From Parasphingorhabdus flavimaris (GTDB taxonomy: Bacteria; Pseudomonadota; Alphaproteobacteria; Sphingomonadales; Sphingomonadaceae), in the NCBI RefSeq assembly GCF_013371215.1, contig NZ_JABWMH010000002.1:744001-808000 (forward strand): a stretch of 64,000 nucleotides of DNA, given 5' to 3'. Positions 1 through 64,000 of the stretch are shown here, piece by piece. Numbering within the stretch: the stretch's first letter is position 1; each line of letters opens with the position of its first letter. The notes below the pieces were generated by a model that was given only the letters and a program-made list of their open reading frames with translations, searched no databases and was not told where the DNA came from. The position numbers were made by a program, and so were the translations under genes.

Positions 1-1
1 A

Positions 2-538
2 GGTTACAAAGTCAATGTGACGCGCGAGCCGGGCGGAACTCCCGGCGCGGAAGTCATCCGCGATCTGCTGCTGAGCGGGGCAGATGAGAAATGGCATATG
101 CGCACGGAAGCATTGCTATTTGCCGCGGCAAGGGCTGAGCATTGCGCTAAATTGATCCGCCCGGCCCTTGACCGAGGTGAGTGGGTGATCAGCGACCGTT
201 TCATCGACAGCAGCCGCGCCTATCAAACCGGAGGTGACCAGCTCACCGACCGGGAAATCATGGCCTTGCATGAGGTGGGCAGCGGCGCTTTAATGCCGGA
301 CCGGACATTTGTACTGGATCTGCCCGAAGCAGTGGCCGCGAAACGAGCCGAAGCAAGAGATCGTGGCGATAGCGACCGGATCGGCGGTAGAGATAGCGCC
401 TATCATCGGTCTGTCATGCAGCGTTTTCGCCAGTTTGCTGCGGACGAGCCCGATCGCATCCGGCTGATTGATGCCTCGCAGGCGGTAGAGCCCATAACCG
501 AGCTGTTGTTGCAGAATCTCGGAGATATGATGGCATGA
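2..538 (+). CDS. tmk: Thymidylate kinase, 5' truncated by the window edge
   Basis: Phosphorylates dTMP to dTDP with ATP in the cytoplasm, the last specific step of dTTP synthesis. The frame is open from base 2, so the true start lies before the window. The 178 visible residues lack roughly the first 25-30 residues, including the P-loop. Family marks that remain are TREPGGTPGA near the visible start (thymidylate-binding region) and the DRFIDSSRAYQ segment (DR motif plus the substrate-binding SxAYQ). A basic lid-like stretch (AEARDRGDSDR) follows. The stop codon overlaps the ATG of the next gene, holB (ATGA), so the two are probably translationally coupled, a common pairing in proteobacteria. 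Confidence 0.95.
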   Translation, partial: GYKVNVTREPGGTPGAEVIRDLLLSGADEKWHMRTEALLFAAARAEHCAKLIRPALDRGEWVISDRFIDSSRAYQTGGDQLTDREIMALHEVGSGALMPDRTFVLDLPEAVAAKRAEARDRGDSDRIGGRDSAYHRSVMQRFRQFAADEPDRIRLIDASQAVEPITELLLQNLGDMMA

Positions 539-1551
539 CGTCATTTTATGGCCACGACAAACCCAGGGAGGTTTTCTGCCAGTCTTTTGCCAAGGACAAG
601 CTCCATCACGCATGGATTCTCGCCGGCGACAAGGGATTGGGCAAAGCGGCTTTTGCCCAGCAGGCCGCGCATTTCTTGCTCAATTCCCACAATCGGCCGA
701 CGGTATTTTGTGACGTGCAGGACGACGAGACCGGCCATCTTCTTGCAGCTGGTTCACATCCCGACTTCCGACTACTGCGTCGCGGACCCAAGTCGGACAA
801 GGAAGAAAAAAGGGCGCGGGACAATGGCCTTGATTCGCTGGAAGAGCACGATCTGGCCCGCAATATAAAAGTCGATCAGATACGTGCCTTACAGCCTCTC
901 TTCCAAAATCAGGCCTCCATTTCCGAATATCGGGTCGTCGTCATAGACGCCGCCGATGATCTGGAACGAGGCGGTGCCAATGCCATATTGAAGAATCTTG
1001 AAGAACCACCGAAAAAAACGATCTTCTTTCTGATCAGTCATATGCCGGACCGGCTATTGCCCACGATCCGTTCGCGGTGCCAAATGCTCCGCTTCGACCC
1101 GCTCGCCGATGATGAAATGCGAATCCTGCTGAAGAAAGCATCGCCAAACTTGAACGACGCGGAGATTGAAACGCTTGTCGTGGCTGGTGAAGGGTCACCG
1201 GGCCGCGCGCTTCAATATAGCGAGGTTGGTCTCGCCGAACTGGAAAGCATGGCGCGCGAGATCATCAAGACAGGGGACAGGGATAACCGACTGAAAAGCG
1301 AATTGGCGCGCAAACTGTCGTTAAAGGCAGCAACGCCGCGATATCGTGCATTTCTCGAACGCACGCCCAGCCTCATCGCGGAGCACATCAAATCGGCCGG
1401 GCTGCCCCGTTCGCTGGAAACGATCGATAAATGGCGGGAAGCCAACGACTTGGCCACAGCAGCAATTCCCAAAGCACTCGATAATCAGGCGGTGGTTTTC
1501 CGGTTGGGCGGCCTGATGGGGGACCTGGCGTCCACTGGCCAAGTAAAATAG
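535..1551 (+). CDS. holB: DNA polymerase III subunit delta prime
   Basis: Clamp-loader subunit that helps open the beta sliding clamp. The 338-residue protein has an AAA+ fold with a degenerate P-loop (GDKGLGKA, residues 31-38), as expected for delta prime, and the clamp-loader SRC motif at residues 180-182 (PTIRSRCQM). A charged insertion at about 85-107 (GPKSDKEEKRARDNG) lies where the zinc module sits in gamma/tau-type proteins, and no four-cysteine cluster is visible. The start codon overlaps the tmk stop. metG follows after 48 bp. The assignment rests on the SRC motif, the tmk-holB-metG-tatD gene order and length. Confidence 0.93.
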   Translation: MTSFYGHDKPREVFCQSFAKDKLHHAWILAGDKGLGKAAFAQQAAHFLLNSHNRPTVFCDVQDDETGHLLAAGSHPDFRLLRRGPKSDKEEKRARDNGLDSLEEHDLARNIKVDQIRALQPLFQNQASISEYRVVVIDAADDLERGGANAILKNLEEPPKKTIFFLISHMPDRLLPTIRSRCQMLRFDPLADDEMRILLKKASPNLNDAEIETLVVAGEGSPGRALQYSEVGLAELESMAREIIKTGDRDNRLKSELARKLSLKAATPRYRAFLERTPSLIAEHIKSAGLPRSLETIDKWREANDLATAAIPKALDNQAVVFRLGGLMGDLASTGQVK

Positions 1552-1599
1552 AGATTTTGGCTGTTTACAAGCGCAGCCAATCCATCAAGAGAGGTCGCC

Positions 1600-3153
1600 A
1601 TGTCAGAACCTTTTTATATCACCACCGCGATCAGCTATCCCAACGGTCGCCCCCACATTGGTCATGCCTATGAGGCGATCTGCGCGGATGCCATTGCCCG
1701 CTATTACCGGTTGAGTGGCCGCGATGTCCGTTTGATCACCGGAACCGATGAGCATGGGCTGAAGATGGTTCAGACAGCCCGCGATGCGGGTCGGGAAACC
1801 ATCAGTCTCGCGGACGAAATGTCTTCTTATTTCATTGAGATGTGCGATATTCTTAATATCCAGCATGATGGATTTCGGAGAACGAGCGAAGCGGCCCATC
1901 ACGAAGCCAGCAAGGCTTTGTGGAAAGCGATGGAGGCCAATGGAGACCTTTATCTCGACCGTTACGAGGGCTGGTATTCGGTCCGTGATGAAGCCTTTTA
2001 TGCCGAAGACGAGCTTGAAACAGGCGAGGGGGGCGAAAAACTTTCACCCCAGGGTACGCCGGTCGAATGGACCGCAGAAGAAACCTGGTTCTTCAAACTT
2101 TCGAAATATCAGGACAAGTTGCTCAAGCTTTACCAAGAGCATCCCGAATTCATCCAGCCCGAAAGCCGCCGCAATGAAGTCATGCGCTTCGTCGAAGGCG
2201 GTCTGAGAGATCTCAGCGTGTCACGGACCAGTTTCGACTGGGGTGTCCCGGTGCCAGGATCGCCCGGCCATGTGATGTATGTCTGGGTTGATGCCCTCAC
2301 AACCTATATGACCGGCGTCGGCTATCCGGACACAGAAGGTTTGTTCGCCAAATATTGGCCGGCAGATTTGCATCTTATCGGCAAGGATATAGTCCGGTTT
2401 CACGCCGTTTACTGGCCCGCCTTTCTGATGAGCGCCGATCTGCCGTTACCAAAACAGGTTTTCGGCCACGGATTCCTCCTCAACCGCGGCGAGAAAATGT
2501 CAAAATCGGTCGGCAATGTTGTCGATCCGATGGAATTGGCACAGCGGTTCGGCGTTGACCAGTTGCGCTATTTCCTGCTTGCGGATGTCGTGTTCGGAAA
2601 AGACGGGACCTATTCTGCAGACGCGATCGTGACCAAGACAAACGCCGATCTTGCCAATAATTTTGGCAATCTGGCGCAACGCAGCCTGTCGATGATTGCG
2701 AAAAATTGCGAAGGCAAGGTTCCTGCCGCAGGTGAGCCGACAGAGAGCGAAAAGCAATTGTTGCTGGATCTGGATCAGTGTCATGATGATGTAAAAGCGG
2801 CAATGACTGGCGGCCTGTTCAAGATTGACCAGGCGATTGATATTATTCGCGAGCGGCTCAGCGCAACCAACACATATTTTGCCGATCAGGCACCTTGGGC
2901 GCTGCGCAAGACCGATCCCGCGAGAGCCGACACCGTCTTATATTATACGGCAGAGGCTATCCGGCGGTTGGCCATCATGCTCCGCTGGGCCATGCCGGAC
3001 AGCTGCGACAAGATGCTCGACCTGCTTGGCCAATCGCCGCACGCCCGAGATTTCGAGCATCTGGGTGAGACGATCGAAGCCGGCTTGGCGTTACCGGCGC
3101 CCGAGGGGGTCTTCCCGCGGCTCGAGCTATTAAAAGACGAAGCAGGGTCCTGA
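1600..3153 (+). CDS. metG: Methionyl-tRNA synthetase
   Basis: Charges tRNA-Met with methionine. This 517-residue class I synthetase shows the HIGH signature (PHIGHAYEA, residues 18-26), the GTDEHG motif and KMSKS at about residues 299-303. The connective peptide (about 125-155) has no zinc-knuckle cysteines, so it belongs to the zinc-free MetG form. The protein ends without the C-terminal EMAP-II/Trbp111-like tRNA-binding domain, giving the short form usual in many alphaproteobacteria. The ATG is preceded by GAGAGG at good spacing. The tatD gene starts one base after the stop, so the two are almost certainly cotranscribed. Confidence 0.97.
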   Translation: MSEPFYITTAISYPNGRPHIGHAYEAICADAIARYYRLSGRDVRLITGTDEHGLKMVQTARDAGRETISLADEMSSYFIEMCDILNIQHDGFRRTSEAAHHEASKALWKAMEANGDLYLDRYEGWYSVRDEAFYAEDELETGEGGEKLSPQGTPVEWTAEETWFFKLSKYQDKLLKLYQEHPEFIQPESRRNEVMRFVEGGLRDLSVSRTSFDWGVPVPGSPGHVMYVWVDALTTYMTGVGYPDTEGLFAKYWPADLHLIGKDIVRFHAVYWPAFLMSADLPLPKQVFGHGFLLNRGEKMSKSVGNVVDPMELAQRFGVDQLRYFLLADVVFGKDGTYSADAIVTKTNADLANNFGNLAQRSLSMIAKNCEGKVPAAGEPTESEKQLLLDLDQCHDDVKAAMTGGLFKIDQAIDIIRERLSATNTYFADQAPWALRKTDPARADTVLYYTAEAIRRLAIMLRWAMPDSCDKMLDLLGQSPHARDFEHLGETIEAGLALPAPEGVFPRLELLKDEAGS

Positions 3154-3154
3154 T

Positions 3155-3943
3155 ATGCTGGTCGATAGCCACTGCCACCTGAACTACAAGGGCCTGGTCG
3201 AGGAGCAGCCGGCTGTGCTGGAACGCGCTCGCCAAAGCGGCGTAACCGCCATGCTGAACATATCCACCCGTGAAAGCGAATGGCGGGATATTGTAGCGAC
3301 CGCCGAGCGGGAAAAAGATGTCTGGGCGAGTATCGGAATTCATCCGCACGAGGCCGATTCCCATCCCGATGTCGACCTTGCCAAGCTTGTCGGAGAAGCA
3401 GCTCATCCCCGGGTGATTGCGATCGGCGAGACCGGGCTCGATTATTATTACGATCACAGCGACCGGGAGCGTCAGCGTCAGAGTTTCCGGACCCATATTC
3501 ATGCTGCGCGCGAGACGGGCCTGCCGATCATCGTACACACCCGCGATGCAGAGGCTGATACTGCCGCGATCATGGCTGAAGAAATGGAGCAGGGCGCCTA
3601 TTCCGGTGTCATCCACTGCTTCACGGCGAGTGAGGAATTCGCCCAGAAAGCGCTGGCGCTCGGTTTCTATATTTCGATCTCGGGTATCGTCACTTTCAAA
3701 AATGCCAAGGACCTGAAGGAAACGGCTGCGAAACTGCCGGCAGACCGCTTGTTGGTTGAAACCGACGCGCCGTTCCTTGCTCCGGTGCCGCATCGGGGAA
3801 AGACCGGTGAGCCGGCCTTCGTCGCCGATACAGCTCGCTATCTCGCTGAACTCCGCGGCGAGGATTACACTGATCTTTGTGAAACAACCGGCCGGAATTT
3901 CTACCAGCTATTCACCAAGGCGCGGCCCCGAATGTGGCTTTGA
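3155..3943 (+). CDS. TatD/YcfH-family metal-dependent hydrolase
   Basis: Probable metal-dependent deoxyribonuclease of the TatD amidohydrolase superfamily, 262 residues. It has the N-terminal HxH metal ligands (SHCHL, H6 and H8), the IGETGLDY segment with the bridging glutamate (E92), the later HTRDA and HCFTA histidines, and the closing ETDAPFLAP motif with the catalytic aspartate. It lies one base after metG and overlaps the start of the MBL-fold gene, the standard metG-tatD-MBL order of alphaproteobacteria. The exact substrate of YcfH-type proteins is poorly defined. Confidence 0.92.
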   Translation: MLVDSHCHLNYKGLVEEQPAVLERARQSGVTAMLNISTRESEWRDIVATAEREKDVWASIGIHPHEADSHPDVDLAKLVGEAAHPRVIAIGETGLDYYYDHSDRERQRQSFRTHIHAARETGLPIIVHTRDAEADTAAIMAEEMEQGAYSGVIHCFTASEEFAQKALALGFYISISGIVTFKNAKDLKETAAKLPADRLLVETDAPFLAPVPHRGKTGEPAFVADTARYLAELRGEDYTDLCETTGRNFYQLFTKARPRMWL

Positions 3944-4704
3944 AGCTTACAATATTGGGATCAGGGACGTCGTCGGGCGTCCCCCGTATTGGAAATGACT
4001 GGGGTAGCTGCGACGCCAATGAACCGAAAAACCGCAGAAGCCGGGTTTCAATTTTGGTTGAAAGTCCCACCACCCGGATATTGGTCGATACATCCCCCGA
4101 TTTGCGCAATCAGTTTCTCGACAACGGGATAGACCGGATCGATGCGGTGATCTGGACCCATGATCATGCCGATCATTGTCACGGAATTGATGATTTGCGG
4201 GCGGTTTTTCAGCAAACTCGCAAGCCGATTCCCGGTTACGCCCGTCCATTCGCGCTCGAGAGCCTTAAGCTGCGTTTTGCCTATGCCTTCAAGGGCCATG
4301 ACTATTATCCCTCGATTTGCGAAGGAATTGCGCTCGAGGGCGCAGTGGAAATCGGAGATATTGCCGTGCGCTATGTTGATCAGCCTCATGGTGCCATCAC
4401 TTCGGCGGGCCTGCGGTTCGAGCATCAGGGAAAATCCATCTGTTACGCCACTGATTTTGGTGATGTGACGGCAGAAATGCAGGGTCTCTATCGCAATTGC
4501 GATCTGTTTGTGGTCGACGCCTTGCGGGACAAGCCGCATCCTACACATGCCCATCTGGACATGACCCTTGCTCTCATCGATGAAATGCAACCAGAATTGA
4601 GCTTGCTGACACATATGGACAACTCGATGGACTATAACCATCTTATAGGCATATTGCCCGAACATGTCCGGCCCGCTTATGATGGCTATATGAAAGAAAT
4701 CTGA
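3934..4704 (+). CDS. MBL-fold metallohydrolase, PhnP/lactamase_B_2 type
   Basis: A cytoplasmic metallo-beta-lactamase-fold hydrolase of 256 residues, similar to PhnP-like phosphodiesterases. The metal site THDHADHCHG (H76, H78, D80, H81) is intact, with further histidines in THAHLD and LLTHMDN. The opening LGSGTSSGVPRIG is typical of the family, as is the DxxSPDLR stretch. The GTG start overlaps the end of tatD by 10 bp. A TTG at 3940 would give a start that overlaps the tatD stop even more tightly, so the N-terminus is uncertain by two residues. The physiological substrate cannot be read from the sequence. Confidence 0.88.
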   Translation: MALKLTILGSGTSSGVPRIGNDWGSCDANEPKNRRSRVSILVESPTTRILVDTSPDLRNQFLDNGIDRIDAVIWTHDHADHCHGIDDLRAVFQQTRKPIPGYARPFALESLKLRFAYAFKGHDYYPSICEGIALEGAVEIGDIAVRYVDQPHGAITSAGLRFEHQGKSICYATDFGDVTAEMQGLYRNCDLFVVDALRDKPHPTHAHLDMTLALIDEMQPELSLLTHMDNSMDYNHLIGILPEHVRPAYDGYMKEI

Positions 4705-4707
4705 CCG

Positions 4708-5310
4708 TTGACCGAAGATCAAAATATAAATCTTGTCTTTGCTATTGGCGCGCTGGTGCTGGTGGCCAGCGCCTTGTTTTCGCGGCGGATTGGCTTTGGT
4801 GAGATCGTTCGAACGGCTTTGGCATGGGTAGCCATATTCGCCATTTTCATCGTCGGATTTTCCTACCAGCACGAAATTTTAGCGGTCTGGAACAGGGTTT
4901 CCGGCGAAGTTACCGGCGCAAACGAACAACGCGTGGTTGGCGACACCTTGCGTATCCGCCAGTCGGCTGACGGCCATTTCTGGGTAAATGCCACGGTCAA
5001 CGAGATGCCAGTGAGATTTCTTATTGATAGCGGCGCGACGACCACCGCGATGACATTACGAATAGCGCGTGATGCCGGTATCGAAATCGGTCAAAGCCCG
5101 TTTCCGGTTATTTTGACGACTGCCAACGGATCGGTCGAAGCGCAGAGAGCAACGATCCAAACGTTGAAGGTCGGCACGATGATTGCCGCGGACCTTCCCG
5201 TTGTCGTGGCCGAAGAGTTTGGTGACTCCAATGTAATCGGCATGAACTTTCTGTCCCAGCTCAAAAGCTGGAGGGTAGAAGGCCGGGAAATGATATTGGA
5301 ACCTCAATAG
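4708..5310 (+). CDS. Membrane-anchored retropepsin-like aspartic protease (TIGR02281-type)
   Basis: A 200-residue protein starting at TTG, three bases after the MBL gene. Two hydrophobic segments (about residues 8-24 and 37-54) anchor it. They are followed by a domain with the single-copy aspartic protease motif FLIDSGATTTAMT (DSG at 107-109) and the late hydrophobic-glycine motif VIGMNFLSQL, as in clan AA retropepsin-like proteases. Such half-size proteases work as dimers. Bacterial members of this family are membrane proteins with few known substrates. It sits between the MBL hydrolase and mazG. The upstream start is uncertain because no ATG is available near the boundary. Confidence 0.82.
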   Translation: MTEDQNINLVFAIGALVLVASALFSRRIGFGEIVRTALAWVAIFAIFIVGFSYQHEILAVWNRVSGEVTGANEQRVVGDTLRIRQSADGHFWVNATVNEMPVRFLIDSGATTTAMTLRIARDAGIEIGQSPFPVILTTANGSVEAQRATIQTLKVGTMIAADLPVVVAEEFGDSNVIGMNFLSQLKSWRVEGREMILEPQ

Positions 5311-5323
5311 CGGGGCTTCCCCG
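5311..5323. repeat. Short GC hairpin after the retropepsin gene
   Basis: CGGGG-CTT-CCCCG begins right after the TAG stop of the upstream gene. The following bases are AT-rich but not a clean T run, so it is at best a weak intrinsic terminator or attenuator before mazG. Confidence 0.35.
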
Positions 5324-5341
5324 GATAATCCATAATTTAAC

Positions 5342-5355
5342 ATAATATATATTAT
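5342..5355. promoter_or_regulatory. 14-bp perfect AT palindrome upstream of mazG
   Basis: ATAATATATATTAT reads the same on both strands and lies about 33 bp before the mazG start, in the only AT-rich stretch of this gene block. It could be a promoter -10 region or an operator; no regulator is known from the sequence. Confidence 0.3.
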
Positions 5356-5387
5356 CAACCTTACTTGTCTACAGAACGGAACCAGCT

Positions 5388-6131
5388 TTGATCGACCCCC
5401 TGCTTGAAATCATGCGCCGTTTGCGGGATCCGTCTGACGGTTGTGAATGGGACAAGGTTCAGACCTTCAGCACGATTGCGCCATATACGATCGAGGAAGC
5501 CTATGAAGTGGCGGATGCGATCGAGCGCAACGATATGGAGTCGCTCAAAGACGAACTGGGTGACCTTTTGCTTCAGGTCGTATTCCACAGCCAGATTGCG
5601 GCCGATGACGACAAGTTTGATTTCCAGAATGTTGTCGATACGATCTGCAACAAGATGACCCGGCGCCACCCCCATATATTCGGGGGGGCTGACGAGAGCC
5701 CGGGATGGGAACAGCTCAAGGCTGATGAACGCGATAGATCCGGCCAAAGCAGTGCACTTGACGGCGTCGCACTGGCCCTGCCCGCTTTGCTACGGGCTCA
5801 AAAAATCCAGAAACGTGCGGCGCGGGTCGGTTTTGACTGGCCCGACAAAGCCCCGGTCAGGGAAAAACTCCTCGAAGAACTGGAGGAAGTCGGAGCGGCT
5901 ATCAGCGACCAGGAGGTGCACGAAGAGATCGGCGACCTGCTTTTCTCCGCGGTCAATCTTGCCCGTCATTACAAGGTCGATGCCGAGCGGGCCCTGGCCG
6001 ACGCAACGACCAAGTTTACCAAAAGGTTCAACCAGATAGAATCCAGTCTTACTAAAGACATGCAGGATATGACGCTCGAGGAACTGGAAGCGGAATGGCA
6101 GAAAGCCAAGGCAAGCCAGGCCGCAACCTGA
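5388..6131 (+). CDS. mazG: Nucleoside triphosphate pyrophosphohydrolase MazG
   Basis: Hydrolyses (d)NTPs to the monophosphate and pyrophosphate, removing aberrant nucleotides and affecting ppGpp. The 247-residue protein holds two MazG helical domains. The N-terminal one has the metal-binding EEAYE (36-40) and DELGD (55-59) motifs, with the leading RLRDP and W-D-QTF elements. The C-terminal one repeats the pattern with LEELEE and EEIGDLLF. The start is TTG, chosen because it leaves the conserved LLEIMRRLRDP block whole; a later ATG at 5412 would cut it. It is convergent with hflX, with only 4 bp between the stops. Confidence 0.93.
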   Translation: MIDPLLEIMRRLRDPSDGCEWDKVQTFSTIAPYTIEEAYEVADAIERNDMESLKDELGDLLLQVVFHSQIAADDDKFDFQNVVDTICNKMTRRHPHIFGGADESPGWEQLKADERDRSGQSSALDGVALALPALLRAQKIQKRAARVGFDWPDKAPVREKLLEELEEVGAAISDQEVHEEIGDLLFSAVNLARHYKVDAERALADATTKFTKRFNQIESSLTKDMQDMTLEELEAEWQKAKASQAAT

Positions 6132-6135
6132 CCGA

Positions 6136-7434
6136 TCAATCCAGAGCGGAATAGCGGCCCCAGTTACGCGGCGACATTTCCACCGTCAAAATCAGCCGGT
6201 CGGCATCCTGATCGCTGCTCAGAACCCGGCCATTTTCATGCAACCAGGCCATCCGTTTGCCGTCGGAAGCAGCCACCGTGATCTGCTCGGACTTATAGCC
6301 TTCAGAGAGCGTTTTTGCGATCAGGTTGACCAGAACGTCAATACCGTCTCCGGTTTCCGCCGAGATTGTGCAGACATTTTCCGGCAACGGACCCGAGATT
6401 TTCTCATATTGCGGATGTTCGGAGTCGATCTTGTCGATCTTGTTCCATGCCTCGATGATCGGCGGCCCCTCGCCTGCCTCTTCCGAAACACCAAGATCAG
6501 ACATGATCTGCCTGACATCACGCGCCTGGGCATCGCTGGCTTCATGCGAAATATCACGAACATGAACCACGATATCGGCGGCGCTGACCTCTTCCAGCGT
6601 TGCCCGAAACGCGGCGACCAATTGGGTCGGTAAATCCGAAACAAAGCCGACGGTGTCCGACAATATGGCTTTGTCATAACCGGGTAGCGAAAATTCGCGC
6701 ATCGTCGGATCCAATGTTGCGAATAGCAGGTCTTCTGCAAAAACATCGGCACCGGTCAGTCGGTTGAACAACGTCGATTTTCCGGCATTTGTATAGCCGA
6801 CCAATGCAATCACCGGCCATGGAGCGCGCTGTCGACGGTCTCTGTGCAAGGCACGGGTTTTGCGCAGATGAGCGAGATCCTTGCGCAATTTTGCCATCCG
6901 GTCGCGGATCATCCGCCGGTCAGATTCGATCTGGGTCTCGCCTGGTCCGCCCAAAAAACCGAAACCGCCCCGTTGGCGTTCGAGGTGGGTCCAGCTGCGT
7001 ACCAGACGCCCCGCCTGATAGTCGAGATGCGCGAGTTCGACCTGCAGTCGGCCTTCGGCCGTGGCCGCTCTCGCACCGAAGATTTCCAGGATAAGCCCGG
7101 TCCGGTCGATAACCTTGACGCCGAGCTTCTCTTCCAGGTTGCGCTGCTGGATAGCGCTCAAACTGCCATCCACAATAAGAATGCTGGCGTCCTGCTCGGT
7201 CATCATCTTGCCGATTTGATCGACCTGCCCCGACCCGAACAGCGTTGCCGGCTTGGCCTTGCGCACCGAAAAATAGTGAGACCCCGTTGCAATCAGCCCG
7301 ATCGCAGCGGCCAATCCGACCGCTTCGCTCAACCGGTGTTCCAGCGCCGACTGGCTAAGGGAAACCATATCAGGATGGACTATAAGCGCGCGATCGCTCT
7401 TGCTATCGAGATTGTCCTTCTCAAATGGTATCAA
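6136..7434 (-). CDS. hflX: GTPase HflX
   Basis: Ribosome-associated GTPase that splits stalled or stressed 70S ribosomes. In 432 residues it has the HflX N-terminal domain, the conserved glycine-rich GGPGETQIE (162-170) before a basic coiled-coil helix, then the G domain with P-loop GYTNAGKST (213-221), [10 protein letters not shown] (G3) and NKID (G4). The TTG start overlaps the hfq stop (TTGA), matching the conserved hfq-hflX coupling. It is the last gene of the dusB-ntrBC-ntrYX-hfq-hflX block. Confidence 0.95.
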
Positions 7435-7925
7435 TGCGCACCATCGTCAGACTGGTTATAATCGGCAAGATTAAGCGGCCCGCCTGGCTGAACGGTGGAT
7501 ATCGCATGTTTGTAGACCAGTTGCGACAGACCTTCCCGCTCCAGCAGAATACAGAACAGGTCATAGGCCGACACTTCGCCCTGCAACATTACGCCGTTAA
7601 CCAGAAACATCGTTACCGGGTCATTGCTGTCCCGGACCGCCGTGAGGAACACCTCTTGTAGCACCCCTGCCCTGGTTTTGGCATTATCCATAAGATCGGA
7701 AAATGGCTTCGTGTCGAGCGCTTCGGACGGCATGATTGTCGATATCGCGTGCTTATACACCAACTGGGATTGCCCGTCGCGACGGAGCAATACCGAAAAA
7801 TTGTCGAACCAGGTCACGATGCCCTGAAGTTTGACGCCCTTGACCAGGAACATGGTCACCGGAGTTTTTGATTTTCTTAGGGAGTTTAGAAATAAATCTT
7901 GCAAATTATTGGACTTATCGGTCAT
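7431..7925 (-). CDS. hfq: RNA chaperone Hfq with two Sm domains in one chain
   Basis: Sm-like RNA chaperone for sRNA-mRNA pairing. This 164-residue protein is about twice the normal length and carries two complete Sm domains, at about residues 5-66 and 86-147, joined by a linker (about 67-85). Each ends in the Hfq signature YKHAIST. Domain 1 has the LQDLFLN start and [13 protein letters not shown]; domain 2 has LQEVFLTAV and [13 protein letters not shown]. Compared with E. coli, the proximal-face Gln41 is Asn in domain 1 and Leu in domain 2, so the faces are not equivalent. The ATG at 7925 has GGAG six bases upstream and was preferred to a TTG 12 bp earlier. A ring of three chains is expected. 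Two-domain Hfq is known from Zymomonas, also in Sphingomonadales. Confidence 0.95.
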
Positions 7926-8012
7926 TTTTGACTCCAATTATTGGCCGACTTTGTGGCGGCATTTTATAATTTCTACAGCAATTGCGGACGTCGTCGGAAG
8001 ATCGTCGCCTTC

Positions 8013-8041
8013 CATATATGGGTTTTGTGGGGCTACGACAA
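8013..8041 (-). promoter_or_regulatory. Candidate sigma-70 promoter for hfq-hflX
   Basis: On the minus strand TTGTCG (8041-8036) and TATATG (8018-8013) are 17 bp apart, in the 133-bp gap between ntrX and hfq. It would give a leader of about 80 nt. The match is imperfect and untested. Confidence 0.4.
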
Positions 8042-8058
8042 CCGCTTAACCGCCCGGG

Positions 8059-9441
8059 TCATTCCAGATCCGCTTTCTTGCGTGCAGCCAGTCCCAATAT
8101 TTTCAATTTTCGGTGCAGCGCTGACCGTTCCATGCCAATGAAATTAGCGGTTTTGGAGATATTCCCCGAAAAGCGCCTGATCTGGACCTTCAGATATTCC
8201 CTTTCAAAGCTCTCCCTGGCTTCTCTCAACGGCGATCCCATGAGCGAAGCAACTCCCTGGTCGAGATCATCATCATTGCCAAGAACCTCTGGTGGCAGCA
8301 TCTCGACTTCGATTTTGGAAAATTTGTCCTTCGGGGCCAATATTATCGTCCGCTCAATCACGTTGCGCAACTGTCTGACATTGCCCGGCCAGTCACAGGC
8401 CTGGAGCGCGGCCATCGCCTCATCCGAGATTTCGGGAGGATGCAGCCGCTGGTCTGCAGCAAAGCGCGCGGCATAATGTTCCACAAGCACAGGTATATCC
8501 TCGCGCCGCTGGTTCAGTGGCGGCAATATGACCGGAACGACGTTTAGCCGGTAGAACAAATCTTCCCGGAACCGCTTTTCGCGTATTTCCAATTCGAGAT
8601 CGCGCGAGGTCGCCGAGACAACCCGCACATCGACGTTCACTTTCTGGGAACCGCCGAGCCGGTTGAAGCTCTGTTCGGTGAGAACGCGTAATATCTTGCC
8701 CTGAGTATCAAGCGGCATGTCGGCGACCTCATCGATGAACAAGGTCCCTCCGTGGGCCTCTTCCATCAACCCGGTTTTTTCAATTTTTCCGTTGCGCTCG
8801 GTCCCGAATAGTTCCTCTTCGACGCTTTCCGGTGAGAGCCGTGCCGCGCTGATGGTGACAAAGGCGGCATCGGCACGCGAACTCCAATTGTGCATCAGGC
8901 GCGCAGCGACTTCCTTGCCAACGCCCGCCGGACCGGAGATGAGCAGCCTGCTGCCGGTGCCGGCCACCCTCTTCAATGTGGCTCTCACATTATTCACGGC
9001 GGTGGAATTTCCGGTCAATTCATCCGCAAAGCCCACGCGAGCCTTTAGAATTTCGTTCTCGCGACGGAGTCGCTCGGTTTCGGTCGCTCTCGCCACCAGA
9101 TGCAGAAGATGTTCGGCTTCAAATGGCTTTTCGATAAAGTCGACGGCGCCCTGGGAAATAGCCGCCACTGCCGTGTCGATATTGCCATGGCCGGAGATCA
9201 CGATGATCGGCAGTTTCGCGTCAAGTTGCTTCAACTCGCCGAGCAGCTCCAGACCATCCAGTCTCGAGCCTCTCAGCCACACGTCGAGCAGGACCAGCGA
9301 AGGCCGGCGCTCGTTTACCGCAGCCAGCGCGGCATCACTGTCAGCGGCAACCCTCGTGCTATAGCCTTCATCTTCCAAGACACCGGATATCAAGTCTCGG
9401 ATATCGGGCTCGTCGTCGACAACTAAAATATCTAACGCCAT
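8059..9441 (-). CDS. ntrX: Response regulator NtrX (AAA+ type, GAFTGA-less)
   Basis: Partner regulator of the NtrY kinase, controlling nitrogen, redox and envelope genes in alphaproteobacteria. It has 460 residues. The receiver domain (1-120) carries phospho-acceptor D53. The AAA+ domain has Walker A GPAGVGKE (170-177) and Walker B GGTLFIDEVADMP (231-243). A Fis-type HTH closes the protein (KTANFIGMERSALHRKL). The sigma-54-contacting GAFTGA loop is absent: after EEELFG (208-213) the chain runs TERNGKIEKTGLMEEAHGG. It is therefore unlikely to activate sigma-54 in the NtrC way. It lies 16 bp after ntrY. Confidence 0.95.
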   Translation of the reverse strand: MALDILVVDDEPDIRDLISGVLEDEGYSTRVAADSDAALAAVNERRPSLVLLDVWLRGSRLDGLELLGELKQLDAKLPIIVISGHGNIDTAVAAISQGAVDFIEKPFEAEHLLHLVARATETERLRRENEILKARVGFADELTGNSTAVNNVRATLKRVAGTGSRLLISGPAGVGKEVAARLMHNWSSRADAAFVTISAARLSPESVEEELFGTERNGKIEKTGLMEEAHGGTLFIDEVADMPLDTQGKILRVLTEQSFNRLGGSQKVNVDVRVVSATSRDLELEIREKRFREDLFYRLNVVPVILPPLNQRREDIPVLVEHYAARFAADQRLHPPEISDEAMAALQACDWPGNVRQLRNVIERTIILAPKDKFSKIEVEMLPPEVLGNDDDLDQGVASLMGSPLREARESFEREYLKVQIRRFSGNISKTANFIGMERSALHRKLKILGLAARKKADLE

Positions 9442-9457
9442 GCTGGACCTCTAATCC

Positions 9458-11749
9458 CTATTTCTCGATTTCTTCGATCTGACCGTGACTGCCACCCGAG
9501 CCGCTTTGCTCGCCATTGGAGGATGCTGTGCCTCCGTGAGACAATCTCGCCAGTTTTGACGGACTGAACCTGATTGTAACTTTCGTACCGCCGTCCGGTG
9601 CATCATCGAATTTCATTTCTCCGAAATGCTCCTCGACAATTTTTTTCACGATCGCCAATCCCAGTCCGGTGCCGCTGGCGCGGGTTGTCATGTAAGGCTC
9701 GACGATCCGGTCCCGTTCGATCGGCAGACCGATGCCATTGTCGATCAATTCAACGACGACCATCTGGTTTTCCATTCGGGCGGACAGCTCGATTTCACCG
9801 TTGGAAATCTGGAAATCTGCACTAGATTCGGCTTTTTGCTGAATGGCCTCCGCCGCATTTTTTATAATATTGGTCAAGGCCTGCCCCAGTTGCCGACGAT
9901 CACAAACCAGCGCTATCGGCTGATCGTCAGGGACGAAATTGAAATTCATGGTCGGATAGGCCACACCTTGCATGAACAGGGCCTGTTTCAGGATGTCATC
10001 GAGATTTTCCTCGCGAAACACGGGTTTCGGCATGCGTGCAAAGGAAGAGAATTCGTCGACAATATTCCTCAGATCTCCAACCTGACGGACAATGGTGTTT
10101 GTCAGATTGTCGAAGATCGCTCCGTCGTCCTTGATATGCGAACCGAATCTGCGCTGTAGCCGTTCTGCAGCTAATTGAATGGGCGTCAGAGGATTTTTGA
10201 TTTCATGAGCAATGCGGCGCGCTACATCCGACCACGCGGCCCGACGCTGGTCGAGCAATTGCTGGGTGATGTCCTCGAAGGTGATCACATGTCCGGTCGG
10301 GCCGCCGACAATCTTGACCGCAAGGGTCCGGATATCAGCTTCGGAGGCAAATTCGATGATGCTATTTTCGACCCCGTCCTGGATCAGTTCGGCAAATTGG
10401 GGAGCGGCCTTCCCGATATTGACGTCGAGCAGATCATCTATTGATTTCGAGAGAAGTGACTGGGCCTGCGAATTGACCAACTTGATGTCGCCCTTCTCGT
10501 CCAGACTTATGATGCCCGCGGTAACCGATTCCAGCACCGCCTCGATAAACGCCCGCCGGCTGCCCAATTGCTGATTGGCCGTAATCAGCGCGGTTGTTTG
10601 GGTTTCAAGTCGTTCGGTCATGCGGTTGAAGGCCCGGCCCAAGGTGCCGATTTCGTCGTTATCAAACGCCCCGGGCACTCGTGTAGCAAGATCGCCTTCG
10701 GTGACCCTTTTTGCTGCGTGCACCAGGTCGCTGACCGGCTTTACCATCCGGTCTGCAACGACCAATGCAATCCACAGCACCAGACCCACGATGAGCAGGG
10801 AAATAACGAACAGCGCGATATTGAACTGCAATTGCAGGCTTCGCGATCGAGAGAAAAGCTCTTCATAATCTGCCAGCACCGATTGCGCTCTTTCCCACTG
10901 GCTCAACGCAAGCATATCCGAATCCCTAGCTGCATAAAGGAATATCCGGGACTCCAGGTCGAGCGCGGTGACAGCTTCGATCTTGTCCGGGCGAGCGGTC
11001 ACGACATAGCTTTTTCCCGCCTCAAGCTGCTTGAGCACTGCGTCTGTGATCTTGGGATTCTGGTCTCCATCGTCCGGATCAACAGCGGCAGCGGTCCGTG
11101 CGACTCCATCCTCGCCATATTCGATAATGGCGGATTCATTGAGTTTTCGGGACAATACCTGGAAGACATAGCCTTCCGCAAATTCCGGACTTTCTAGATC
11201 CGCCTGCTGCAAATAATTGCGCAAATCAATGGCCATCGTCGTCGTCTCGGCGCCGATCTCCTGCTGATTCTGCTCGTAATATCCGCGTGCGAGATCATTG
11301 GCGTTTTCCAGCATGCCTCTGGCGCGATCCGAAAACCAGAATTCGACTCCATATTGAAACAGCAGCGAGGCAAAAATAACCACCAGCAGCATCGGGATAC
11401 TTGCGACCAGAGAGAATAAGGCAACCAGCCTGACATGCAGCCTGCCTTTGCTTCCGATAGAGCTTTTTGCAGCCCTCCCCTTTGCAATCCTTCGTCCGAA
11501 CAGCACCAGCAAGGTCATCGCCGGGATCAGGTTCGCCACCAGCAAAGCTGCTGTCAAAGGCGGCGAGATGAAATCGGTCTGGTCTGATTGTCGACTCAGT
11601 AGCAAATAGGTGCCGACCATGATTACGGCGAACAGCAGCAAGACAATCCATTCGACCCGCTTCATCACGGTTTCGCGCTCCACCATGAGCGAGAGCCGCC
11701 GCAGCCAGTAGGCCGCGCGTTTCTCCTGAGATTGGTTTGAAACCGTCAT
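9458..11749 (-). CDS. ntrY: Sensor histidine kinase NtrY
   Basis: Membrane kinase for NtrX, 763 residues from the ATG at 11749 (a GTG 39 bp upstream is less likely). Membrane helices lie near residues 33-51, 65-85, 107-132 and 308-331, with a periplasmic region of about 170 residues between the last two. They are followed by a HAMP domain (about 332-385), a PAS domain (about 400-500), the HisKA box RRIAHEIKNPLTPIQLA with H515, and a HATPase domain with GTGLGLAIVKKI. The C-terminal tail is Gly/Ser-rich (GTASSNGEQSGSGGSHG). It follows ntrC after a gap of about 95 bp and precedes ntrX, the classic ntrBC-ntrYX order. Confidence 0.95.
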   Translation of the reverse strand: MTVSNQSQEKRAAYWLRRLSLMVERETVMKRVEWIVLLLFAVIMVGTYLLLSRQSDQTDFISPPLTAALLVANLIPAMTLLVLFGRRIAKGRAAKSSIGSKGRLHVRLVALFSLVASIPMLLVVIFASLLFQYGVEFWFSDRARGMLENANDLARGYYEQNQQEIGAETTTMAIDLRNYLQQADLESPEFAEGYVFQVLSRKLNESAIIEYGEDGVARTAAAVDPDDGDQNPKITDAVLKQLEAGKSYVVTARPDKIEAVTALDLESRIFLYAARDSDMLALSQWERAQSVLADYEELFSRSRSLQLQFNIALFVISLLIVGLVLWIALVVADRMVKPVSDLVHAAKRVTEGDLATRVPGAFDNDEIGTLGRAFNRMTERLETQTTALITANQQLGSRRAFIEAVLESVTAGIISLDEKGDIKLVNSQAQSLLSKSIDDLLDVNIGKAAPQFAELIQDGVENSIIEFASEADIRTLAVKIVGGPTGHVITFEDITQQLLDQRRAAWSDVARRIAHEIKNPLTPIQLAAERLQRRFGSHIKDDGAIFDNLTNTIVRQVGDLRNIVDEFSSFARMPKPVFREENLDDILKQALFMQGVAYPTMNFNFVPDDQPIALVCDRRQLGQALTNIIKNAAEAIQQKAESSADFQISNGEIELSARMENQMVVVELIDNGIGLPIERDRIVEPYMTTRASGTGLGLAIVKKIVEEHFGEMKFDDAPDGGTKVTIRFSPSKLARLSHGGTASSNGEQSGSGGSHGQIEEIEK

Positions 11750-11844
11750 TGTGCTTTCAATACAACAGTTTCGTTGCAGGAAAAGCACTTATATTGCAAA
11801 AATATCACGACTCGACGAGTGGCACGGTCACTTCATCGTAGCAT

Positions 11845-13260
11845 CTATTTCGACTGGCTTGGATCGATCTGATATTCGTTGAGTTTTTTGCGCAATGTGT
11901 TCCGGTTGATACCAAGGATTTTCGCTGCCTTGATCTGGTTGCCATGGGCGTGATGCATCATCTCCGTAAGCAATGGCTTTTCGAATTTTTCCAGCGCCTT
12001 TGCGTAGAGATTCTCTTTTTCGGCACCAGCCATCAATTCCAGCACAATCGATTTGACATGGCCTTCAAACTCCAGCCCCTCGGACTCAACCCGATCCTCT
12101 CCGCGCTCGGCGGCAAGAATCTGACGGATTGAATCTTCCGACAGCGTGTCCTCTCGACCGGTTACTACCAGACGGTAGATCACATTTTTGAGTTCACGGA
12201 CGTTGCCCCGCCAATAATGATGGCAGAGCAGGTTCATCCCTTCCTGCGAGATCTGCTTGTGAGGGAGCCCCTCGGTCACAGCGAGCTTGAGGAAATGGGT
12301 CGCCAGAGCCGGAATGTCGCTGGCTCGCTCCCGGAGAGGTGGCAGCTCGATCGGCACGACGTTGATCCGGTAATATAAGTCCTCCCGAAACTTGCCCTGC
12401 TCGATCAGTTCCAGAAAATTATGATTGGTCGCGGCAATGATCCGGACGTCCAGCTTGACCAGCCCCTTGCCGCCCACTCGATTGATTTCACCCGACTGAA
12501 GCGCCCGCAAAAGACGGGTTTGTGCGTGCATCGGCATATCGCCGATTTCGTCCAGGAAAAGGGTCCCGCCCTGCGCTTGCTCGAACTTGCCGGAAGCACT
12601 GGCAACGGCGCCGGTAAAAGCACCTTTTTCATGGCCGAATAATTCAGCCTCAATCAGATCGGATGGAATCGCTGCCATATTTACCGCGATGAAAGGCCCT
12701 GATTTTCTGTGTCCGAGGCCATGGATCGCTTCCGCGACCAGTTCCTTGCCGGTACCGGATTCTCCCAATACGAGAACCGAAAGATCATTTTTCAACAGCC
12801 GCGCGATCATACGGTATACTTCCTGCATCGCAGCGCTGCGACCAACGAGCGGCAGGCTTTCTTCATCCATCGACGCGGCGATCGGCTGGATGTTTTTCGG
12901 CTTCAATGCCTGACCCACGACTTCTACCAGCTCATCGAGGTCGAATGGCTTGGGCAGATATTCGAATGCCCCGGTTTCCGAAGCCCGCACTGCGGTGTTG
13001 AGCGTATTCTGGGCCGAGATGATAATGATCGGAATATCCGGATGACTGGCTTTCACCGTATCCAGAGAGGAAATCCCGTCGCCCTCGCCCAGACCGACGT
13101 CGGTCAGCAACAGATCATAGCTGCTGCTGGCCATCAAAGCGTCGCGTTCAGCAATTGATTTGCAGCTTTCGACCTCATAGCCGTCCGCGCGGAGTGCGGT
13201 GATGATAACATGGCTGACGGACAAATCGTCTTCAACCAATATGATTTTTTCGTTCGCCAT
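11845..13260 (-). CDS. ntrC: Nitrogen regulator NtrC (sigma-54 activator)
   Basis: Enhancer-binding response regulator that switches on nitrogen assimilation genes with sigma-54 RNA polymerase. In 471 residues it has a receiver domain with D54, an AAA+ domain with Walker A GESGTGKE (166-173), the intact sigma-54 contact loop GAFTGA (213-218), GGTLFLDEIGDMP as Walker B, and a C-terminal Fis-type HTH (IKAAKILGINRNTLRKKL). The gene starts 14 bp after ntrB. The contrast with the NtrX encoded next door, which lacks GAFTGA, is clear. Confidence 0.97.
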   Translation of the reverse strand: MANEKIILVEDDLSVSHVIITALRADGYEVESCKSIAERDALMASSSYDLLLTDVGLGEGDGISSLDTVKASHPDIPIIIISAQNTLNTAVRASETGAFEYLPKPFDLDELVEVVGQALKPKNIQPIAASMDEESLPLVGRSAAMQEVYRMIARLLKNDLSVLVLGESGTGKELVAEAIHGLGHRKSGPFIAVNMAAIPSDLIEAELFGHEKGAFTGAVASASGKFEQAQGGTLFLDEIGDMPMHAQTRLLRALQSGEINRVGGKGLVKLDVRIIAATNHNFLELIEQGKFREDLYYRINVVPIELPPLRERASDIPALATHFLKLAVTEGLPHKQISQEGMNLLCHHYWRGNVRELKNVIYRLVVTGREDTLSEDSIRQILAAERGEDRVESEGLEFEGHVKSIVLELMAGAEKENLYAKALEKFEKPLLTEMMHHAHGNQIKAAKILGINRNTLRKKLNEYQIDPSQSK

Positions 13261-13274
13261 AAATTATCCTGACG

Positions 13275-14348
13275 TCAGTTTTTCGGAGCAACGGGAAGAA
13301 ACAGGGTGAATCTGCTCATCTCGTGCTGGTTCTCGCGATCATAGCGGATTCGTCCGTTCATATCGCGCATGAGCTTCTTCACCAGAGCGAGACCAAGCCC
13401 CTGCCCTTCCTTCTTGGTCGAGACGAAGGCCGAGAATATTTCCCGCTCGAGTTCCGGCGGGACACCGGGCCCGTTGTCACACACCATGATCTGAATGGGC
13501 AAACGAATAGCCTCGTTTTCGCCTTGCGCGGACAAAGAGGCGCCAAAACTGTATCGCGTGACGATCCGGATCTCCGGATTGGCCAGATGTTTTGTGGCGT
13601 CGACGGCATTGGCAAGCAGATTGGTCAGAACCTGCATCATGGCATCCGGGTCAACCAGCGCATCGGGAAGAGATGGATCAAACTTGTCCTGGATCTTTAC
13701 CACTTGCCCGGTAGCCGCCTCGATCGACCGCCGCGCACGGTCTATCAGCGTATGGATGTTGACCGCTTGCGTCTGCGCCGGCTGATTGGACGACAGGGTC
13801 TGCATCCGGTTGAGCAAATTGACCACCCGCTCGACTTCCCCAATAATCATCTGGGTCAGGGTTTTCTGGGTCTGATTCATCTGGCGATCCAGAAGTTGAG
13901 CGGCGCCTCTTATTGCAGCCAGTGGATTTTTAATTTCGTGACTCAGGATGTCCGGAGCCCGGATCGCCAGATTTGACGGATCGTGATTTTCACTCTCGAG
14001 AATAGGGCCATCCTGCGGCATCAGCGCCAGTGAGATCAACCGCCAGTCAGACCCGGATGCGAGAGGATGAATATCAAAGTCGACGATCCCCAACTTGCGT
14101 TCATCGCTTGAGACCATCACGCCGCGCGCAGTGAGACTCGTGTCCGGCGCGATCAAGGCCGCATTGAGCCTCGGGTCCGAGAATTGCAGAGCGTCATCTA
14201 CCTTGCGGCCGATCAGATGCTTGGCACTGGTTCCGAACAACGCTTCACCGGCTGGATTGATCCGGGTGATCAGATCACCGGAATCCACCACCATGATAGC
14301 ATAGTTGAGCCCGGCCAGAATTTGTTCTCCGGACGGACGATCAATCAT
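13275..14348 (-). CDS. ntrB: Nitrogen sensor kinase NtrB
   Basis: Cytoplasmic kinase/phosphatase for NtrC, controlled in the family by PII protein. It has 357 residues when started at the ATG at 14348, which overlaps the dusB stop (TGATG). A PAS domain covers about residues 10-110, the HisKA box LSHEIKNPLAAIRGAAQ carries H137, and the HATPase region shows VCDNGPGVPPE and GQGLGLALVKKL. No membrane segments are seen. A longer upstream reading frame exists inside dusB but would give an unnatural N-terminus. Confidence 0.95.
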   Translation of the reverse strand: MIDRPSGEQILAGLNYAIMVVDSGDLITRINPAGEALFGTSAKHLIGRKVDDALQFSDPRLNAALIAPDTSLTARGVMVSSDERKLGIVDFDIHPLASGSDWRLISLALMPQDGPILESENHDPSNLAIRAPDILSHEIKNPLAAIRGAAQLLDRQMNQTQKTLTQMIIGEVERVVNLLNRMQTLSSNQPAQTQAVNIHTLIDRARRSIEAATGQVVKIQDKFDPSLPDALVDPDAMMQVLTNLLANAVDATKHLANPEIRIVTRYSFGASLSAQGENEAIRLPIQIMVCDNGPGVPPELEREIFSAFVSTKKEGQGLGLALVKKLMRDMNGRIRYDRENQHEMSRFTLFLPVAPKN

Positions 14349-15343
14349 CAGGCTGCCGCTTTGTTCAACCAGGGAGTATAAAATTCCTCGAGCATCTTCA
14401 GCACGGTATGAGGGTTTGCTTCCTTGTTTGCCTGATTCCGGAATTCCGCCGAGCCGGTCAATCCCTTGGTATACCAACCGATATGTTTTCGTGCGACCTT
14501 GGCGCCTACTTCTTCGCCGTAAAGCTCCAACATGTCGCGATAATGTTCATCCAGGATCGCATATTGGGTCGAAATATCGGGATCCGCTATCATCTCACCC
14601 GTCTTGAACCAGTGCATGAACTGGCCCAATAGCCAGGGCTTGCCATAGGCGCCGCGACCGATCATCACCCCGTCCGCGCCGCTCTGTTCGAGCGCGGCCT
14701 GACCGTCTTCGATCGTGCAGATATCGCCATTGACGATGACCGGCAGGGATACCGCCTGCTTGACCTTGCTGACAAACGCCCAGTCGGCGCTGTCGCGATA
14801 CATCTGGCACCGGGTCCGTCCGTGCACCACGATCATTTTGGCGCCGAGATCTTCCGCAATATGGGCCAGTTCCGGGGCGTTCAGGCTCTGGTGATCCCAG
14901 CCCATCCGCATTTTTACCGTTACCGGCACGTCGACCGCCTCGACCGTCGCCTTGATCAGCGATGCCGCCAGTGGAAGATCGCGCATCAAGGCAGAGCCGG
15001 CATCGCCGTTGACCACCTTTTTTACGGGGCATCCCATGTTGATGTCGATAATCTGGGCACCTCGATCCGCATTGAGCCTTGCAGCATCGGCCATTACCCC
15101 AGGATCACAACCAGCCAGTTGCATCGAAACCGGTTCCTCGGTCGGATCCCAGGCGCATTTCTGCAAGGATTGGCGGGTTTCCCGGATCATTGCCTGGCTG
15201 GCGATCATTTCGGTCACATTGAGTCCGGAGCCAAAGCGGCGGACCAGCTTGCGAAAGGGCAAATCGGTGACGCCGGTCATCGGCGCCAGAATTACCGGGC
15301 ATTCTATTTTGATATTGCCTATCGAGATCGGGAGAAGTTTCAT
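14348..15343 (-). CDS. dusB: tRNA-dihydrouridine synthase DusB
   Basis: FMN-dependent enzyme that reduces uridine to dihydrouridine in the tRNA D-loop. It has 331 residues in a TIM barrel plus a helical tRNA-binding tail. Motifs are [14 protein letters not shown] near the start (FMN-binding and substrate site), [10 protein letters not shown] with the catalytic C105, [10 protein letters not shown], and [12 protein letters not shown] followed by [14 protein letters not shown] for the phosphate site. It heads the ntr block, as in many alphaproteobacteria where this gene was first called nifR3. It is divergent from ispDF, with a gap of about 90 bp that must hold both promoters. Confidence 0.95.
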
Positions 15344-15435
15344 CAGCGCTGCCTAAAATTTAAGCACCCCTTATAGTCAAATCTATTTTGAGGCAAGAAT
15401 TGCTTCGGGCGAATTCAGCGAGTAGATCGCGATCC

Positions 15436-16611
15436 ATGGTCGAAGCCAGAGATCCTTCCGAGAGAACCCATGCGCTGATCGTGGCAGCCGGAGTCGGTGC
15501 GCGGGCTGGACTGGACCTTCCCAAGCAATTTGCACTGATCAACGGCAAGCCCGTGGTCCGCCATAGCGTCGAACGGTTCTTGTCCCACCCCGCCATCGAC
15601 GACGTCTGGATTGTGGTCGGCCAAGGTCAGCAAGAGCAGCTTGACGAGGCCCTTGCCCCTATATCCGGCTATAGCGTCGTTATCGGCGGGGCAACGCGTC
15701 AGCAGTCGGTATATAATGGCCTGAAGGCCATCCGCGCCGGCGGTGGCGCCAAAAATATTCTCGTACACGACGCAGCACGGCCGTTTATTCCTGATCGGGT
15801 GATTGATGACCTGCTTGGTCGCCTCATGAGTGAACCTTCGGCAATCCCCATATTACCCAGTGTTGATACGATGGTGCAATTGGCTGACGAGCAACTGGAC
15901 CGGACTGTCGATCGCAACAGCTTGTGGCGCGTTCAAACACCGCAAGCCTTTGACTTTGCAAAGCTCATGGCTGCGCACGACCGGTTTGCCGCCGATCAGA
16001 ATGCAAGCGATGATGCACAAATTTTCAAAGCGGCAGGTCATGTGGTTACGGTGGTGGATGGTGACGAGTGCTTGAAGAAATACACTTTGCCGGCGGATTT
16101 CAACGGCGACAGGAGGCAGGATATGCGCCAGACACGTACCGGAATGGGTTATGATGTGCACCGCCTGGCCAGCGGCGAGGATCTGTGGCTGGGTGGAGTC
16201 AAAATCGATCACGACAAGGGCCTCGTCGGGCATAGTGATGCCGATGTTTTACTGCACGCACTGTGCGATGCCTTGCTCGGCGCGGTGGCCGCCGGAGATA
16301 TTGGTGATCATTTCCCACCGTCGGACCCGCAATGGCGCGGCGCAGATTCCACCAGATTCGTCAAACATGCCGCTTCGCTCATCGCGCAGAAAGGTGGCAT
16401 CATTCATAATGTAGATATGACGGTTATCTGCGAAGCCCCCAAGATCAAACCTCATCGCGAAACGATCCGGCGGAATGTTGCAGAAATATTGTCGATCGGG
16501 ATCGACCGGGTCAGCATAAAGGCGACCACCACCGAGCGGCTGGGCTTTACCGGTCGTGAAGAAGGGATAGCCGCACAGGCAATCGCGACGATATCATTGG
16601 AGGAAAATTGA
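15436..16611 (+). CDS. ispDF: Bifunctional IspDF (MEP cytidylyltransferase / MECDP synthase)
   Basis: Catalyses two non-consecutive steps of the MEP isoprenoid pathway: CDP-ME formation (IspD) and cyclisation to MEcPP (IspF). In 391 residues the IspD half (about 10-228) shows LIVAAGVGARAGLDLPKQF and VHDAARPFI. The IspF half begins at about 236 with GMGYDVHRL (metal ligands D240, H242), then VGHSDADVLLHALCDALLGA and a late TTTERLGFTGR. The ATG at 15436 is chosen because IspD starts directly after it; an earlier TTG frame at 15388 adds 16 unlikely residues. Fused IspDF is typical of alphaproteobacteria. The next gene's ATG overlaps the stop. Confidence 0.96.
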   Translation: MVEARDPSERTHALIVAAGVGARAGLDLPKQFALINGKPVVRHSVERFLSHPAIDDVWIVVGQGQQEQLDEALAPISGYSVVIGGATRQQSVYNGLKAIRAGGGAKNILVHDAARPFIPDRVIDDLLGRLMSEPSAIPILPSVDTMVQLADEQLDRTVDRNSLWRVQTPQAFDFAKLMAAHDRFAADQNASDDAQIFKAAGHVVTVVDGDECLKKYTLPADFNGDRRQDMRQTRTGMGYDVHRLASGEDLWLGGVKIDHDKGLVGHSDADVLLHALCDALLGAVAAGDIGDHFPPSDPQWRGADSTRFVKHAASLIAQKGGIIHNVDMTVICEAPKIKPHRETIRRNVAEILSIGIDRVSIKATTTERLGFTGREEGIAAQAIATISLEEN

Positions 16612-17129
16612 TGCACAAGAAACTAATCGCTGGGCTGGCACTGGCAGGCCTCTCCCAATCGGTATCCGCGCAAACCGCGCCAATGCCCAAATGCGTCAGC
16701 GTTACGCAGGCCGAGGCGTTGGTAACATATCTTTTGCCAACCGCAGTACAAGCCAGTCGCAACAAATGCGCAGCAACCCTCCCTGCGACAACGCCCTTGT
16801 TGAAGGAAAACTCCGAACAGCTGGCGAAATATCGTGCTGCCTCCGAGGCCGCCTGGCCGCAAGCGAAGAGCGCGGTTGCGGTGCTGGCGGGCGAAAAGCT
16901 TCCGTCCGAAATAGACGACACGCTGTTGCGACCGATTACCGATGCGATGTTTTCCAGCCTTATCGGCGAAGAAATCAAACCGAAGGACTGCGATTTGATT
17001 GCAAAGATTTATCATGATCTGGAGCCGATGCCTTCGTCAAATCTGGCGAGTCTCGCGATTTCGATCGTGCAAGCGGCTACCAAAGACGACAAGAAGCAGG
17101 ATATTCCCATTTGCAAAGCACCGGCATGA
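16611..17129 (+). CDS. Secreted or periplasmic protein of unknown function
   Basis: I do not recognise this 172-residue protein. It starts at an ATG overlapping the ispDF stop, with AGGAAAA just upstream. Residues 1-21 form a signal peptide (KK, hydrophobic LIAGLALAGLSQSV, then SAQ), so the mature protein is probably periplasmic. It contains four cysteines in the mature part (near residues 28, 50, 128 and 168), which could form two disulfides. It is mainly helical in appearance, without catalytic motifs that I can name. Coupling to ispDF suggests cotranscription but not a shared function. Confidence 0.75.
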   Translation: MHKKLIAGLALAGLSQSVSAQTAPMPKCVSVTQAEALVTYLLPTAVQASRNKCAATLPATTPLLKENSEQLAKYRAASEAAWPQAKSAVAVLAGEKLPSEIDDTLLRPITDAMFSSLIGEEIKPKDCDLIAKIYHDLEPMPSSNLASLAISIVQAATKDDKKQDIPICKAPA

Positions 17130-17149
17130 TGGTCTAACGGCGCCGGTCT

Positions 17150-17665
17150 ATGGAAAACCTTCTCCCCACCGAGCTCGTCGTCCTGGCGACAACCGTCATC
17201 GAGAAGAATCGCGCCGCCGGGCGACGGATCACGGTTGCAGAAAGCTGCACCGGAGGTCTGGTTGCCGCCGCTCTCACCGAAGTCCCCGGCAGCAGCGACG
17301 TGTTCGACTGCGGTTTCAACACCTATTCCAACGATGCAAAGCAGAAGATGCTCGGCGTGAGCAGCGACCTTCTGGAAACCTTCGGCGCCGTTTCAATCGC
17401 GGTGGCATGGGAAATGGCGCAGGGCGCGCTCAAGCATTCCGACTGTGACGTTGCCGTTGCTATTACCGGAGTCGCAGGCCCTGGCGGTGGTACCGAGAAA
17501 AAACCGGTTGGCACGGTGGTCTTCGCCAAGGCTGAAAAAGGCCGGGATACGGACGACGTGATCGCCGACCGGAAAAATTTTGGCGATGACAAGAGCCGCG
17601 CCGATATCCGGCTTCAGGCGGTGCTGGTGGCGCTTGAACTGCTATTGCCCGACGACAAGGAATAG
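17150..17665 (+). CDS. CinA-family nicotinamide-nucleotide amidohydrolase
   Basis: 171-residue single-domain protein matching the C-terminal (PncC) domain of CinA, which deamidates NMN to NaMN in NAD recycling. Visible family marks are VAESCTGGLVAAALTEVPGSS near residues 26-46, the GAVS block, and AITGVAGPGGGTEKKPVGTV. The N-terminal molybdopterin-binding-like domain of full CinA is absent, as in E. coli YgaD/PncC. Its 3' end overlaps the convergent COQ10-like gene by 52 bp. Confidence 0.9.
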   Translation: MENLLPTELVVLATTVIEKNRAAGRRITVAESCTGGLVAAALTEVPGSSDVFDCGFNTYSNDAKQKMLGVSSDLLETFGAVSIAVAWEMAQGALKHSDCDVAVAITGVAGPGGGTEKKPVGTVVFAKAEKGRDTDDVIADRKNFGDDKSRADIRLQAVLVALELLLPDDKE

Positions 17666-18099
17666 CTGCTGCCATAGACTTCGCCGGCACGCTCGACAAA
17701 AGCGCTGGTCATCTTGTGCAGCGCCTTGGCAAACATCTGACCGGCCAGTTTCTGGAAGATGCGGTTCTTGAACGTAAACTCGACATAAAAATCAACATGG
17801 CAGCCACCACCATCGCGCGACCGGAAGCGCCATTCATTGTGGAGCTGTTTCAGCGGACCATCCAGATAATCCACATCGATCGCCTGATTGTGGGATTTGA
17901 TCACCCGCGATGAGAATTGCTCGCGCATCCCCTTGAAACCGACCAGGACATCGGCCAGCATCTCTGTCTCGCTGTCGGACCGGATCCGGGTTCCCACCAC
18001 CCAGGGCAGAAATTCCTGATAGCGTCCTACATCGGCGACCAGCGCGTACATTTGCGCAGCGCTATATGGCAGGTCGCGGGTTTCTCTATGGACGGGCAT
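17614..18099 (-). CDS. COQ10/RatA-like SRPBCC protein
   Basis: 161-residue START/SRPBCC-fold protein of the coenzyme-Q-binding COQ10 / RatA group. It opens with the conserved [22 protein letters not shown] pattern, followed by [26 protein letters not shown] and the C-terminal [14 protein letters not shown] helix. In mitochondria and alphaproteobacteria such proteins bind ubiquinone; the RatA name comes from a claimed ribosome-association activity in E. coli. It starts inside the end of lipA (14 bp overlap), so the two share an operon, and its 3' end is antisense to cinA. Confidence 0.87.
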
Positions 18100-19039
18100 T
18101 CAAAGCACCTGCGCGCGCCAGTTTTTCCTCGCGAGCCTGACGCATCTTGGCGAAATCATCTCCGGCATGATAGCTGGACCGGGTAAGCGGGCTCGAGGCG
18201 ACCAGCAGAAAGCCTTTCGCCCGGGCGACCGAAGCATAAGCATCGAAGGCCTGCGGCGTGACGAATTCGCTGACCTTCACATGTTTGGTCGTCGGTTGCA
18301 GATATTGCCCCATGGTCAGGAAGTCGACGCCGGCGCTGCGCATATCGTCCATCACCTGATGGACCTCCAGACGCTGCTCGCTCAATCCCAGCATCATGCC
18401 CGATTTCGTGAAGATCGACGGATCAAGCCGCTTGACCTGCTCTAGCAGACGCAGCGACGCATAATAGCGCGCGCCCGGACGGATTGTCGGGTACAAGCGC
18501 GGTACCGTTTCCAGATTGTGATTATAGACGTCGGGACGCGCCGCCACGATAGCCTCTACCGCAGCTTCGGTCTTGTTGCGGAAGTCCGGCGTCAAAATTT
18601 CGATCGTGGTTTTTGGTGTTGTTCGGCGCAGCGCCTCTATCACCTTAACAAACTGGCTGGCTCCGCCATCGGCAAGATCATCGCGGTCTACCGAGGTTAC
18701 GACGATATGCTCCAGTCCCAGCTTGGCAGCGGCATCGGCGGTATGCTGGGGTTCGAGAGCATCGACCGCCATCGGCATGCCGGTTTTGACATTGCAGAAA
18801 GCGCAGGCCCGGGTGCAGACGTCACCAAGGATCATCACCGTCGCGTGTTTCTTGGTCCAGCATTCACCGATATTCGGACAGGCCGCTTCCTCGCATACCG
18901 TATTCAGCTTGTGCTCCCGCATAAGCGCCCGGGTTTTTTCAAACTCTGCACCCATCGGGGCTTTGACGCGAATCCAGTCCGGTTTGCGGAGGCGCTCTGG
19001 TGGGCTGTCGGGCGTTACAATTTTGGTGATTTCGTTCAT
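18086..19039 (-). CDS. lipA: Lipoyl synthase
   Basis: Radical-SAM enzyme that inserts two sulfurs into protein-bound octanoate to make lipoyl groups for 2-oxoacid dehydrogenases. It has 317 residues from the ATG at 19039. The auxiliary cluster cysteines are in [12 protein letters not shown] (C49, C54, C60) and the radical-SAM cluster in CTRACAFC (C75, C79, C82). A 22-residue longer form starting at 19105 would overlap the divergent carbonic anhydrase start, so the shorter one is preferred. The partner octanoyltransferase lipB is encoded 21 kb away in this window. Confidence 0.95.
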
Positions 19040-19103
19040 TTCTATCAAATAGGGAAAGAAAACCACTCTTGCCACCCCTTTAGTCGGTGATATGGATTGA
19101 AAC

Positions 19104-19745
19104 ATGACAATATTTTCAGACCTGCTCGATGGCTACCGCCGCTTCCGTTCCGACCAATGGCAGACGCAGCGCCAACGCTGGGACGAACTCAAGGAAGGCC
19201 AGAGCCCGAAGGTGATGATTATCGCCTGCAGCGACAGCCGCGTCGATCCGACCCAGATTTTCGACACCAATCCCGGCGAGACATTCATCGTTCGCAATGT
19301 GGCGGCCCTCGTGCCCCCGTTTGAAACCACCCCTGGCCAGCACGGCGTGTCCGCTGCGCTTGAATTTGCGGTCCAGTTTCTCAAGGTCGAGGAAGTGGTC
19401 GTCATGGGCCACGGCAGCTGCGGCGGTTGTGCAGCGGCACTGTCCGAGCAGATGAAGGACATGCCGCACGGCAAAGGCGGATTTATCGCCGACTGGATCA
19501 CCTTGCTCGACGATGCCCGGGCCAAGGTCGCGCACGATCACGGCGATCTCGACAGCAAAGCAGCCCAATTGGCGATGGAGCATGAAGGCGTCCGGACCAG
19601 CCTGACGAATTTACGGACTTTCCCCTGCATTCAGGAGAAAGAAGCGAACGGCTCGATTCGTCTGATCGGCGCCTGGTTCGCGATTGCGGAGGGCAAGCTG
19701 CACGTATTGGACGAAAAAGACGATACCTTCTCTGCCGTGGACTGA
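19104..19745 (+). CDS. Beta-class carbonic anhydrase
   Basis: Interconverts CO2 and bicarbonate with a zinc ion. The 213-residue protein carries the zinc and catalytic dyad residues of the beta class: ACSDSR (C42, D44, R46) and GHGSCGGC (H103, C106). [12 protein letters not shown] and the ALEFAV helix are also typical. It reads divergently from lipA with about 64 bp between starts. Downstream is a gap of about 300 bp before the NYN gene. Confidence 0.94.
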
Positions 19746-20043
19746 AGAAAACAGAATATCCTTACTATTCAGAAGGGTAAGCCGACTATTTTACATTGAT
19801 TGGGATATTTATTTCCACAGTGACCTGTCGGCCATCTGATGAACTTTACAAACTTTACAGTGTAATAAAACAAAATAGCCGCTTCCGGTTTCTGTTTGCA
19901 GAACACCCTCCGGACGAGCAGTTGCGTGCACGATCCGCAACCCCGGTATTTCAAAGAGCCGCGCAAAGCATAGCCGTCCGCTTTCGTGTAGGACAGCATC
20001 TTTTCCGCTTGAACGCCCTCGCCCCGCAGTCCATCTTGCCACG
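19746..20043. other. 298-bp gap between carbonic anhydrase and NYN gene
   Basis: No convincing gene. The first half is AT-rich, with ACTTTACAAACTTTACA as a tandem short repeat near 19848. The second half resembles coding composition, but its short frames have no ribosome site or recognisable protein. It probably holds the promoter of the NYN gene. Confidence 0.45.
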
Positions 20044-20805
20044 ATGAAACAACATAATGACAATATCGCTCTGCTGATCGATTCAGACAATGCCAGCCAC
20101 AATGGTCTCGATCCCGTGCTCACCGCGCTGGCCGAACTGGGGACCGTCAATATTCGTCGCGCTTATGGCAACTGGCGCAAGCAATCGCTCAAGGGCTGGG
20201 TTGATATCCTGCACAAATATGGCGTCGAACCGCAGCAACAGTTTGACATGACCAAGGGCAAGAATGCCACCGACATGAAGATGACGATTGACGCCATGGA
20301 CCTGCTGTTTCGCGGCAATGTCACCGGCTTCGGAATCATGAGCAGCGACAGCGACTTCATGCCGCTGGCGATGCGAATCCGTCAGGAAGGCCTGCCGGTC
20401 TATGGTTTTGGCAGCGCCAAGTCGCCGGAAGCGTTCAAACAGGCGTGCAGCCGGTTTATCGACGTCGATGCGCTGGTAAAGGCGGACAAGCGCCATCGGA
20501 CAAGCAGCAAAAGTGACGTCAAGGCGTCGGCAAAGACGGACAACGGGAATATTGCGGGCGAAGGCGGCGCCGGCAAGGTCGATGATGAACTGCTCAACCT
20601 GCTGATCGATGCCTATCTCGCGACCAAACGCGATGCCGAGGGCTACGCCAGCCTGAGCGAAGTCGGCAAGATTGCCGGCAACCGCTCGAGTTTTGACGTG
20701 CGCAACTATGGCTTTTCGAGGCTGTCGGAAATGTTCGAATCCGTTCCGAATTTCCAGACGAAGCGCGATGATAACGGTCAGTTATTTGTGAAGCGGTTGC
20801 GGTAA
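20044..20805 (+). CDS. NYN-domain protein with C-terminal OST-HTH/LOTUS-like domain
   Basis: 253 residues. The N-terminal NYN (LabA/DUF88-like, PIN-like RNase fold) domain covers about 1-150. Its acidic positions are in LLIDSDNAS (D13, D15), KNATDMKMTIDAMDLL and IMSSDSDFMPL. A charged Ser/Lys/Ala linker (about 155-185) leads to a winged-helix domain (about 186-253) resembling OST-HTH/LOTUS. Proteins with this pairing are predicted RNA-cleaving or RNA-binding factors. It stands alone between carbonic anhydrase and putP with no partner to suggest a target. Confidence 0.85.
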   Translation: MKQHNDNIALLIDSDNASHNGLDPVLTALAELGTVNIRRAYGNWRKQSLKGWVDILHKYGVEPQQQFDMTKGKNATDMKMTIDAMDLLFRGNVTGFGIMSSDSDFMPLAMRIRQEGLPVYGFGSAKSPEAFKQACSRFIDVDALVKADKRHRTSSKSDVKASAKTDNGNIAGEGGAGKVDDELLNLLIDAYLATKRDAEGYASLSEVGKIAGNRSSFDVRNYGFSRLSEMFESVPNFQTKRDDNGQLFVKRLR

Positions 20806-20908
20806 AAACTCCTTCTCCCTGGAGGAAGAATATATATCAGACTTTGACGAAGCGACCTTTCCGGAAGGCAGGTGGTGACTCGCGCGGCAAAATCGTTATG
20901 ACCGTCTG

Positions 20909-22387
20909 ATGCAAACCGGAGCCCTGATTTCACTCGCCCTGTATTTCATCCTGATGCTCGCCATCGGATTTTACGCCTGGCGCAAATCCACCGACAGTAG
21001 CGAAGGCTATTTGCTGGGGGGCCGGAACCTCCATCCTGCGGTGGCAGCGCTGTCTGCCGGAGCATCCGATATGTCGGGCTGGCTGCTGCTCGGCCTGCCG
21101 GGCGCGCTTTATGCGGCGGGACTCGTAGAGGTGTGGATCGGGATCGGCCTGTTTGTCGGCGCGCTGGTCAACTGGATCGTCGTTGCCCCGCGTCTGCGCG
21201 AGCAGACAGAAAGCTATGGCAACGCCCTCACCATCCCCGAATTTCTCGCCAATCGTTTCCCCGACAAGGCGCTGGCGTTGCGGGTGACATCGGCGATCAT
21301 CATCGTTTTGTTCTTCGCCGTCTATACCGCAGCGGGCCTGGTCGGCGGCGGCAAATTGTTCGAGACCAGCTTTGCCGGCCTGTTTGGCGACACCGGCATG
21401 AGCGATTATATGACCGGGATATGGCTGACCGCGGGCGTCGTACTGGCCTATACTATGGTTGGCGGTTTTCTCGCCGTCAGCCTGACCGATTTTGTCCAGG
21501 GCTGTATCATGGTCGTGGCGCTGGTGCTGATGCCGCTGGTGGTTCTGACCAGCGATGGCGGTTTCGGCGCGGCAACCGCCCAATTAAACGCGATCGATCC
21601 CGATTTTCTCAGCCTGACCGCAGGATTGTCGTTCATCGGTTTTCTCTCGGCGATTACCTGGGGGCTCGGCTATTTCGGTCAGCCGCATATCATCGTCCGC
21701 TTTATGGCGATCCGCTCGGTGCCGCAGGTGGCGACGGCGCGCAATATCGGTATGAGCTGGATGGGCGTCGCTTTGCTAGGCGCGATCGGCGTCGGCATCA
21801 CCGGACGCGCCTATGTCGAGATGAACGGGCTGACGCTCGAGGACCCGGAAACGATCTTCATCCTGCTGGCTAATACCTTGTTTCATCCCTTGATCACCGG
21901 CTTCCTGCTCGCGGCGCTGCTGGCTGCGATCATGAGCACGATCAGCTCGCAATTGCTGGTGTCGTCCAGTTCTCTGACCGAAGATTTCTACCGCCTGTTC
22001 CTGCGCAAGAACGCCAGCGAGCGGGAGACCGTCAATGTCGGGCGACTGTTTGTCGCCTTGGTCGCGCTGGTTGCAATTTATATCGCCCGCGACCCCGACA
22101 GCAAGGTGCTGGGCCTGGTAAGCAACGCCTGGGCCGGCTTCGGCGCCGCGTTCGGGCCACTGATCCTGCTGTCGCTGACCTGGAAGCGGATGACCGGCGC
22201 TGGAGCGGTGTCTGGCCTGGTTGTTGGCGCCGGCGTGGTGATCCTGTGGATCGCGATGGGCTGGAACAAGGCATTTTTGGGTGGTCCCGGGGTTTACGAG
22301 ATCATTCCGGGCTTCGTCGCGGCGATGGCGGCGATTGTCGGGGTTAGTTTGGCGGGGAAACCGGCCGAGGATATTTCAAACGCCTGA
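20909..22387 (+). CDS. putP: Sodium/proline symporter
   Basis: 492-residue inner membrane transporter of the SSS family with about 13 predicted helices, importing proline with sodium. The sodium-site and family patterns include the GGRNL loop after helix 1, SAGASDMSGWLLLGLPGALYA (the PutP-type ASDMSGW), GLGYFGQPHI, and the SSQLLVSSSSLTEDFY motif in TM8 region. The ASDMSGW and LLGLPG elements point to proline rather than pantothenate or glucose. No putA is near. Confidence 0.9.
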   Translation: MQTGALISLALYFILMLAIGFYAWRKSTDSSEGYLLGGRNLHPAVAALSAGASDMSGWLLLGLPGALYAAGLVEVWIGIGLFVGALVNWIVVAPRLREQTESYGNALTIPEFLANRFPDKALALRVTSAIIIVLFFAVYTAAGLVGGGKLFETSFAGLFGDTGMSDYMTGIWLTAGVVLAYTMVGGFLAVSLTDFVQGCIMVVALVLMPLVVLTSDGGFGAATAQLNAIDPDFLSLTAGLSFIGFLSAITWGLGYFGQPHIIVRFMAIRSVPQVATARNIGMSWMGVALLGAIGVGITGRAYVEMNGLTLEDPETIFILLANTLFHPLITGFLLAALLAAIMSTISSQLLVSSSSLTEDFYRLFLRKNASERETVNVGRLFVALVALVAIYIARDPDSKVLGLVSNAWAGFGAAFGPLILLSLTWKRMTGAGAVSGLVVGAGVVILWIAMGWNKAFLGGPGVYEIIPGFVAAMAAIVGVSLAGKPAEDISNA

Positions 22388-22408
22388 TCAATGTGATATA
22401 TTCGCGGA

Positions 22409-22996
22409 ATGACTTCACAGGATGCCATCCCCACTTCCCATCAAAAGGCGCTGCTGACCACACAGGAATTTTACCTGTTATGTGAATCGGGGACCTTTCT
22501 GGAATGTGCCAAAGCCGAGTTATTGGATGGAGAAATCTATACCATGAACGCACAACATCGACCGCATGTCATGGCCAAAATGGACCTTTACGACGCCATC
22601 AGGGACCAGCTAAAAGTCATAGGTTCAACCCTGCGGGCCGTACTGGAAGCGACTGTTGAACTCGACGCAAGAAACGCTCCCGAACCCGATATAATTCTGA
22701 CATCGGAACCCTATGGCGAAGGCGCAATTCCTGTTTCATCAGTTGCGCTTATAGTGGAGATATCAGACACCACGTTAAAAATGGATATGGGCAAGAAACA
22801 AGCCATCTATGCTCAGGCAGGCGTTGCCGAATATTGGGTCGTCGATTTGGAAGGCGGCAAATTGCATCAGATGTGGTCAGTGAAGGACCATGTTTACCGC
22901 GAAAAACGCGAATTGCCGTTCGGAGCACAGGTCAATTCCGAAACAGTCGAGCAATTGGCTATTACGCTGGACATAGGATCGTCACACCGGGTTTGA
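22409..22996 (+). CDS. Uma2-family (DUF820) restriction-endonuclease-like protein
   Basis: 195 residues, PD-(D/E)XK nuclease fold predicted. Recognisable marks are ELLDGEIYTM near residue 40, the EPDIILTS strand with the candidate catalytic aspartate, LIVEISDTTLKMDMGKKQAIYAQAGVAEYWVVDLE, the usual Uma2 core, and a closing hydrophobic strand. The family is widespread and of uncertain function. It follows putP closely (21 bp) but is probably not related in function. It converges with ettA. Confidence 0.82.
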   Translation: MTSQDAIPTSHQKALLTTQEFYLLCESGTFLECAKAELLDGEIYTMNAQHRPHVMAKMDLYDAIRDQLKVIGSTLRAVLEATVELDARNAPEPDIILTSEPYGEGAIPVSSVALIVEISDTTLKMDMGKKQAIYAQAGVAEYWVVDLEGGKLHQMWSVKDHVYREKRELPFGAQVNSETVEQLAITLDIGSSHRV

Positions 22997-23055
22997 TCCA
23001 ACACCAAGAGGCCAACTCACTGTGGTGAGAGCGGCTCCGGGTGTTAAACCAAGTC

Positions 23056-23080
23056 AGGTAAGATGAGACTCATATTACCT
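23056..23080. repeat. Inverted repeat spanning the end of ettA
   Basis: AGGTAAGATGAG (23056-23067) and CTCATATTACCT (23069-23080) pair at 11 of 12 positions around a single base. The arms include the ettA stop codon, in the convergent space with the Uma2 gene. There is no T run, so it may be a DNA-level palindrome rather than an intrinsic terminator. Confidence 0.5.
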
Positions 23081-24754
23081 GGTCAATTTCTTGTAAGCCA
23101 CACGCGTAGGCCGATCCGCCGCGTCGCCCAGTCTCCGACGCTTATCCTCTTCATAGGCCTCGAAATTGCCTTCAAACCATTCGACATGGCTGTCGCCTTC
23201 AAACGCCAGGATATGGGTCGCCAGACGATCGAGGAAGAAGCGGTCATGCGAGATGACCACGGCGCAGCCGGCGAAGCTTTCGAGCGCGTCTTCGAGGGCG
23301 CGCAAGGTTTCAACGTCGAGATCGTTGGTTGGCTCATCGAGCAACAGCACGTTGCCGCCCTCTTTCAGCATCTTGGCGAGATGGACGCGGTTGCGTTCAC
23401 CGCCGGAGAGCTGGCCGACCTTCTTCTGCTGATCGACACCCTTGAAGTTGAAGGCACCGACATAGGCGCGCGTCTGGACTTCGTTCTTGCCGAAGGTGAA
23501 GAAATCGTGGCCGCCGGAAATTTCTTCCCAGATATTCTTTGCCGGGTCGAGCGTGTCGCGGCTCTGGTCGACATAGCCGAGCTTTACCGTTTCACCGAGC
23601 TCCAGCGAACCATTGTCGGGCGTTTCCTGTCCGGTGATGATCCGGAACAGGGTCGTCTTGCCCGCGCCGTTGGCGCCAATGATGCCAACGATACCGCCGG
23701 GTGGCAGCGAGAATTCAAGATCCTCGAACAATAATTTATCGCCATAAGCCTTGGTCAGACCCTTGGCCTCGATCACCTTGGAGCCGAGCCGCTCCGGCGT
23801 CTGGATGAGTATCTGTGCCTTGCCGACTACGCGGTTTTCCTGCGAAGCGACCAGATCATCGAATGACTTGATACGCGCCTTCGACTTGGTTTGCCGCGCC
23901 TTGGGGCTCTGCCGCATCCATTGGAGTTCGTTGTCGATTGCCTTCTGGCGGCTCTTGTCCTCGCGCTCTTCCTGCGCCATCCGTTTGGACTTGGCTTCGA
24001 GCCAGTTGGAATAATTGCCTTCGAACGGAATGCCCTTGCCGCGGTCGATTTCGAGCACCCAGTTGACGACATTGTCGAGAAAATAGCGGTCATGGGTGAC
24101 GAGAATGACGTTGCCGGCATAATCGATCAGATGTTTTTCGAGCCAGGCGACGCTTTCGGCGTCGAGATGGTTGGTAGGCTCATCGAGCATCAGGATTTCC
24201 GGCTTGTCGAGCAGCAGCCGGCAAAGCGCGACGCGACGCTTCTCGCCACCGGAGAGATCGGTTACCGGGCTGTCCCCAGGGGGGCAGCGCAGCGCTTCCA
24301 TCGCGATTTCCAGCTGGTTGTCGAGAGTCCAGCCATCGACGGCGTCGATCTTTTCCTGCAGCTCGCCCATTTCCTCCATCAGCGCGTCGAAATCCGCGTC
24401 TTCCGGCGGATCGCCCATGATATTGGAAATTTCGTTGAAGCGCGCGACCAGATCCGCGACTTCGCGGACACCGTCCATGACATTTTCCTTGACCGTCTTG
24501 GTCTCGTCGAGCTGCGGCTCCTGCGCCAGATAGCCGACACGAATGCCCTCGCCTGCCCAGGCCTCGCCCTGGAATTCGTCATCCTGGCCCGACATGATCT
24601 TCATCAGCGTCGACTTACCGGCACCGTTTTTGCCGATGATGGCGATCTTCGTGCCCGGAAGGAATTGCAGGTGGATATTGTCGAGCACCGGCTTGGGGGC
24701 ACCGGGAAAGGTCTTGGTCAGACCTTTCATGACATAGCTATATTGGACGGCCAT
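23075..24754 (-). CDS. ettA: Energy-dependent translational throttle protein EttA (ABC-F)
   Basis: 559-residue ABC-F ATPase that binds the ribosomal E site and gates the first peptide bond according to ATP level. Two ABC domains are seen. The first has GKNGAGKST and LSGGEKRRVALCRLLLDKP with LDEPTNHLD; the second has GANGAGKTT and LSGGERNRVHLAKML with LDEPTNDLD. Between them is the linker with the tRNA-interaction motif region (KSKRMAQEER, ELQWMRQSPKARQTKSKAR). There are no membrane segments. The length and the opening YSYVMKGLTKTFPG fit EttA rather than other ABC-F members. Confidence 0.95.
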   Translation of the reverse strand: MAVQYSYVMKGLTKTFPGAPKPVLDNIHLQFLPGTKIAIIGKNGAGKSTLMKIMSGQDDEFQGEAWAGEGIRVGYLAQEPQLDETKTVKENVMDGVREVADLVARFNEISNIMGDPPEDADFDALMEEMGELQEKIDAVDGWTLDNQLEIAMEALRCPPGDSPVTDLSGGEKRRVALCRLLLDKPEILMLDEPTNHLDAESVAWLEKHLIDYAGNVILVTHDRYFLDNVVNWVLEIDRGKGIPFEGNYSNWLEAKSKRMAQEEREDKSRQKAIDNELQWMRQSPKARQTKSKARIKSFDDLVASQENRVVGKAQILIQTPERLGSKVIEAKGLTKAYGDKLLFEDLEFSLPPGGIVGIIGANGAGKTTLFRIITGQETPDNGSLELGETVKLGYVDQSRDTLDPAKNIWEEISGGHDFFTFGKNEVQTRAYVGAFNFKGVDQQKKVGQLSGGERNRVHLAKMLKEGGNVLLLDEPTNDLDVETLRALEDALESFAGCAVVISHDRFFLDRLATHILAFEGDSHVEWFEGNFEAYEEDKRRRLGDAADRPTRVAYKKLTR

Positions 24755-24951
24755 ATTTATTCTTTCTCAGTCTATATCATTAATGCGGAGCCAGTCGAAG
24801 GGCGCTGTTGGCGCACCAGGGTTCGAGGAAGCGCAGCATTAACGGGAAATGGGGCTTGTTTGATGGTTCATGTAGCTATTCCGCCCGCCAGTCGCAAGAG
24901 ACCATTGCCCAGACTATTGGCAAACCGCAAAAGGCGGGTTAGGCAGCGGTA

Positions 24952-26340
24952 ATGAGAAACATAACCACCCTGCTCGCTGGCGCCTCGGCGCTGATTCTGT
25001 CCACTGCTGCTCTCGCTGACAATCACGGGGTCAAGGCCTTGCAAACCAAGGCTCTACAGGATGATGTCGCCTATGATATTATCGAAGGCATGACCACCGA
25101 AGTCGGACCACGCCAGGCAGGCACCCAGCAGGAAGCCCGGGCGCGGGTCTGGTCGGTTGAAAAGCTCAAATCCCTGGGGTTCGAGAATGTCCGCGACGAA
25201 GCGTTCATGATGCCGACCTGGGTGCGGGGCGAGGAGACTGCGGCAGTAGTAGCGCCCTACCCGCAAAAGCTGATGGTCACGGCCTTGGGCAATAGCGCCA
25301 GCACCGGCGCAAAGGGGATCACCGCAGAAATCGCCTATTTCGATTCTCTGGAAGCGATGAAGGCGGTTCCCGATGGCAGTCTCGCTGGCAAGATCGCCTT
25401 TGTTACCCACGAGATGCACCGGACGCAGGATGGCTCCAGCTATAGCGCTTTCGGTCCGATTCGCTGGGTTGGACCGTCGATCGCTTCACAAAAAGGCGCA
25501 TCGGCTTATGTCATCAAGTCGATCGGTACGGACAATCATCGCAATCCCCACACCGGCAGCACCGGCTTTGGCGAAGGCGTGAAACCGATCCCGGCGGGGG
25601 CCTTGTCGCTGCCCGACGCCGACAATCTCGAGCGGATGGTAAAGCTGGCTCAGAAATCCGGAAAACCGGTGACGATGAATTTGGTGCTGACCCCCAAGAA
25701 TATCGGTCAGCAGCAATCCGGCAACGTCATCGCCGAAGTGGTCGGCCGCGACCCCAGCCTGCCGATGATTTTGATTGCCTGCCATCTCGACAGCTGGGAT
25801 CTGGCGACCGGAGCATTTGATGATGCGGCGGGCTGCGGGATCATCACCGCTGCTGCAAAGAATATCAAGGATCACGGACAACCACTTCGAACTATTAGAT
25901 TATTATGGGCGGGCGCAGAAGAGGTCGGCATATGGGGCGGCAAAGCCTATCGCGATGCCCATCGCGACAAGAAACATGCGATTGCGATGGAATCGGATTT
26001 CGGTGCCGACAATATCTGGAGAGTGGAATTCACTCTGCCCGATGAAGCAAAAAAAGTGGCCGACGAGATTTCTGCAAATCTGCTGAATCTCGGCATTGGT
26101 CGTTCCGGCGGCCAGGCCGGTGGCGGCGCGGATATCGGGCCGATCATCGCAGATGGCAATCTCGCAATCATTGACCTGCAACAGGACGGAAGCCGCTATT
26201 TCGACCTTCATCATACGCCGGACGATACGCTCGACAAGATCGATCCCGAACAAGTGCGCCAGAATGTCGCCGCTTGGACCACGGTATTGTCGATCATCGC
26301 GAATAGCGATGCGGACTTCACCATGCCGGTGAAAAAGTGA
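24952..26340 (+). CDS. Exported M28-family metallopeptidase
   Basis: 462 residues with a signal peptide (residues 1-22, cleavage after ALA near ALADN), so periplasmic. The M28 di-zinc site is visible: IACHLDSWDLATGAFDDAAGCG (His, Asp, bridging Asp), the catalytic and metal glutamates in LLWAGAEEVG, ESDFGADN, and the final histidine in DLHHTPDDT. A PA-type insert (about 120-200) lies before the catalytic core. Family members are aminopeptidases or carboxypeptidases of the PGCP type. The stop overlaps the GTG of a small lipoprotein gene, implying joint expression. Confidence 0.9.
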   Translation: MRNITTLLAGASALILSTAALADNHGVKALQTKALQDDVAYDIIEGMTTEVGPRQAGTQQEARARVWSVEKLKSLGFENVRDEAFMMPTWVRGEETAAVVAPYPQKLMVTALGNSASTGAKGITAEIAYFDSLEAMKAVPDGSLAGKIAFVTHEMHRTQDGSSYSAFGPIRWVGPSIASQKGASAYVIKSIGTDNHRNPHTGSTGFGEGVKPIPAGALSLPDADNLERMVKLAQKSGKPVTMNLVLTPKNIGQQQSGNVIAEVVGRDPSLPMILIACHLDSWDLATGAFDDAAGCGIITAAAKNIKDHGQPLRTIRLLWAGAEEVGIWGGKAYRDAHRDKKHAIAMESDFGADNIWRVEFTLPDEAKKVADEISANLLNLGIGRSGGQAGGGADIGPIIADGNLAIIDLQQDGSRYFDLHHTPDDTLDKIDPEQVRQNVAAWTTVLSIIANSDADFTMPVKK

Positions 26341-26582
26341 AGAGCCTCAAACTCCTTTTACCAGCGATGTTGATGCTGGGAGCCTGCTCCGAAAGCCCGA
26401 TCGAGGATCAGGGCGAAGAAGCGATTGCGGAACTGGAGAAAGAGATTGAGGAGGATGCCCAGTCTCTCGAAGAAGCGGCGGATGAGGCGGTCAAGGCGCT
26501 GGCAGAGGATATCGACTCCCAACTGGCAGCCGATGGCGTGAGCGCTCCGCCGGGTCCGTCGACACAGAGCACTGAAGAATAA
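26337..26582 (+). CDS. Small acidic lipoprotein, coupled to the M28 peptidase
   Basis: 81 residues from a GTG that overlaps the peptidase stop (GTGA). A lipoprotein signal ends in the lipobox MLGAC (C17), giving a mature lipoprotein of about 65 residues. The mature part is very rich in Glu, Asp and Ala (EEAIAELEKEIEEDAQSLEEA) and is probably one amphipathic helix or coiled coil. Function is not recognised. The translational coupling suggests a helper or anchor role near the exported peptidase, which is inference only. Confidence 0.72.
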   Translation: MKSLKLLLPAMLMLGACSESPIEDQGEEAIAELEKEIEEDAQSLEEAADEAVKALAEDIDSQLAADGVSAPPGPSTQSTEE

Positions 26583-26625
26583 GAGATAGGCTACTGCCTG
26601 CCGGGCATTCCCGAAACATTCAAGA

Positions 26626-28026
26626 TCAGGCCGGCAAAGACAGCGTGGCTCGCAAACCGCCGCCTGGCCGGTTGGTCAGGACGATATCGCCTCCGTGATC
26701 CCGGGCAATTGCCCGCGCCAGCGTCAGGCCGAGTCCCGATCCGCCGGTGGCGCGATTGCGGGATTCTTCGCCGCGCAAGAACGGCTCGAACATCGCATCG
26801 ATTTTTTCGTCGGGGATACCCGGGCCATCGTCATCAACGATTATCATCAGCTTATCGCCGGACTTTTCCACAGAGATATCCGCAGCCTTGCCGTAGAGAA
26901 CCGAATTTCCGATCAGATTCCTCAGGGCCCTGCGAATCAGCGTCTCCCGTACCGTCGCGATCTGTTTTTCGCCGCGCTGATAACGAACCTGGTGGCCGAG
27001 ATCGGTAAACTCGTCGACCACAGTCTCGATCATCGACCGGATATCGACCGGATTTGACTGCTCCGACGATCTGCCGAGCCTGGCAAGCGAGAGAATATCG
27101 TCCAGCATCTGGTCCATATCCTCGATTCCGTCGACCATCTTTTCGCGCTCGATATCATCGTCGACATTTTCAATCCGGACCCTCAGGGCCGCCAGCGGGG
27201 TCCGCAGATCATGACCGATGGCTCCGAGCATGACATTTTTTTCGTTCAACATGTTGCTGACACGCCCACTCATATCATTGAAAGCGCGGATCAGTTCACG
27301 GGTGTCCGGAGGCCCCTGCTCTTCCAGCGTTTCGGTCTTGCCGGGCTGGAAGGAACGCGCTGTTGCGGTCAGTGTCTTCAACGGTCGCGAAATATAGCGC
27401 CCTAGAAGAACCAACGGGATCAGCATCAGAAGATAGGTGATGATCGTCTGGAACAATAAGGTCCTGACCAGCATAGGGTTACGCTCGCGAACAGCGGACG
27501 CGACGCTGATCCATTGTCCATCGTCGCGCCGGGCCGAGACGATTACAAAACCCTTGGTTTCCAGAGGGGTTGCCCTGCTCCCCATTGATCGATTGATCGG
27601 GTTGTCGCGCCACTTTCCCCGGTTCGATCCGATCACATGGCCGGTCATATCGGGCGTCAACCGCCGGACTTCCGCCGCGCGAATATCGGAAAATCCTATC
27701 CCCATATTGGAAAAAGCCTGCCCCGCCCGCGCTTCGAGTTCCGGCAGACGTTTCATATCTTCAGTAACAGCGGTTTCGGGGCCATATTTCAGTCGCGTCC
27801 CACGCCGACCGCCGTTCGCTCCACCTGCCTCACCCCGCCGATACGTGGATTGCCGCTCCAGAGCGAAAGCAATGCGGGCCACCGACGACGTCGAAGCCTC
27901 TAACAAATTCTGGTTCTGCGCCCCGCGATAGAGCAAGAAGCTGTTTACGCCCTGAGCAACCAGGAGCATCAGCGCGACGATCAGCAGCAACTGTCCTACC
28001 AGGCTATTGGGCCACAGGCGCTTCAC
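26626..28026 (-). CDS. Sensor histidine kinase, EnvZ-like, paired with the OmpR-type regulator
   Basis: 466-residue inner membrane kinase. TM1 is at about residues 9-32 and TM2 at about 188-209, leaving a periplasmic domain of about 155 residues that is rich in Arg, Gly and Asn. A HAMP domain follows, then HisKA IGHDLRTPLAALR with H272, and a HATPase domain (DDDGPGIPDEK, GGSGLGLTLARAIARDHGG). The start overlaps the end of the regulator gene (4 bp), so the pair is coupled. The EF-hand gene lies upstream in the same direction. The signal is not evident from the sequence. Confidence 0.92.
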   Translation of the reverse strand: MKRLWPNSLVGQLLLIVALMLLVAQGVNSFLLYRGAQNQNLLEASTSSVARIAFALERQSTYRRGEAGGANGGRRGTRLKYGPETAVTEDMKRLPELEARAGQAFSNMGIGFSDIRAAEVRRLTPDMTGHVIGSNRGKWRDNPINRSMGSRATPLETKGFVIVSARRDDGQWISVASAVRERNPMLVRTLLFQTIITYLLMLIPLVLLGRYISRPLKTLTATARSFQPGKTETLEEQGPPDTRELIRAFNDMSGRVSNMLNEKNVMLGAIGHDLRTPLAALRVRIENVDDDIEREKMVDGIEDMDQMLDDILSLARLGRSSEQSNPVDIRSMIETVVDEFTDLGHQVRYQRGEKQIATVRETLIRRALRNLIGNSVLYGKAADISVEKSGDKLMIIVDDDGPGIPDEKIDAMFEPFLRGEESRNRATGGSGLGLTLARAIARDHGGDIVLTNRPGGGLRATLSLPA

Positions 28027-28742
28027 AGCGATTTCACTTCACCGGCCAGCATATATCCGCCGCCCCACACGGTCTTGATGATTTCGGGATTTTTGGGATC
28101 GGCTTCAATCTTGCGGCGCAGCCGGCTGATCTGGTTGTCGACTGCACGGTCGAAAGCGTGGGCTTCACGGCCCTGGGTGATGTCGAGCAATTGATCGCGA
28201 TTGAGCACCTGACCAGCGCGCGAAACCAGCGCCAGCAGCATCTGATATTCGCCGGTCGAGAGAGAGACGTTCACGCCATCGGCGTCGATCAGGCTGCGTT
28301 TGTCACATTTTAGGGTCCAGCCCGAGAATTGATAGGCTCCCCCGGTCGCGCCGTTGTTGCTCGAGCCACCTTTCTCAGCGCGGCGCAATATGACCTTGAT
28401 CCGCGCGACCAGTTCACGGGGGCTGAAAGGCTTTGTGACATAATCATCGGCACCCAGCTCGAGCCCGATAATCCGTTCGGTCTCTTCGGTCTTGGCGCTG
28501 ATGAAAATCACCGGGATATCGGTTTTGTCGGTGACGAAGCGGCAGAGGCTGAGCCCGTCTTCACCCGGCATCATGATGTCGAGCAGGATGATGTCGAAAT
28601 CATAAGCATTGAGCAAAGACCGGGCGAGGCTCGCATCGGCGGCCTGCTGTACCTTGTATCCCTGTTTGATCAGATAATCCGCGAGAGGTTCCCGCAACGA
28701 CGCTTCGTCGTCGACCAGCAATATATGTGTCTTGTTCACCAT
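28023..28742 (-). CDS. OmpR-family response regulator
   Basis: 239 residues: a receiver domain (1-120) with acidic pocket D11/D12, phospho-acceptor D55 (IILLDIMMPGEDG), the conserved Thr/Lys switch region (FISAKT, DDYVTKPF), and a C-terminal winged helix (about 140-236) with QISRLRRKIEADPKNPEIIKTVWGGGYM. It precedes and overlaps the histidine kinase gene and follows the EF-hand gene by 107 bp. Targets are unknown; the EF-hand gene upstream is a natural candidate for autoregulation. Confidence 0.94.
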   Translation of the reverse strand: MVNKTHILLVDDEASLREPLADYLIKQGYKVQQAADASLARSLLNAYDFDIILLDIMMPGEDGLSLCRFVTDKTDIPVIFISAKTEETERIIGLELGADDYVTKPFSPRELVARIKVILRRAEKGGSSNNGATGGAYQFSGWTLKCDKRSLIDADGVNVSLSTGEYQMLLALVSRAGQVLNRDQLLDITQGREAHAFDRAVDNQISRLRRKIEADPKNPEIIKTVWGGGYMLAGEVKSL

Positions 28743-28773
28743 CGGATCAGCCTATCACAGGAAACGCAAAAAG

Positions 28774-28828
28774 GAACGGACCGCCAGCCAATTTGGGGGA
28801 GAAGGGGGAGATGGCTGACGATCCGTTC
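28774..28828 (-). repeat. Long imperfect hairpin between EF-hand and regulator genes
   Basis: GAACGGA (28774-28780) pairs with TCCGTTC (28822-28828), and inside it CAGCCA (28785-28790) pairs with TGGCTG (28812-28817), separated by a four-base internal loop on each side. The terminal loop is purine-rich. It could be an attenuator or processing site in a shared transcript; no T run follows. Confidence 0.45.
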
Positions 28829-28849
28829 GCGAAAAGAGTGGTTCAGGGA

Positions 28850-29455
28850 TTAACCGCCTCTTTTATTCCGTTCGCCCTTGTGGGCCTTGCGAGCAGCCTG
28901 ACGCTCTTCTTTGGTGATTTTGCCGTCTTTATTGGCATCAGCCTTGTCAAAGCGGGCCAGAGCTGCAGCGGTGAATTCGGCCTTGCTGATCATCTGATCG
29001 CCATTGGTATCGGCGGCGCGCATCATTCCCATGCCACCACGGCCACCACGTTTTCCGCGCATGCCCTTACCGCCGCGCTTGCCCTGCTTTGCCTGGGCTT
29101 CCGCCTGGCTCAGCTTGCCGTTGCCATCGGTATCGGCGCGAGCAAATCGTTCGGCCTTGCGCGCATCACGTGCCGCAGTCATTTCGGCCTGGGTCAATTC
29201 ACCATCGCCATTGCTGTCCATTTTGGCAAAGCGTTCGGCTTTTTTGGCGTCACGATCTGCCTTGGAAAGCTGGCCGTCACCGTTAACATCCATTCTGGCG
29301 AAGCGGGCGTCGAGCGACGAGGTCAGTTCAGCGCGGCTTATCGCACCATCGCCATTCGTGTCTGCCCGCATGCCGCGGTCACCCGGAGCGGCAACGGCAA
29401 TACCGCCCGCCATCAACAAAGCGGTAGCGCTCGAAATCAAAATTGCTTTTTTCAT
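28850..29455 (-). CDS. Exported EF-hand protein with six calcium-binding loops
   Basis: 201 residues from the ATG at 29455, chosen because AGGA lies seven to eight bases upstream and a signal peptide follows at once (MKKAILISS.. to AVAAP, about residue 23). The mature protein has EF-hand loops starting near residues 32, 56, 80, 108, 149 and 173, all of DxNGDG/DxDGNG type. A Gly/Arg/Met/Lys-rich spacer (about 125-147, GKRGGKGMRGKRGGRGG) divides four loops from two. It is probably a periplasmic calcium-binding protein. Upstream in-frame codons to 29596 exist but lack a ribosome site. Confidence 0.88.
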   Translation of the reverse strand: MKKAILISSATALLMAGGIAVAAPGDRGMRADTNGDGAISRAELTSSLDARFARMDVNGDGQLSKADRDAKKAERFAKMDSNGDGELTQAEMTAARDARKAERFARADTDGNGKLSQAEAQAKQGKRGGKGMRGKRGGRGGMGMMRAADTNGDQMISKAEFTAAALARFDKADANKDGKITKEERQAARKAHKGERNKRGG

Positions 29456-29733
29456 ATTCATGTTCCTCATATTCCAGTTCAGGGAGACGGTCTGTCTTTC
29501 CGTCATGAATGTCTTTCTAGTAGCCACTTGTCGCTGAACTTTGTCAGAACGGACAAAAATTGTCGCAAATTGTATCGGACGGCGCGTTTCGTTCATGAGC
29601 GTGCAAGATCACTGGACGGATTTGGCGTAAATCGCGATTTCGGCAATGGCTTCGGGTGCTAAGGCTCCCGAAATTGGGAATATCATTAACTTTTGCCGCT
29701 TCTCCGTCCCGTTCGGCCCGCAAATAACTCGAT

Positions 29734-29750
29734 GAACAATAACATTGTTC
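29734..29750. repeat. 17-bp perfect palindrome GAACAAT-AAC-ATTGTTC
   Basis: Seven-base arms are perfectly complementary around AAC, a shape typical of a dimeric regulator site. The left 13 bases, GAACAATAACATT, recur at 29869-29881, where the right arm is lost. Confidence 0.6.
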
Positions 29751-29868
29751 TTATCGGACAGCGGCGCGCAGCCATTAGAGCCTGCCGTCCTTTTCGTCTG
29801 CTATCCGCGGCCACGAAAGCCCGTGAAACCAAACAGCAACGATATTCTCAGCCCGTTTTATAGGCATG

Positions 29869-29881
29869 GAACAATAACATT
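29869..29881. repeat. Second copy of GAACAATAACATT
   Basis: Exact 13-base repeat of 29734-29746, 135 bp away in the same orientation. Confidence 0.55.
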
Positions 29882-29907
29882 ATGCGCTATTCTACCCGCT
29901 GCCCGGT

Positions 29908-29929
29908 GATTACAGAGCGCCCTGTAATC
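29908..29929. repeat. Hairpin 1: GATTACAG / CTGTAATC
   Basis: Perfect 8-bp inverted repeat with a six-base loop (AGCGCC). First of three stem-loops within 150 bp. Confidence 0.6.
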
Positions 29930-29972
29930 GGCTGAAAAGTGCGAAAGATTGCAAACAATAAAATTATGCTTC

Positions 29973-29998
29973 CCGCCAGTCCCTGGCCATTCTGGCGG
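29973..29998. repeat. Hairpin 2: CCGCCAG / CTGGCGG
   Basis: Perfect 7-bp inverted repeat with a 12-base loop that itself contains CTGG, allowing alternative pairing. Confidence 0.6.
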
Positions 29999-30016
29999 TG
30001 AGCGCGGGTATCCGCA

Positions 30017-30053
30017 ATTATCGGCGGATACGGGATGCTGATCCGCCAATAAT
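30017..30053. repeat. Hairpin 3: 13-bp stem ATTATCGGCGGAT / ATCCGCCAATAAT
   Basis: Twelve of 13 positions pair, with an 11-base loop. The one mismatch (C-A) becomes a G-U pair if the minus strand is transcribed, so the fold is fully paired in that direction only. This hints at a minus-strand RNA, as for the tRNA next door. Confidence 0.6.
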
Positions 30054-30575
30054 GAAGTGCAATGTTCTCATTGATATTGGTTTCTGGTGGGTCAGTTCTG
30101 ATTTTTGGACCCAAAAAGCGACTATTCATTACCACCAGATTAGCTCTTTTCCCGTCGGCAGCGCGATTGGCGACCGGAACCGCGCAAAATCGATACAAGA
30201 TAGTTATTTTCCGAAAACAATAATCCCATTGTCAGAAAACATAAGTTTATGGTTCGGACGAATTCCGCCTGAATCAGACAGAAATAACGCCAATCAGCAA
30301 ATTTCCGGATCAGAAATTGCCCGCAATTCGATGCGCTTTGGCTGGCCCGGGCGGAATTGCTAACTGCAACTTTAATCACCCCCAAAAAATGCCTGAACAC
30401 TTCTGAAAATCAACGTTCTTATATAGTTTCTGCTTTGCAGGAAGCGGCTATTCGATGCCGATTTTCTGCGCTCCAACCAATGACAAGAACTTTGCGCTTT
30501 CCAAAAAGTCGTCGCAGACAATAGGGATATTGTTCAAAATCGTCCCTTCCTGAGCCAGCCTGACTTCTACAACCT

Positions 30576-30590
30576 GCCGGCCAGGCCGGC
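30576..30590. repeat. 15-bp GC palindrome GCCGGCC-A-GGCCGGC
   Basis: Perfect seven-base arms around one A. It stands out in a low-GC neighbourhood. Confidence 0.5.
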
Positions 30591-30852
30591 CACCGCCCCC
30601 GATTCATTGCGGAGAAGTCTGTGTAAACCGCATAAATCCCCCGTTTTTGGCGATATGGGAGAAAAACTAACCTTTGGGTAACGTTTCAAGCGGGCATCAA
30701 GTCCGGGGCTGATTCCAAAGTCGCGGGCGCAGCCCATATCTCCCGATGTCACCAATCTCGACTATTCCGATCATGTGGTCGGAAATTGACGTTTTTTGGG
30801 CCTGAGGCACGGGATTGCTTCACAATTTCGATCGCTGATTATCGAAAAATCC

Positions 30853-30891
30853 AATGGAATCAGCGGAATTCGCACTCAATTAGATTCCATT
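30853..30891. repeat. Inverted repeat AATGGAATC / GATTCCATT
   Basis: Perfect nine-base arms separated by 21 bases, in the most AT-rich part of the gene-free region, about 140 bp beyond the tRNA 3' end. Confidence 0.5.
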
Positions 30892-31031
30892 ATTACTTAT
30901 TTTCAGCCACTTAGTGACAATATATCAGATACTATATCATTATCTAAAGCATGCATAGCGCTGTACTCACAGAAAAGTCTTTCAAATCAGCGATTTAATG
31001 CCGTAACCTCAGCAATGTCAGGAAGAAAAAT

Positions 31032-31105
31032 TGGAGCGGGTGAAGGGAATCGAACCCTCGTCGTAAGCTTGGAAGGCTTCTGCTCTACCATTGAGCTACA
31101 CCCGC
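31032..31105 (-). tRNA. tRNA-Gly, anticodon UCC
   Basis: A 74-base cloverleaf on the minus strand with encoded CCA. Acceptor arms GCGGGTG and CACCCGC pair fully. The D-arm is GCTC..GAGC. The anticodon loop is CTTCCAA with TCC at 34-36, and the T-loop is TTCGATT on a GAGGG/CCCTT stem. The anticodon stem has four good pairs plus a G-A end, seen also in related alphaproteobacterial glycine tRNAs. The gene stands alone between glpD and the gene-free region. Confidence 0.95.
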
Positions 31106-31130
31106 ATGTCCGGATCGACCGGATGGCCCG

Positions 31131-31159
31131 CTATTGCCACCGCTTTTGTGGTGCGTCAA
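31131..31159 (-). promoter_or_regulatory. Candidate promoter of tRNA-Gly
   Basis: Minus-strand TTGACG (31159-31154) and CAATAG (31136-31131) are 17 bp apart and the -10 lies 25 bp before the tRNA 5' end. Confidence 0.5.
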
Positions 31160-31174
31160 TCAGGAAAGGTCGAT

Positions 31175-32680
31175 TTAGGGCTTTGCTTTCCGGCTGCGCT
31201 GATCAAACCAGAGTGCGACCGCCCGTTTATCCGCATCGGTCATATGCAAGCCCAGTTTCGAACGCCGCCACAGCACATCGTCCGCCGAACAGGCAAACTC
31301 GCGATCGATCAGCCACAGGATCTCGATTTCGTAAAGGCCGGCACCAAATTCCTGTCCCAGGTCTGCCACAGTTTGCACATCCTCGAGAATCGATGCGGCA
31401 TCGGTGCCATAGGCTCTGACCAGGCGATGCAGGACCAACCGGTCGATAAAGCTCCACCGGCCGGAATATTGATCGACCAGCGCGTCAAAACCATTCGGTG
31501 CAAAATCCCCACCGGGCAGATGCGCCTCTTTGGTCCAGTCATCGCCGTCAACATCGAGCTCCTCAGACAAGGTCCGGATCGCTTGCAGGGCGAGCACCCG
31601 ATAGGTGGTTATCTTGCCGCCGAAGATCGACAGCACCGGCGCGCCATCATCATTGTCATAGTCGAATACGAAGTCCCGGGTCACCGTGGCTGCTGTCCGG
31701 CTATGATCGTCGAACAATGGACGGACACCTGAATAGTTCCAGACGATATCAGTGCGTTCAACCGGCTTCTCGAAATATTCGCTGGCGGCATCGCACAGAT
31801 AATCGATCTCGCTGTCGCTGATCTCGGCAGGCCCCTCGGCATAGCTCCACGGCTGGTCGGTCGTGCCGATCAGCGTATAATCGCCTTCATAGGGGATCGC
31901 GAAAATGATCCGGCCATCACGATTCTGGAAAATATAGCTATGGTCGCCCTCATATTTCCGTTTGACGACGATATGGCTGCCCTTGACCAGACGGAGCTTT
32001 GCGGCATTCCCGCTCTGGTCGTACATGGCGGTAACAGGATCTACCCATGGACCGGCGGCGTTGACCAGCACTCTGGCCTGCTCTGTGGTGACCGCGCCAT
32101 TTTGACGGATATCCAGATTCCAGCGATCGGCACCGCGCTTCAGAGCGATACATTCCGTCCGGGTCCGGATATCGGCGCCACGCTCGGCGGCATCGCGGGC
32201 GGTGAGCGAGACGAGCCGGGCGTCCTCGACCCAGCAGTCGGAATAGGCAAAGCCCTTTCTGAGCCGCTTTTGCAATGTATCACCGCGACGATCCTTCAGC
32301 AGGTTCACGCTCGAGGTCGCCGGCAATATCTCGCGGCCACCGAGATGGTCGTAGAGAAACAGGCCGAGACGCAGCAGCCAGGCAGGCCGCATGCCCTTGT
32401 CCACCGGCAGAACGAAGCGCATCGGCCAGATGATATGCGGTGCCGCACGGAGCAGGACTTCCCGCTCCTTCAGCGCCTTGCGGACGAGGTTGAATTCATA
32501 ATGTTCGAGATAGCGCAGTCCGCCGTGGACCAACTTGGTGCTCGCCGACGAAGTGTGCGAGGCGAGATCGTCGCGCTCGACCAGCAGGACCTTCAGTCCC
32601 CTGCCCGCTGCATCACGCGCAATTCCGACGCCATTTATGCCGCCGCCAATGATAGCCAGATCATACATCGGCACAGTCAT
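31175..32680 (-). CDS. glpD: Aerobic glycerol-3-phosphate dehydrogenase
   Basis: Membrane-associated FAD enzyme that oxidises glycerol-3-phosphate to DHAP and passes electrons to quinone. It has 501 residues from the ATG at 32680 (another ATG four codons later is possible). The FAD fold opens with DLAIIGGGINGVGIARDAAGRG, followed by SSASTKLVHGGLRYLE and the C-terminal DAO_C domain (RLVRAYGTDAASILE). It is divergent from glpK, so glycerol kinase and dehydrogenase probably share a control region. No glpF or glpR is in the window. Confidence 0.94.
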   Translation of the reverse strand: MTVPMYDLAIIGGGINGVGIARDAAGRGLKVLLVERDDLASHTSSASTKLVHGGLRYLEHYEFNLVRKALKEREVLLRAAPHIIWPMRFVLPVDKGMRPAWLLRLGLFLYDHLGGREILPATSSVNLLKDRRGDTLQKRLRKGFAYSDCWVEDARLVSLTARDAAERGADIRTRTECIALKRGADRWNLDIRQNGAVTTEQARVLVNAAGPWVDPVTAMYDQSGNAAKLRLVKGSHIVVKRKYEGDHSYIFQNRDGRIIFAIPYEGDYTLIGTTDQPWSYAEGPAEISDSEIDYLCDAASEYFEKPVERTDIVWNYSGVRPLFDDHSRTAATVTRDFVFDYDNDDGAPVLSIFGGKITTYRVLALQAIRTLSEELDVDGDDWTKEAHLPGGDFAPNGFDALVDQYSGRWSFIDRLVLHRLVRAYGTDAASILEDVQTVADLGQEFGAGLYEIEILWLIDREFACSADDVLWRRSKLGLHMTDADKRAVALWFDQRSRKAKP

Positions 32681-32702
32681 AGAGAAAGCTGAGATTTGCG
32701 CA

Positions 32703-32719
32703 ATGTTGCATCGCAACAT
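32703..32719. promoter_or_regulatory. 17-bp palindrome ATGTTGC-ATC-GCAACAT between glpD and glpK
   Basis: Perfect seven-base arms around ATC, 23 bp before the glpD start and about 75 bp before glpK. Position and symmetry suit the operator of a glycerol regulator, but the regulator gene is not in the window. Confidence 0.5.
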
Positions 32720-32794
32720 AGTGAGCCATCGACTGGCTTTTTCTTGCCTTTTGCAAGCCAGCTTATAGCGTGGCCGGGAATAAGGGAGCGGACG

Positions 32795-34267
32795 ATGGTG
32801 GGACAGCATATCTTGGTGATCGACGAGGGCACGACATCGACAAGAGCGATGCTGTTTGGCGTCGACGGAAAATTGCAGGGCTCACAGCAGGAGGCGTTGC
32901 AGCAATATTATCCAGCACCCGGCCTGGTCGAACATGACGCCGCAGAAATATGGGAAAAAACCCTGAGCTGCTGCCAGAAAATGATCGAGAAGGCCGGCGG
33001 TGCCGACAAGATCACGGCGATCGGGATCACCAACCAGCGCGAGACCGTTGTGGCCTGGGACAAAAGGAGCGGCGAGCCACTTGCCCGAGCGATCGTCTGG
33101 CAGGACCGGCGAACGGCGGGCAAATGCGACGCTCTCAAGGCGGACGGTCTTGAGCCGATGGTTCAGGAAAAGACGGGATTGCTGCTCGACCCCTATTTCT
33201 CGGGCAGCAAAATCGGCTGGATGCTGGAAAACTGGCCACAGGTCCGCAAAGCCGGAGACAATCTCGCGTTCGGCACGATCGAATCCTATCTCATCTACCG
33301 GCTGACCGGCGGTCAGCATGTTACCGACGCCAGCAATGCCAGCAGAACCATGCTGATGGCGCTGGATGGCGATGACTGGGACGACGAATTGCTCGCGCTG
33401 TTCGATATTCCCAAACAGGCCCTGCCGCGGATTGTCGACTGTGCCGGAGATCTGGGAACCACCGCTGTCGATCTCTTCGGCGGTCCGATCGCCATTTGCG
33501 GTTCTGCCGGTGACCAGCAAGCCGCAACCATCGGCCAGGCCTGTCTGGAGATCGGCCAGACCAAGGCGACTTTCGGGACCGGCGCCTTCATATTGACCAA
33601 CAGCGGAGACACGCCGCCCCGCTCGGAAAATCGCCTGCTGTCAACCATCCTCTATCAGCATCAGGGCAAACGTATCTACGCGCTCGAGGGATCGGTATTC
33701 GTCGCCGGGAGCCTGATGCAATGGCTGCGCGACGATGTCGGCTTGCTCAAATATGCCGGCGAGAGCGAAGAGCTGGCGCGTTCGGTCGACGATAATGGCG
33801 GGGTCTATCTTGTTCCCGCACTATCGGGGCTCGGCGCTCCCCATTGGCGGGCAGAAGCAACCGCAACGATTTCCGGCCTCAGTTTTTCGTCGAAAAAAGC
33901 CCATATCGCCCGCGCTGCGCTGGAATCGATGGCCTATCAATGCCACGATCTGAAGACCGCCTTTTCCGCCGATGGCGTCGACTGGCAAGGCCTGAGGATC
34001 GACGGCGGTATGGTCGCCAACGACTGGATGGTTCAGGATCTGGCGAATATCCTCGACATTACGGTGGAGCGGCCCGAGTTTTTCGAGACCACGGCGCTGG
34101 GAGCAGCGATGCTCGCGGCGGTCGGGGCGGGCCTATATCCCTCGCTCGAAGCGGCTTCGGTAATGATATCGGGTCTGGATGTGCACGAGCCTGATATCGA
34201 CCCCGCTACAAGGACCAGCAGGCTTGCCGGATGGCAACGGGCTATCAGTTCCGCTTTGGCCAGCTAA
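32795..34267 (+). CDS. glpK: Glycerol kinase
   Basis: Phosphorylates glycerol to glycerol-3-phosphate, the substrate of the divergently encoded GlpD. It has 490 residues from the ATG at 32795, which follows GGGAG by seven bases. FGGY-family marks are LVIDEGTTSTRAMLF (phosphate 1 loop), ITNQRETVVAWD, IVWQDRRTA, GSAGDQQAA, KATFGTGAF and the C-terminal ESMAYQCHDL / LRIDGGMVANDWM. A strong terminator follows immediately. Confidence 0.96.
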   Translation: MVGQHILVIDEGTTSTRAMLFGVDGKLQGSQQEALQQYYPAPGLVEHDAAEIWEKTLSCCQKMIEKAGGADKITAIGITNQRETVVAWDKRSGEPLARAIVWQDRRTAGKCDALKADGLEPMVQEKTGLLLDPYFSGSKIGWMLENWPQVRKAGDNLAFGTIESYLIYRLTGGQHVTDASNASRTMLMALDGDDWDDELLALFDIPKQALPRIVDCAGDLGTTAVDLFGGPIAICGSAGDQQAATIGQACLEIGQTKATFGTGAFILTNSGDTPPRSENRLLSTILYQHQGKRIYALEGSVFVAGSLMQWLRDDVGLLKYAGESEELARSVDDNGGVYLVPALSGLGAPHWRAEATATISGLSFSSKKAHIARAALESMAYQCHDLKTAFSADGVDWQGLRIDGGMVANDWMVQDLANILDITVERPEFFETTALGAAMLAAVGAGLYPSLEAASVMISGLDVHEPDIDPATRTSRLAGWQRAISSALAS

Positions 34268-34282
34268 CCATCGTCCAGGCAC

Positions 34283-34311
34283 AAAAAAGCCCGCTCGAAG
34301 CGGGCTTTTTC
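34283..34311. terminator. Bidirectional rho-independent terminator between glpK and petC
   Basis: A nine-base stem AAGCCCGCT / AGCGGGCTT with a CGA loop, an A run before and a T run after. It can stop both glpK (+) and the petABC operon (-). Confidence 0.9.
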
Positions 34312-34333
34312 TAAAAACTGTAGATTAACGACC

Positions 34334-35194
34334 CTAAGCTTCAGCCGACTTCTTTTTCTTCTCGGCTTTCACATCCGCCCAGATCGTCCGGTAGGAAAGA
34401 TATGCCAGGATCGTCGCGATCAGCAGGAAGGCAAGAACGGCCCAGCCAGCCTGATGGCGTTCTTCCAGCTTGGGTTCCGCGCTCCAGATCAGGAAAGCGG
34501 AAACATCCTTCGCCATCTGGTCGATGCTTGCCTTGGTGCCATCGGAATAGCTGACCATATCGGCGGCGGCCAATGGTGGTGCCATCGCCAGGTTCAGGTT
34601 TGCGAAATAAGGATTATAATGCAATCCCGGACCAGGCTGGTTTGCCTTTGGCAGGTCCGCTGGCGGAGCCTGATAGCCCGTCAACAGGGAATAGATATAT
34701 GGTGCTCCGCCTTCCCGTGCCTTGGTGATCAGGGACAGGTCTGGTGGGATGGCATTGTTGTTGGCTGCGCCCGCGGCCACGTCATTGGCAAATGGCTTGG
34801 GCAGCTTGTCAGCGGCAACCGAAGCACGGGTCGACATTTCGCCAGTCGCCGGATCGACGTCAGGAGTCTGGATCGGCCAGTTGGCTGCAATGGCCTTAAC
34901 TTCGTCTTCATTATAGCCGATTTCTTCCAGATTGCGGAAGGCAACCAGACGAAGGGAGTGACAGGCGGCACAGACTTCCTTGTAGACCTGGAAACCGCGC
35001 TGCAATTGCTGGCGATCAAATTTGCCCAGCGGTCCGTCGGACGTGAAAGAGACGTCCTTCGCTTCCTTGTGAAACGCATGTTCCGCAGTTTCGACCGGCG
35101 GGTTCGTGATATATTCTTTTGCCCCCATTCCAAATGAGACCAAGAGCCAGCCTGAGAAAAACAAGCCAATCAAGATTCCGATAATTCTTACCAT
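34334..35194 (-). CDS. petC: Ubiquinol-cytochrome c reductase, cytochrome c1
   Basis: 286-residue heme c subunit of complex III, accepting electrons from the Rieske protein. An N-terminal signal/anchor helix (1-24) leads to the heme site CAACH (C75-H79). The APPLAAADMVSY stretch likely holds the methionine ligand. A C-terminal membrane anchor lies near residues 250-272, with a lysine-rich tail (EKKKKSA). It is the last gene of petABC, 19 bp after petB, with the terminator just beyond. Confidence 0.95.
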   Translation of the reverse strand: MVRIIGILIGLFFSGWLLVSFGMGAKEYITNPPVETAEHAFHKEAKDVSFTSDGPLGKFDRQQLQRGFQVYKEVCAACHSLRLVAFRNLEEIGYNEDEVKAIAANWPIQTPDVDPATGEMSTRASVAADKLPKPFANDVAAGAANNNAIPPDLSLITKAREGGAPYIYSLLTGYQAPPADLPKANQPGPGLHYNPYFANLNLAMAPPLAAADMVSYSDGTKASIDQMAKDVSAFLIWSAEPKLEERHQAGWAVLAFLLIATILAYLSYRTIWADVKAEKKKKSAEA

Positions 35195-35213
35195 TGCGAC
35201 GGGTCCCTAATAC

Positions 35214-36482
35214 TTAACTGGCAGTTGTGAGCGGCTTGCCGGTCACCGATTCAGTAATACTGGTCGGCAGCGGCTCAGGTTTTTCCAACCGCGACAAGAG
35301 CGGCAGGATGATCAGGAAATGCGCAAAATAATATGCTGCGGCCAACTGGCTGATCATCACAAATGGTTCCTCCGCAGGAGCACCACCACAGTAGCCGAGG
35401 ATCAGCACGTCAATCACGAGAATGACGAAGAAGATCTTGAACTTGGGCCGGAAACTGCCGGACCGGACCGGAGATTTGTCGAGCCATGGGAGGAAGAACC
35501 AGACCAATATGGCAGAGAACATCGCCAGCACACCGAGCAATTTTGCAGGGATGAAGAGGAAGTCGAAGGTAAAGGCGCGCAGGATTGCGTACCAGGGCCA
35601 GAAATACCATTCCGGAACAATATGAGCCGGCGTCGAAAGCGGATTAGCCGGGATATAGTTGTCGGCATGTCCCAGTGCGTTGGGCAGGAAGAACATCAAT
35701 ATCGTGAAGAAGATCAGCGCGAGACCGATGGTCCAACCGTCTTTCGCGGTATAATATGGATGAAATGGCACCGTATCCTGCGGACCCTTAACATCTACAC
35801 CGGTCGGGTTGTTCGATCCCGGGATATGGAGCGCCCAGATATGCATGATAACCACGCCGACAATGACGAACGGCAGCAGATAGTGCAGCGAGAAAAAGCG
35901 GTTCAGGGCGGCGTTATCAGGCGCGAAGCCACCAAGCAGCAGTTCCTGGATCGGTTTTCCGATGAACGGAATGGCTTCAAACAGCCCGGTAATCACCTTG
36001 GCACCCCAGAAGCTCATCTGTCCCCATGGAAGCACATAGCCCATGAAGGCAGTGGCCATGGCAAGCAGATAGATGACGACGCCGAGCAACCACAGCATTT
36101 CGCGTGGCGCCTTGTAGGAGCCGTAGAACAGCCCGCGACCGATATGCAGATATATGGCGATGAAGAAGAAACTAGCACCGTTGGCGTGCGCGTAGCGGAT
36201 CATCCAGCCGCTGTTGACGTCGCGCATGATATGCTCGACCGAATCAAAGGCGATGGTTGCGTTGGCGGCATAATGCATCGCCAATATGATGCCGGTGACG
36301 ATCTGAACAACCAGAAACAATCCGGCCATCGAGCCGAAGTTCCACATATAGTTCAAATTGCGTGGAGCAGGATAACCAGCGCCGACGCTATTGTAGACGA
36401 AACGAGGCAGCGGAAGCTGCTTGTCCATCCACTGACCGAATTCGGTTGTTGGTGTATATTGTTTTGCCCAAGGAAAGCTCAT
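35214..36482 (-). CDS. petB: Ubiquinol-cytochrome c reductase, cytochrome b
   Basis: 422-residue membrane subunit of complex III holding the two b hemes and both quinone sites. About eight helices are seen. The heme histidines lie in [18 protein letters not shown], and the pair in FSLHYLLPF and MHIWALH. The Qo-site motif [15 protein letters not shown] (PEWY) is intact, as is [14 protein letters not shown]. It lies 13 bp after petA and precedes petC. Confidence 0.97.
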
Positions 36483-36495
36483 GTTTATCTGTCCT

Positions 36496-37059
36496 TTAGC
36501 CGATTTTCACGACGGTGTCTGATAGGAATTCATGCAATGGCACTTCGAGATTGGTCGGTGCCGGGCCTTTGCGGATGCGCGCGGCCGTATCATAATGCGA
36601 TCCGTGGCAAGGGCAGAAATATCCGCCAAATTCACCTTTGATTTCGCCTTGTGCAGCGCCAAGCGGCACGCAGCCGAGATGGGTGCAAACACCGAGCGTG
36701 ATCAGCCAGTTCTCTTTGCCAGCGGTGGTCCGCTCGGCCAATGTCTGCGGATCGCGCAGTTCGGAAACGTTCACCGCATTGGCTTCGGCAATTTCTTCCG
36801 CCGTAAGATTACGAATGAAGATAGGTTGCTTGCGCCAGCTGGTCTTGATCGATTGACCGGTTTCAATCGCCGAGATATCGACTTCGATCGATGCCAGGGC
36901 GAGAACGTCGGCGCTCGGGTTCATCTGGTTGACCAACGGAAAAACCGTCGCCACCGCCCCTGCACCCGCAAAACTAACCGCTGCGATATTGATAAAATCC
37001 CGGCGGCGAACGCCGCCATCTTCTGCGACTGCCGTTTCAGCTGTTTCAACCGTTGCCAT
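36496..37059 (-). CDS. petA: Ubiquinol-cytochrome c reductase, Rieske iron-sulfur subunit
   Basis: 187-residue 2Fe-2S protein of complex III. The N-terminal membrane helix (about 22-44) follows a twin-arginine-like RRRDF, as Rieske proteins use the Tat route. The cluster ligands are in CTHLGC (C125, H127) and CPCHGSHYD (C149, H152), with the disulfide cysteines C130 and C151. First gene of the petABC operon, divergent from trmL across about 175 bp. Confidence 0.97.
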
Positions 37060-37233
37060 GCAAACAAGCCCTATTGATAATTATGACCCCTGACCGCCCG
37101 ATCGTTCGATGCTGCTTTGCAACAGCTTGAACAGGCAGTGAATTGCGCGCCTGATAGCCGCGAAGGATAGGGTTTGCCAACAGTGAATTTTCGATTGACC
37201 TAACATTCCCATGTCGCCCATTGTGCGACGTGC

Positions 37234-37692
37234 ATGAGGATAGCATTATACCAACCCGAGATTGCGGGAAATTTAGGAACAATATTAAGAACTTGCGCGT
37301 GTCTGGACGTGCCTGTCGATATTATTGAACCCTGTGGATTTCCGTTTAGCGATCGCAGTCTCAGACGCGCCGGAATGGATTATTTCGAGCATGTTGACTA
37401 TACGCGCCATGCCGACTGGGAAAGATTTCATGAAACGGCAAAAAGCCGGGACGCCAGGATTATCCTGCTTTCCAGCAAGGCCGAACAGCCCCATCACGGA
37501 TTCGATTATCGCAAATCGGATATATTGTTGTTCGGTTCCGAAGGATCAGGAGTTCCCCTGACTATACATGAGCAATGCGATGGGCGAATCACGATCCCGA
37601 TGAAGACCGATATGCGCAGCTTGAATCTGGCGGTTTCGGCTGGCATGGCCTTGGGCGAGGCGCTTAGACAAACAGGACAATTCCCGAGATGA
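37234..37692 (+). CDS. trmL: tRNA (cytidine(34)-2'-O)-methyltransferase TrmL
   Basis: SPOUT-class methyltransferase acting on the wobble base of leucine tRNAs. At 152 residues it has the length of TrmL. Motifs are LYQPEIAGNLGTILRTCACL near the start, LLFGSEGSGVP (motif 2) and IPMKTDMRSLNLAVSAGMALGEALRQ (motif 3, trefoil knot). It is divergent from petA and overlaps hemF by 4 bp (ATGA). Confidence 0.93.
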   Translation: MRIALYQPEIAGNLGTILRTCACLDVPVDIIEPCGFPFSDRSLRRAGMDYFEHVDYTRHADWERFHETAKSRDARIILLSSKAEQPHHGFDYRKSDILLFGSEGSGVPLTIHEQCDGRITIPMKTDMRSLNLAVSAGMALGEALRQTGQFPR

Positions 37693-38546
37693 CTATTATA
37701 TTGGATGACCAGCAACAGGTGGCTCAGACGTGGTTTGCGGAACTGCGCGACCAGATATGTGCCGAGTTCGAGAAGATCGAAGCGGAAGCCGGCAGCGACG
37801 CCGCTTTTGAATATATCCCCTGGGATCGTGAGAACCCCGATGGCAGCCCCGGCGGCGGCGGTATCCAGGGATTGATGAAAGGCAAGATATTCGAGAAGGT
37901 CGGGGTCAATATTTCGACCGTCGGCGGAATGTTCAGCGACGAATTCGCCGGACAGATCAACGGCGCCAAAGATGATCCGCGATTTTTTGCAACCGGGATC
38001 AGTCTGGTCGCGCACATGGCGAATCCCCATGTTCCCAATGTTCATATGAACACGCGCTTCCTGTGCACGACCAAGCGCTGGTTCGGCGGCGGCGCGGATC
38101 TCAATCCGGCTATCCCGAACGAGGAGGATACCGAAGAATTTCACGCACGATTGCGATCGGCCTGCGCAGCGCACAATCCGGAATATTATCCGCGATTCAA
38201 GAAATGGGCCGATGACTATTTTTATATCCCGCACCGGCAGGTTCACCGCGGGGTTGGCGGAATATTCTACGATCATATCGAGCTGGACCACGAATCCGAT
38301 TTCGACCGCCATTTTGCGTTCACCCAGGATGTCGGACGGGCATTTCTGGATATATTCCCGAAATTGGTCCGCAAACGGATGAATATGGAGTGGACCGACG
38401 AAGAGAAGGAACAGCAACTGATCTGGCGCGGACGCTATGCCGAGTTCAATCTGGTCTATGATCGCGGCACCGCCTTCGGGCTGAAGACCGGCGGCAATGT
38501 CGACGCGATATTGATGAGCCTGCCACCGGAAGCCAAATGGAAGTAG
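37689..38546 (+). CDS. hemF: Oxygen-dependent coproporphyrinogen III oxidase
   Basis: Decarboxylates coproporphyrinogen III to protoporphyrinogen IX with O2 in heme synthesis. It has 285 residues. Family blocks seen are HMANPHVPNVHMNTRFL, TKRWFGGGADLNPAI, HRGVGGIFYDHIE and LIWRGRYAEFNLVYDRGTAFGLKTGGN, the last being the C-terminal signature. It is coupled to trmL upstream and to a GNAT gene downstream (10 bp overlap), and lies near petABC, a heme consumer. Confidence 0.96.
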   Translation: MTIILDDQQQVAQTWFAELRDQICAEFEKIEAEAGSDAAFEYIPWDRENPDGSPGGGGIQGLMKGKIFEKVGVNISTVGGMFSDEFAGQINGAKDDPRFFATGISLVAHMANPHVPNVHMNTRFLCTTKRWFGGGADLNPAIPNEEDTEEFHARLRSACAAHNPEYYPRFKKWADDYFYIPHRQVHRGVGGIFYDHIELDHESDFDRHFAFTQDVGRAFLDIFPKLVRKRMNMEWTDEEKEQQLIWRGRYAEFNLVYDRGTAFGLKTGGNVDAILMSLPPEAKWK

Positions 38547-39136
38547 CAGATGCGTTGAGATTGCCGCAGGATGTGCCTCGGGGTCATGTCGCGACGATCA
38601 TTACCCATCTGGAGATGCTCGACAAACCGCTTCTCCCGCCCGTTCAATCCAATCTATCGCTGGAAAGATGGGAGAAGCCGCCGGTTGCGGATTATCTCGC
38701 CCTGTTCCGCGCAGTCGGAGAACCGTGGTTGTGGACATCTCGGTTGCTGATGGCCTCGATTGACGTCGAGGAAATATTGCATGACCCCGCCACCGAAGTT
38801 CATCTTGTCCGCGACGATGACGCAGCGGTCGGTTTTATCGAGCTGGATTTCCGGCAGAGCAGCCAATGCGAGATCGGGTTCTTTGGCCTGGTTGCGCGGA
38901 TGAACGGCCAGGGCCACGGTCGCTGGATGATGAATCAAGCGCTGAAAATGGCGTGGCAAGACGATATCGAACGCGTCTGGCTGCATACCTGCACCCAGGA
39001 TTCACCGCGCGCCCTGCCCTTTTACCGGCAAAATGGCTTTCACATATTCAAGCAGCAGCTGGATATGATGCCGGACCCGCGCCTGTCCGGCCATTTGCCG
39101 GAAACCGCAGCGCCGCACGTGCCGATATTCAGTTGA
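38537..39136 (+). CDS. GNAT-family N-acetyltransferase
   Basis: 199-residue acetyltransferase. The acetyl-CoA binding core is visible as AAVGFIELDFRQ, EIGFFGLVARMNGQGHGRWMMNQALKMAW (the R/Q-x-x-G-x-G/A loop as NGQGHG) and WLHTCTQDSPRALPFYRQNGF. About 60 residues precede the core without a clear match. The start overlaps hemF. Its substrate is not evident. It overlaps the convergent membrane protein gene by 8 bp. Confidence 0.85.
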   Translation: MEVADALRLPQDVPRGHVATIITHLEMLDKPLLPPVQSNLSLERWEKPPVADYLALFRAVGEPWLWTSRLLMASIDVEEILHDPATEVHLVRDDDAAVGFIELDFRQSSQCEIGFFGLVARMNGQGHGRWMMNQALKMAWQDDIERVWLHTCTQDSPRALPFYRQNGFHIFKQQLDMMPDPRLSGHLPETAAPHVPIFS

Positions 39137-39890
39137 ATATTTCCCGCACGTCGCTCTTCTTTCCGCTCAGTTCGATATAGATCGACATGATCACGACCGC
39201 GAGCACTAGCTGAAAAGCCGTCCCGGTCAGCGACGCAACCAGATTCTCGACAAATGGCCAGCCGGTTCCGCTGGTGGCGAGGCCCGTGACAATGCCGGTG
39301 ACCGCCTGCAGCGCGCCTACCGTAATCGTCCCCACAATTGCTATGATCAGGACGAACAGCAGAATCGAGAAACCGTTGTTTCGGGTCAGTGCCCAGCTTT
39401 GCCTGAGTGCTTCCACCGGATTGCGTTCCTGCTGGTCGACAATCACGATCGGTACGAGAGCGAAGCGGCTTGCCAGATACAGGCCGGGCAGAATGAGGAA
39501 GAAGAAACCGATCAAGGTGAGAAATCCGGTCAGCAGATTGGCCAGCAGGTAGATCAGAAATACCTTCAGTGCCGCCGTCAGGTCATCGGCGACGGTGTGG
39601 TTTCGCGAAGGCGCGAGCGTGAAATAGATCACCAGCCCGCCAAAGCTGATCACCAGATTGGACAGCATGATCGGCAGGGCATTCTCGCTGAAATAAACCG
39701 AATAGATTACCAGCATCGCGCTGCCATCTTCGTCACCGGTCAGGATCGGTTGCTGGACAAACTGAGCGAATAAGAAGGTCGGGAGAAACAGGAAAACCCC
39801 CGCAATCGCGAGAATTGCTTCCTTGTGCGCCCCGAGCAGGGCCATCGCACCGTTCCAGCATTGCATGTAATTCAGCTTTGTCATTTTCAT
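39129..39890 (-). CDS. Multi-pass membrane protein, glycerophosphoryl diester phosphodiesterase membrane-domain-like
   Basis: 253 residues from the ATG at 39890 (a second ATG two codons later is equally possible). Five to six hydrophobic segments cover most of the chain. The central part [25 protein letters not shown], then [15 protein letters not shown], resembles the YciC/DUF975-like and GPDPase membrane-domain families, where a W-x-L-T/R-x-N element precedes a helix. No catalytic residues are visible. The function is unknown. It is divergent from lipB. Confidence 0.72.
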
Positions 39891-39954
39891 ACCCGGATCC
39901 GTTTCTCGATTACCAACCCTTGCCACCCGGCCAGCAAAAGTGCACGAAAATATT

Positions 39955-40605
39955 ATGAACGCTCCCCTTGATATCGAATGGCGCATTTCGCCGCAACGGG
40001 TCGAATATCCCGATGCCCTGGCCGAAATGGAAAGGCGAAACGCGGCTGTGCAAGCCGGCGACGCCAAGGAACTGATCTGGCTGCTGGAACATCCGCCACT
40101 TTACACCGCCGGCACCAGCTCCGATCCTGCGGAATTGCTCAGCCAGTCCTTTCCGGTCTACGACACCGGGCGCGGCGGACGACACACCTATCACGGACCT
40201 GGCCAGCGGGTCGGCTATGTCATTCTCGACCTCAAGAAGCGCAATTCCGATGTCCGGGGATATGTCCATGCGATGGAAGCGTGGGTCATCGCGGCGCTGG
40301 CCGAATTTGGCGTCTCGGCGCGAGCGGTTGAAGGTCGTGTCGGTATCTGGTGCGATACGCCGGACGGGCAGGAAGCCAAGATCGGCGCGATCGGTATCCG
40401 CATCCGCAAATGGGTCACGATGCACGGCTTCTCGGTCAACGTCGATCCTGACCTCAGCCATTTTGGCGGGATTATTCCCTGCGGCATCAGCGAATATCCG
40501 GTGACCAGCCTTGCACAACTGGGTATCGCGATAAAGCTTCAGGAATTTGACGAAGCGTTGCAAAAAACGGTTGATGGTTTCCTGAAAGCGATTGATCAGG
40601 ACTGA
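39955..40605 (+). CDS. lipB: Lipoyl(octanoyl) transferase
   Basis: Moves octanoate from acyl carrier protein to the E2 and H proteins; LipA, encoded at 18086-19039, then adds sulfur. It has 216 residues from the ATG at 39955; a GTG at 39940 is an alternative. Signatures are [18 protein letters not shown], the lysine in KIGAIGIRI and the catalytic cysteine in GGIIPCGI. It lies divergent from the membrane protein gene. Confidence 0.94.
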
Positions 40606-40656
40606 CCGGAGCCTATGCTGGCCTCGCAATAAATTTAGAAAACCAGAGGATCTACC

Positions 40657-40929
40657 ATGACCAAATTCACCAAATTTGCTGCAGCCGCGGCGGTCGCGCT
40701 GACCATCTCTGCCTGCTCCGGCAACGAAGCGCCAGATGCGGGCGAAGTCACCGAGACCCAGATGGATGACGTAGACGTCATCGACGGTACGATCAGCGAT
40801 GAAATGGTCGATGTCGACACGATCAAGAGCACCGACGCTACCGGCGAGGAGGACAAAGATTCGGCTGCCGAGGAAACCGACGAGCCATCGACCACCGAAG
40901 CCGAACCGTCAGAAGAACCCGAGGGCTAA
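40657..40929 (+). CDS. Small very acidic lipoprotein
   Basis: 90 residues with a lipoprotein signal (KFTKFAAAAAVALTISAC, lipobox ISAC, C20). The mature part is disordered-looking and dominated by Asp, Glu, Thr and Ser (about one third acidic), ending EAEPSEEPEG. AGAGGA lies well placed before the ATG. No family is recognised. A second lipoprotein of similar nature is found at 26337-26582. Confidence 0.75.
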   Translation: MTKFTKFAAAAAVALTISACSGNEAPDAGEVTETQMDDVDVIDGTISDEMVDVDTIKSTDATGEEDKDSAAEETDEPSTTEAEPSEEPEG

Positions 40930-40942
40930 AAGCTCCGGCCGA

Positions 40943-41587
40943 TCAAGCCAGGCCGAGAATTTTGTGAGTCTGCAGCGACAGGCGCCATTTCGGATGGGCC
41001 TGCACAAATGCTATGGCCTGTTCCAGATTGGACTGACTGGCCTGATCATCGCCGCGCGCGTCCATGGGCTGAAGCAGGAGATTGGCGAAATCCCAATGCT
41101 CCATTTCCTGCCAGTCACTATCATCCTGCGGCCAAACCAGTTTGAGTTCGTCGCCCGAATGTTGCACCGTTTCGCTCTGCGCTTTCGGGCTGATACATAT
41201 CCAGTCGATGGTGCGCGGAACGGCCAGAGTCCCGTTTGATTCGATTGCGATAAAGAAACCTTCAGCGTGCAGCGCGTCGATCAGCGCCTGATCGACCTGC
41301 AACATCGGTTCACCACCGGTCAGAACGATGAATCGCGATTCGGTGCCGCTGCCCCAGGTCTCTGCAGCGGCCTGGGCGAGATCATCAGCACTTGCAAAGC
41401 GGCCGCCACCGTCGCCGTCCATCCCGACAAAATCGGTATCGCAAAACTGGCAGATTGCCTGAGCGCGATCCCGTTCCAGTCCGGACCAGAGATTGCATCC
41501 GGCAAAGCGGATGAAAACCGCCCGGCGCCCGGCATGGACACCTTCGCCCTGCAGCGTCAGAAATCTTTCTTTGACCGCATAGCTCAT
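40943..41587 (-). CDS. queE: 7-carboxy-7-deazaguanine synthase
   Basis: Radical-SAM enzyme that contracts the ring of carboxytetrahydropterin on the way to queuosine. It has 214 residues. The cluster cysteines sit in RFAGCNLW..ICQFCDTDF, with a 15-residue gap between the first and the CxxC pair, a known QueE variation. Further marks are TLQGEGVHAGR and VLTGGEPMLQ. The start overlaps the queC stop (TAATG), so the two are coupled. queD and queF are not in the window. Confidence 0.94.
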   Translation of the reverse strand: MSYAVKERFLTLQGEGVHAGRRAVFIRFAGCNLWSGLERDRAQAICQFCDTDFVGMDGDGGGRFASADDLAQAAAETWGSGTESRFIVLTGGEPMLQVDQALIDALHAEGFFIAIESNGTLAVPRTIDWICISPKAQSETVQHSGDELKLVWPQDDSDWQEMEHWDFANLLLQPMDARGDDQASQSNLEQAIAFVQAHPKWRLSLQTHKILGLA

Positions 41588-42270
41588 TACGTCACATATC
41601 GCGTCGGATCGACAATCCCGGCTTCTTCAAAGCCTTTTTGCCGCAAACGGCAGCTGTCGCAGAGGCCGCAAGGCAAATCCCCTGGCGCGGGGTCATAACA
41701 GGACCAGCTCCATGCGGGGTCGAGACCGAGTCTGATTGCTTCTCGGGCAATATCCGCCTTGGTCATATGCTGCAGCGGTGTCTGGATGGTAAAGCCGCTG
41801 CCCTGATCGCCTGCCTTGGTCGCGAGATCGGCCAGTCTCTCGAACCCCTCAATAAATTCGGGCCGGCAATCGGGATAACCGGAATAATCCAGCGCGTTCA
41901 CCCCGATGAAAATATCGCGAGCATCTCTCGCTTCCGCCAATCCAAGCGTCAATGACAGGAAGATGAGATTGCGCGCCGGTACGTAAGTAACCGGGATGTC
42001 GTCGGCGACGCCGGTTTTGGGCACGTCGATGTCGGCGGTGAGAGCCGAGCCTCCGAAGCGGCTGAGATCGAGCGGCAAGATGATATGTTCGTCGACGCCC
42101 AGCTTTTCGGCAATTTTCTGGGCGGATTGGAGTTCGATCTTGTGTCGCTGGTTATAATCGACGGTTAACGCGATCAACCGGTAGCCCTGCTCTGCGGCGA
42201 TTGCCGCAGAGACCATGGAATCCAGTCCACCGGACAATAAGATGATCGCTTTTCTTGATTCGGATGTCAT
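41587..42270 (-). CDS. queC: 7-cyano-7-deazaguanine synthase
   Basis: ATP-dependent enzyme making preQ0 from carboxydeazaguanine and ammonia for tRNA queuosine. It has 227 residues with the PP-loop ILLSGGLDSM at about 10-19, FIGVNALDYSGYPDCRPEFI and the C-terminal zinc site WSCYDPAPGDLPCGLCDSC (four cysteines). It is followed directly by queE, its pathway predecessor. Confidence 0.96.
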   Translation of the reverse strand: MTSESRKAIILLSGGLDSMVSAAIAAEQGYRLIALTVDYNQRHKIELQSAQKIAEKLGVDEHIILPLDLSRFGGSALTADIDVPKTGVADDIPVTYVPARNLIFLSLTLGLAEARDARDIFIGVNALDYSGYPDCRPEFIEGFERLADLATKAGDQGSGFTIQTPLQHMTKADIAREAIRLGLDPAWSWSCYDPAPGDLPCGLCDSCRLRQKGFEEAGIVDPTRYVT

Positions 42271-42339
42271 GATGCGCTCCGCTAATCGCCTTGCTGGCGC
42301 GGCGCAAGTTCTGTGCGCAAATCGTCGCCAGGGCCTGAC

Positions 42340-42747
42340 CTAGCAACTACCGGTACGGCGGCCCTCAAATTCGAATGTAAAGGGGTTGCCGTTGCTGATG
42401 CCTTGTGTGGATATCTGTACCAAGGCGCTGGATTCCTGCTTGATCTGGGTAACGCCATGTCCGGCACCACCGCATTTATAGCTGACGCGCAGTTTCTTGG
42501 GATCATTTTCGATAATATAGCGGGTACAATTTGCGTTTCCATGCTGGACTTGCAGCAGCAGTTCCGGATTCCCCAGACATATTTTCTTGCTTGGACCGCG
42601 GGTACCACGCTCCTTCAACGTCCACTCGCCCTTCATCAGTCCGTCGAGCAATAGCATGCCCGGCGTTTGCGCGGGAGCGGCAGCCGCAAACCCCGACAGG
42701 AGGGCGGCTGTTGTGCTGATGATTTTGATCAGTTTCAAGCCTTTCAT
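42340..42747 (-). CDS. Exported DUF3617-like protein
   Basis: 135 residues with a signal peptide (LIKIISTTAALLSGFAAAAPAQ). The mature part shows GEWTLKERG, CLGNPELLLQ, a central cysteine, VSYKCGGAGHGVTQIKQES and GISNGNPFTFEFEGRRTGSC, a pattern I associate with sphingomonad DUF3617 proteins. Four cysteines are present. The function is unknown. It stands alone, with about 150 bp to the next gene on either side. Confidence 0.72.
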   Translation of the reverse strand: MKGLKLIKIISTTAALLSGFAAAAPAQTPGMLLLDGLMKGEWTLKERGTRGPSKKICLGNPELLLQVQHGNANCTRYIIENDPKKLRVSYKCGGAGHGVTQIKQESSALVQISTQGISNGNPFTFEFEGRRTGSC

Positions 42748-42893
42748 TGATATTCTCCTGTCTTATTGGTTGCGTTGAACGTCGTCGGCTAATGATGCAG
42801 TAATTGCGGATTAAGGCCAATATTGTTACAAAATATGGCATTCGATAGGAAATATTCGACAAATCCAGCGATTTGCCTCATTTACGACATCAG

Positions 42894-43796
42894 TCAATTG
42901 TTGAGGCTTGCACCTGTAATTGTGAACGTCTTGCTACAAAACGCGCAGTTTACTGCGATATTTCCAGCTTCATCGACCATATCGTCCTTATCATCTTTTG
43001 GGAAACGTGCGATTACGCCCCGGATATGATCTTCATTACAACGGCATCCCTTAACGCACGGTTTACCGCTCAAAAGCCTCACCTCGTCGCTCTCGCTAAA
43101 CAGGCGCCACAACACTTCTTCCAGAGGCAGAGATTTTTCCGTGAGTTCTGCGGTCTTGACGCTCGAGGCCATGATCTCGACATGCTCCCACTCCGGGTGA
43201 TCCAGGCGGACATGAAGGCGTTCGCGGCCATCTTCGCCGTCCGGAAGATGTTGCACAAGCAACCCGCCAGCCACGACCTTGCCGTCTTCTTCCGCAACTG
43301 CGACCCTTAGGACCGTCGGAATCTGCTCGGACTGGAGAAAATAATTCTGCACCGCTTCGGCGAGGCTAGCCCCTTCCAGAGGCACGATACCCTGGTTGCG
43401 GCCCCGAGACCCTGGCTGGTCAAAGGTGATCGCCAGATAGCCTTTTCCGAAAAGCGCCATCAGACTTGGCTCGACGGGTTGGGACGCCAACCGTTCGCGG
43501 TCAAAGTCAACATAGCCGCGAAGAGCACCATCCTTATAATCGCAGGCGAGAAGGTTGATCACGCCCGCTTCGGTTTGCGCCTGCAAGGTCAGTTGAGAAT
43601 CTTCATCCTTCAGCAGCGCGCCCAGCATGGCCGTCAGACAGACGGCTTCTGCCAGAATATCCCGGATCACCGGCGGGTAATCGTGGGCCGCCAGAATCTC
43701 GTCGAGCATCGGCCCGAATCGAACGACCCGGCCACGGCAATGTTTCGCGGGGATAGAGAAGGACAGGATGCTGTCAATTGGGGCCATATCCGCCAT
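42894..43796 (-). CDS. hslO: Redox-regulated chaperone Hsp33
   Basis: Holdase chaperone activated by oxidative unfolding. It has 300 residues from the ATG at 43796, which overlaps the argF stop (TGATG). The C-terminal redox switch has the four zinc cysteines as CRC(N) and CAFC (CxC..CxxC), about 27 residues apart. The N-terminal region keeps VRFGPMLDEILAAHDYPP. It is coupled to argF and argD, a common arrangement in alphaproteobacteria. Confidence 0.95.
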   Translation of the reverse strand: MADMAPIDSILSFSIPAKHCRGRVVRFGPMLDEILAAHDYPPVIRDILAEAVCLTAMLGALLKDEDSQLTLQAQTEAGVINLLACDYKDGALRGYVDFDRERLASQPVEPSLMALFGKGYLAITFDQPGSRGRNQGIVPLEGASLAEAVQNYFLQSEQIPTVLRVAVAEEDGKVVAGGLLVQHLPDGEDGRERLHVRLDHPEWEHVEIMASSVKTAELTEKSLPLEEVLWRLFSESDEVRLLSGKPCVKGCRCNEDHIRGVIARFPKDDKDDMVDEAGNIAVNCAFCSKTFTITGASLNN

Positions 43797-44722
43797 CAGA
43801 TTTGTCCGAAACACCAGCGCAAGACAGACTTCTGCGCATGAATGCGATTTTCAGCTTCGTCCCATATGACAGATTGAGGGCCGTCAATGACCGAGGGCAT
43901 GACTTCCTCGCCCCGATGCGCGGGGAGGCAATGGAGAAACAAGGCGTCCGGCTTTGCCTGTTCCATGATCACTTCATTCACCTGATATGGCATCATCGCG
44001 GCAAGCTTGGCCTCCGCATGTTCCTGCCCCATCGATATCCAGGTATCGGCGACCACGACATCCGCACCTGCGACCGCTTCGTTCTCGTCCCGGTAGATCG
44101 TGATATTCGCGCCAGCGGCCTGGGCCTTCTGGATAAAATCGGGATCGGGATCATAGCCTTCGGGGCACCCGATCCGGACATTATATTTCATCAGCCCGGC
44201 GGCCTCGACAATACTGTTCAGGACATTATTCCCGTCGCCCAGCCATGCGATTTCGAGGCCCGGCAGTGATTTTCCGTGCTCGACCAGGGTCAGCAGATCG
44301 GCAACAATCTGGCAGGGATGAGACAGGTCGGTGAGACCGTTGATAACCGGCACGCTCGCATTGGCAGCCAGTTCGTCGATCTTCGCATGGTCATCAGTAC
44401 GGATCATGATCGCGTCGCACATGCGGGACAGGACCTTGGCCGTATCGGCCACTGTTTCCCCGCGCCCCAGCTGCATCCCGCCGCTGTCCATAACGATGCT
44501 CGAACCGCCAAGCTGGCGGATGGCCATATCAAACGATACCCGGGTCCGGGTACTGCTCTTTTCAAAAATCATCGCCAGCACGTGATCGGCCAATGGCTTG
44601 TCCGCATCCGCCTTGCCCTTGGGCCAGCCCGCGCGAGCGGCCTTGCGGTCGATTGCATCGGATATCATCGCTGCGATGGCGTCGCCGCCCGCGTCGGAGA
44701 GGTTGAGAAAATGCCGGCTCAT
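43796..44722 (-). CDS. argF: Ornithine carbamoyltransferase
   Basis: Makes citrulline from ornithine and carbamoyl phosphate in arginine synthesis. It has 308 residues with the carbamoyl-phosphate site [11 protein letters not shown], the DLSHPCQ motif with HPCQ, and the ornithine-side [13 protein letters not shown] loop (HCLPAHRG). It overlaps argD by 4 bp upstream and hslO by 3 bp downstream. Confidence 0.97.
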
Positions 44723-45903
44723 GACGCAGGAGCCACATAGTCGGCCGCGCCGGCAGACAATTTCTCGATGAACGTCGCGATATGACTGTCCTCGATATTC
44801 AATGGCGGCAATATCCGCAAAGTATTGTCACCGGCAGCAACGGTCAGCAGGCCATGATTGTCTCGGAGATGCGCGACAAAACTCCGCGCTTCCTGTGTCA
44901 TCATAAGACCGAGCATCAGGCCCTTGCCCCGCACGCCTATGAAAAGATCAGGATAATTGCCGATAAACTGCTCGATCGCCGCGCGCAGCTTGTCGCCGGT
45001 CGTCCGGACATTCTCGAGAAATTCGTCATTGGCAACCACGTCCCAGACCGCGTTGCCGGCAGCCATGGCCAGAGGATTGCCGCCATAGGTGGAACCGTGG
45101 GTTCCGACCACCATGCCGCGCGCCGCTTCTTCGGTTGCAAGACAGGCTCCCAGAGGGAAGCCGCCCCCGATACCTTTGGCGCTCGCGATGATGTCGGGGG
45201 TGATCCCGTATAGTTCGTGGGCATATAGCGCACCGGTACGAGCAACCCCGCATTGCACTTCGTCGAGTACCAGCAAGATGCCGTGTTTGTCGGCCAGATC
45301 GCGCAAGCCCTTCATAAATTCGTCCGAAGCAGGACGAACGCCGCCCTCGCCCTGGATCGGCTCGACCAGAAAAGCAGCGGTCTTGTCGGTGATCGCTGCA
45401 GCAGCGCCTTCCAGATCGTCAAAATCGACATATTTGAAGCCAGCAAGAAGCGGCGAGAAACCGTGGTGCATCTTTTCCTGGTTGGAAGCCGAAATGGTCG
45501 CCATCGTCCGGCCATGGAAGGCGTTTTTGAACGTGATGATCTCGAACCGGTCGCTGCCTGCCGACTGATGATAGGCCCGGGCCGCCTTGATCGCACACTC
45601 AACTGCTTCCGCTCCGCTGTTGGTGAAGAAAACCGTGTCGGCGAAGGTCGTGTCGACCAGACGCTGCGCGAATTTCTCGCCCTGCGGGCTGCCGTAGAGA
45701 TTAGAGACGTGCATCAATGTTGCAGCCTGATCCTGGATCGCCTTGGTCAGATGCGGATGGCCGTGGCCAAGCAGATTGACCGCGATGCCGCTGGCAAAGT
45801 CCAGAGCCCGCGAACCATCTTCGGAAATAAGCCAGGCGCCCTCGCCTCGCACGGGACGAAAACCACACCGGGGATATACGGGCATGAGCGGAGTAATCGC
45901 CAT
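44719..45903 (-). CDS. argD: Acetylornithine aminotransferase
   Basis: PLP enzyme converting N-acetylglutamate semialdehyde to acetylornithine; it may also act on succinyl-diaminopimelate. It has 394 residues from the ATG at 45903, which has AAGGAAAG just upstream. Class III aminotransferase marks are [42 protein letters not shown] and [14 protein letters not shown] with the PLP lysine. It heads the argD-argF-hslO operon and is divergent from katG. Confidence 0.96.
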
Positions 45904-46173
45904 CTTACTTTCCTTCCAACAATTGAACGCGAACAAAATAGAAAAGGCGACCCGACTGGCCGCCTCTCGCATTGGGACGGTCTTATATGCCGCTTCGGCA
46001 AGGTGGTCAATCGTGGTGCGCGGTGGCGCGCAGCAGGCGGCGTAATTGGCCATTATCGACAATAATGATCACACAGACAGGGACAATTCGTTTAATTCGC
46101 GCATCGCTTTGCGATATAAGCAGATGTCAGTCGTCAGCATTAGACTTGGCGCGATATCATAGGAGAAACTCAA

Positions 46174-48369
46174 ATGGACATGAAAACAACCGGTTCCCCC
46201 GAAGGTTGCCCGATGAGCTCTGGCGGCGGCGTTCGCGCTCTGCTCGGCAGGCAGAATCGCGATTGGTGGCCCGATTCCCTCCAGCTCGATATTCTCACCC
46301 AGAACGGCGCATCCCCCGATCCGATGGACCCCGATTTCGATTATACCAAGGCCTTCAAGGCGCTGGATTATCAGGAACTGAAAAAAGACTTGAAAGCCCT
46401 GATGACCGACAGCCAGCCTTGGTGGCCGGCGGATTACGGCCATTATGGCCCGTTCTTCATCCGCATGGCCTGGCACGCAGCCGGCACTTATCGCACCGGC
46501 GACGGTCGCGGCGGCGCTTCGAGCGGGCAACAGCGCTTTGCCCCGCTCAACAGCTGGCCGGACAATGGCAATCTCGACAAGGCGAGACGCCTGCTCTGGC
46601 CAATCAAGAAAAAATATGGACAGCATATCAGCTGGGCCGACTTGTTTGTCCTCACTGGCAATGTCGCGATCGAATCCATGGGCGGTCCGGTTTTCGGCTT
46701 CGGTGGTGGACGCAAGGACGTCTACGCTCCGGAAACGGATGTCTATTGGGGCTCGGAAGAGCAGTGGGTCAATGAAGGCGTTGCCACGCGCATCAATCCT
46801 GACGAAGGCAAGGCGCTGGAGAACCCGCTGGCGGCGATCCAGATGGGCCTCATCTACGTCAATCCGGAAGGCCCTGGCGGAAATCCGCACGACGCTGAGG
46901 GCATGGCCCGCGACATGAAGGAAACCTTCGCTCGCATGGCGATGAACGACGAGGAAACCGTCGCGCTGACCGCTGGCGGACACGCGTTCGGCAAATGCCA
47001 TGGCGCGGTCCCGCCCGACCAGCTGAGCGGCGACCCGGAATCCGGCGACCTGCATCTGATGGGCTTCGGCTGGGCAACCGATCCCGAACAGATCGGTGAA
47101 GGCCATATCACCACTTCCGGCCTCGAAGGCGCGTGGACTCCCAACCCGACCCAATGGGGCGGCGACTATTTCCGGCTTTTGTTCAAATATGACTATGAGC
47201 TGGTCGAAAGCCCGGCAGGTGCCAAGCAATGGCAGCCGATCAATCCGGACCCCGAGGACATGGCGCCCGATGCCCGCGATCCGTCGAAGAAGGTCCCGAC
47301 GATGATGACCACCGCCGACATGGCGCTCAAGCGCGATCCGGACTATCGCAAGATTTCCGAGCGTTTCCGCGACGATCAGGCGGCGCTGGACGATGCCTTC
47401 GCCCGCGCATGGTTCAAGCTGACCCACCGCGATATGGGGCCCAAGGTCCGTTATCTCGGTCCCGACGTTCCCGCCGAGGATCTGATCTGGCAGGATCCGG
47501 TTCCGGCTGGCACAAAAGCTTCGGACAGCGACGTTGCGGACTTCAAGGCCAAGATACTCGATAGCGGTCTTTCGGTATCCGAGATGGTCAAGGCGGCCTG
47601 GGCTTCGGCCTCTACCTATCGCAAGAGCGATCATCGTGGCGGCACCAATGGTGCCCGGGTTCGGCTCGCTCCGCAAAAGGACTGGAAAGCCAATGATCCG
47701 GAAGAGCTGACCAAAACACTGTCGAAAATCGACGAGTTGCGCGGGCCTTTGTCAATGGCCGATGCGATCGTCATTGCAGGCAGCGCAACGGTCGAGAAAG
47801 CAGCGCAGCAGGCCGGCTTCGATATCAGTGTTCCGATCACCACCGGTCGCGGCGATGCGACGGACGAACAGACCGATGCCGAAAGCTTCGAACCGCTCGA
47901 GCCGTTTGCCGATGGTTTCCGCAACTATCTGCAGACTAAGGCCAGCGTGAAGACGGAAGAAATGCTGGTCGACCGTGCCAACCTCCTCGATCTCTCGATT
48001 CCGGAGATGACGGTGCTGGTTGGTGGTTTGCGGGTGCTCGGAGCCAACCATTCGAGCGCTCCGACCGAAGGCATGTTCACCGATCGTCCGGGCCAGTTGA
48101 CCAACGACTTTTTCGTCAATCTGCTCGAAATGGGCACAATGTGGGAAGTCGTAGACGAGTCCGCAGACGAGCTGTTCATCGGCAAATGCCGTCTGAAAGG
48201 CGAGGAGAAATGGCGCGCGACGCGGACCGATCTGGTGTTCGGATCAAACTCGCAACTGCGAGCCGTCGCCGAGGTCTATGCCGAAGATGGCCATGAACGC
48301 AAATTCGTGGGTGATTTTGTCTCAGCCTGGACAAAAGTCATGAACGCGGGTTGCTTTGAACTCGCCTGA
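46174..48369 (+). CDS. katG: Catalase-peroxidase KatG
   Basis: Heme enzyme that breaks down hydrogen peroxide. It has 731 residues in two peroxidase-like domains. The distal site is IRMAWHAAG (R97, W100, H101), the proximal histidine lies in [13 protein letters not shown], and the adduct Tyr in LIYVNPEGP. The inactive C-terminal copy shows [21 protein letters not shown] lies before the ATG. No oxyR-like gene is close. The C-terminal AWTKVMN is standard. A terminator follows. Confidence 0.97.
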
Positions 48370-48390
48370 GATGATTTGACCAATTGACAG

Positions 48391-48422
48391 GGACCCGCCG
48401 GAACCAGCCGGCGGGTCCTTTT
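48391..48422 (+). terminator. Rho-independent terminator of katG
   Basis: An 11-bp perfect stem GGACCCGCCGG / CCGGCGGGTCC with a six-base loop, followed by TTTT. Located between katG and the convergent GFA gene. Confidence 0.88.
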
Positions 48423-48438
48423 CATTTCGCCTATGTCG

Positions 48439-48813
48439 CTACAGTCCGGCCCTTGATTTTTCCCAGTTCCGGCCATCAAATTTTCTGATCGTCGGCCGCA
48501 GGTCATGACCATCGTCGAGACAATGATAATTCACGCTCCAGCCATCCGGGTGGGAGCGCGGCTGGTAAAAGCTTTTGACGCCGCAATGCCGGCAAAACAG
48601 ATGCTCCGCCTGCCCGCTGCCGAACCGGTAGCTCGACAGATCGCCATCGCCCTTCAGCAAGGTGAAACCCTTGTGCGGCACGATGAGATGCAGAAAGCCG
48701 GTCCGCGCACAAATCGAACAATTGCAGTCGAGCATATCGGGCGTGGTTGCGACCGTGCCCCTGAAGCGGACCGCGCCGCAATGGCAACCGCCGTGAAAGT
48801 TCGATCCGGTCAC
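48439..48813 (-). CDS. GFA-family (CENP-V/glutathione-dependent formaldehyde-activating-like) protein
   Basis: 124 residues with the zinc-binding cysteine pattern of the family: GGCHCGAVRF, DCNCSICARTG and FCRHCGVKSF, seven to eight cysteines at the expected positions. The reaction of most members is not proven; the formaldehyde role comes from one type enzyme. The start overlaps the stop of the upstream sensor kinase gene (ATGA), implying cotranscription. Confidence 0.9.
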   Translation of the reverse strand: MTGSNFHGGCHCGAVRFRGTVATTPDMLDCNCSICARTGFLHLIVPHKGFTLLKGDGDLSSYRFGSGQAEHLFCRHCGVKSFYQPRSHPDGWSVNYHCLDDGHDLRPTIRKFDGRNWEKSRAGL

Positions 48814-49844
48814 GGGGTTTCCTCCAATATACAGATATGCCGCGTTCCCTGGTCGCCCGTCTCTGAATCCAGCTCACCTTTTGCCATTTGCGCAAAAGCC
48901 TTGAGAAACTGGGTGCCCTGGGCGCCATCACGAATGATATCGGGCAACCCGACCCCGTCGTCACTAACCTCGAGCACGGCGCCATCCGGTACGACACGCA
49001 ACTCAACTCTGATGGTTCCCTTGTCGCGATCGGCAAACGCATGTTTCACCGCGTTTGTGACCAGCTCATTGACCAGCAATCCGACCGCGCCGGCGCGATC
49101 GCGGGATAGTCCGCACGGTTCGGCAGCGACGATCAGCTCGATTCGGCCGTCCAGCGTCAGGGCCTCCCTGAGCGAACCGCAAAGTCTGGTCAAAAAGTCG
49201 TGCATGTCAACGATCGCGATATTGTCGAGATTGTCATATCGCAAGCTCTCATAGGCTTTCGCAAGGCTATGGACCCGCCCCGCGGCCTTGCTGAGCGCCA
49301 CCTTCACTTCGGTGTTTTCGCTTTTCTGCTGCTGCAATGACAGCAGGCTCGACAGGATCGCGAGATTGTTTTTCACGCGATGATCGACTTCGACGAGGAG
49401 CATGTCCCGTTCCGCTATACGCTGCTCTTTTTCGAGCAGTAGCCAGCGGCCGGCGTTCCGGGTTACATCGCCGAGGCAGACTATGGTGAGACCGATCACT
49501 CCATTGACCAGCGTTCTTGGCCCGTCACCGGGTTCTTCGAACGAGAAACTGCCCATGGCGGGCAATACAAAATACCAGGAATAGGCTGTCGTCAGGGCCA
49601 ATGCCATCAGCCCCGCACGAAACCTTCCGAAGAGCGTCGCAAGCAGAATAAACGGAACATTGACGGCATAAGGACCCGCACCGATGGCCCATGTGTTGAT
49701 CAATTCGCGCGTGGCAATCGCAAAGGCAGTAAATGTGATTGCCACTATGATCTGCACGACCAGCGGAGAGATGCGCGGAGCAAGATCGATCAAGTCGAGG
49801 CGATTGATGCGCGCCAGCGAATCCGTGTTGAAATAACTAAACAT
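48810..49844 (-). CDS. HisKA_2-type sensor histidine kinase with DUF4118-like membrane sensor
   Basis: 344 residues. Three to four membrane helices (about 28-48, 58-98, 112-126) match the DUF4118 membrane domain of KdpD-like sensors. A phospho-acceptor box DHRVKNNLAILSSLLSLQQQ (H155) is of the HisKA_2/HWE group. The HATPase domain has GLLVNELVTNAVKHAF and VSDDGVGLPD. Kinases with this box often feed the alphaproteobacterial general stress or light response. No response regulator is adjacent, so it is an orphan. Confidence 0.85.
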   Translation of the reverse strand: MFSYFNTDSLARINRLDLIDLAPRISPLVVQIIVAITFTAFAIATRELINTWAIGAGPYAVNVPFILLATLFGRFRAGLMALALTTAYSWYFVLPAMGSFSFEEPGDGPRTLVNGVIGLTIVCLGDVTRNAGRWLLLEKEQRIAERDMLLVEVDHRVKNNLAILSSLLSLQQQKSENTEVKVALSKAAGRVHSLAKAYESLRYDNLDNIAIVDMHDFLTRLCGSLREALTLDGRIELIVAAEPCGLSRDRAGAVGLLVNELVTNAVKHAFADRDKGTIRVELRVVPDGAVLEVSDDGVGLPDIIRDGAQGTQFLKAFAQMAKGELDSETGDQGTRHICILEETP

Positions 49845-49998
49845 TACTGTCGCCTTCTGAGGGAAAGGCCTGTTTACATCCGTTTGCGACAGCTGAATAT
49901 AATTTAGATCGACATTGGCATTTTATTTCGATGCCGCGGCCCCGGCCAAGTCCCCGATGCTCATAAAGAGTCCGCGCGATAAAGACCCGCGGCGCTGC

Positions 49999-50439
49999 TT
50001 ATTCGCGCACTTCCAGCGTATGAATGTCAATGCGGTTTTCAAGCGTGCGGTGAACCGGACATTTCTCTGCGATCTCGAGCAGTTTCAGCCGTTGCTCGTC
50101 GGTCAAATTACCGTGAAGAACGATCGAACGGTCGATGACATCGATCCGGTTGTCGTCATTGTTGCAGCTTTCGCAGTCCGCAACATGTTCGCGGCTGTGC
50201 TCGAGCACGATATGCACACCTTCGAGCGGAATGCCCTTGCGGTCCGCATACATTTTCATCGTCATGGATGTGCAGCTACCCAGCGCGGCGAGCAACAGAT
50301 CATATGGCGAAGGCCCGCTATCGGTCCCGCCGAAAGACTCGGGCTCATCGGCGAGGAAAACATGCTTTCCGACTCTCACGGTCTGCTGGAATTTTCCTTT
50401 GGCGGTCTCGACGGAGACGAGCGAGGGGTTGGTTGCCAT
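49999..50439 (-). CDS. OsmC/YhfA-family protein
   Basis: 146 residues of the OsmC/Ohr fold. The first redox cysteine is in [18 protein letters not shown] (C56), the second in [14 protein letters not shown] (C127), as in peroxide-handling OsmC-like proteins. An extra CESC pair (C89, C92) sits between them in a loop [11 protein letters not shown] typical of a sub-branch. It starts two bases after the glmS stop, so it is probably cotranscribed with glmS. Confidence 0.88.
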
Positions 50440-50441
50440 GA

Positions 50442-52265
50442 TTATTCCACCGTAACCGATTTTGCGAGATTGCGCGGCTGATCGACATCCGTGCCCTTGG
50501 CGACGGCAACATGATAGGCAAGCAACTGCACCGGCACGGCATAGACCAACGGTGCGATCAGCGGATGAACTTTCGGCATTTCGATCGTCGCCAGACAGCC
50601 ATCACCGGCTTCGGCAATGCCCTCGGCGTCGGAGATCAGCACGACCTTCCCGCCCCGGGCCATGACTTCCTGCATGTTGGACACGGTTTTTTCGAACAAT
50701 GGTCCCGAAGGCGCCAGCACGATCACCGGCACCGCTTCATCGATCAGGGCGATCGGACCATGTTTCATCTCGCCGGACGCATAGCCCTCGGCGTGGATAT
50801 AGCTGATTTCCTTGAGCTTGAGCGCGCCTTCCAGTGCCAGTGGATAATCCGGGCCGCGGCCGAGATAGAGGACGTCCCGCGCCGGCGCGATATGATGGGC
50901 CATATCGGCAATATCATCATCGTGGGCGAGCGCAGCGTTCAGAGCGGCTGGCGCTTCGGTCAGATGCTTGACGACTTCCCTCTCCTCGTCGCGGCTCATC
51001 TTCCCTTTCACCACCGCAAGATGAGCCGCCAGCGCCGCCAGCACGGCCAGCTGGCAGGAAAAGGCCTTGGTCGATGCAACCCCGATTTCGGGACCGGCAT
51101 GGGTGGGGAGAAGCAAATCGGCCTCCCGCGCCATACTGCTGGTTGGAACATTGACGACCACAGCGATCTTCTGGCCATTTTCCTTGGAGTGGCGCAACGC
51201 AGCCAGCGTATCCGCCGTCTCGCCCGACTGCGATATGAAAAGGGCCAGACCGCCTGCTTCCAGCACCGGATCGCGATAACGGAATTCCGAAGCAAAATCG
51301 AGATCCACCGGTACGCGGGCAAAAGTCTCGAACCAATATTTGGCGACCATGCCGGCATAATAGCTGGTCCCGCAGGCCACGATCGTAATCCGCTTGATAT
51401 CGCCCAGATCGAAATCCATTTGCGGCAACGCGACCTGCTGCTCGAGCGGACGGATGTAGCTTTGCAGCGTTTGCGCGACCACGGTGGGTTGCTCGAATAT
51501 CTCCTTCTGCATGAAATGGCGATAGTTGCCCTTTTCAATCGAGGCAGCGGAAACGCCGGAAGTCGTGATTTCGCGTTCTACCGGCTGGTTGTCCTTGTCA
51601 TAAATCTCAGCACCGTCGCGGGTTATGACCACCCAGTCGCCTTCTTCAAGATAGGCAATTTTCTGGGTCAGAGGAGCCAGCGCCAAGGCGTCGGACCCCA
51701 GATAAGTTTCACCATCGCCATAGCCGACCACCAGAGGCGAACCTAGACGCGCGCCGATCAATAGGTCCGGTTGGGAACGGAAGGCTATCGCCAGCGCAAA
51801 AGCGCCGCGCAACAACGGCAATATCGCCTGGACCGCTTCTTGCGGAGATTTGCCCGCTTCTACCTGCTCGCTAACCAGATGCGCGACCACTTCGGTATCG
51901 GTCTCGCTTTCAAACGACCGCCCGCGTGCGCTCAACTCTTCGCGCAAACTCTTGAAATTTTCGATAATGCCGTTGTGAACCAGCGCCAGTTCGCTCGTAG
52001 CTTGGGGATGGGCGTTGCTGGTCGTCGGCGCACCGTGCGTCGCCCACCGGGTGTGTGCGATCCCGACATTGCCCGCGGCGTCGTCGGCTTTCAGAACGGT
52101 CACCAGATTGGCAAGCTTGCCCTCGGCGCGGCGACGGATCAGCTGGCCGTCATGAACGGTGCAGACACCGGCGCTGTCATATCCGCGATATTCCATGCGC
52201 TTCAGCCCATCGACCAGACGATCCGAGACAGGTTCCTTGCCTACAATTCCAATGATTCCGCACAT
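50442..52265 (-). CDS. glmS: Glutamine--fructose-6-phosphate aminotransferase
   Basis: First enzyme of UDP-GlcNAc synthesis, making glucosamine-6-phosphate. It has 607 residues. The N-terminal glutaminase domain begins MCGIIGIVG with catalytic C2 and holds [13 protein letters not shown]. Two SIS domains follow ([25 protein letters not shown]), and the chain ends AKSVTVE, as is usual. The vapBC pair separates it from glmU. It is closely followed by the osmC-like gene. No ribozyme is expected or seen. Confidence 0.97.
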
Positions 52266-52283
52266 GCTTTTCGGACTTTCTTC

Positions 52284-52652
52284 TTAGAGGGTATAAGGTA
52301 TTCGGATGCCCGGCATAGCCGCTGGAAAATCCTTTGTATTACGTGTAATTAGAATGCGACCGGATAATTGCGCGGACGCGAGAATTATCGCGTCAACCGT
52401 CTTTAAGCGCTTTCGATCAGATCTCAACAACGCTGCCCGCCGCCCGATTTCTTCATTCACCTCGATTATGGTAAAATAGGATAGAAATCCTTCGGCACGA
52501 TCGCCATCATCCGGCAGCGCACCCGTAACGACTTCAACCCAGGTCAAGCGACTGATATAGCGACGATCGTAACGTTTCAATTCAGCATGAGCCGAGCCAA
52601 CATCATTTAGTGCGTCGATCAATATATTGGAATCAAAGACCGCTTCGCTCAC
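52284..52652 (-). CDS. vapC: PIN-domain toxin VapC
   Basis: 122-residue PIN-fold RNase toxin. The acidic residues of the site are visible: VFDSNILIDAL (D7), WVEVVTG (E39), and the later KTVDAIILASA and NTKDFP aspartates. It overlaps its antitoxin gene by 4 bp (ATGA), the normal vapBC coupling. VapC toxins cut initiator or other tRNAs or rRNA; the target of this one is unknown. It lies between glmU and glmS, and the gap to glmS is 18 bp. Confidence 0.92.
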   Translation of the reverse strand: MSEAVFDSNILIDALNDVGSAHAELKRYDRRYISRLTWVEVVTGALPDDGDRAEGFLSYFTIIEVNEEIGRRAALLRSDRKRLKTVDAIILASAQLSGRILITRNTKDFPAAMPGIRIPYTL

Positions 52653-52969
52653 TTGAGATATCGCTCTGCTTCGCGGTCATCATTTTCGTCGAACAGGTCG
52701 GGGAATTCTTTCCGAACTTCCCAATAGTCGGAATCCCAAGGCCGCGTCCAGGACGCCCGCTCCCTGCGCTGCCAATCAACAGCGTCACCGATATCCGTGC
52801 GGTCTTTCCAGATACCGAAATATTTTTCGATGCCTTGCTTGGATTCCTCCGCACGATAACCGGCCACCGCCTCGCGCAGCAACTGCGCACGCGACTTGCC
52901 CTGCTCCGCCGCCTGCGCGTCGAGCCATTTCACATCGTCTTCGGGAAGATCAGCAAGGATTCGGGTCAT
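52649..52969 (-). CDS. vapB: Ribbon-helix-helix antitoxin (VapB-like)
   Basis: 106 residues. The N-terminal part (about 1-45) MTRILADLPEDDVKWLDAQAA then GKSRAQLLREAVAGY is a ribbon-helix-helix DNA-binding unit of the CopG/Arc type. The C-terminal acidic and tryptophan-rich part (WTRPWDSDYWEVRKEFPDLFDE) should wrap the toxin. The paired TGATATCA palindromes just upstream are the expected autoregulatory operator. Coupled to vapC downstream. Confidence 0.9.
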   Translation of the reverse strand: MTRILADLPEDDVKWLDAQAAEQGKSRAQLLREAVAGYRAEESKQGIEKYFGIWKDRTDIGDAVDWQRRERASWTRPWDSDYWEVRKEFPDLFDENDDREAERYLK

Positions 52970-52979
52970 GATGATATAT

Positions 52980-53000
52980 TGATATCATATCGTGATATCA
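52980..53000. promoter_or_regulatory. Double TGATATCA operator of vapBC
   Basis: Two perfect 8-bp palindromes TGATATCA at 52980-52987 and 52993-53000, 13 bp apart centre to centre, begin 11 bp upstream of the antitoxin ATG. The layout is like that of RHH-antitoxin operators, where repressor dimers bind side by side. Confidence 0.65.
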
Positions 53001-53107
53001 TGTCAAGTCGCCAACATCCATCGGGATGCAGCGAGACTCCCGATCATAACCGAATATACCATCGTCAAAAGCGGAGGAAGTTCGCCGTTCGGCCGCTCGC
53101 ATGCCGG

Positions 53108-54457
53108 CTATTTTCCCGCCTTTTTCTTCAGCATAGCGCTACGGAATTTTGTCGCCCAACCCGCCTTGGCCGTCTGCTCTGCACGAACCAGCGCCAGATC
53201 ACCCGCAGCAACATCCTTGGTCAGTGTCGCCCCTGCCCCGACAATCGCACCATCGCCGATCGTAACCGGCGCCACCAGCGCGCTATTTGATCCGATGAAC
53301 GCGCCTTTGCCGATCACCGTCTTATATTTGAAATAGCCGTCATAATTGCAGGTGATGGTGCCGGCTCCGATATTGGCGCCCTCGCCCACGTCGGCATCAC
53401 CGAGATAGCTCAGGTGATTGGCCTTGGCGCCTTTGCCCAGCGTGGCTTTCTTCATCTCGACAAAATTCCCGACTTTCGAGCCTTCCTCCATCACCGCGCC
53501 GGGTCGCAGGCGGGCGAAGGGGCCGACATTGGCGTTCGGACCGATGGTCGCGCCTTCGATATGGCTGTGACCGTAAATTTTTGTTCCGCTGGCGATGGAA
53601 ACACCCGGACCGAATATCACATTGGGCTCGATGACCACGTCGGCAGATATCTGCGTGTCATGGGAAAACCACACACTTTCCGGTGCGATCAGGCTGACGC
53701 CGTCCGCCATCGCCCGCTCGCGGCGACGGGCCTGCCAGTCGCCTTCGACCGCCGCCAGTTCGGCGCGGCTGTTCACGCCGGCGACTTCGGCTGGATCATC
53801 GACCTCGATCACCGCGCTTTTCTGGCCCGGCAGCATGACGATATCGGGCAGATAATATTCGCCCGCGGCGTTGTCGTTGCTGATCTGGTCGAGCAGGATG
53901 AACAGATCGGTCGAGCGCGCCGCCATCAGGCCGCTGTTGCACAGGTTTACACCGCGCTCCGCATCACTGGCGTCCTTATACTCGACCATCTTCTCGATTT
54001 CGCCCTGTTCATCGGCGATGATCCGGCCATAAGCACCAGCATCATCGGGACGAAAGCCGAGCACGACCGCGCGCGGTTCAGAGCCGTTGTTGAGGCGATA
54101 GATCATGTCCCGCATCGTGTCGGCGCTGACCATGGGAACATCGCCGTAAAGGATCAGCACATCGCCGGCGAAACCCTTGAGCGCGTCGTGCGCCTGGGCA
54201 ACGGCATGGCCGGTGCCGAGCTGGTTTTCCTGCACCGCAATCGCGACATTGCACCCCTCGACGCTGGCTTCGATCTGCTCCCGGCGCGCACCGACCACGA
54301 CAACGGTGCGCTCGACGCCAATGGAATCGACCGTATCGAGCAGATGGTGGAGCATCGGCTTGCCGGCGATCGGATGCAGCACCTTATGCTTGTCCGATTT
54401 CATCCGCGTGCCTTGTCCGGCGGCTAATATGATTGCGGCTAGCGGGCGATCGGTCAT
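53108..54457 (-). CDS. glmU: Bifunctional GlmU (GlcNAc-1-P uridyltransferase / GlcN-1-P acetyltransferase)
   Basis: Makes UDP-GlcNAc in two steps. In 449 residues the N-terminal pyrophosphorylase domain begins IILAAGQGTRMKSDKHKVLHPIAGKPM and has ENQLGTGHAV and ILYGDVP. The C-terminal left-handed beta helix has hexapeptide repeats and VGNFVEMKKATLGKGAKANHLSYLGDA, GAGTITCNYDGYFKYKT, the acetyltransferase site. It lies upstream of vapBC and glmS in the same direction. Confidence 0.97.
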   Translation of the reverse strand: MTDRPLAAIILAAGQGTRMKSDKHKVLHPIAGKPMLHHLLDTVDSIGVERTVVVVGARREQIEASVEGCNVAIAVQENQLGTGHAVAQAHDALKGFAGDVLILYGDVPMVSADTMRDMIYRLNNGSEPRAVVLGFRPDDAGAYGRIIADEQGEIEKMVEYKDASDAERGVNLCNSGLMAARSTDLFILLDQISNDNAAGEYYLPDIVMLPGQKSAVIEVDDPAEVAGVNSRAELAAVEGDWQARRRERAMADGVSLIAPESVWFSHDTQISADVVIEPNVIFGPGVSIASGTKIYGHSHIEGATIGPNANVGPFARLRPGAVMEEGSKVGNFVEMKKATLGKGAKANHLSYLGDADVGEGANIGAGTITCNYDGYFKYKTVIGKGAFIGSNSALVAPVTIGDGAIVGAGATLTKDVAAGDLALVRAEQTAKAGWATKFRSAMLKKKAGK

Positions 54458-54568
54458 AAGGATACTCCGGAGAACTTGATTGGTCGGGGCTCTTTACCGC
54501 CCATTTGCAGCGGCTAATGCCATGCGGGGCACGCTTAATCCAGCCCGTTTATCGCCCTCGAGACCGGT

Positions 54569-55603
54569 TCAATTCGATGGTTTTCCGCCTTTGCGCCATT
54601 TGGTCCACAAATGGCGGGCGAGCATCAGCGGCGGCATCCGCAGCCAGTGCGAGCGGACATAAAAGGCAAAGCGGGTAAACTTGCGGGTTTCGCGACCATA
54701 TCCGTCGCGAGCGAGCAAGCGGCGGACATAGAAACTATCGGAGACAATTGTTTCGTCCGGGCGAGATTCATCCAGCGGCGTCCCATATAGGCGATTGGAC
54801 AGGCGCAATGCCCTGGCCAGTTCAGCGCACAATCCGTGAATCTGGGCGCGGCGATGCAGTTCAGCCCAGAAATTTTTGTTCTCGGCGGAAAAATGCCCGA
54901 GCAAAAGGTTGATATCCCACAGGTTCCGGAGCCCGCCCGCCAGATCGCCGTCTGCAAATAAATGGGCAATCGAATGGAGGACCATGTCGGCAGGTGCCAT
55001 GACATAAAGACCGTTCTCCAACCGGACAGCATCGTTCAATATGGCATCCGCATCCGGTCTGGGACCGGCGGTCAGCGGCAAGATCGTGTGGTGGACGTCG
55101 ATCATCCGGTCGCGCTCGCGATGGATCAGCGGCGGCAGTTCGTGCATATGTTCGCGATAATATTGATCATCATAGGGGTCAGGCTTCACCCATTCCCACC
55201 CCGCATCGAGCAATGCGGCCTCAACGACCGGAAGATCTTCGCGCGGCACCATTATATCCAGGTCGCCGATACTCCGGCCGACGCCGGCGGCGAGATTGGC
55301 CGCGACATAAGCGGTTCCCTTCATCAGCACGATCTTGCCGGAACAATCCGCCAAGGCCCGCCGGGCGCAATCGGCCTCCCATAAGGCCTGCTGGCGCGCC
55401 AGATCATGCGCCTCGATCGCATCCTGCAGAACGGCGCGTGCACGATCCGGCACCGTCATATCCCGCACCCGATGCGCGAGCGAACCTATCAGCGATTCGG
55501 CGCGGGCGATGCTGATCAATTCGGTCCACTGCCCGCTGTCGAGCGTCTCGACGCTCGACGGATCGCGCAGGGCCTTTATCAAAAGCCGGGCGTCGCGCAT
55601 CAT
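54569..55603 (-). CDS. NTP_transf_5-type nucleotidyltransferase of the HprK-related cassette
   Basis: 344 residues from the ATG at 55603, which overlaps the stop of the kinase gene; an in-frame ATG at 55618 is an alternative. The nucleotidyltransferase core is IVLMKGTAYVAANLAAG followed by SIGDLDIMVP (about 111-120, the D-x-D metal pair), with a later MIDVHHTI. The C-terminal half is helical. I match it to PF14907. Members of this family tailor phosphorylated lasso peptides, and others occur in HPr-rel-A cassettes. The acceptor here is unknown. Last gene of the four-gene cassette. Confidence 0.85.
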   Translation of the reverse strand: MMRDARLLIKALRDPSSVETLDSGQWTELISIARAESLIGSLAHRVRDMTVPDRARAVLQDAIEAHDLARQQALWEADCARRALADCSGKIVLMKGTAYVAANLAAGVGRSIGDLDIMVPREDLPVVEAALLDAGWEWVKPDPYDDQYYREHMHELPPLIHRERDRMIDVHHTILPLTAGPRPDADAILNDAVRLENGLYVMAPADMVLHSIAHLFADGDLAGGLRNLWDINLLLGHFSAENKNFWAELHRRAQIHGLCAELARALRLSNRLYGTPLDESRPDETIVSDSFYVRRLLARDGYGRETRKFTRFAFYVRSHWLRMPPLMLARHLWTKWRKGGKPSN

Positions 55604-56469
55604 GGCAATCGGCTCCACAATTCGCCGATCATCTGTTCGGCCTGATCGGTCGATTGATAGTCCATGGCCTTGACCGGGACCTGATCGACGAAACGGGTCA
55701 GCGCGTGAAAGCCCGCCTCGCCCAGCGCCACATAATTTGTCGACGCCTGGGTCAGCCTGACGAAGACCTCCGATTTGCCCATTTCCCGCAATTCCGGCGC
55801 ATGGCCGAATCTGGGAAAGAGCAGTAATGCCGGTCTGGCAGGCGCGTCCATCCGTTCTACCGCGGCTTTGGGCGGAACCAGATGGCGAATATCGCCTTTC
55901 GGCGTCGTCTTCATCTCCGGACCGAAACGGGTTTCGGCAGCAACCTTCTGCATCGCACCGATTGCCTCGTTTTTCAGACTGATCAGGCGTGGAAAGGGAG
56001 AGATTTGACCAGAATCGAGACTTAAAAGCGCAAATTCGTCACCCATGAAGCGCCAGCCTCGCTCGGCCAGCATTGCCGACAAGGTCGACTTGCCTGACCC
56101 GGAAAGACCGGTCATGACCAGCGCCTTGCCGTCTTTCTCGACGCTGCTGGCATGGAGCAGCAAATGCCGCCGCCAGCCCAGCGCCATTTGCAGGTTCATC
56201 CCCATTTCGGCGGCCAGCAGTCCCTGTTTGAGCGGCAAGGGCGCGGCATCCGGCAGCCAGAAATCGCCCCCGATATGCACGGACGGCCGGATGAAGCGGC
56301 GCCACGGTTTTTCCGGCTCGAGACGGACGGTAAAATCAACGCTTTGATCGGCTGGTGCCGGATAGGCGTTATACAGCGCAGCCAGTTGATCCAGCGGCTC
56401 CCGCCAGGTCGAGGCGATCCGGAAAGCAGCGGGACCGATTTTCAGCAGGATCTGGTGCATCTCCCCCAT
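55600..56469 (-). CDS. HprK-related P-loop kinase (HPr-rel-A type)
   Basis: 289 residues. The C-terminal half resembles HPr kinase/phosphorylase: LLLHASSV (HAS at 106-108), P-loop GLSGSGKST (121-129), FMGDEFALLS with the Asp/Glu pair (144-145). The N-terminal 100 residues are specific to this subgroup. Classic PTS-HPr kinases have a different N-terminal domain and a K2 loop signature, which I do not see. Related kinases phosphorylate the C-terminal serine of lasso peptides. The gene overlaps the PqqD-like and nucleotidyltransferase genes (both TGATG), so the three are translated together. Confidence 0.87.
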   Translation of the reverse strand: MGEMHQILLKIGPAAFRIASTWREPLDQLAALYNAYPAPADQSVDFTVRLEPEKPWRRFIRPSVHIGGDFWLPDAAPLPLKQGLLAAEMGMNLQMALGWRRHLLLHASSVEKDGKALVMTGLSGSGKSTLSAMLAERGWRFMGDEFALLSLDSGQISPFPRLISLKNEAIGAMQKVAAETRFGPEMKTTPKGDIRHLVPPKAAVERMDAPARPALLLFPRFGHAPELREMGKSEVFVRLTQASTNYVALGEAGFHALTRFVDQVPVKAMDYQSTDQAEQMIGELWSRLP

Positions 56470-56753
56470 CAGCCCGCAACCCGCGCCACAAGGCCCAGTC
56501 CGGAAAGCTCTTCCAGACGGGCAAGAACAATATCTTCGGAATCGATATCGGCTTCGATTTCATATGTCACGGTCAGCCGCGCCGCTATTTGCGCAGCGGT
56601 CAGCGAAAGTCCTGCCATGACTTCCAATATTGCCGGTGCGGGATCGGCCAGCATATGGGTGATCCCGGACGTTCGATGATAGAGCAAAGTCATGCTGTCC
56701 AGCTCGTGCCAGATTAGATCATCTTGCGCCGCAGCCCGATATTTCTGGGTCAT
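56469..56753 (-). CDS. PqqD-like peptide-binding protein of the HprK-related cassette
   Basis: 94 residues with the winged-helix PqqD pattern: WHELDSMTLLYHRTSGITHMLADPAPAILEVM and a C-terminal two-helix unit ending LSGLGLVARV. PqqD domains are RiPP recognition elements that hold a leader peptide for modifying enzymes. In the HPr-rel-A families a PqqD clade is regularly found next to the kinase, which fits. It has its own ATG and overlaps the kinase start. The peptide partner is not known. Confidence 0.85.
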   Translation of the reverse strand: MTQKYRAAAQDDLIWHELDSMTLLYHRTSGITHMLADPAPAILEVMAGLSLTAAQIAARLTVTYEIEADIDSEDIVLARLEELSGLGLVARVAG

Positions 56754-56821
56754 GATATTCTACCTGCGGTTCCGGGACGACATGACAGTCCCCTAGCAGG
56801 CAAATGTTAAAATTGGGAATA

Positions 56822-57253
56822 TCAGCGCGGCATTTGCAGCGAGGCGTAGCAGGTAAACCCGCTTTGTCCGGATTGCAGCCTGCGGATATAATTCACATAA
56901 GCTTCCGACTGGTCGCGGGACGTGCCCGGCAGCGAGCGCCCGTTCATCGCCCGACGGACTTCTTCACCGGTAAAGTTGCGCCCCGCTGGCGGGTAGGCGC
57001 CAGGCGTATCGGAAGGAACAACCTTGCCGTCTGCAGCAATATAGCCGCCCGAAGCATGATTACCCGGCACTGGAATCTCGCAATTGAGAACTGACCCGGC
57101 GGTTTGCGCCAGGGCCGGCTTGATACTGACCACCGCAGAAGCGGTGACGGCGCCCATCATCAAGGCGCGCCGACGGTTTACGATGCCCTTGTTCAGATCG
57201 CTTTCAGCCGTTGGTCCGGATGGAAGGTCATCAGTCATCGAATTTCTATCCAT
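56822..57253 (-). CDS. Tat-exported small protein upstream of the PqqD/HprK genes
   Basis: 143 residues. A twin-arginine signal is at about 27-50 (NRRRALMMGAVTASAVVSI, then ALAQ), preceded by an unusually long hydrophilic n-region of 25 residues. The mature part is about 94 residues with two cysteines (C58, and one near 135 in FTCYASL), a GGYIAADGKVVPSDTPGAYPPAGR stretch rich in Gly and Pro, and a helical RDQSEAYVNYIRRLQSG. No family is recognised. It lies 68 bp upstream of the PqqD-like gene in the same direction and may be the substrate or a partner. Alternative start at 57238. Confidence 0.72.
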   Translation of the reverse strand: MDRNSMTDDLPSGPTAESDLNKGIVNRRRALMMGAVTASAVVSIKPALAQTAGSVLNCEIPVPGNHASGGYIAADGKVVPSDTPGAYPPAGRNFTGEEVRRAMNGRSLPGTSRDQSEAYVNYIRRLQSGQSGFTCYASLQMPR

Positions 57254-57364
57254 ATTGTCTCTTGCTCCAGAAAGAGGGCATTATCAGAAATAGCGTAAAA
57301 AGCGAGTAAACAGTCCTTGCCGCGACGACGCGTCTATAATCGGGACATTGCCGCTTGAATCGTT

Positions 57365-57380
57365 AACATCGCCCGATGTT
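57365..57380. repeat. 16-bp perfect palindrome AACATCGC-CCGATGTT-type
   Basis: AACATCG (57365-57371), CC, CGATGTT (57374-57380). It lies between the divergent Tat-protein gene and phoR. Confidence 0.55.
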
Positions 57381-57385
57381 GCAGC

Positions 57386-57398
57386 CCGACCTGGTCGG
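57386..57398. repeat. 13-bp palindrome CCGACC-T-GGTCGG
   Basis: Perfect six-base arms, five bases after the previous palindrome. The pair may be operators or two adjacent stem-loops in the divergent promoter region. Confidence 0.5.
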
Positions 57399-57472
57399 TC
57401 GTGAAAATTCTCATTGCCGATATCACGCTGCACAGCCTAAATGACTAACATGACCAACCCTGATCTTGCCCG

Positions 57473-58735
57473 ATGACCTCAATCTCTCCCGTTCGCCTGT
57501 TTGTGGCTTTGTCGTTCATCGTCGGTGGCGCGATATTGGCCAGTCTGCTGTCGCAATCCGGACAACAGTTGATGATAGTCATCGCCACCGGCGCATTGGC
57601 ATTGTTTACGGTATCCCAGGCGCCGCCAGTCGCACCATTGCCGGACCCGGCGACACTCGATCGGCAACGCGATCAAATTCTCAATCAAGGCCGGTGGGAA
57701 GCCTATCGCGAAATGATAGATCCAATCACGGATCCGATATTGCTTGTCCAAAACGCCCGGGTTGCTGCGGCCAATCCGGCAGCGACGAAGATTCTCGGCA
57801 ATCATATCCTCGGGGAAGATGTGCGAATTGCCATTCGCCATCCTGCTGCGGCCGATCGCCTCGCCAACCCCGATGCAAAACATAGCGGAGAACCGATATT
57901 GCTGGTTGGTGTAGGAAGTGCGGACCAACGCTGGGAATTGCGGATTCATGCGTTGCGGCAAGGCCTGAAGCTGGTCCAGATGTCTGATCGCAGCAGCCGT
58001 CATGCAGCCGAGCGGATGCGCACCGATTTTGTCGCCAACGCCAGCCACGAATTGCGCACCCCGCTTGCAGCGATAAAGGGATTTCTCGAGACGCTGGAAG
58101 ATCCCAAGGCAGGCAAGGACGACGCGACCCGCGCACGGTTTCTCAAGATAATGTATGATGAAGCCGACCGTATGCAGCGTCTGATCGAGGATCTGATGTC
58201 GCTTTCCCGGATCGAGGCCGAAAAATTCGAACTGCCTTCCGATAAAATCGACATCAGCCATCTGGTCAGCGAAGCGCGGGATTTTTTCATCAACAATCGA
58301 GGAAAGAAAGATAAGGATATAAAGGTCACTCTTCCAACCGACATTCCCAGGATTTACGGAGATCACGCGCAACTGGCCCAGGTATTGAACAATTTGCTCA
58401 GCAATGCCTTCAAATATGGAAGAAAGGGAGCTCCGGTGCGGATCGATGTTGCACCCAATCGAGCCGGAACCATGTTATGCCTTTCGGTCAGTGACGAAGG
58501 CGACGGTATTGCGCCGGAACATATCCCCCGACTCACCGAACGATTCTATCGCGTCGACAAGGGACGCAGCAAATCCATCGGCGGGACGGGTCTCGGGCTT
58601 GCTATCGTCAAACATATTTCCGAACGGCACGGCGGGCGGATGGAAATAACCAGCGAAGTCGGAAAAGGCACGACGGTATCCGTATTGTTGCCGATCGCGA
58701 CCAAAGCCCCAACGCGCACCGATACCGCAAGCTGA
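57473..58735 (+). CDS. phoR: Phosphate regulon sensor kinase PhoR
   Basis: 420-residue membrane kinase. Two N-terminal helices (about 8-27 and 32-50) sit before a PAS-like domain (about 75-170). HisKA has NASHELRTPLAAIKGFLETLEDP (H192), and the HATPase shows DEGDGIAPEHIPRLTERFYRVDKGRSK and GGTGLGLAIVKHI. It stands directly before the pst genes, the usual place for PhoR in alphaproteobacteria. Its partner phoB is not in the window and may lie downstream of phoU. Confidence 0.92.
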   Translation: MTSISPVRLFVALSFIVGGAILASLLSQSGQQLMIVIATGALALFTVSQAPPVAPLPDPATLDRQRDQILNQGRWEAYREMIDPITDPILLVQNARVAAANPAATKILGNHILGEDVRIAIRHPAAADRLANPDAKHSGEPILLVGVGSADQRWELRIHALRQGLKLVQMSDRSSRHAAERMRTDFVANASHELRTPLAAIKGFLETLEDPKAGKDDATRARFLKIMYDEADRMQRLIEDLMSLSRIEAEKFELPSDKIDISHLVSEARDFFINNRGKKDKDIKVTLPTDIPRIYGDHAQLAQVLNNLLSNAFKYGRKGAPVRIDVAPNRAGTMLCLSVSDEGDGIAPEHIPRLTERFYRVDKGRSKSIGGTGLGLAIVKHISERHGGRMEITSEVGKGTTVSVLLPIATKAPTRTDTAS

Positions 58736-58791
58736 GCAAAACAAAACCTGGGTCCGACCGAAACCGTTGCGGGACAAAGCACAATTGTTCG

Positions 58792-58820
58792 CTGTCACAT
58801 ATCCGTAATATATCTGTCAT
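58792..58820 (+). promoter_or_regulatory. PHO box upstream of pstS
   Basis: Three 7-bp units with 11-bp period: CTGTCAC (58792-58798), CCGTAAT (58803-58809), CTGTCAT (58814-58820), each separated by ATAT. The PhoB consensus is CTGTCAT with 4-bp spacers. It lies about 107 bp before the pstS ATG, as expected for a phosphate-starvation promoter. Confidence 0.85.
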
Positions 58821-58926
58821 ACCCAAGACATTGCTGCCGCTTAGAGGCCTCCACAACACGCCTGTTAATCCGATGCTTGGCAAGGCCAGCCATCGTTAGG
58901 AAATTAATGATTTTGGAGATTTGTCA

Positions 58927-59970
58927 ATGTTAAGAAAACTCACTTTTCTGACCATCGCTTCGCTTGCAGCAACCGGTTGTCAGGATCAGGCTTCCGGTGG
59001 TCAAGGCGGTACCCGCAGCGAAATTCGGATCGTCGGTTCTTCCACCGTATTCCCTTTTGCAAAAGCGGTTGCCGAACAATTCAGCATCAACGGGGCAAAT
59101 CCTTCTCCCATTCTTGAATCCACCGGTACCGGCGGCGGCATGAGCCTTTTCTGCGCCGGTGTTGGCGCGGGCACGCCCGATATCGAAAATGCGTCTCGCC
59201 GGATCAAACCAACCGAGCTGGAATTGTGCCAGACCAATGGCGTGACCGACGTTGTCGAAATTCAAATTGGCATCGACGGCATCGCTGTTGCTCAGGCGAA
59301 TGAGGGTACCGCATTTTCATTGACCCCGGTTCAGATATACAAGGCTATTGCAGACCGTCCGTTCGGCGAGAAAAATACAGCGAAAAAATGGTCTGACATT
59401 GATCCAAGCCTGCCAAATTTCGCAATCAGCGTTTACGGCCCGCCATCCACCTCGGGAACGCGCGATGCACTCACAGAGCTGATTATGGAAGTCGGTTGCG
59501 TAACGGATTCGGCAACAAAGGCACTCAAGGACAGCGACAAGGACGAATTTGAATCGATCTGCCATGACGTCCGAGCCGATGGCGCCTATATCGATGCCGG
59601 CGAGAATGACAATCTCATCGTACAGAAACTGAAAGCCAATCCGAATAGCGTCGGTATTTTCGGCTACAGCTTCCTCGAAGCCAATCTCGACAGCGTTCGC
59701 GGCATTCCGGTATCCGGCGTGAACCCAACGTATGAAGCCATTGCTTCGGGAGAATATCCGGGTGCTCGTCCGCTTTATATCTACGTGAAAAAGCAGCATG
59801 TCGGCGTGATACCTGGCCTGAGCGAATATGTTCAGGAATTCGTCAATGCCGGAACCCGTGACGGCTATCTGGTAAAGGCCGGACTTATCGCGTCTCCCGA
59901 TTCGGTAAGAGCGAAGATGAGCGAAGTTGTCCGTGACATGACGCCGCTCAAGCCTAGCGAACTCAAATAA
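58927..59970 (+). CDS. pstS: Phosphate ABC transporter substrate-binding protein
   Basis: 347-residue periplasmic phosphate receptor. The ATG at 58927 has GGAG eight bases upstream; a TTG at 58921 is less likely. The signal ends in a lipobox-like AATGC (C18), so it is probably lipidated. Phosphate-binding loops are GSSTVFPFA, ESTGTGGGMSLFCAG and PPSTSGTRDAL. It follows the PHO box and starts the pstSCAB-phoU operon. Confidence 0.95.
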   Translation: MLRKLTFLTIASLAATGCQDQASGGQGGTRSEIRIVGSSTVFPFAKAVAEQFSINGANPSPILESTGTGGGMSLFCAGVGAGTPDIENASRRIKPTELELCQTNGVTDVVEIQIGIDGIAVAQANEGTAFSLTPVQIYKAIADRPFGEKNTAKKWSDIDPSLPNFAISVYGPPSTSGTRDALTELIMEVGCVTDSATKALKDSDKDEFESICHDVRADGAYIDAGENDNLIVQKLKANPNSVGIFGYSFLEANLDSVRGIPVSGVNPTYEAIASGEYPGARPLYIYVKKQHVGVIPGLSEYVQEFVNAGTRDGYLVKAGLIASPDSVRAKMSEVVRDMTPLKPSELK

Positions 59971-60029
59971 GCGTTAGACCGCGCTTATAATTACCAGATG
60001 AATTTGAATCAGGGGCGGAACCAGATATT

Positions 60030-61415
60030 GTGACAAGTACTACGCTCCTTTTTCTCGTGATCGGCCTGGGCCTTGTCGCGTGGTTTTTTGGCCGGCTGAA
60101 AGCAGCCGGCCTACACACCCGCGGCAAGGGCTCACGGTCCGTTTTGCATTCCCTGCCCAACTATCATGGCTGGTATGTCGCCTTATGGGCGATAGTGCCG
60201 GCGACGATTTTCATGATGGTCTGGAGTTTCGTCAGTCCCTCCCTGATTACCGATGCAGCGCTAAACAGTCCTGCTGCAGCGCAATTGCCCCAGGGCGGCT
60301 TTGCACGCGGTGCGATATTGTCCGAAGCCCGCGCGATAGCTTACGGGCATCAGGTCAACGCGTTCAACCCTTTGTCCCAGTCGATGGTCACACCCTATCG
60401 GGAGGCCATTTCCTACTATCAGATGATCGGCGCTGTCGCAGCGCTGCTCATGGTCTTTGCTTGCGGCGTCTATGCCTGGCTGAGAATCAAGCCGGACCTC
60501 AGAGCGCGCACGAAAATCGAGCGGGTGACAATGATGGTCCTGCTGCTGGCATCGCTGATCGCTATCGTCACAACCGTCGGAATTTTCCTTTCGCTGGTTT
60601 TTGAAACCGCCCGCTTTTTCTCCATGGTCTCGCCGATTGATTTTCTTTTCGGCACCGAATGGAATCCCAAGGCGGTTGCCGGACCTAGAGGCGAAACCGG
60701 TTTCGGTGCCATCCCGCTATTCTGGGGCACCGTGTTTATCGGCGCCATTATCGCAATGATCGTGGCCATTCCACTCGGCCTGATGAGCGCCATCTATCTC
60801 ACCCAATATGCGCCGGCCAAATTCCGGAGCTGGATGAAACCGATCCTCGAGGTACTCGCAGGGGTTCCCACCGTGGTCTACGGCTATTTCGCAGCGCTAA
60901 CCGTCGCCCCCGCACTCCGCGATTTCGCGGTCTCGATCGGCATTACAAGCGCTTCTTCGGAGTCCGCACTGGCTGCCGGCGTGGTCATGGGTATCATGAT
61001 CATTCCGTTCGTCTCTTCGATGGCCGACGATAGCATCGCCGCCGTTCCCAGTTCGATGCGCGACGGATCGCTGGCAATGGGCGCTACCCATAGCGAAACG
61101 ATCAAGAAAGTTTTGATCCCTGCCGCTTTGCCGGGCGTCGTTGGTGGCGTATTGCTGGCTGTCAGTCGCGCGATCGGTGAAACGATGATCGTTGTGATGG
61201 CTGCCGGGCTTGCCGCCAATATGACCGCCAATCCCTTCTCCAGCGTGACCACAGTCACCACCCAGATCGTCCAATTGTTAACCGGCGACCAGGAGTTTGA
61301 CAGTCCCAAGACGCTGGCTGCCTTCGCTCTGGGACTGGTTCTGTTCATCGTGACCTTGCTGCTCAATCTCATCGCCTTGCGGGTGGTCAAAAAATACCGG
61401 GAAGCTTATGAATAG
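60030..61415 (+). CDS. pstC: Phosphate ABC transporter permease PstC
   Basis: 461 residues, longer than the E. coli protein (about 320), from a GTG start. An N-terminal extension of about 150 residues with two to three helices precedes the permease core. The core has six helices with the EAA-type loop SIAAVPSSMRDGSLAMGATHSETIKKVLIPAALPG. GVPTVVYGYFA is the other conserved site. The extended form is usual in alphaproteobacteria. The stop overlaps pstA. Confidence 0.93.
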   Translation: MTSTTLLFLVIGLGLVAWFFGRLKAAGLHTRGKGSRSVLHSLPNYHGWYVALWAIVPATIFMMVWSFVSPSLITDAALNSPAAAQLPQGGFARGAILSEARAIAYGHQVNAFNPLSQSMVTPYREAISYYQMIGAVAALLMVFACGVYAWLRIKPDLRARTKIERVTMMVLLLASLIAIVTTVGIFLSLVFETARFFSMVSPIDFLFGTEWNPKAVAGPRGETGFGAIPLFWGTVFIGAIIAMIVAIPLGLMSAIYLTQYAPAKFRSWMKPILEVLAGVPTVVYGYFAALTVAPALRDFAVSIGITSASSESALAAGVVMGIMIIPFVSSMADDSIAAVPSSMRDGSLAMGATHSETIKKVLIPAALPGVVGGVLLAVSRAIGETMIVVMAAGLAANMTANPFSSVTTVTTQIVQLLTGDQEFDSPKTLAAFALGLVLFIVTLLLNLIALRVVKKYREAYE

Positions 61416-62670
61416 TCTCACCGATACCAAGCGTCGCCCTACCGACTGGCAGGGCGCTGCGATGCAGAAGCGGATTGCAAAACGCTATGCCGCCGAGCGC
61501 CGGTTCAAGGCGATCGGCATGGCGGCGATCATGCTGTCTGCCGGTTTCCTCGCGTTCCTTCTGGTAATCATGGTCGGAAACGGGTTCCGGGGGTTCACGC
61601 AGACGGAATTGCCGGTCGAGATCGATTTTCCTGCGGTTACCGGCGGTGTATCGCCAAGTCAGTTTGAAGGCGCAAACGGCAACGCTAATATCCAGTCCAT
61701 GGGGCTCCCCGATATTGTCAACAGCAGCATTGAGCTCCAATATGGCAAAGATGGCACCGACCTGTTCTCGACCAGCGGCTGGACATCGGTCAGCGCAATG
61801 ATCCTCGCCGATCCAAAAATCGTCGAACAGAAAACGACTGTCTATCTACCGGTTACCTCGGAAATAGATGTCGCCTACAAGGACTCCGGCACCCCGGAGT
61901 CGGAACGGATTGTCAGCAAATATTCTGATCAACTATCGACCGGATTTAACTGGAATTTTCTTAGCAATTCGGATGCGACAGATCCGATGCAAGTGGGCAT
62001 CTGGGGGGCGTTTAAAGGCTCGCTGATCACCATGTTGGTGACCTTGCTGCTGGCTTTCCCGGTTGGCGTCCTGGCCGCGCTTTACCTCGAGGAATATGCC
62101 CCCAAGAACCGCTTGACCGACCTCATCGAGGTTTCGATAAACAATCTTGCCGCCGTTCCGTCGATAATCTTCGGCTTGCTTGGTCTCGCCGTATTCCTCA
62201 ACTTTTTCGGCATGCCGAGGTCCGGCGCGCTGGTTGGCGGCCTGACGCTGGCCCTGATGACCATGCCGGTCATCGTCATCTCGGGCCGCAACGCGGTCAA
62301 GGCAGTCCCACCCTCGATCCGCGAAGCAGCGCTGGGTATCGGAGCAAGCCCCTTGCAGGTGGTGTTCCACCATGTTCTGCCGCTCGCCCTGCCCGGCATC
62401 CTGACCGGAACCATCATCGGGATGGCCCGCGCGCTGGGTGAAACCGCTCCTTTGCTGATGATCGGTATGCGCGCCTTCATCGCCACCCCTCCCAGCGGGA
62501 TCACCGACCCGGCGACCGTATTGCCGGTCCAGATATTCCTCTGGTCGGACGAAGTCGACCGCGGCTTTGTCGAGAAGACATCCGCCGCGATCATCATTTT
62601 GCTATTGTTCCTCCTGACGATGAACGCGCTTGCCATCTATCTGCGCAATCGCTTTGAAACCCGTTGGTAG
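61408..62670 (+). CDS. pstA: Phosphate ABC transporter permease PstA
   Basis: 420 residues, against about 300 in E. coli. After the first helix (about 30-55) there is a soluble insert of roughly 130 residues on the periplasmic side. The permease core starts near residue 195 and carries [20 protein letters not shown] and the EAA loop [32 protein letters not shown]. It overlaps pstC by 8 bp and is followed at once by pstB. Confidence 0.93.
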
Positions 62671-62678
62671 AAGTCCCG

Positions 62679-63521
62679 ATGAACGACGACAAGAAAATGC
62701 AAGAATCGAGTGAAAGCATAAATATGACAGATCCGGCTACCACAGGCGCGACTAGCGAAAGCGGCACACCGAAAATGACCGCTCGCAATGTCAATGTTTT
62801 CTACGGCGACAAGCAAGCCATCAATGACGTGTCGATCGATGTGAACATGGACAGTGTCACCGCGTTTATCGGACCATCGGGTTGCGGAAAATCCACCTTT
62901 TTGCGCTGCATGAACCGGATGAACGACACTATTCCGATCGCCCGGATCACGGGCGACATCCGGCTCGAGGGCGACGATATTTATGCGCCGCAAATGGATG
63001 TTGTTCAGCTGCGCGCGCGGGTCGGCATGGTGTTCCAGAAACCCAATCCCTTCCCGAAATCCATCTATGACAATATCGCCTACGGCCCCAGGATTCACGG
63101 ACTGGCAACCGGGAAGGAAGAACTGGACCATATCGTCGAATCGTCCCTGCAGCGTGCCGGTCTGTGGAGCGAAGTGAAAGACCGGTTGCAGGACAGCGGC
63201 ACCGCATTGTCGGGTGGTCAGCAACAGCGTCTGTGTATCGCCCGCGCGATTGCGGTCGACCCCGAAGTAATCCTGATGGACGAGCCCTGCTCTGCCCTCG
63301 ATCCGATTGCCACCGCAAAGATCGAAGAACTTATTCATGAATTGCGCGGACAATATGCTATTGTCATAGTAACGCACAATATGCAGCAAGCCGCGCGGGT
63401 CTCGCAAAAAACGGCCTTTTTCCACCTCGGGACATTGGTCGAATATGGAGAGACGACGGATATTTTCACCAATCCGCGCGAGGAAAAGACGCGGGATTAT
63501 ATCACCGGTCGTTACGGCTAA
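62679..63521 (+). CDS. pstB: Phosphate ABC transporter ATP-binding protein
   Basis: 280 residues from the ATG at 62679; a TTG at 62664 overlapping pstA is possible. Walker [10 protein letters not shown] (65-73), Q-loop [14 protein letters not shown], signature [16 protein letters not shown], Walker [14 protein letters not shown] and H-loop VTHNMQQA are all present. The N-terminal 30 residues are a polar extension without known role. Followed 24 bp later by phoU. Confidence 0.96.
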
Positions 63522-63545
63522 GCCGCAGTTAATTAGGAACAGACA

Positions 63546-64000
63546 ATGGTCAATAGTGGCACAGAACATACCGTCAAAGCCTTCGATTCCGACATCAACC
63601 AGTTGCGAGGGATGGTCGCAGAAATCGGTGGTCGCAGCGAGCAGGCGATCGACAAGGCGATGCGTGCGCTGGAAAACAGCGACCTCGAACTGGCAGCCGA
63701 AGTCGTCCGGGAAGACAAGCTTATCGACGATCTGGAGAAGCGGATCGACGAACTGACCTTCCAGACAATCGCTCTTCGAGCACCAATGGCCGATGATCTG
63801 AGGGAATTGATTGCCACATTCAAGATTTCCGGCGTGGTCGAACGGATCGGCGACTACGCAAAGAATATTGCCAAACGGGTACCGCTCGTAACCCGGAATC
63901 GTAGGCTGACACCGGTTTCGCTGCTGCCTTCGATGTCGAAAATTGCCAGTGAGCTGGTCCGGGACTCACTCGATGCATTTGCCCGGCGCGACGCAGAACT
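63546..64000 (+). CDS. phoU: Phosphate-signalling protein PhoU, 3' truncated by the window edge
   Basis: Negative regulator that links the Pst transporter with PhoR. The 151 visible residues include the first PhoU repeat, with EIGGRSEQAIDKAMRALENSD, REDKLIDDLEKRIDELTFQTIALRAPMADDLRELIATFKISGVVERIGDYAKNIAKR, the last holding the conserved metal-site E/D pattern ExxGDxAxN. AGGA lies upstream of the ATG. The frame continues open to the window end. Confidence 0.95.
   Translation, partial: MVNSGTEHTVKAFDSDINQLRGMVAEIGGRSEQAIDKAMRALENSDLELAAEVVREDKLIDDLEKRIDELTFQTIALRAPMADDLRELIATFKISGVVERIGDYAKNIAKRVPLVTRNRRLTPVSLLPSMSKIASELVRDSLDAFARRDAE

Follow-up and report, generated by a model that had tools for sequence, protein, structure and literature searches.

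A Tat-signal protein as candidate substrate of an HPr-rel-A kinase and nucleotidyltransferase set in Parasphingorhabdus flavimaris

HprK-like and PqqD-like proteins occur together in the SynChlorMet cassette, as ScmC (TIGR04249) and ScmD (TIGR04248), respectively. An annotated Sphingomonas plasmid bears the names of the first two HPr-rel-A families, the PqqD-like protein and HprK-related kinase A, beside a nucleotidyltransferase family protein. No paper was found in an open-access library under the names HPr-rel-A and HprK-related kinase or the family accessions, searches with motif strings gave two unrelated papers only, and none was apparent from the listings when the set was combined with lasso peptide, PqqD, exosortase, Tat or RiPP recognition element. 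According to the review PMC9266682, on lasso-peptide tailoring, the paeninodin and pseudomycoidin clusters have a kinase, the latter also a nucleotidyltransferase; a PadeK/PsmK-type kinase acts on a C-terminal Ser, and the nucleotidyltransferase homologue PsmN then adds hexoses.

The window analysed here is a 64,000-nucleotide stretch of contig NZ_JABWMH010000002.1 of P. flavimaris. Four genes in one direction had been described in it by a first-pass annotation, and ORF listing of 54569-57253 recovered all four on the minus strand at the coordinates given beforehand:

56822..57253, minus strand: Tat-signal protein, candidate substrate, 143 aa; likely start Met6 at 57238
56469..56753, minus strand: PqqD-like protein, HPr-rel-A system, 94 aa; TIGR04353, 46.5 bits (cut-off 35)
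55600..56469, minus strand: HprK-related kinase A, 289 aa; TIGR04352, 250.3 bits (cut-off 200)
54569..55618, minus strand: NTP_transf_5 nucleotidyltransferase-fold enzyme, 349 aa; start perhaps Met6 (55603) or Met7 (55600)

The TGATG overlaps claimed for the last three genes held at the PqqD/kinase junction (56471-56467), while the kinase/nucleotidyltransferase junction has this form only if the latter starts at Met7 (55600); an ATG start at Met6 (55603) makes it ATGA, and the longest ORF starts with GTG at 55618. A scan for promoters and terminators gave one of each, below the 1.6 and 3.0 of shuffled sequence, and was set aside.

In profile searches the nucleotidyltransferase scored 157.3 bits with PF14907 (cut-off 31.2, E 6.6e-46). 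Because TIGR04353, TIGR04352 and PF14907 all exceeded their cut-offs, the locus is a genuine HPr-rel-A set, with a TIGR04352 kinase, a TIGR04353 PqqD and an adjoining PF14907 gene in the order of that system; the first-pass assignment was correct, and among the models it had named for checking only PF05402 stayed below its cut-off (20.5 vs. 23.4 bits). The set is widespread, as judged from the kinase: in a sample of 398 genomes of the phylum, 61 had one above the cut-off. Unlike the HPr-rel-A system as described by the NCBIfam names shown, which mention no Tat-exported partner, it has a near-constant fourth component. The likeness to SynChlorMet was slight, as the window kinase against ScmC and the PqqD of another locus (L109) against ScmD, the only two components compared, gave weak scores far below the cut-offs. 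As in lasso-peptide tailoring by PadeK, PsmK and PsmN, the locus has a kinase and a nucleotidyltransferase homologue, but the substrate proposed for it carries a Tat leader, in most cases has the size of a small protein, and does not end at the motif Ser.

The putative active sites of the two enzymes were well conserved:

56083..56109, minus strand: kinase P-loop GLSGSGKST, residues 121-129; G124, G126, K127 and T129 in 68/68 kinases, S128 in 66/68
56035..56040, minus strand: kinase D144-E145, kept in 68/68 kinases
55256..55264, minus strand: nucleotidyltransferase D119-L-D121, in 30/30 sequences
55097..55099, minus strand: nucleotidyltransferase D174, in 30/30 sequences

We take D144-E145 to be placed like the Asp-Asp pair of HprK, and D119-L-D121 presumably corresponds to the catalytic residues of the nucleotidyltransferase fold, of which D174 is likely the third carboxylate. 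The nucleotidyltransferase model (pLDDT 90) had nucleotidyltransferase-fold proteins as Foldseek neighbours, none at E<=0.001. By sequence, the kinase gave 11 weak matches to solved structures, the best being UvrA excinuclease (E 8e-4), and HprK entries appeared only at E 0.5-0.6.

At E<=1, neither NCBIfam nor Pfam had a model that fits the Tat-signal protein (56822-57253). Its twin-arginine stretch is NRRRALMMGAVTASAVVSIKPALA, with the first Arg at residue 27, and translation more likely starts at Met6 (57238) than at the ORF start, since Met6 is conserved in 96% of 80 aligned rows. Two segments bear on its possible role:

57107..57175, minus strand: twin-arginine leader, residues 27-49, RRRALMMGAVTASAVVSIKPALA; leader core common to 46/58 non-redundant relatives
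56837..56854, minus strand: C-terminal motif TCYASL, residues 134-139; T134, C135 and S138 invariant, motif class also in distant relatives

The RRRALM signal and a TatC in the genome (E 6.8e-74) predict that the protein is a Tat substrate. In the window's family, S54, C58, T83, T134 and C135 were no less conserved than S138, and the extension upstream of RR, a possible PqqD site, was poorly conserved in the 80-row alignment. The tail is nearly invariant yet was modelled at low confidence, which may reflect a shallow alignment; because the mean pLDDT of the model was 63.5 and the best Foldseek match had an E of 2.9, the fold was left uninterpreted. Eight distant Tat proteins matched no family above cut-off, the weak matches being Glutenin_hmw (0.0018), formate_TAT (0.016), TAT_signal_seq (0.029) and SepX (0.04), and three further relatives, two of them short, matched none at E<=0.01.

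A lack of co-conservation of the four genes had been named beforehand as refuting, but the fourth gene proved to be co-conserved. The neighbourhood survey, proposed to look for a conserved fourth gene, placed the Tat gene beside the three enzyme genes at 79 of the 80 Sphingomonadales loci, with the single exception on a contig that begins within the kinase. At one threshold, the Tat protein was detected in 42/45 kinase-positive vs. 0/104 kinase-negative Sphingomonadaceae (p 6e-34 by a Fisher test that makes no correction for kinship), and each of the three misses has a copy close to the kinase that is diverged, cut by the contig end or ends early. The Tat gene was even kept where it is unlinked from the kinase, in three genomes, in one of which PqqD adjoins it. 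Among 40 distant stretches, reading placed a Tat ORF beside the kinase in 37, in 30 of the 31 distant stretches outside the window's order and in all 29 loci of one class (that of G019), one of them cut before its RR, while a strict script found it in 29/40 distant stretches vs. 5/165 control windows. None was seen in one locus (L128, G081) or in two (L101, L108) among 30 short loci. A Vibrio alfacsensis plasmid also pairs the kinase with a Tat-signal protein, its PqqD-sized ORF giving no TIGR04353 match at E<=0.01. The profiles, which had been trained on Sphingomonadales, failed to pick up the nucleotidyltransferase in 5 of the 40 stretches and PqqD in 11, so that not every stretch can be credited with all four genes. 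These gene neighbourhoods showed the predicted Tat-signal protein to be a near-constant partner of the three enzymes, and the comparative data make it the best candidate for the target that the first-pass annotation had left unnamed.

Short Ser motifs recurred among the Tat proteins. When 82 mature parts were grouped at a 50% identity limit, 58 non-redundant proteins remained, of which 22 bore the C-terminal motif, 28 a motif at the mature N-terminus, 8 neither and 0 both. The two motifs, which may be unrelated to each other, thus covered 50/58 proteins, compared with shuffle averages of 0.1 (C-terminal) and 0.5 (N-terminal), and the leader core occurred in 46/58 vs. a shuffle mean of 3.2, figures that overstate the significance because both kinds of pattern, motif and leader, were drawn up from sequences already inspected. 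The motif class changed once on the kinase tree vs. 15 or more times in shuffles, which ignore relatedness. Two precursors are only 74 and 82 aa long, with mature parts of roughly 12-20 aa. A shared leader and a variable core encoded beside the enzymes, as in RiPP-type systems, were found with these post hoc patterns.

These data are consistent with the four genes together making and exporting one modified protein. The PqqD-like protein would bind the Tat protein, with the leader as the probable site, and present it to the enzymes; the HprK-related kinase would phosphorylate the motif Ser, that is, Ser138 in the window and the serines of S-x-N-x-S in the other class; and the NTP_transf_5 enzyme would then add a hexose or nucleotide cap to the Ser-phosphate, in the way that PsmN follows PsmK in the tailoring of pseudomycoidin. 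The Tat pathway would export the finished protein with cleavage of the leader, so that the product would act outside the cytoplasm, possibly with XrtA-type exopolysaccharide. For near-constant partnership, PqqD binding and presentation, and phosphorylation of the motif Ser taken jointly, we estimate a probability of about 0.5. The Tat protein is probably the dedicated substrate of the enzymes; if it is, the kinase likely acts on the motif Ser, and, given both, capping by the nucleotidyltransferase is the somewhat favoured outcome, the order of phosphorylation before glycosyl or nucleotidyl transfer being one that we infer from the lasso-peptide enzymes. More tentatively, the sets may define a class of ribosomal products that is new in being both tailored and exported under one peptide, the twin-arginine signal serving also as the leader. 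PqqD would guide the kinase and the nucleotidyltransferase-fold enzyme, which would place a phospho-sugar or phospho-nucleotide on the motif Ser; the cores would range from about a dozen residues to 200, and the product would leave by the Tat pathway and, in many lineages, serve an XrtA exopolysaccharide layer.

Unlikely, though the strongest of the alternatives, is that the enzymes modify another target, such as a sugar, a lipid-linked precursor or an exopolysaccharide, with the Tat protein as a periplasmic partner acting downstream on the same product. XrtA/PEP-CTERM exopolysaccharide clusters house several HPr-rel-A sets outside Sphingomonadales, exosortase was present in 32/61 set-positive vs. 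50/337 other genomes, and in Sphingomonadales a GT4 glycosyltransferase gene separates the Tat gene from PqqD at 15 of 79 loci. However, the PqqD family is named as a peptide chaperone, the motif class follows the kinase clade, and Tat proteins of 74 and 82 aa leave little space for an enzymatic role. The neighbourhoods also differ, as the window set is ~290 kb from the genome's exosortase and, like the Sphingomonas plasmid copy, has phosphate-uptake and glmU/glmS genes as listed neighbours, while catabolic and phosphonate genes and no XrtA/PEP-CTERM gene are listed around the Vibrio plasmid copy (the plasmid gene tables being incomplete).

Another alternative is a reversible checkpoint, in which the kinase and PqqD would delay export of the Tat precursor until it has folded or conditions suit, and the exported protein would bear no lasting mark. 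HprK kinases are best known as regulators and the Tat pathway exports folded proteins, both of which would fit, but this reading is improbable, as it leaves the nucleotidyltransferase, with its three carboxylates invariant in 30/30 aligned sequences, without a role. Despite the kinase of the paeninodin- and pseudomycoidin-type clusters and the nucleotidyltransferase of the latter (PMC9266682), a lasso-peptide locus or its remnant was rejected as highly improbable, since the enzymes are partnered by a 143-aa protein with a Tat signal and, in line with the first-pass description of a set lacking both cyclase and leader protease, PF13471 had 0 matches in the whole genome and no asparagine-synthase-like cyclase was noticed, by inspection, among the ORFs listed for 50-61 kb.

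With modification of the Tat protein as the preferred reading, a candidate substrate and a candidate residue make a long-unexplained enzyme set testable by mass spectrometry; if true, the reading describes a pathway that links tailoring to export by Tat and whose precursors can be as short as 74 residues. The link to XrtA exopolysaccharide genes outside Sphingomonadales had not been anticipated by the first-pass annotation.

The set in the window consists of four co-oriented ORFs, all on the minus strand:

56822-57253, minus strand, Tat-signal protein (Tat protein)
56469-56753, minus strand, PqqD-like protein, scoring above the curated TIGR04353 cut-off
55600-56469, minus strand, HprK-related kinase A (kinase), scoring above the curated TIGR04352 cut-off
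54569-55618, minus strand, NTP_transf_5 nucleotidyltransferase, scoring above the curated PF14907 cut-off

The first-pass annotation had assigned the genes to HPr-rel-A, and the scores of the last three bear this out: the window set is a true member of that system. The Tat protein had no match at E ≤ 1 among the Pfam and NCBIfam models. The window's genome carries one kinase above the cut-off as well as TatC; a second, weak HprK-like match was seen at G000:C2:523363-523563 of this genome, about 13 kb from the genome's exosortase gene.

A survey for a conserved fourth gene, which the first-pass annotation had proposed, recovered the Tat gene almost throughout. A contig search with the kinase gave 223 relatives, and the best 80 loci of these, from Sphingomonadales (one given only as Alphaproteobacteria), contained the kinase in 80, PqqD in 79, the Tat protein in 79 and the nucleotidyltransferase in 78. 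The Tat gene was co-directional with the kinase in all 79 loci having it, and a GT4 glycosyltransferase lay between the Tat and PqqD genes in 15 of them; the sole locus without Tat and PqqD (L020) begins within the kinase gene. Among 149 genomes of the window's family, the kinase (E ≤ 1e-30) was found in 45 and the Tat protein (E ≤ 1e-8) in 42, all 42 within the 45 and none among the 104 kinase-negative genomes. As for the three misses, genomes G822 and G834 carry Tat-like ORFs immediately upstream of PqqD, cut at the contig end and diverged, respectively, and G752 (86% complete) carries an early-ending Tat-signal ORF. Genomes G214, G856 and G268 keep a Tat gene though it is distant from the kinase or on a different contig, and in G268 PqqD is located together with the unlinked Tat gene. 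Judged from this conservation, the Tat gene is part of the set.

In a sample of the phylum, the kinase scored above the cut-off in 61 of 398 genomes. From 40 of these, 40 stretches of at most 20 kb were taken, the choice partly favouring long contigs and 9 belonging to the same family or order as the window. By reading, a Tat-signal ORF was found near the kinase in 37 of the 40, while a strict automated test found it in 29 of 40 stretches vs. 5 of 165 control windows. None was read beside the kinase in L128, L140 and L151, and in the genomes of the latter two (G268 and G214, respectively) the Tat gene is located elsewhere; in L126 both the Tat copy and the clustered PqqD are on the opposite strand. 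Profiles trained on Sphingomonadales failed to detect the nucleotidyltransferase in 5 of these stretches and PqqD in 11, some of the 11 showing a PqqD-sized ORF. In L130 a single 706-aa frame holds kinase and nucleotidyltransferase, which are possibly fused. Among 30 short loci from the same search, mostly of the same genomes (L099 and L102 being short forms of L126 and L128), L101 and L108 had no Tat ORF. In the class of genome G019, which we take for Gammaproteobacteria, the kinase was present in 40 of 369 genomes, and 29 of 29 new loci read had a Tat gene, the L183 copy being cut off ahead of the twin arginine. A Vibrio alfacsensis plasmid carries the Tat protein, kinase, nucleotidyltransferase and a PqqD-sized ORF, the last without a TIGR04353 match.

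Tat proteins, which combine an apparently shared leader with mature parts that vary, were compared using 58 non-redundant sequences drawn from 82, namely the window's, 7 of the 80 Sphingomonadales loci, those of L113-L152, L154, 28 of 29 from L156-L184 (L183 dropped) and 8 of 10 from L185-L194, leaving out L109 and the remaining short loci of the phylum search. The leader and both motif patterns were written after the sequences were inspected, so the shuffle comparisons are not independent tests; on this basis, [PS]x[VILMF][VILMFA][TSM]?[TS][LIVA] followed the twin arginine in 46 of 58 (shuffles 3.2, maximum 9), the C-terminal motif [ST][CG][FYWLIN]xS[LFI] occurred within the last 25 residues in 22 (shuffle mean 0.1, maximum 2), and the N-terminal motif S[GADNRK][NHVW]xS within the first 22 mature residues, counted from 28 residues past the twin arginine, in 28 (mean 0.5, maximum 3). 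No protein had both Ser motifs, and 8 had neither. When 73 kinases (35 of the C-terminal class, 30 of the N-terminal class, 8 of neither) are placed on a tree, the motif class switches once, vs. an average of 21.8 and a minimum of 15 for label shuffles, which ignore kinship. Three of the 8 unclassified, L133, L165 and L167, whose kinases cluster with the second C-terminal clade, have the degenerate C-terminal forms YTSI, WASI and GASI, in which the Ser is retained and the Cys gone. Two short precursors, of 74 aa in L178 (ending SACISCNASLI) and 82 aa in L109 (ending TASCLDSFNGL), each adjoin a PqqD above the TIGR04353 cut-off. An [ST]PG[FYW]W element and a HAVAALLNA-like element are further features of many N-terminal-class Tat proteins of L156-L184; the mature domain with these elements matched no family above cut-off when distant Tat proteins were searched.

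Over 80 rows of the window's own Tat family, conservation reaches 93% or more at 12 of the final 13 positions (SGFTCYASLQMPR). In the Tat protein model, residues 71-120 had high confidence (84-92) and the tail blocks low confidence (54 and 44), the latter being weak evidence because the model rests on 39 sequences only. Since S54, C58 and T83 are conserved about as well as Ser138 of the C-terminal motif, Ser138 is preferred without being the sole candidate.

The enzymes of the set look active from their conserved residues. All 68 kinases compared (from 70, after exclusion of two frames of at least 420 aa) have K127, T129, D144, E145, K191 and, as P-loop glycines, G124 and G126; all 30 nucleotidyltransferases compared (from 36, after exclusion of six overlong frames) have D119, D121 and D174. 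Among the solved structures closest to the nucleotidyltransferase model (pLDDT 90) are MenT1 (best E 0.0012), ANT(2'') and LnuA. Presumably PsmN is also a PF14907 member. A review (PMC9266682) reports that in lasso precursors the C-terminal Ser is phosphorylated by PadeK and PsmK, and that PsmN adds one or two hexoses to that Ser-phosphate or perhaps nucleotidylates it first. By analogy, the motif Ser of the Tat protein would be phosphorylated under PqqD guidance, the nucleotidyltransferase-fold enzyme would cap the phosphate, and the finished protein would be exported via Tat. The sequences themselves show the pairing, the leader, the motifs and the conservation of active-site residues; substrate role, modified site, chemistry, order, export and function are inferred. 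The exported partner, the Ser motifs and the minimal precursors appear new, as far as the open-access literature searched can tell.

Recurring neighbour families in the 40 stretches, assigned from one representative each, were TIGR03087 glycosyltransferase, TIGR03108 amidotransferase, TIGR02915 PrsR, TIGR02917 PrsT, TIGR03694 acyltransferase and one just below the TIGR03007 cut-off; they are given without counts because the clustering is loose, the PrsR cluster also taking in other kinase and regulator genes. Of the 61 set-positive genomes, 32 have an exosortase, vs. 50 of the remaining 337 (p 1e-9, with no correction for kinship), and 28 of the 29 set-positive genomes without it are assemblies of at least 40 contigs. 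A trypsin-like (DegP-related) protease family, named from one tested member, is found close to the set in 7 of the 40 stretches (e.g., L116:7332-8120), all outside the window's order, and is possibly a processing enzyme. In the window, glmU and glmS, named by eye and from annotated neighbours, flank a PIN-domain and a ribbon-helix-helix protein (52284-52969, minus strand) that likely form a toxin-antitoxin pair. Divergent from the Tat gene, a histidine kinase and a phosphate-binding-type protein (57473-59970, plus strand), by position PhoR and PstS, recur in 76 and 70 of the 80 Sphingomonadales loci, respectively.
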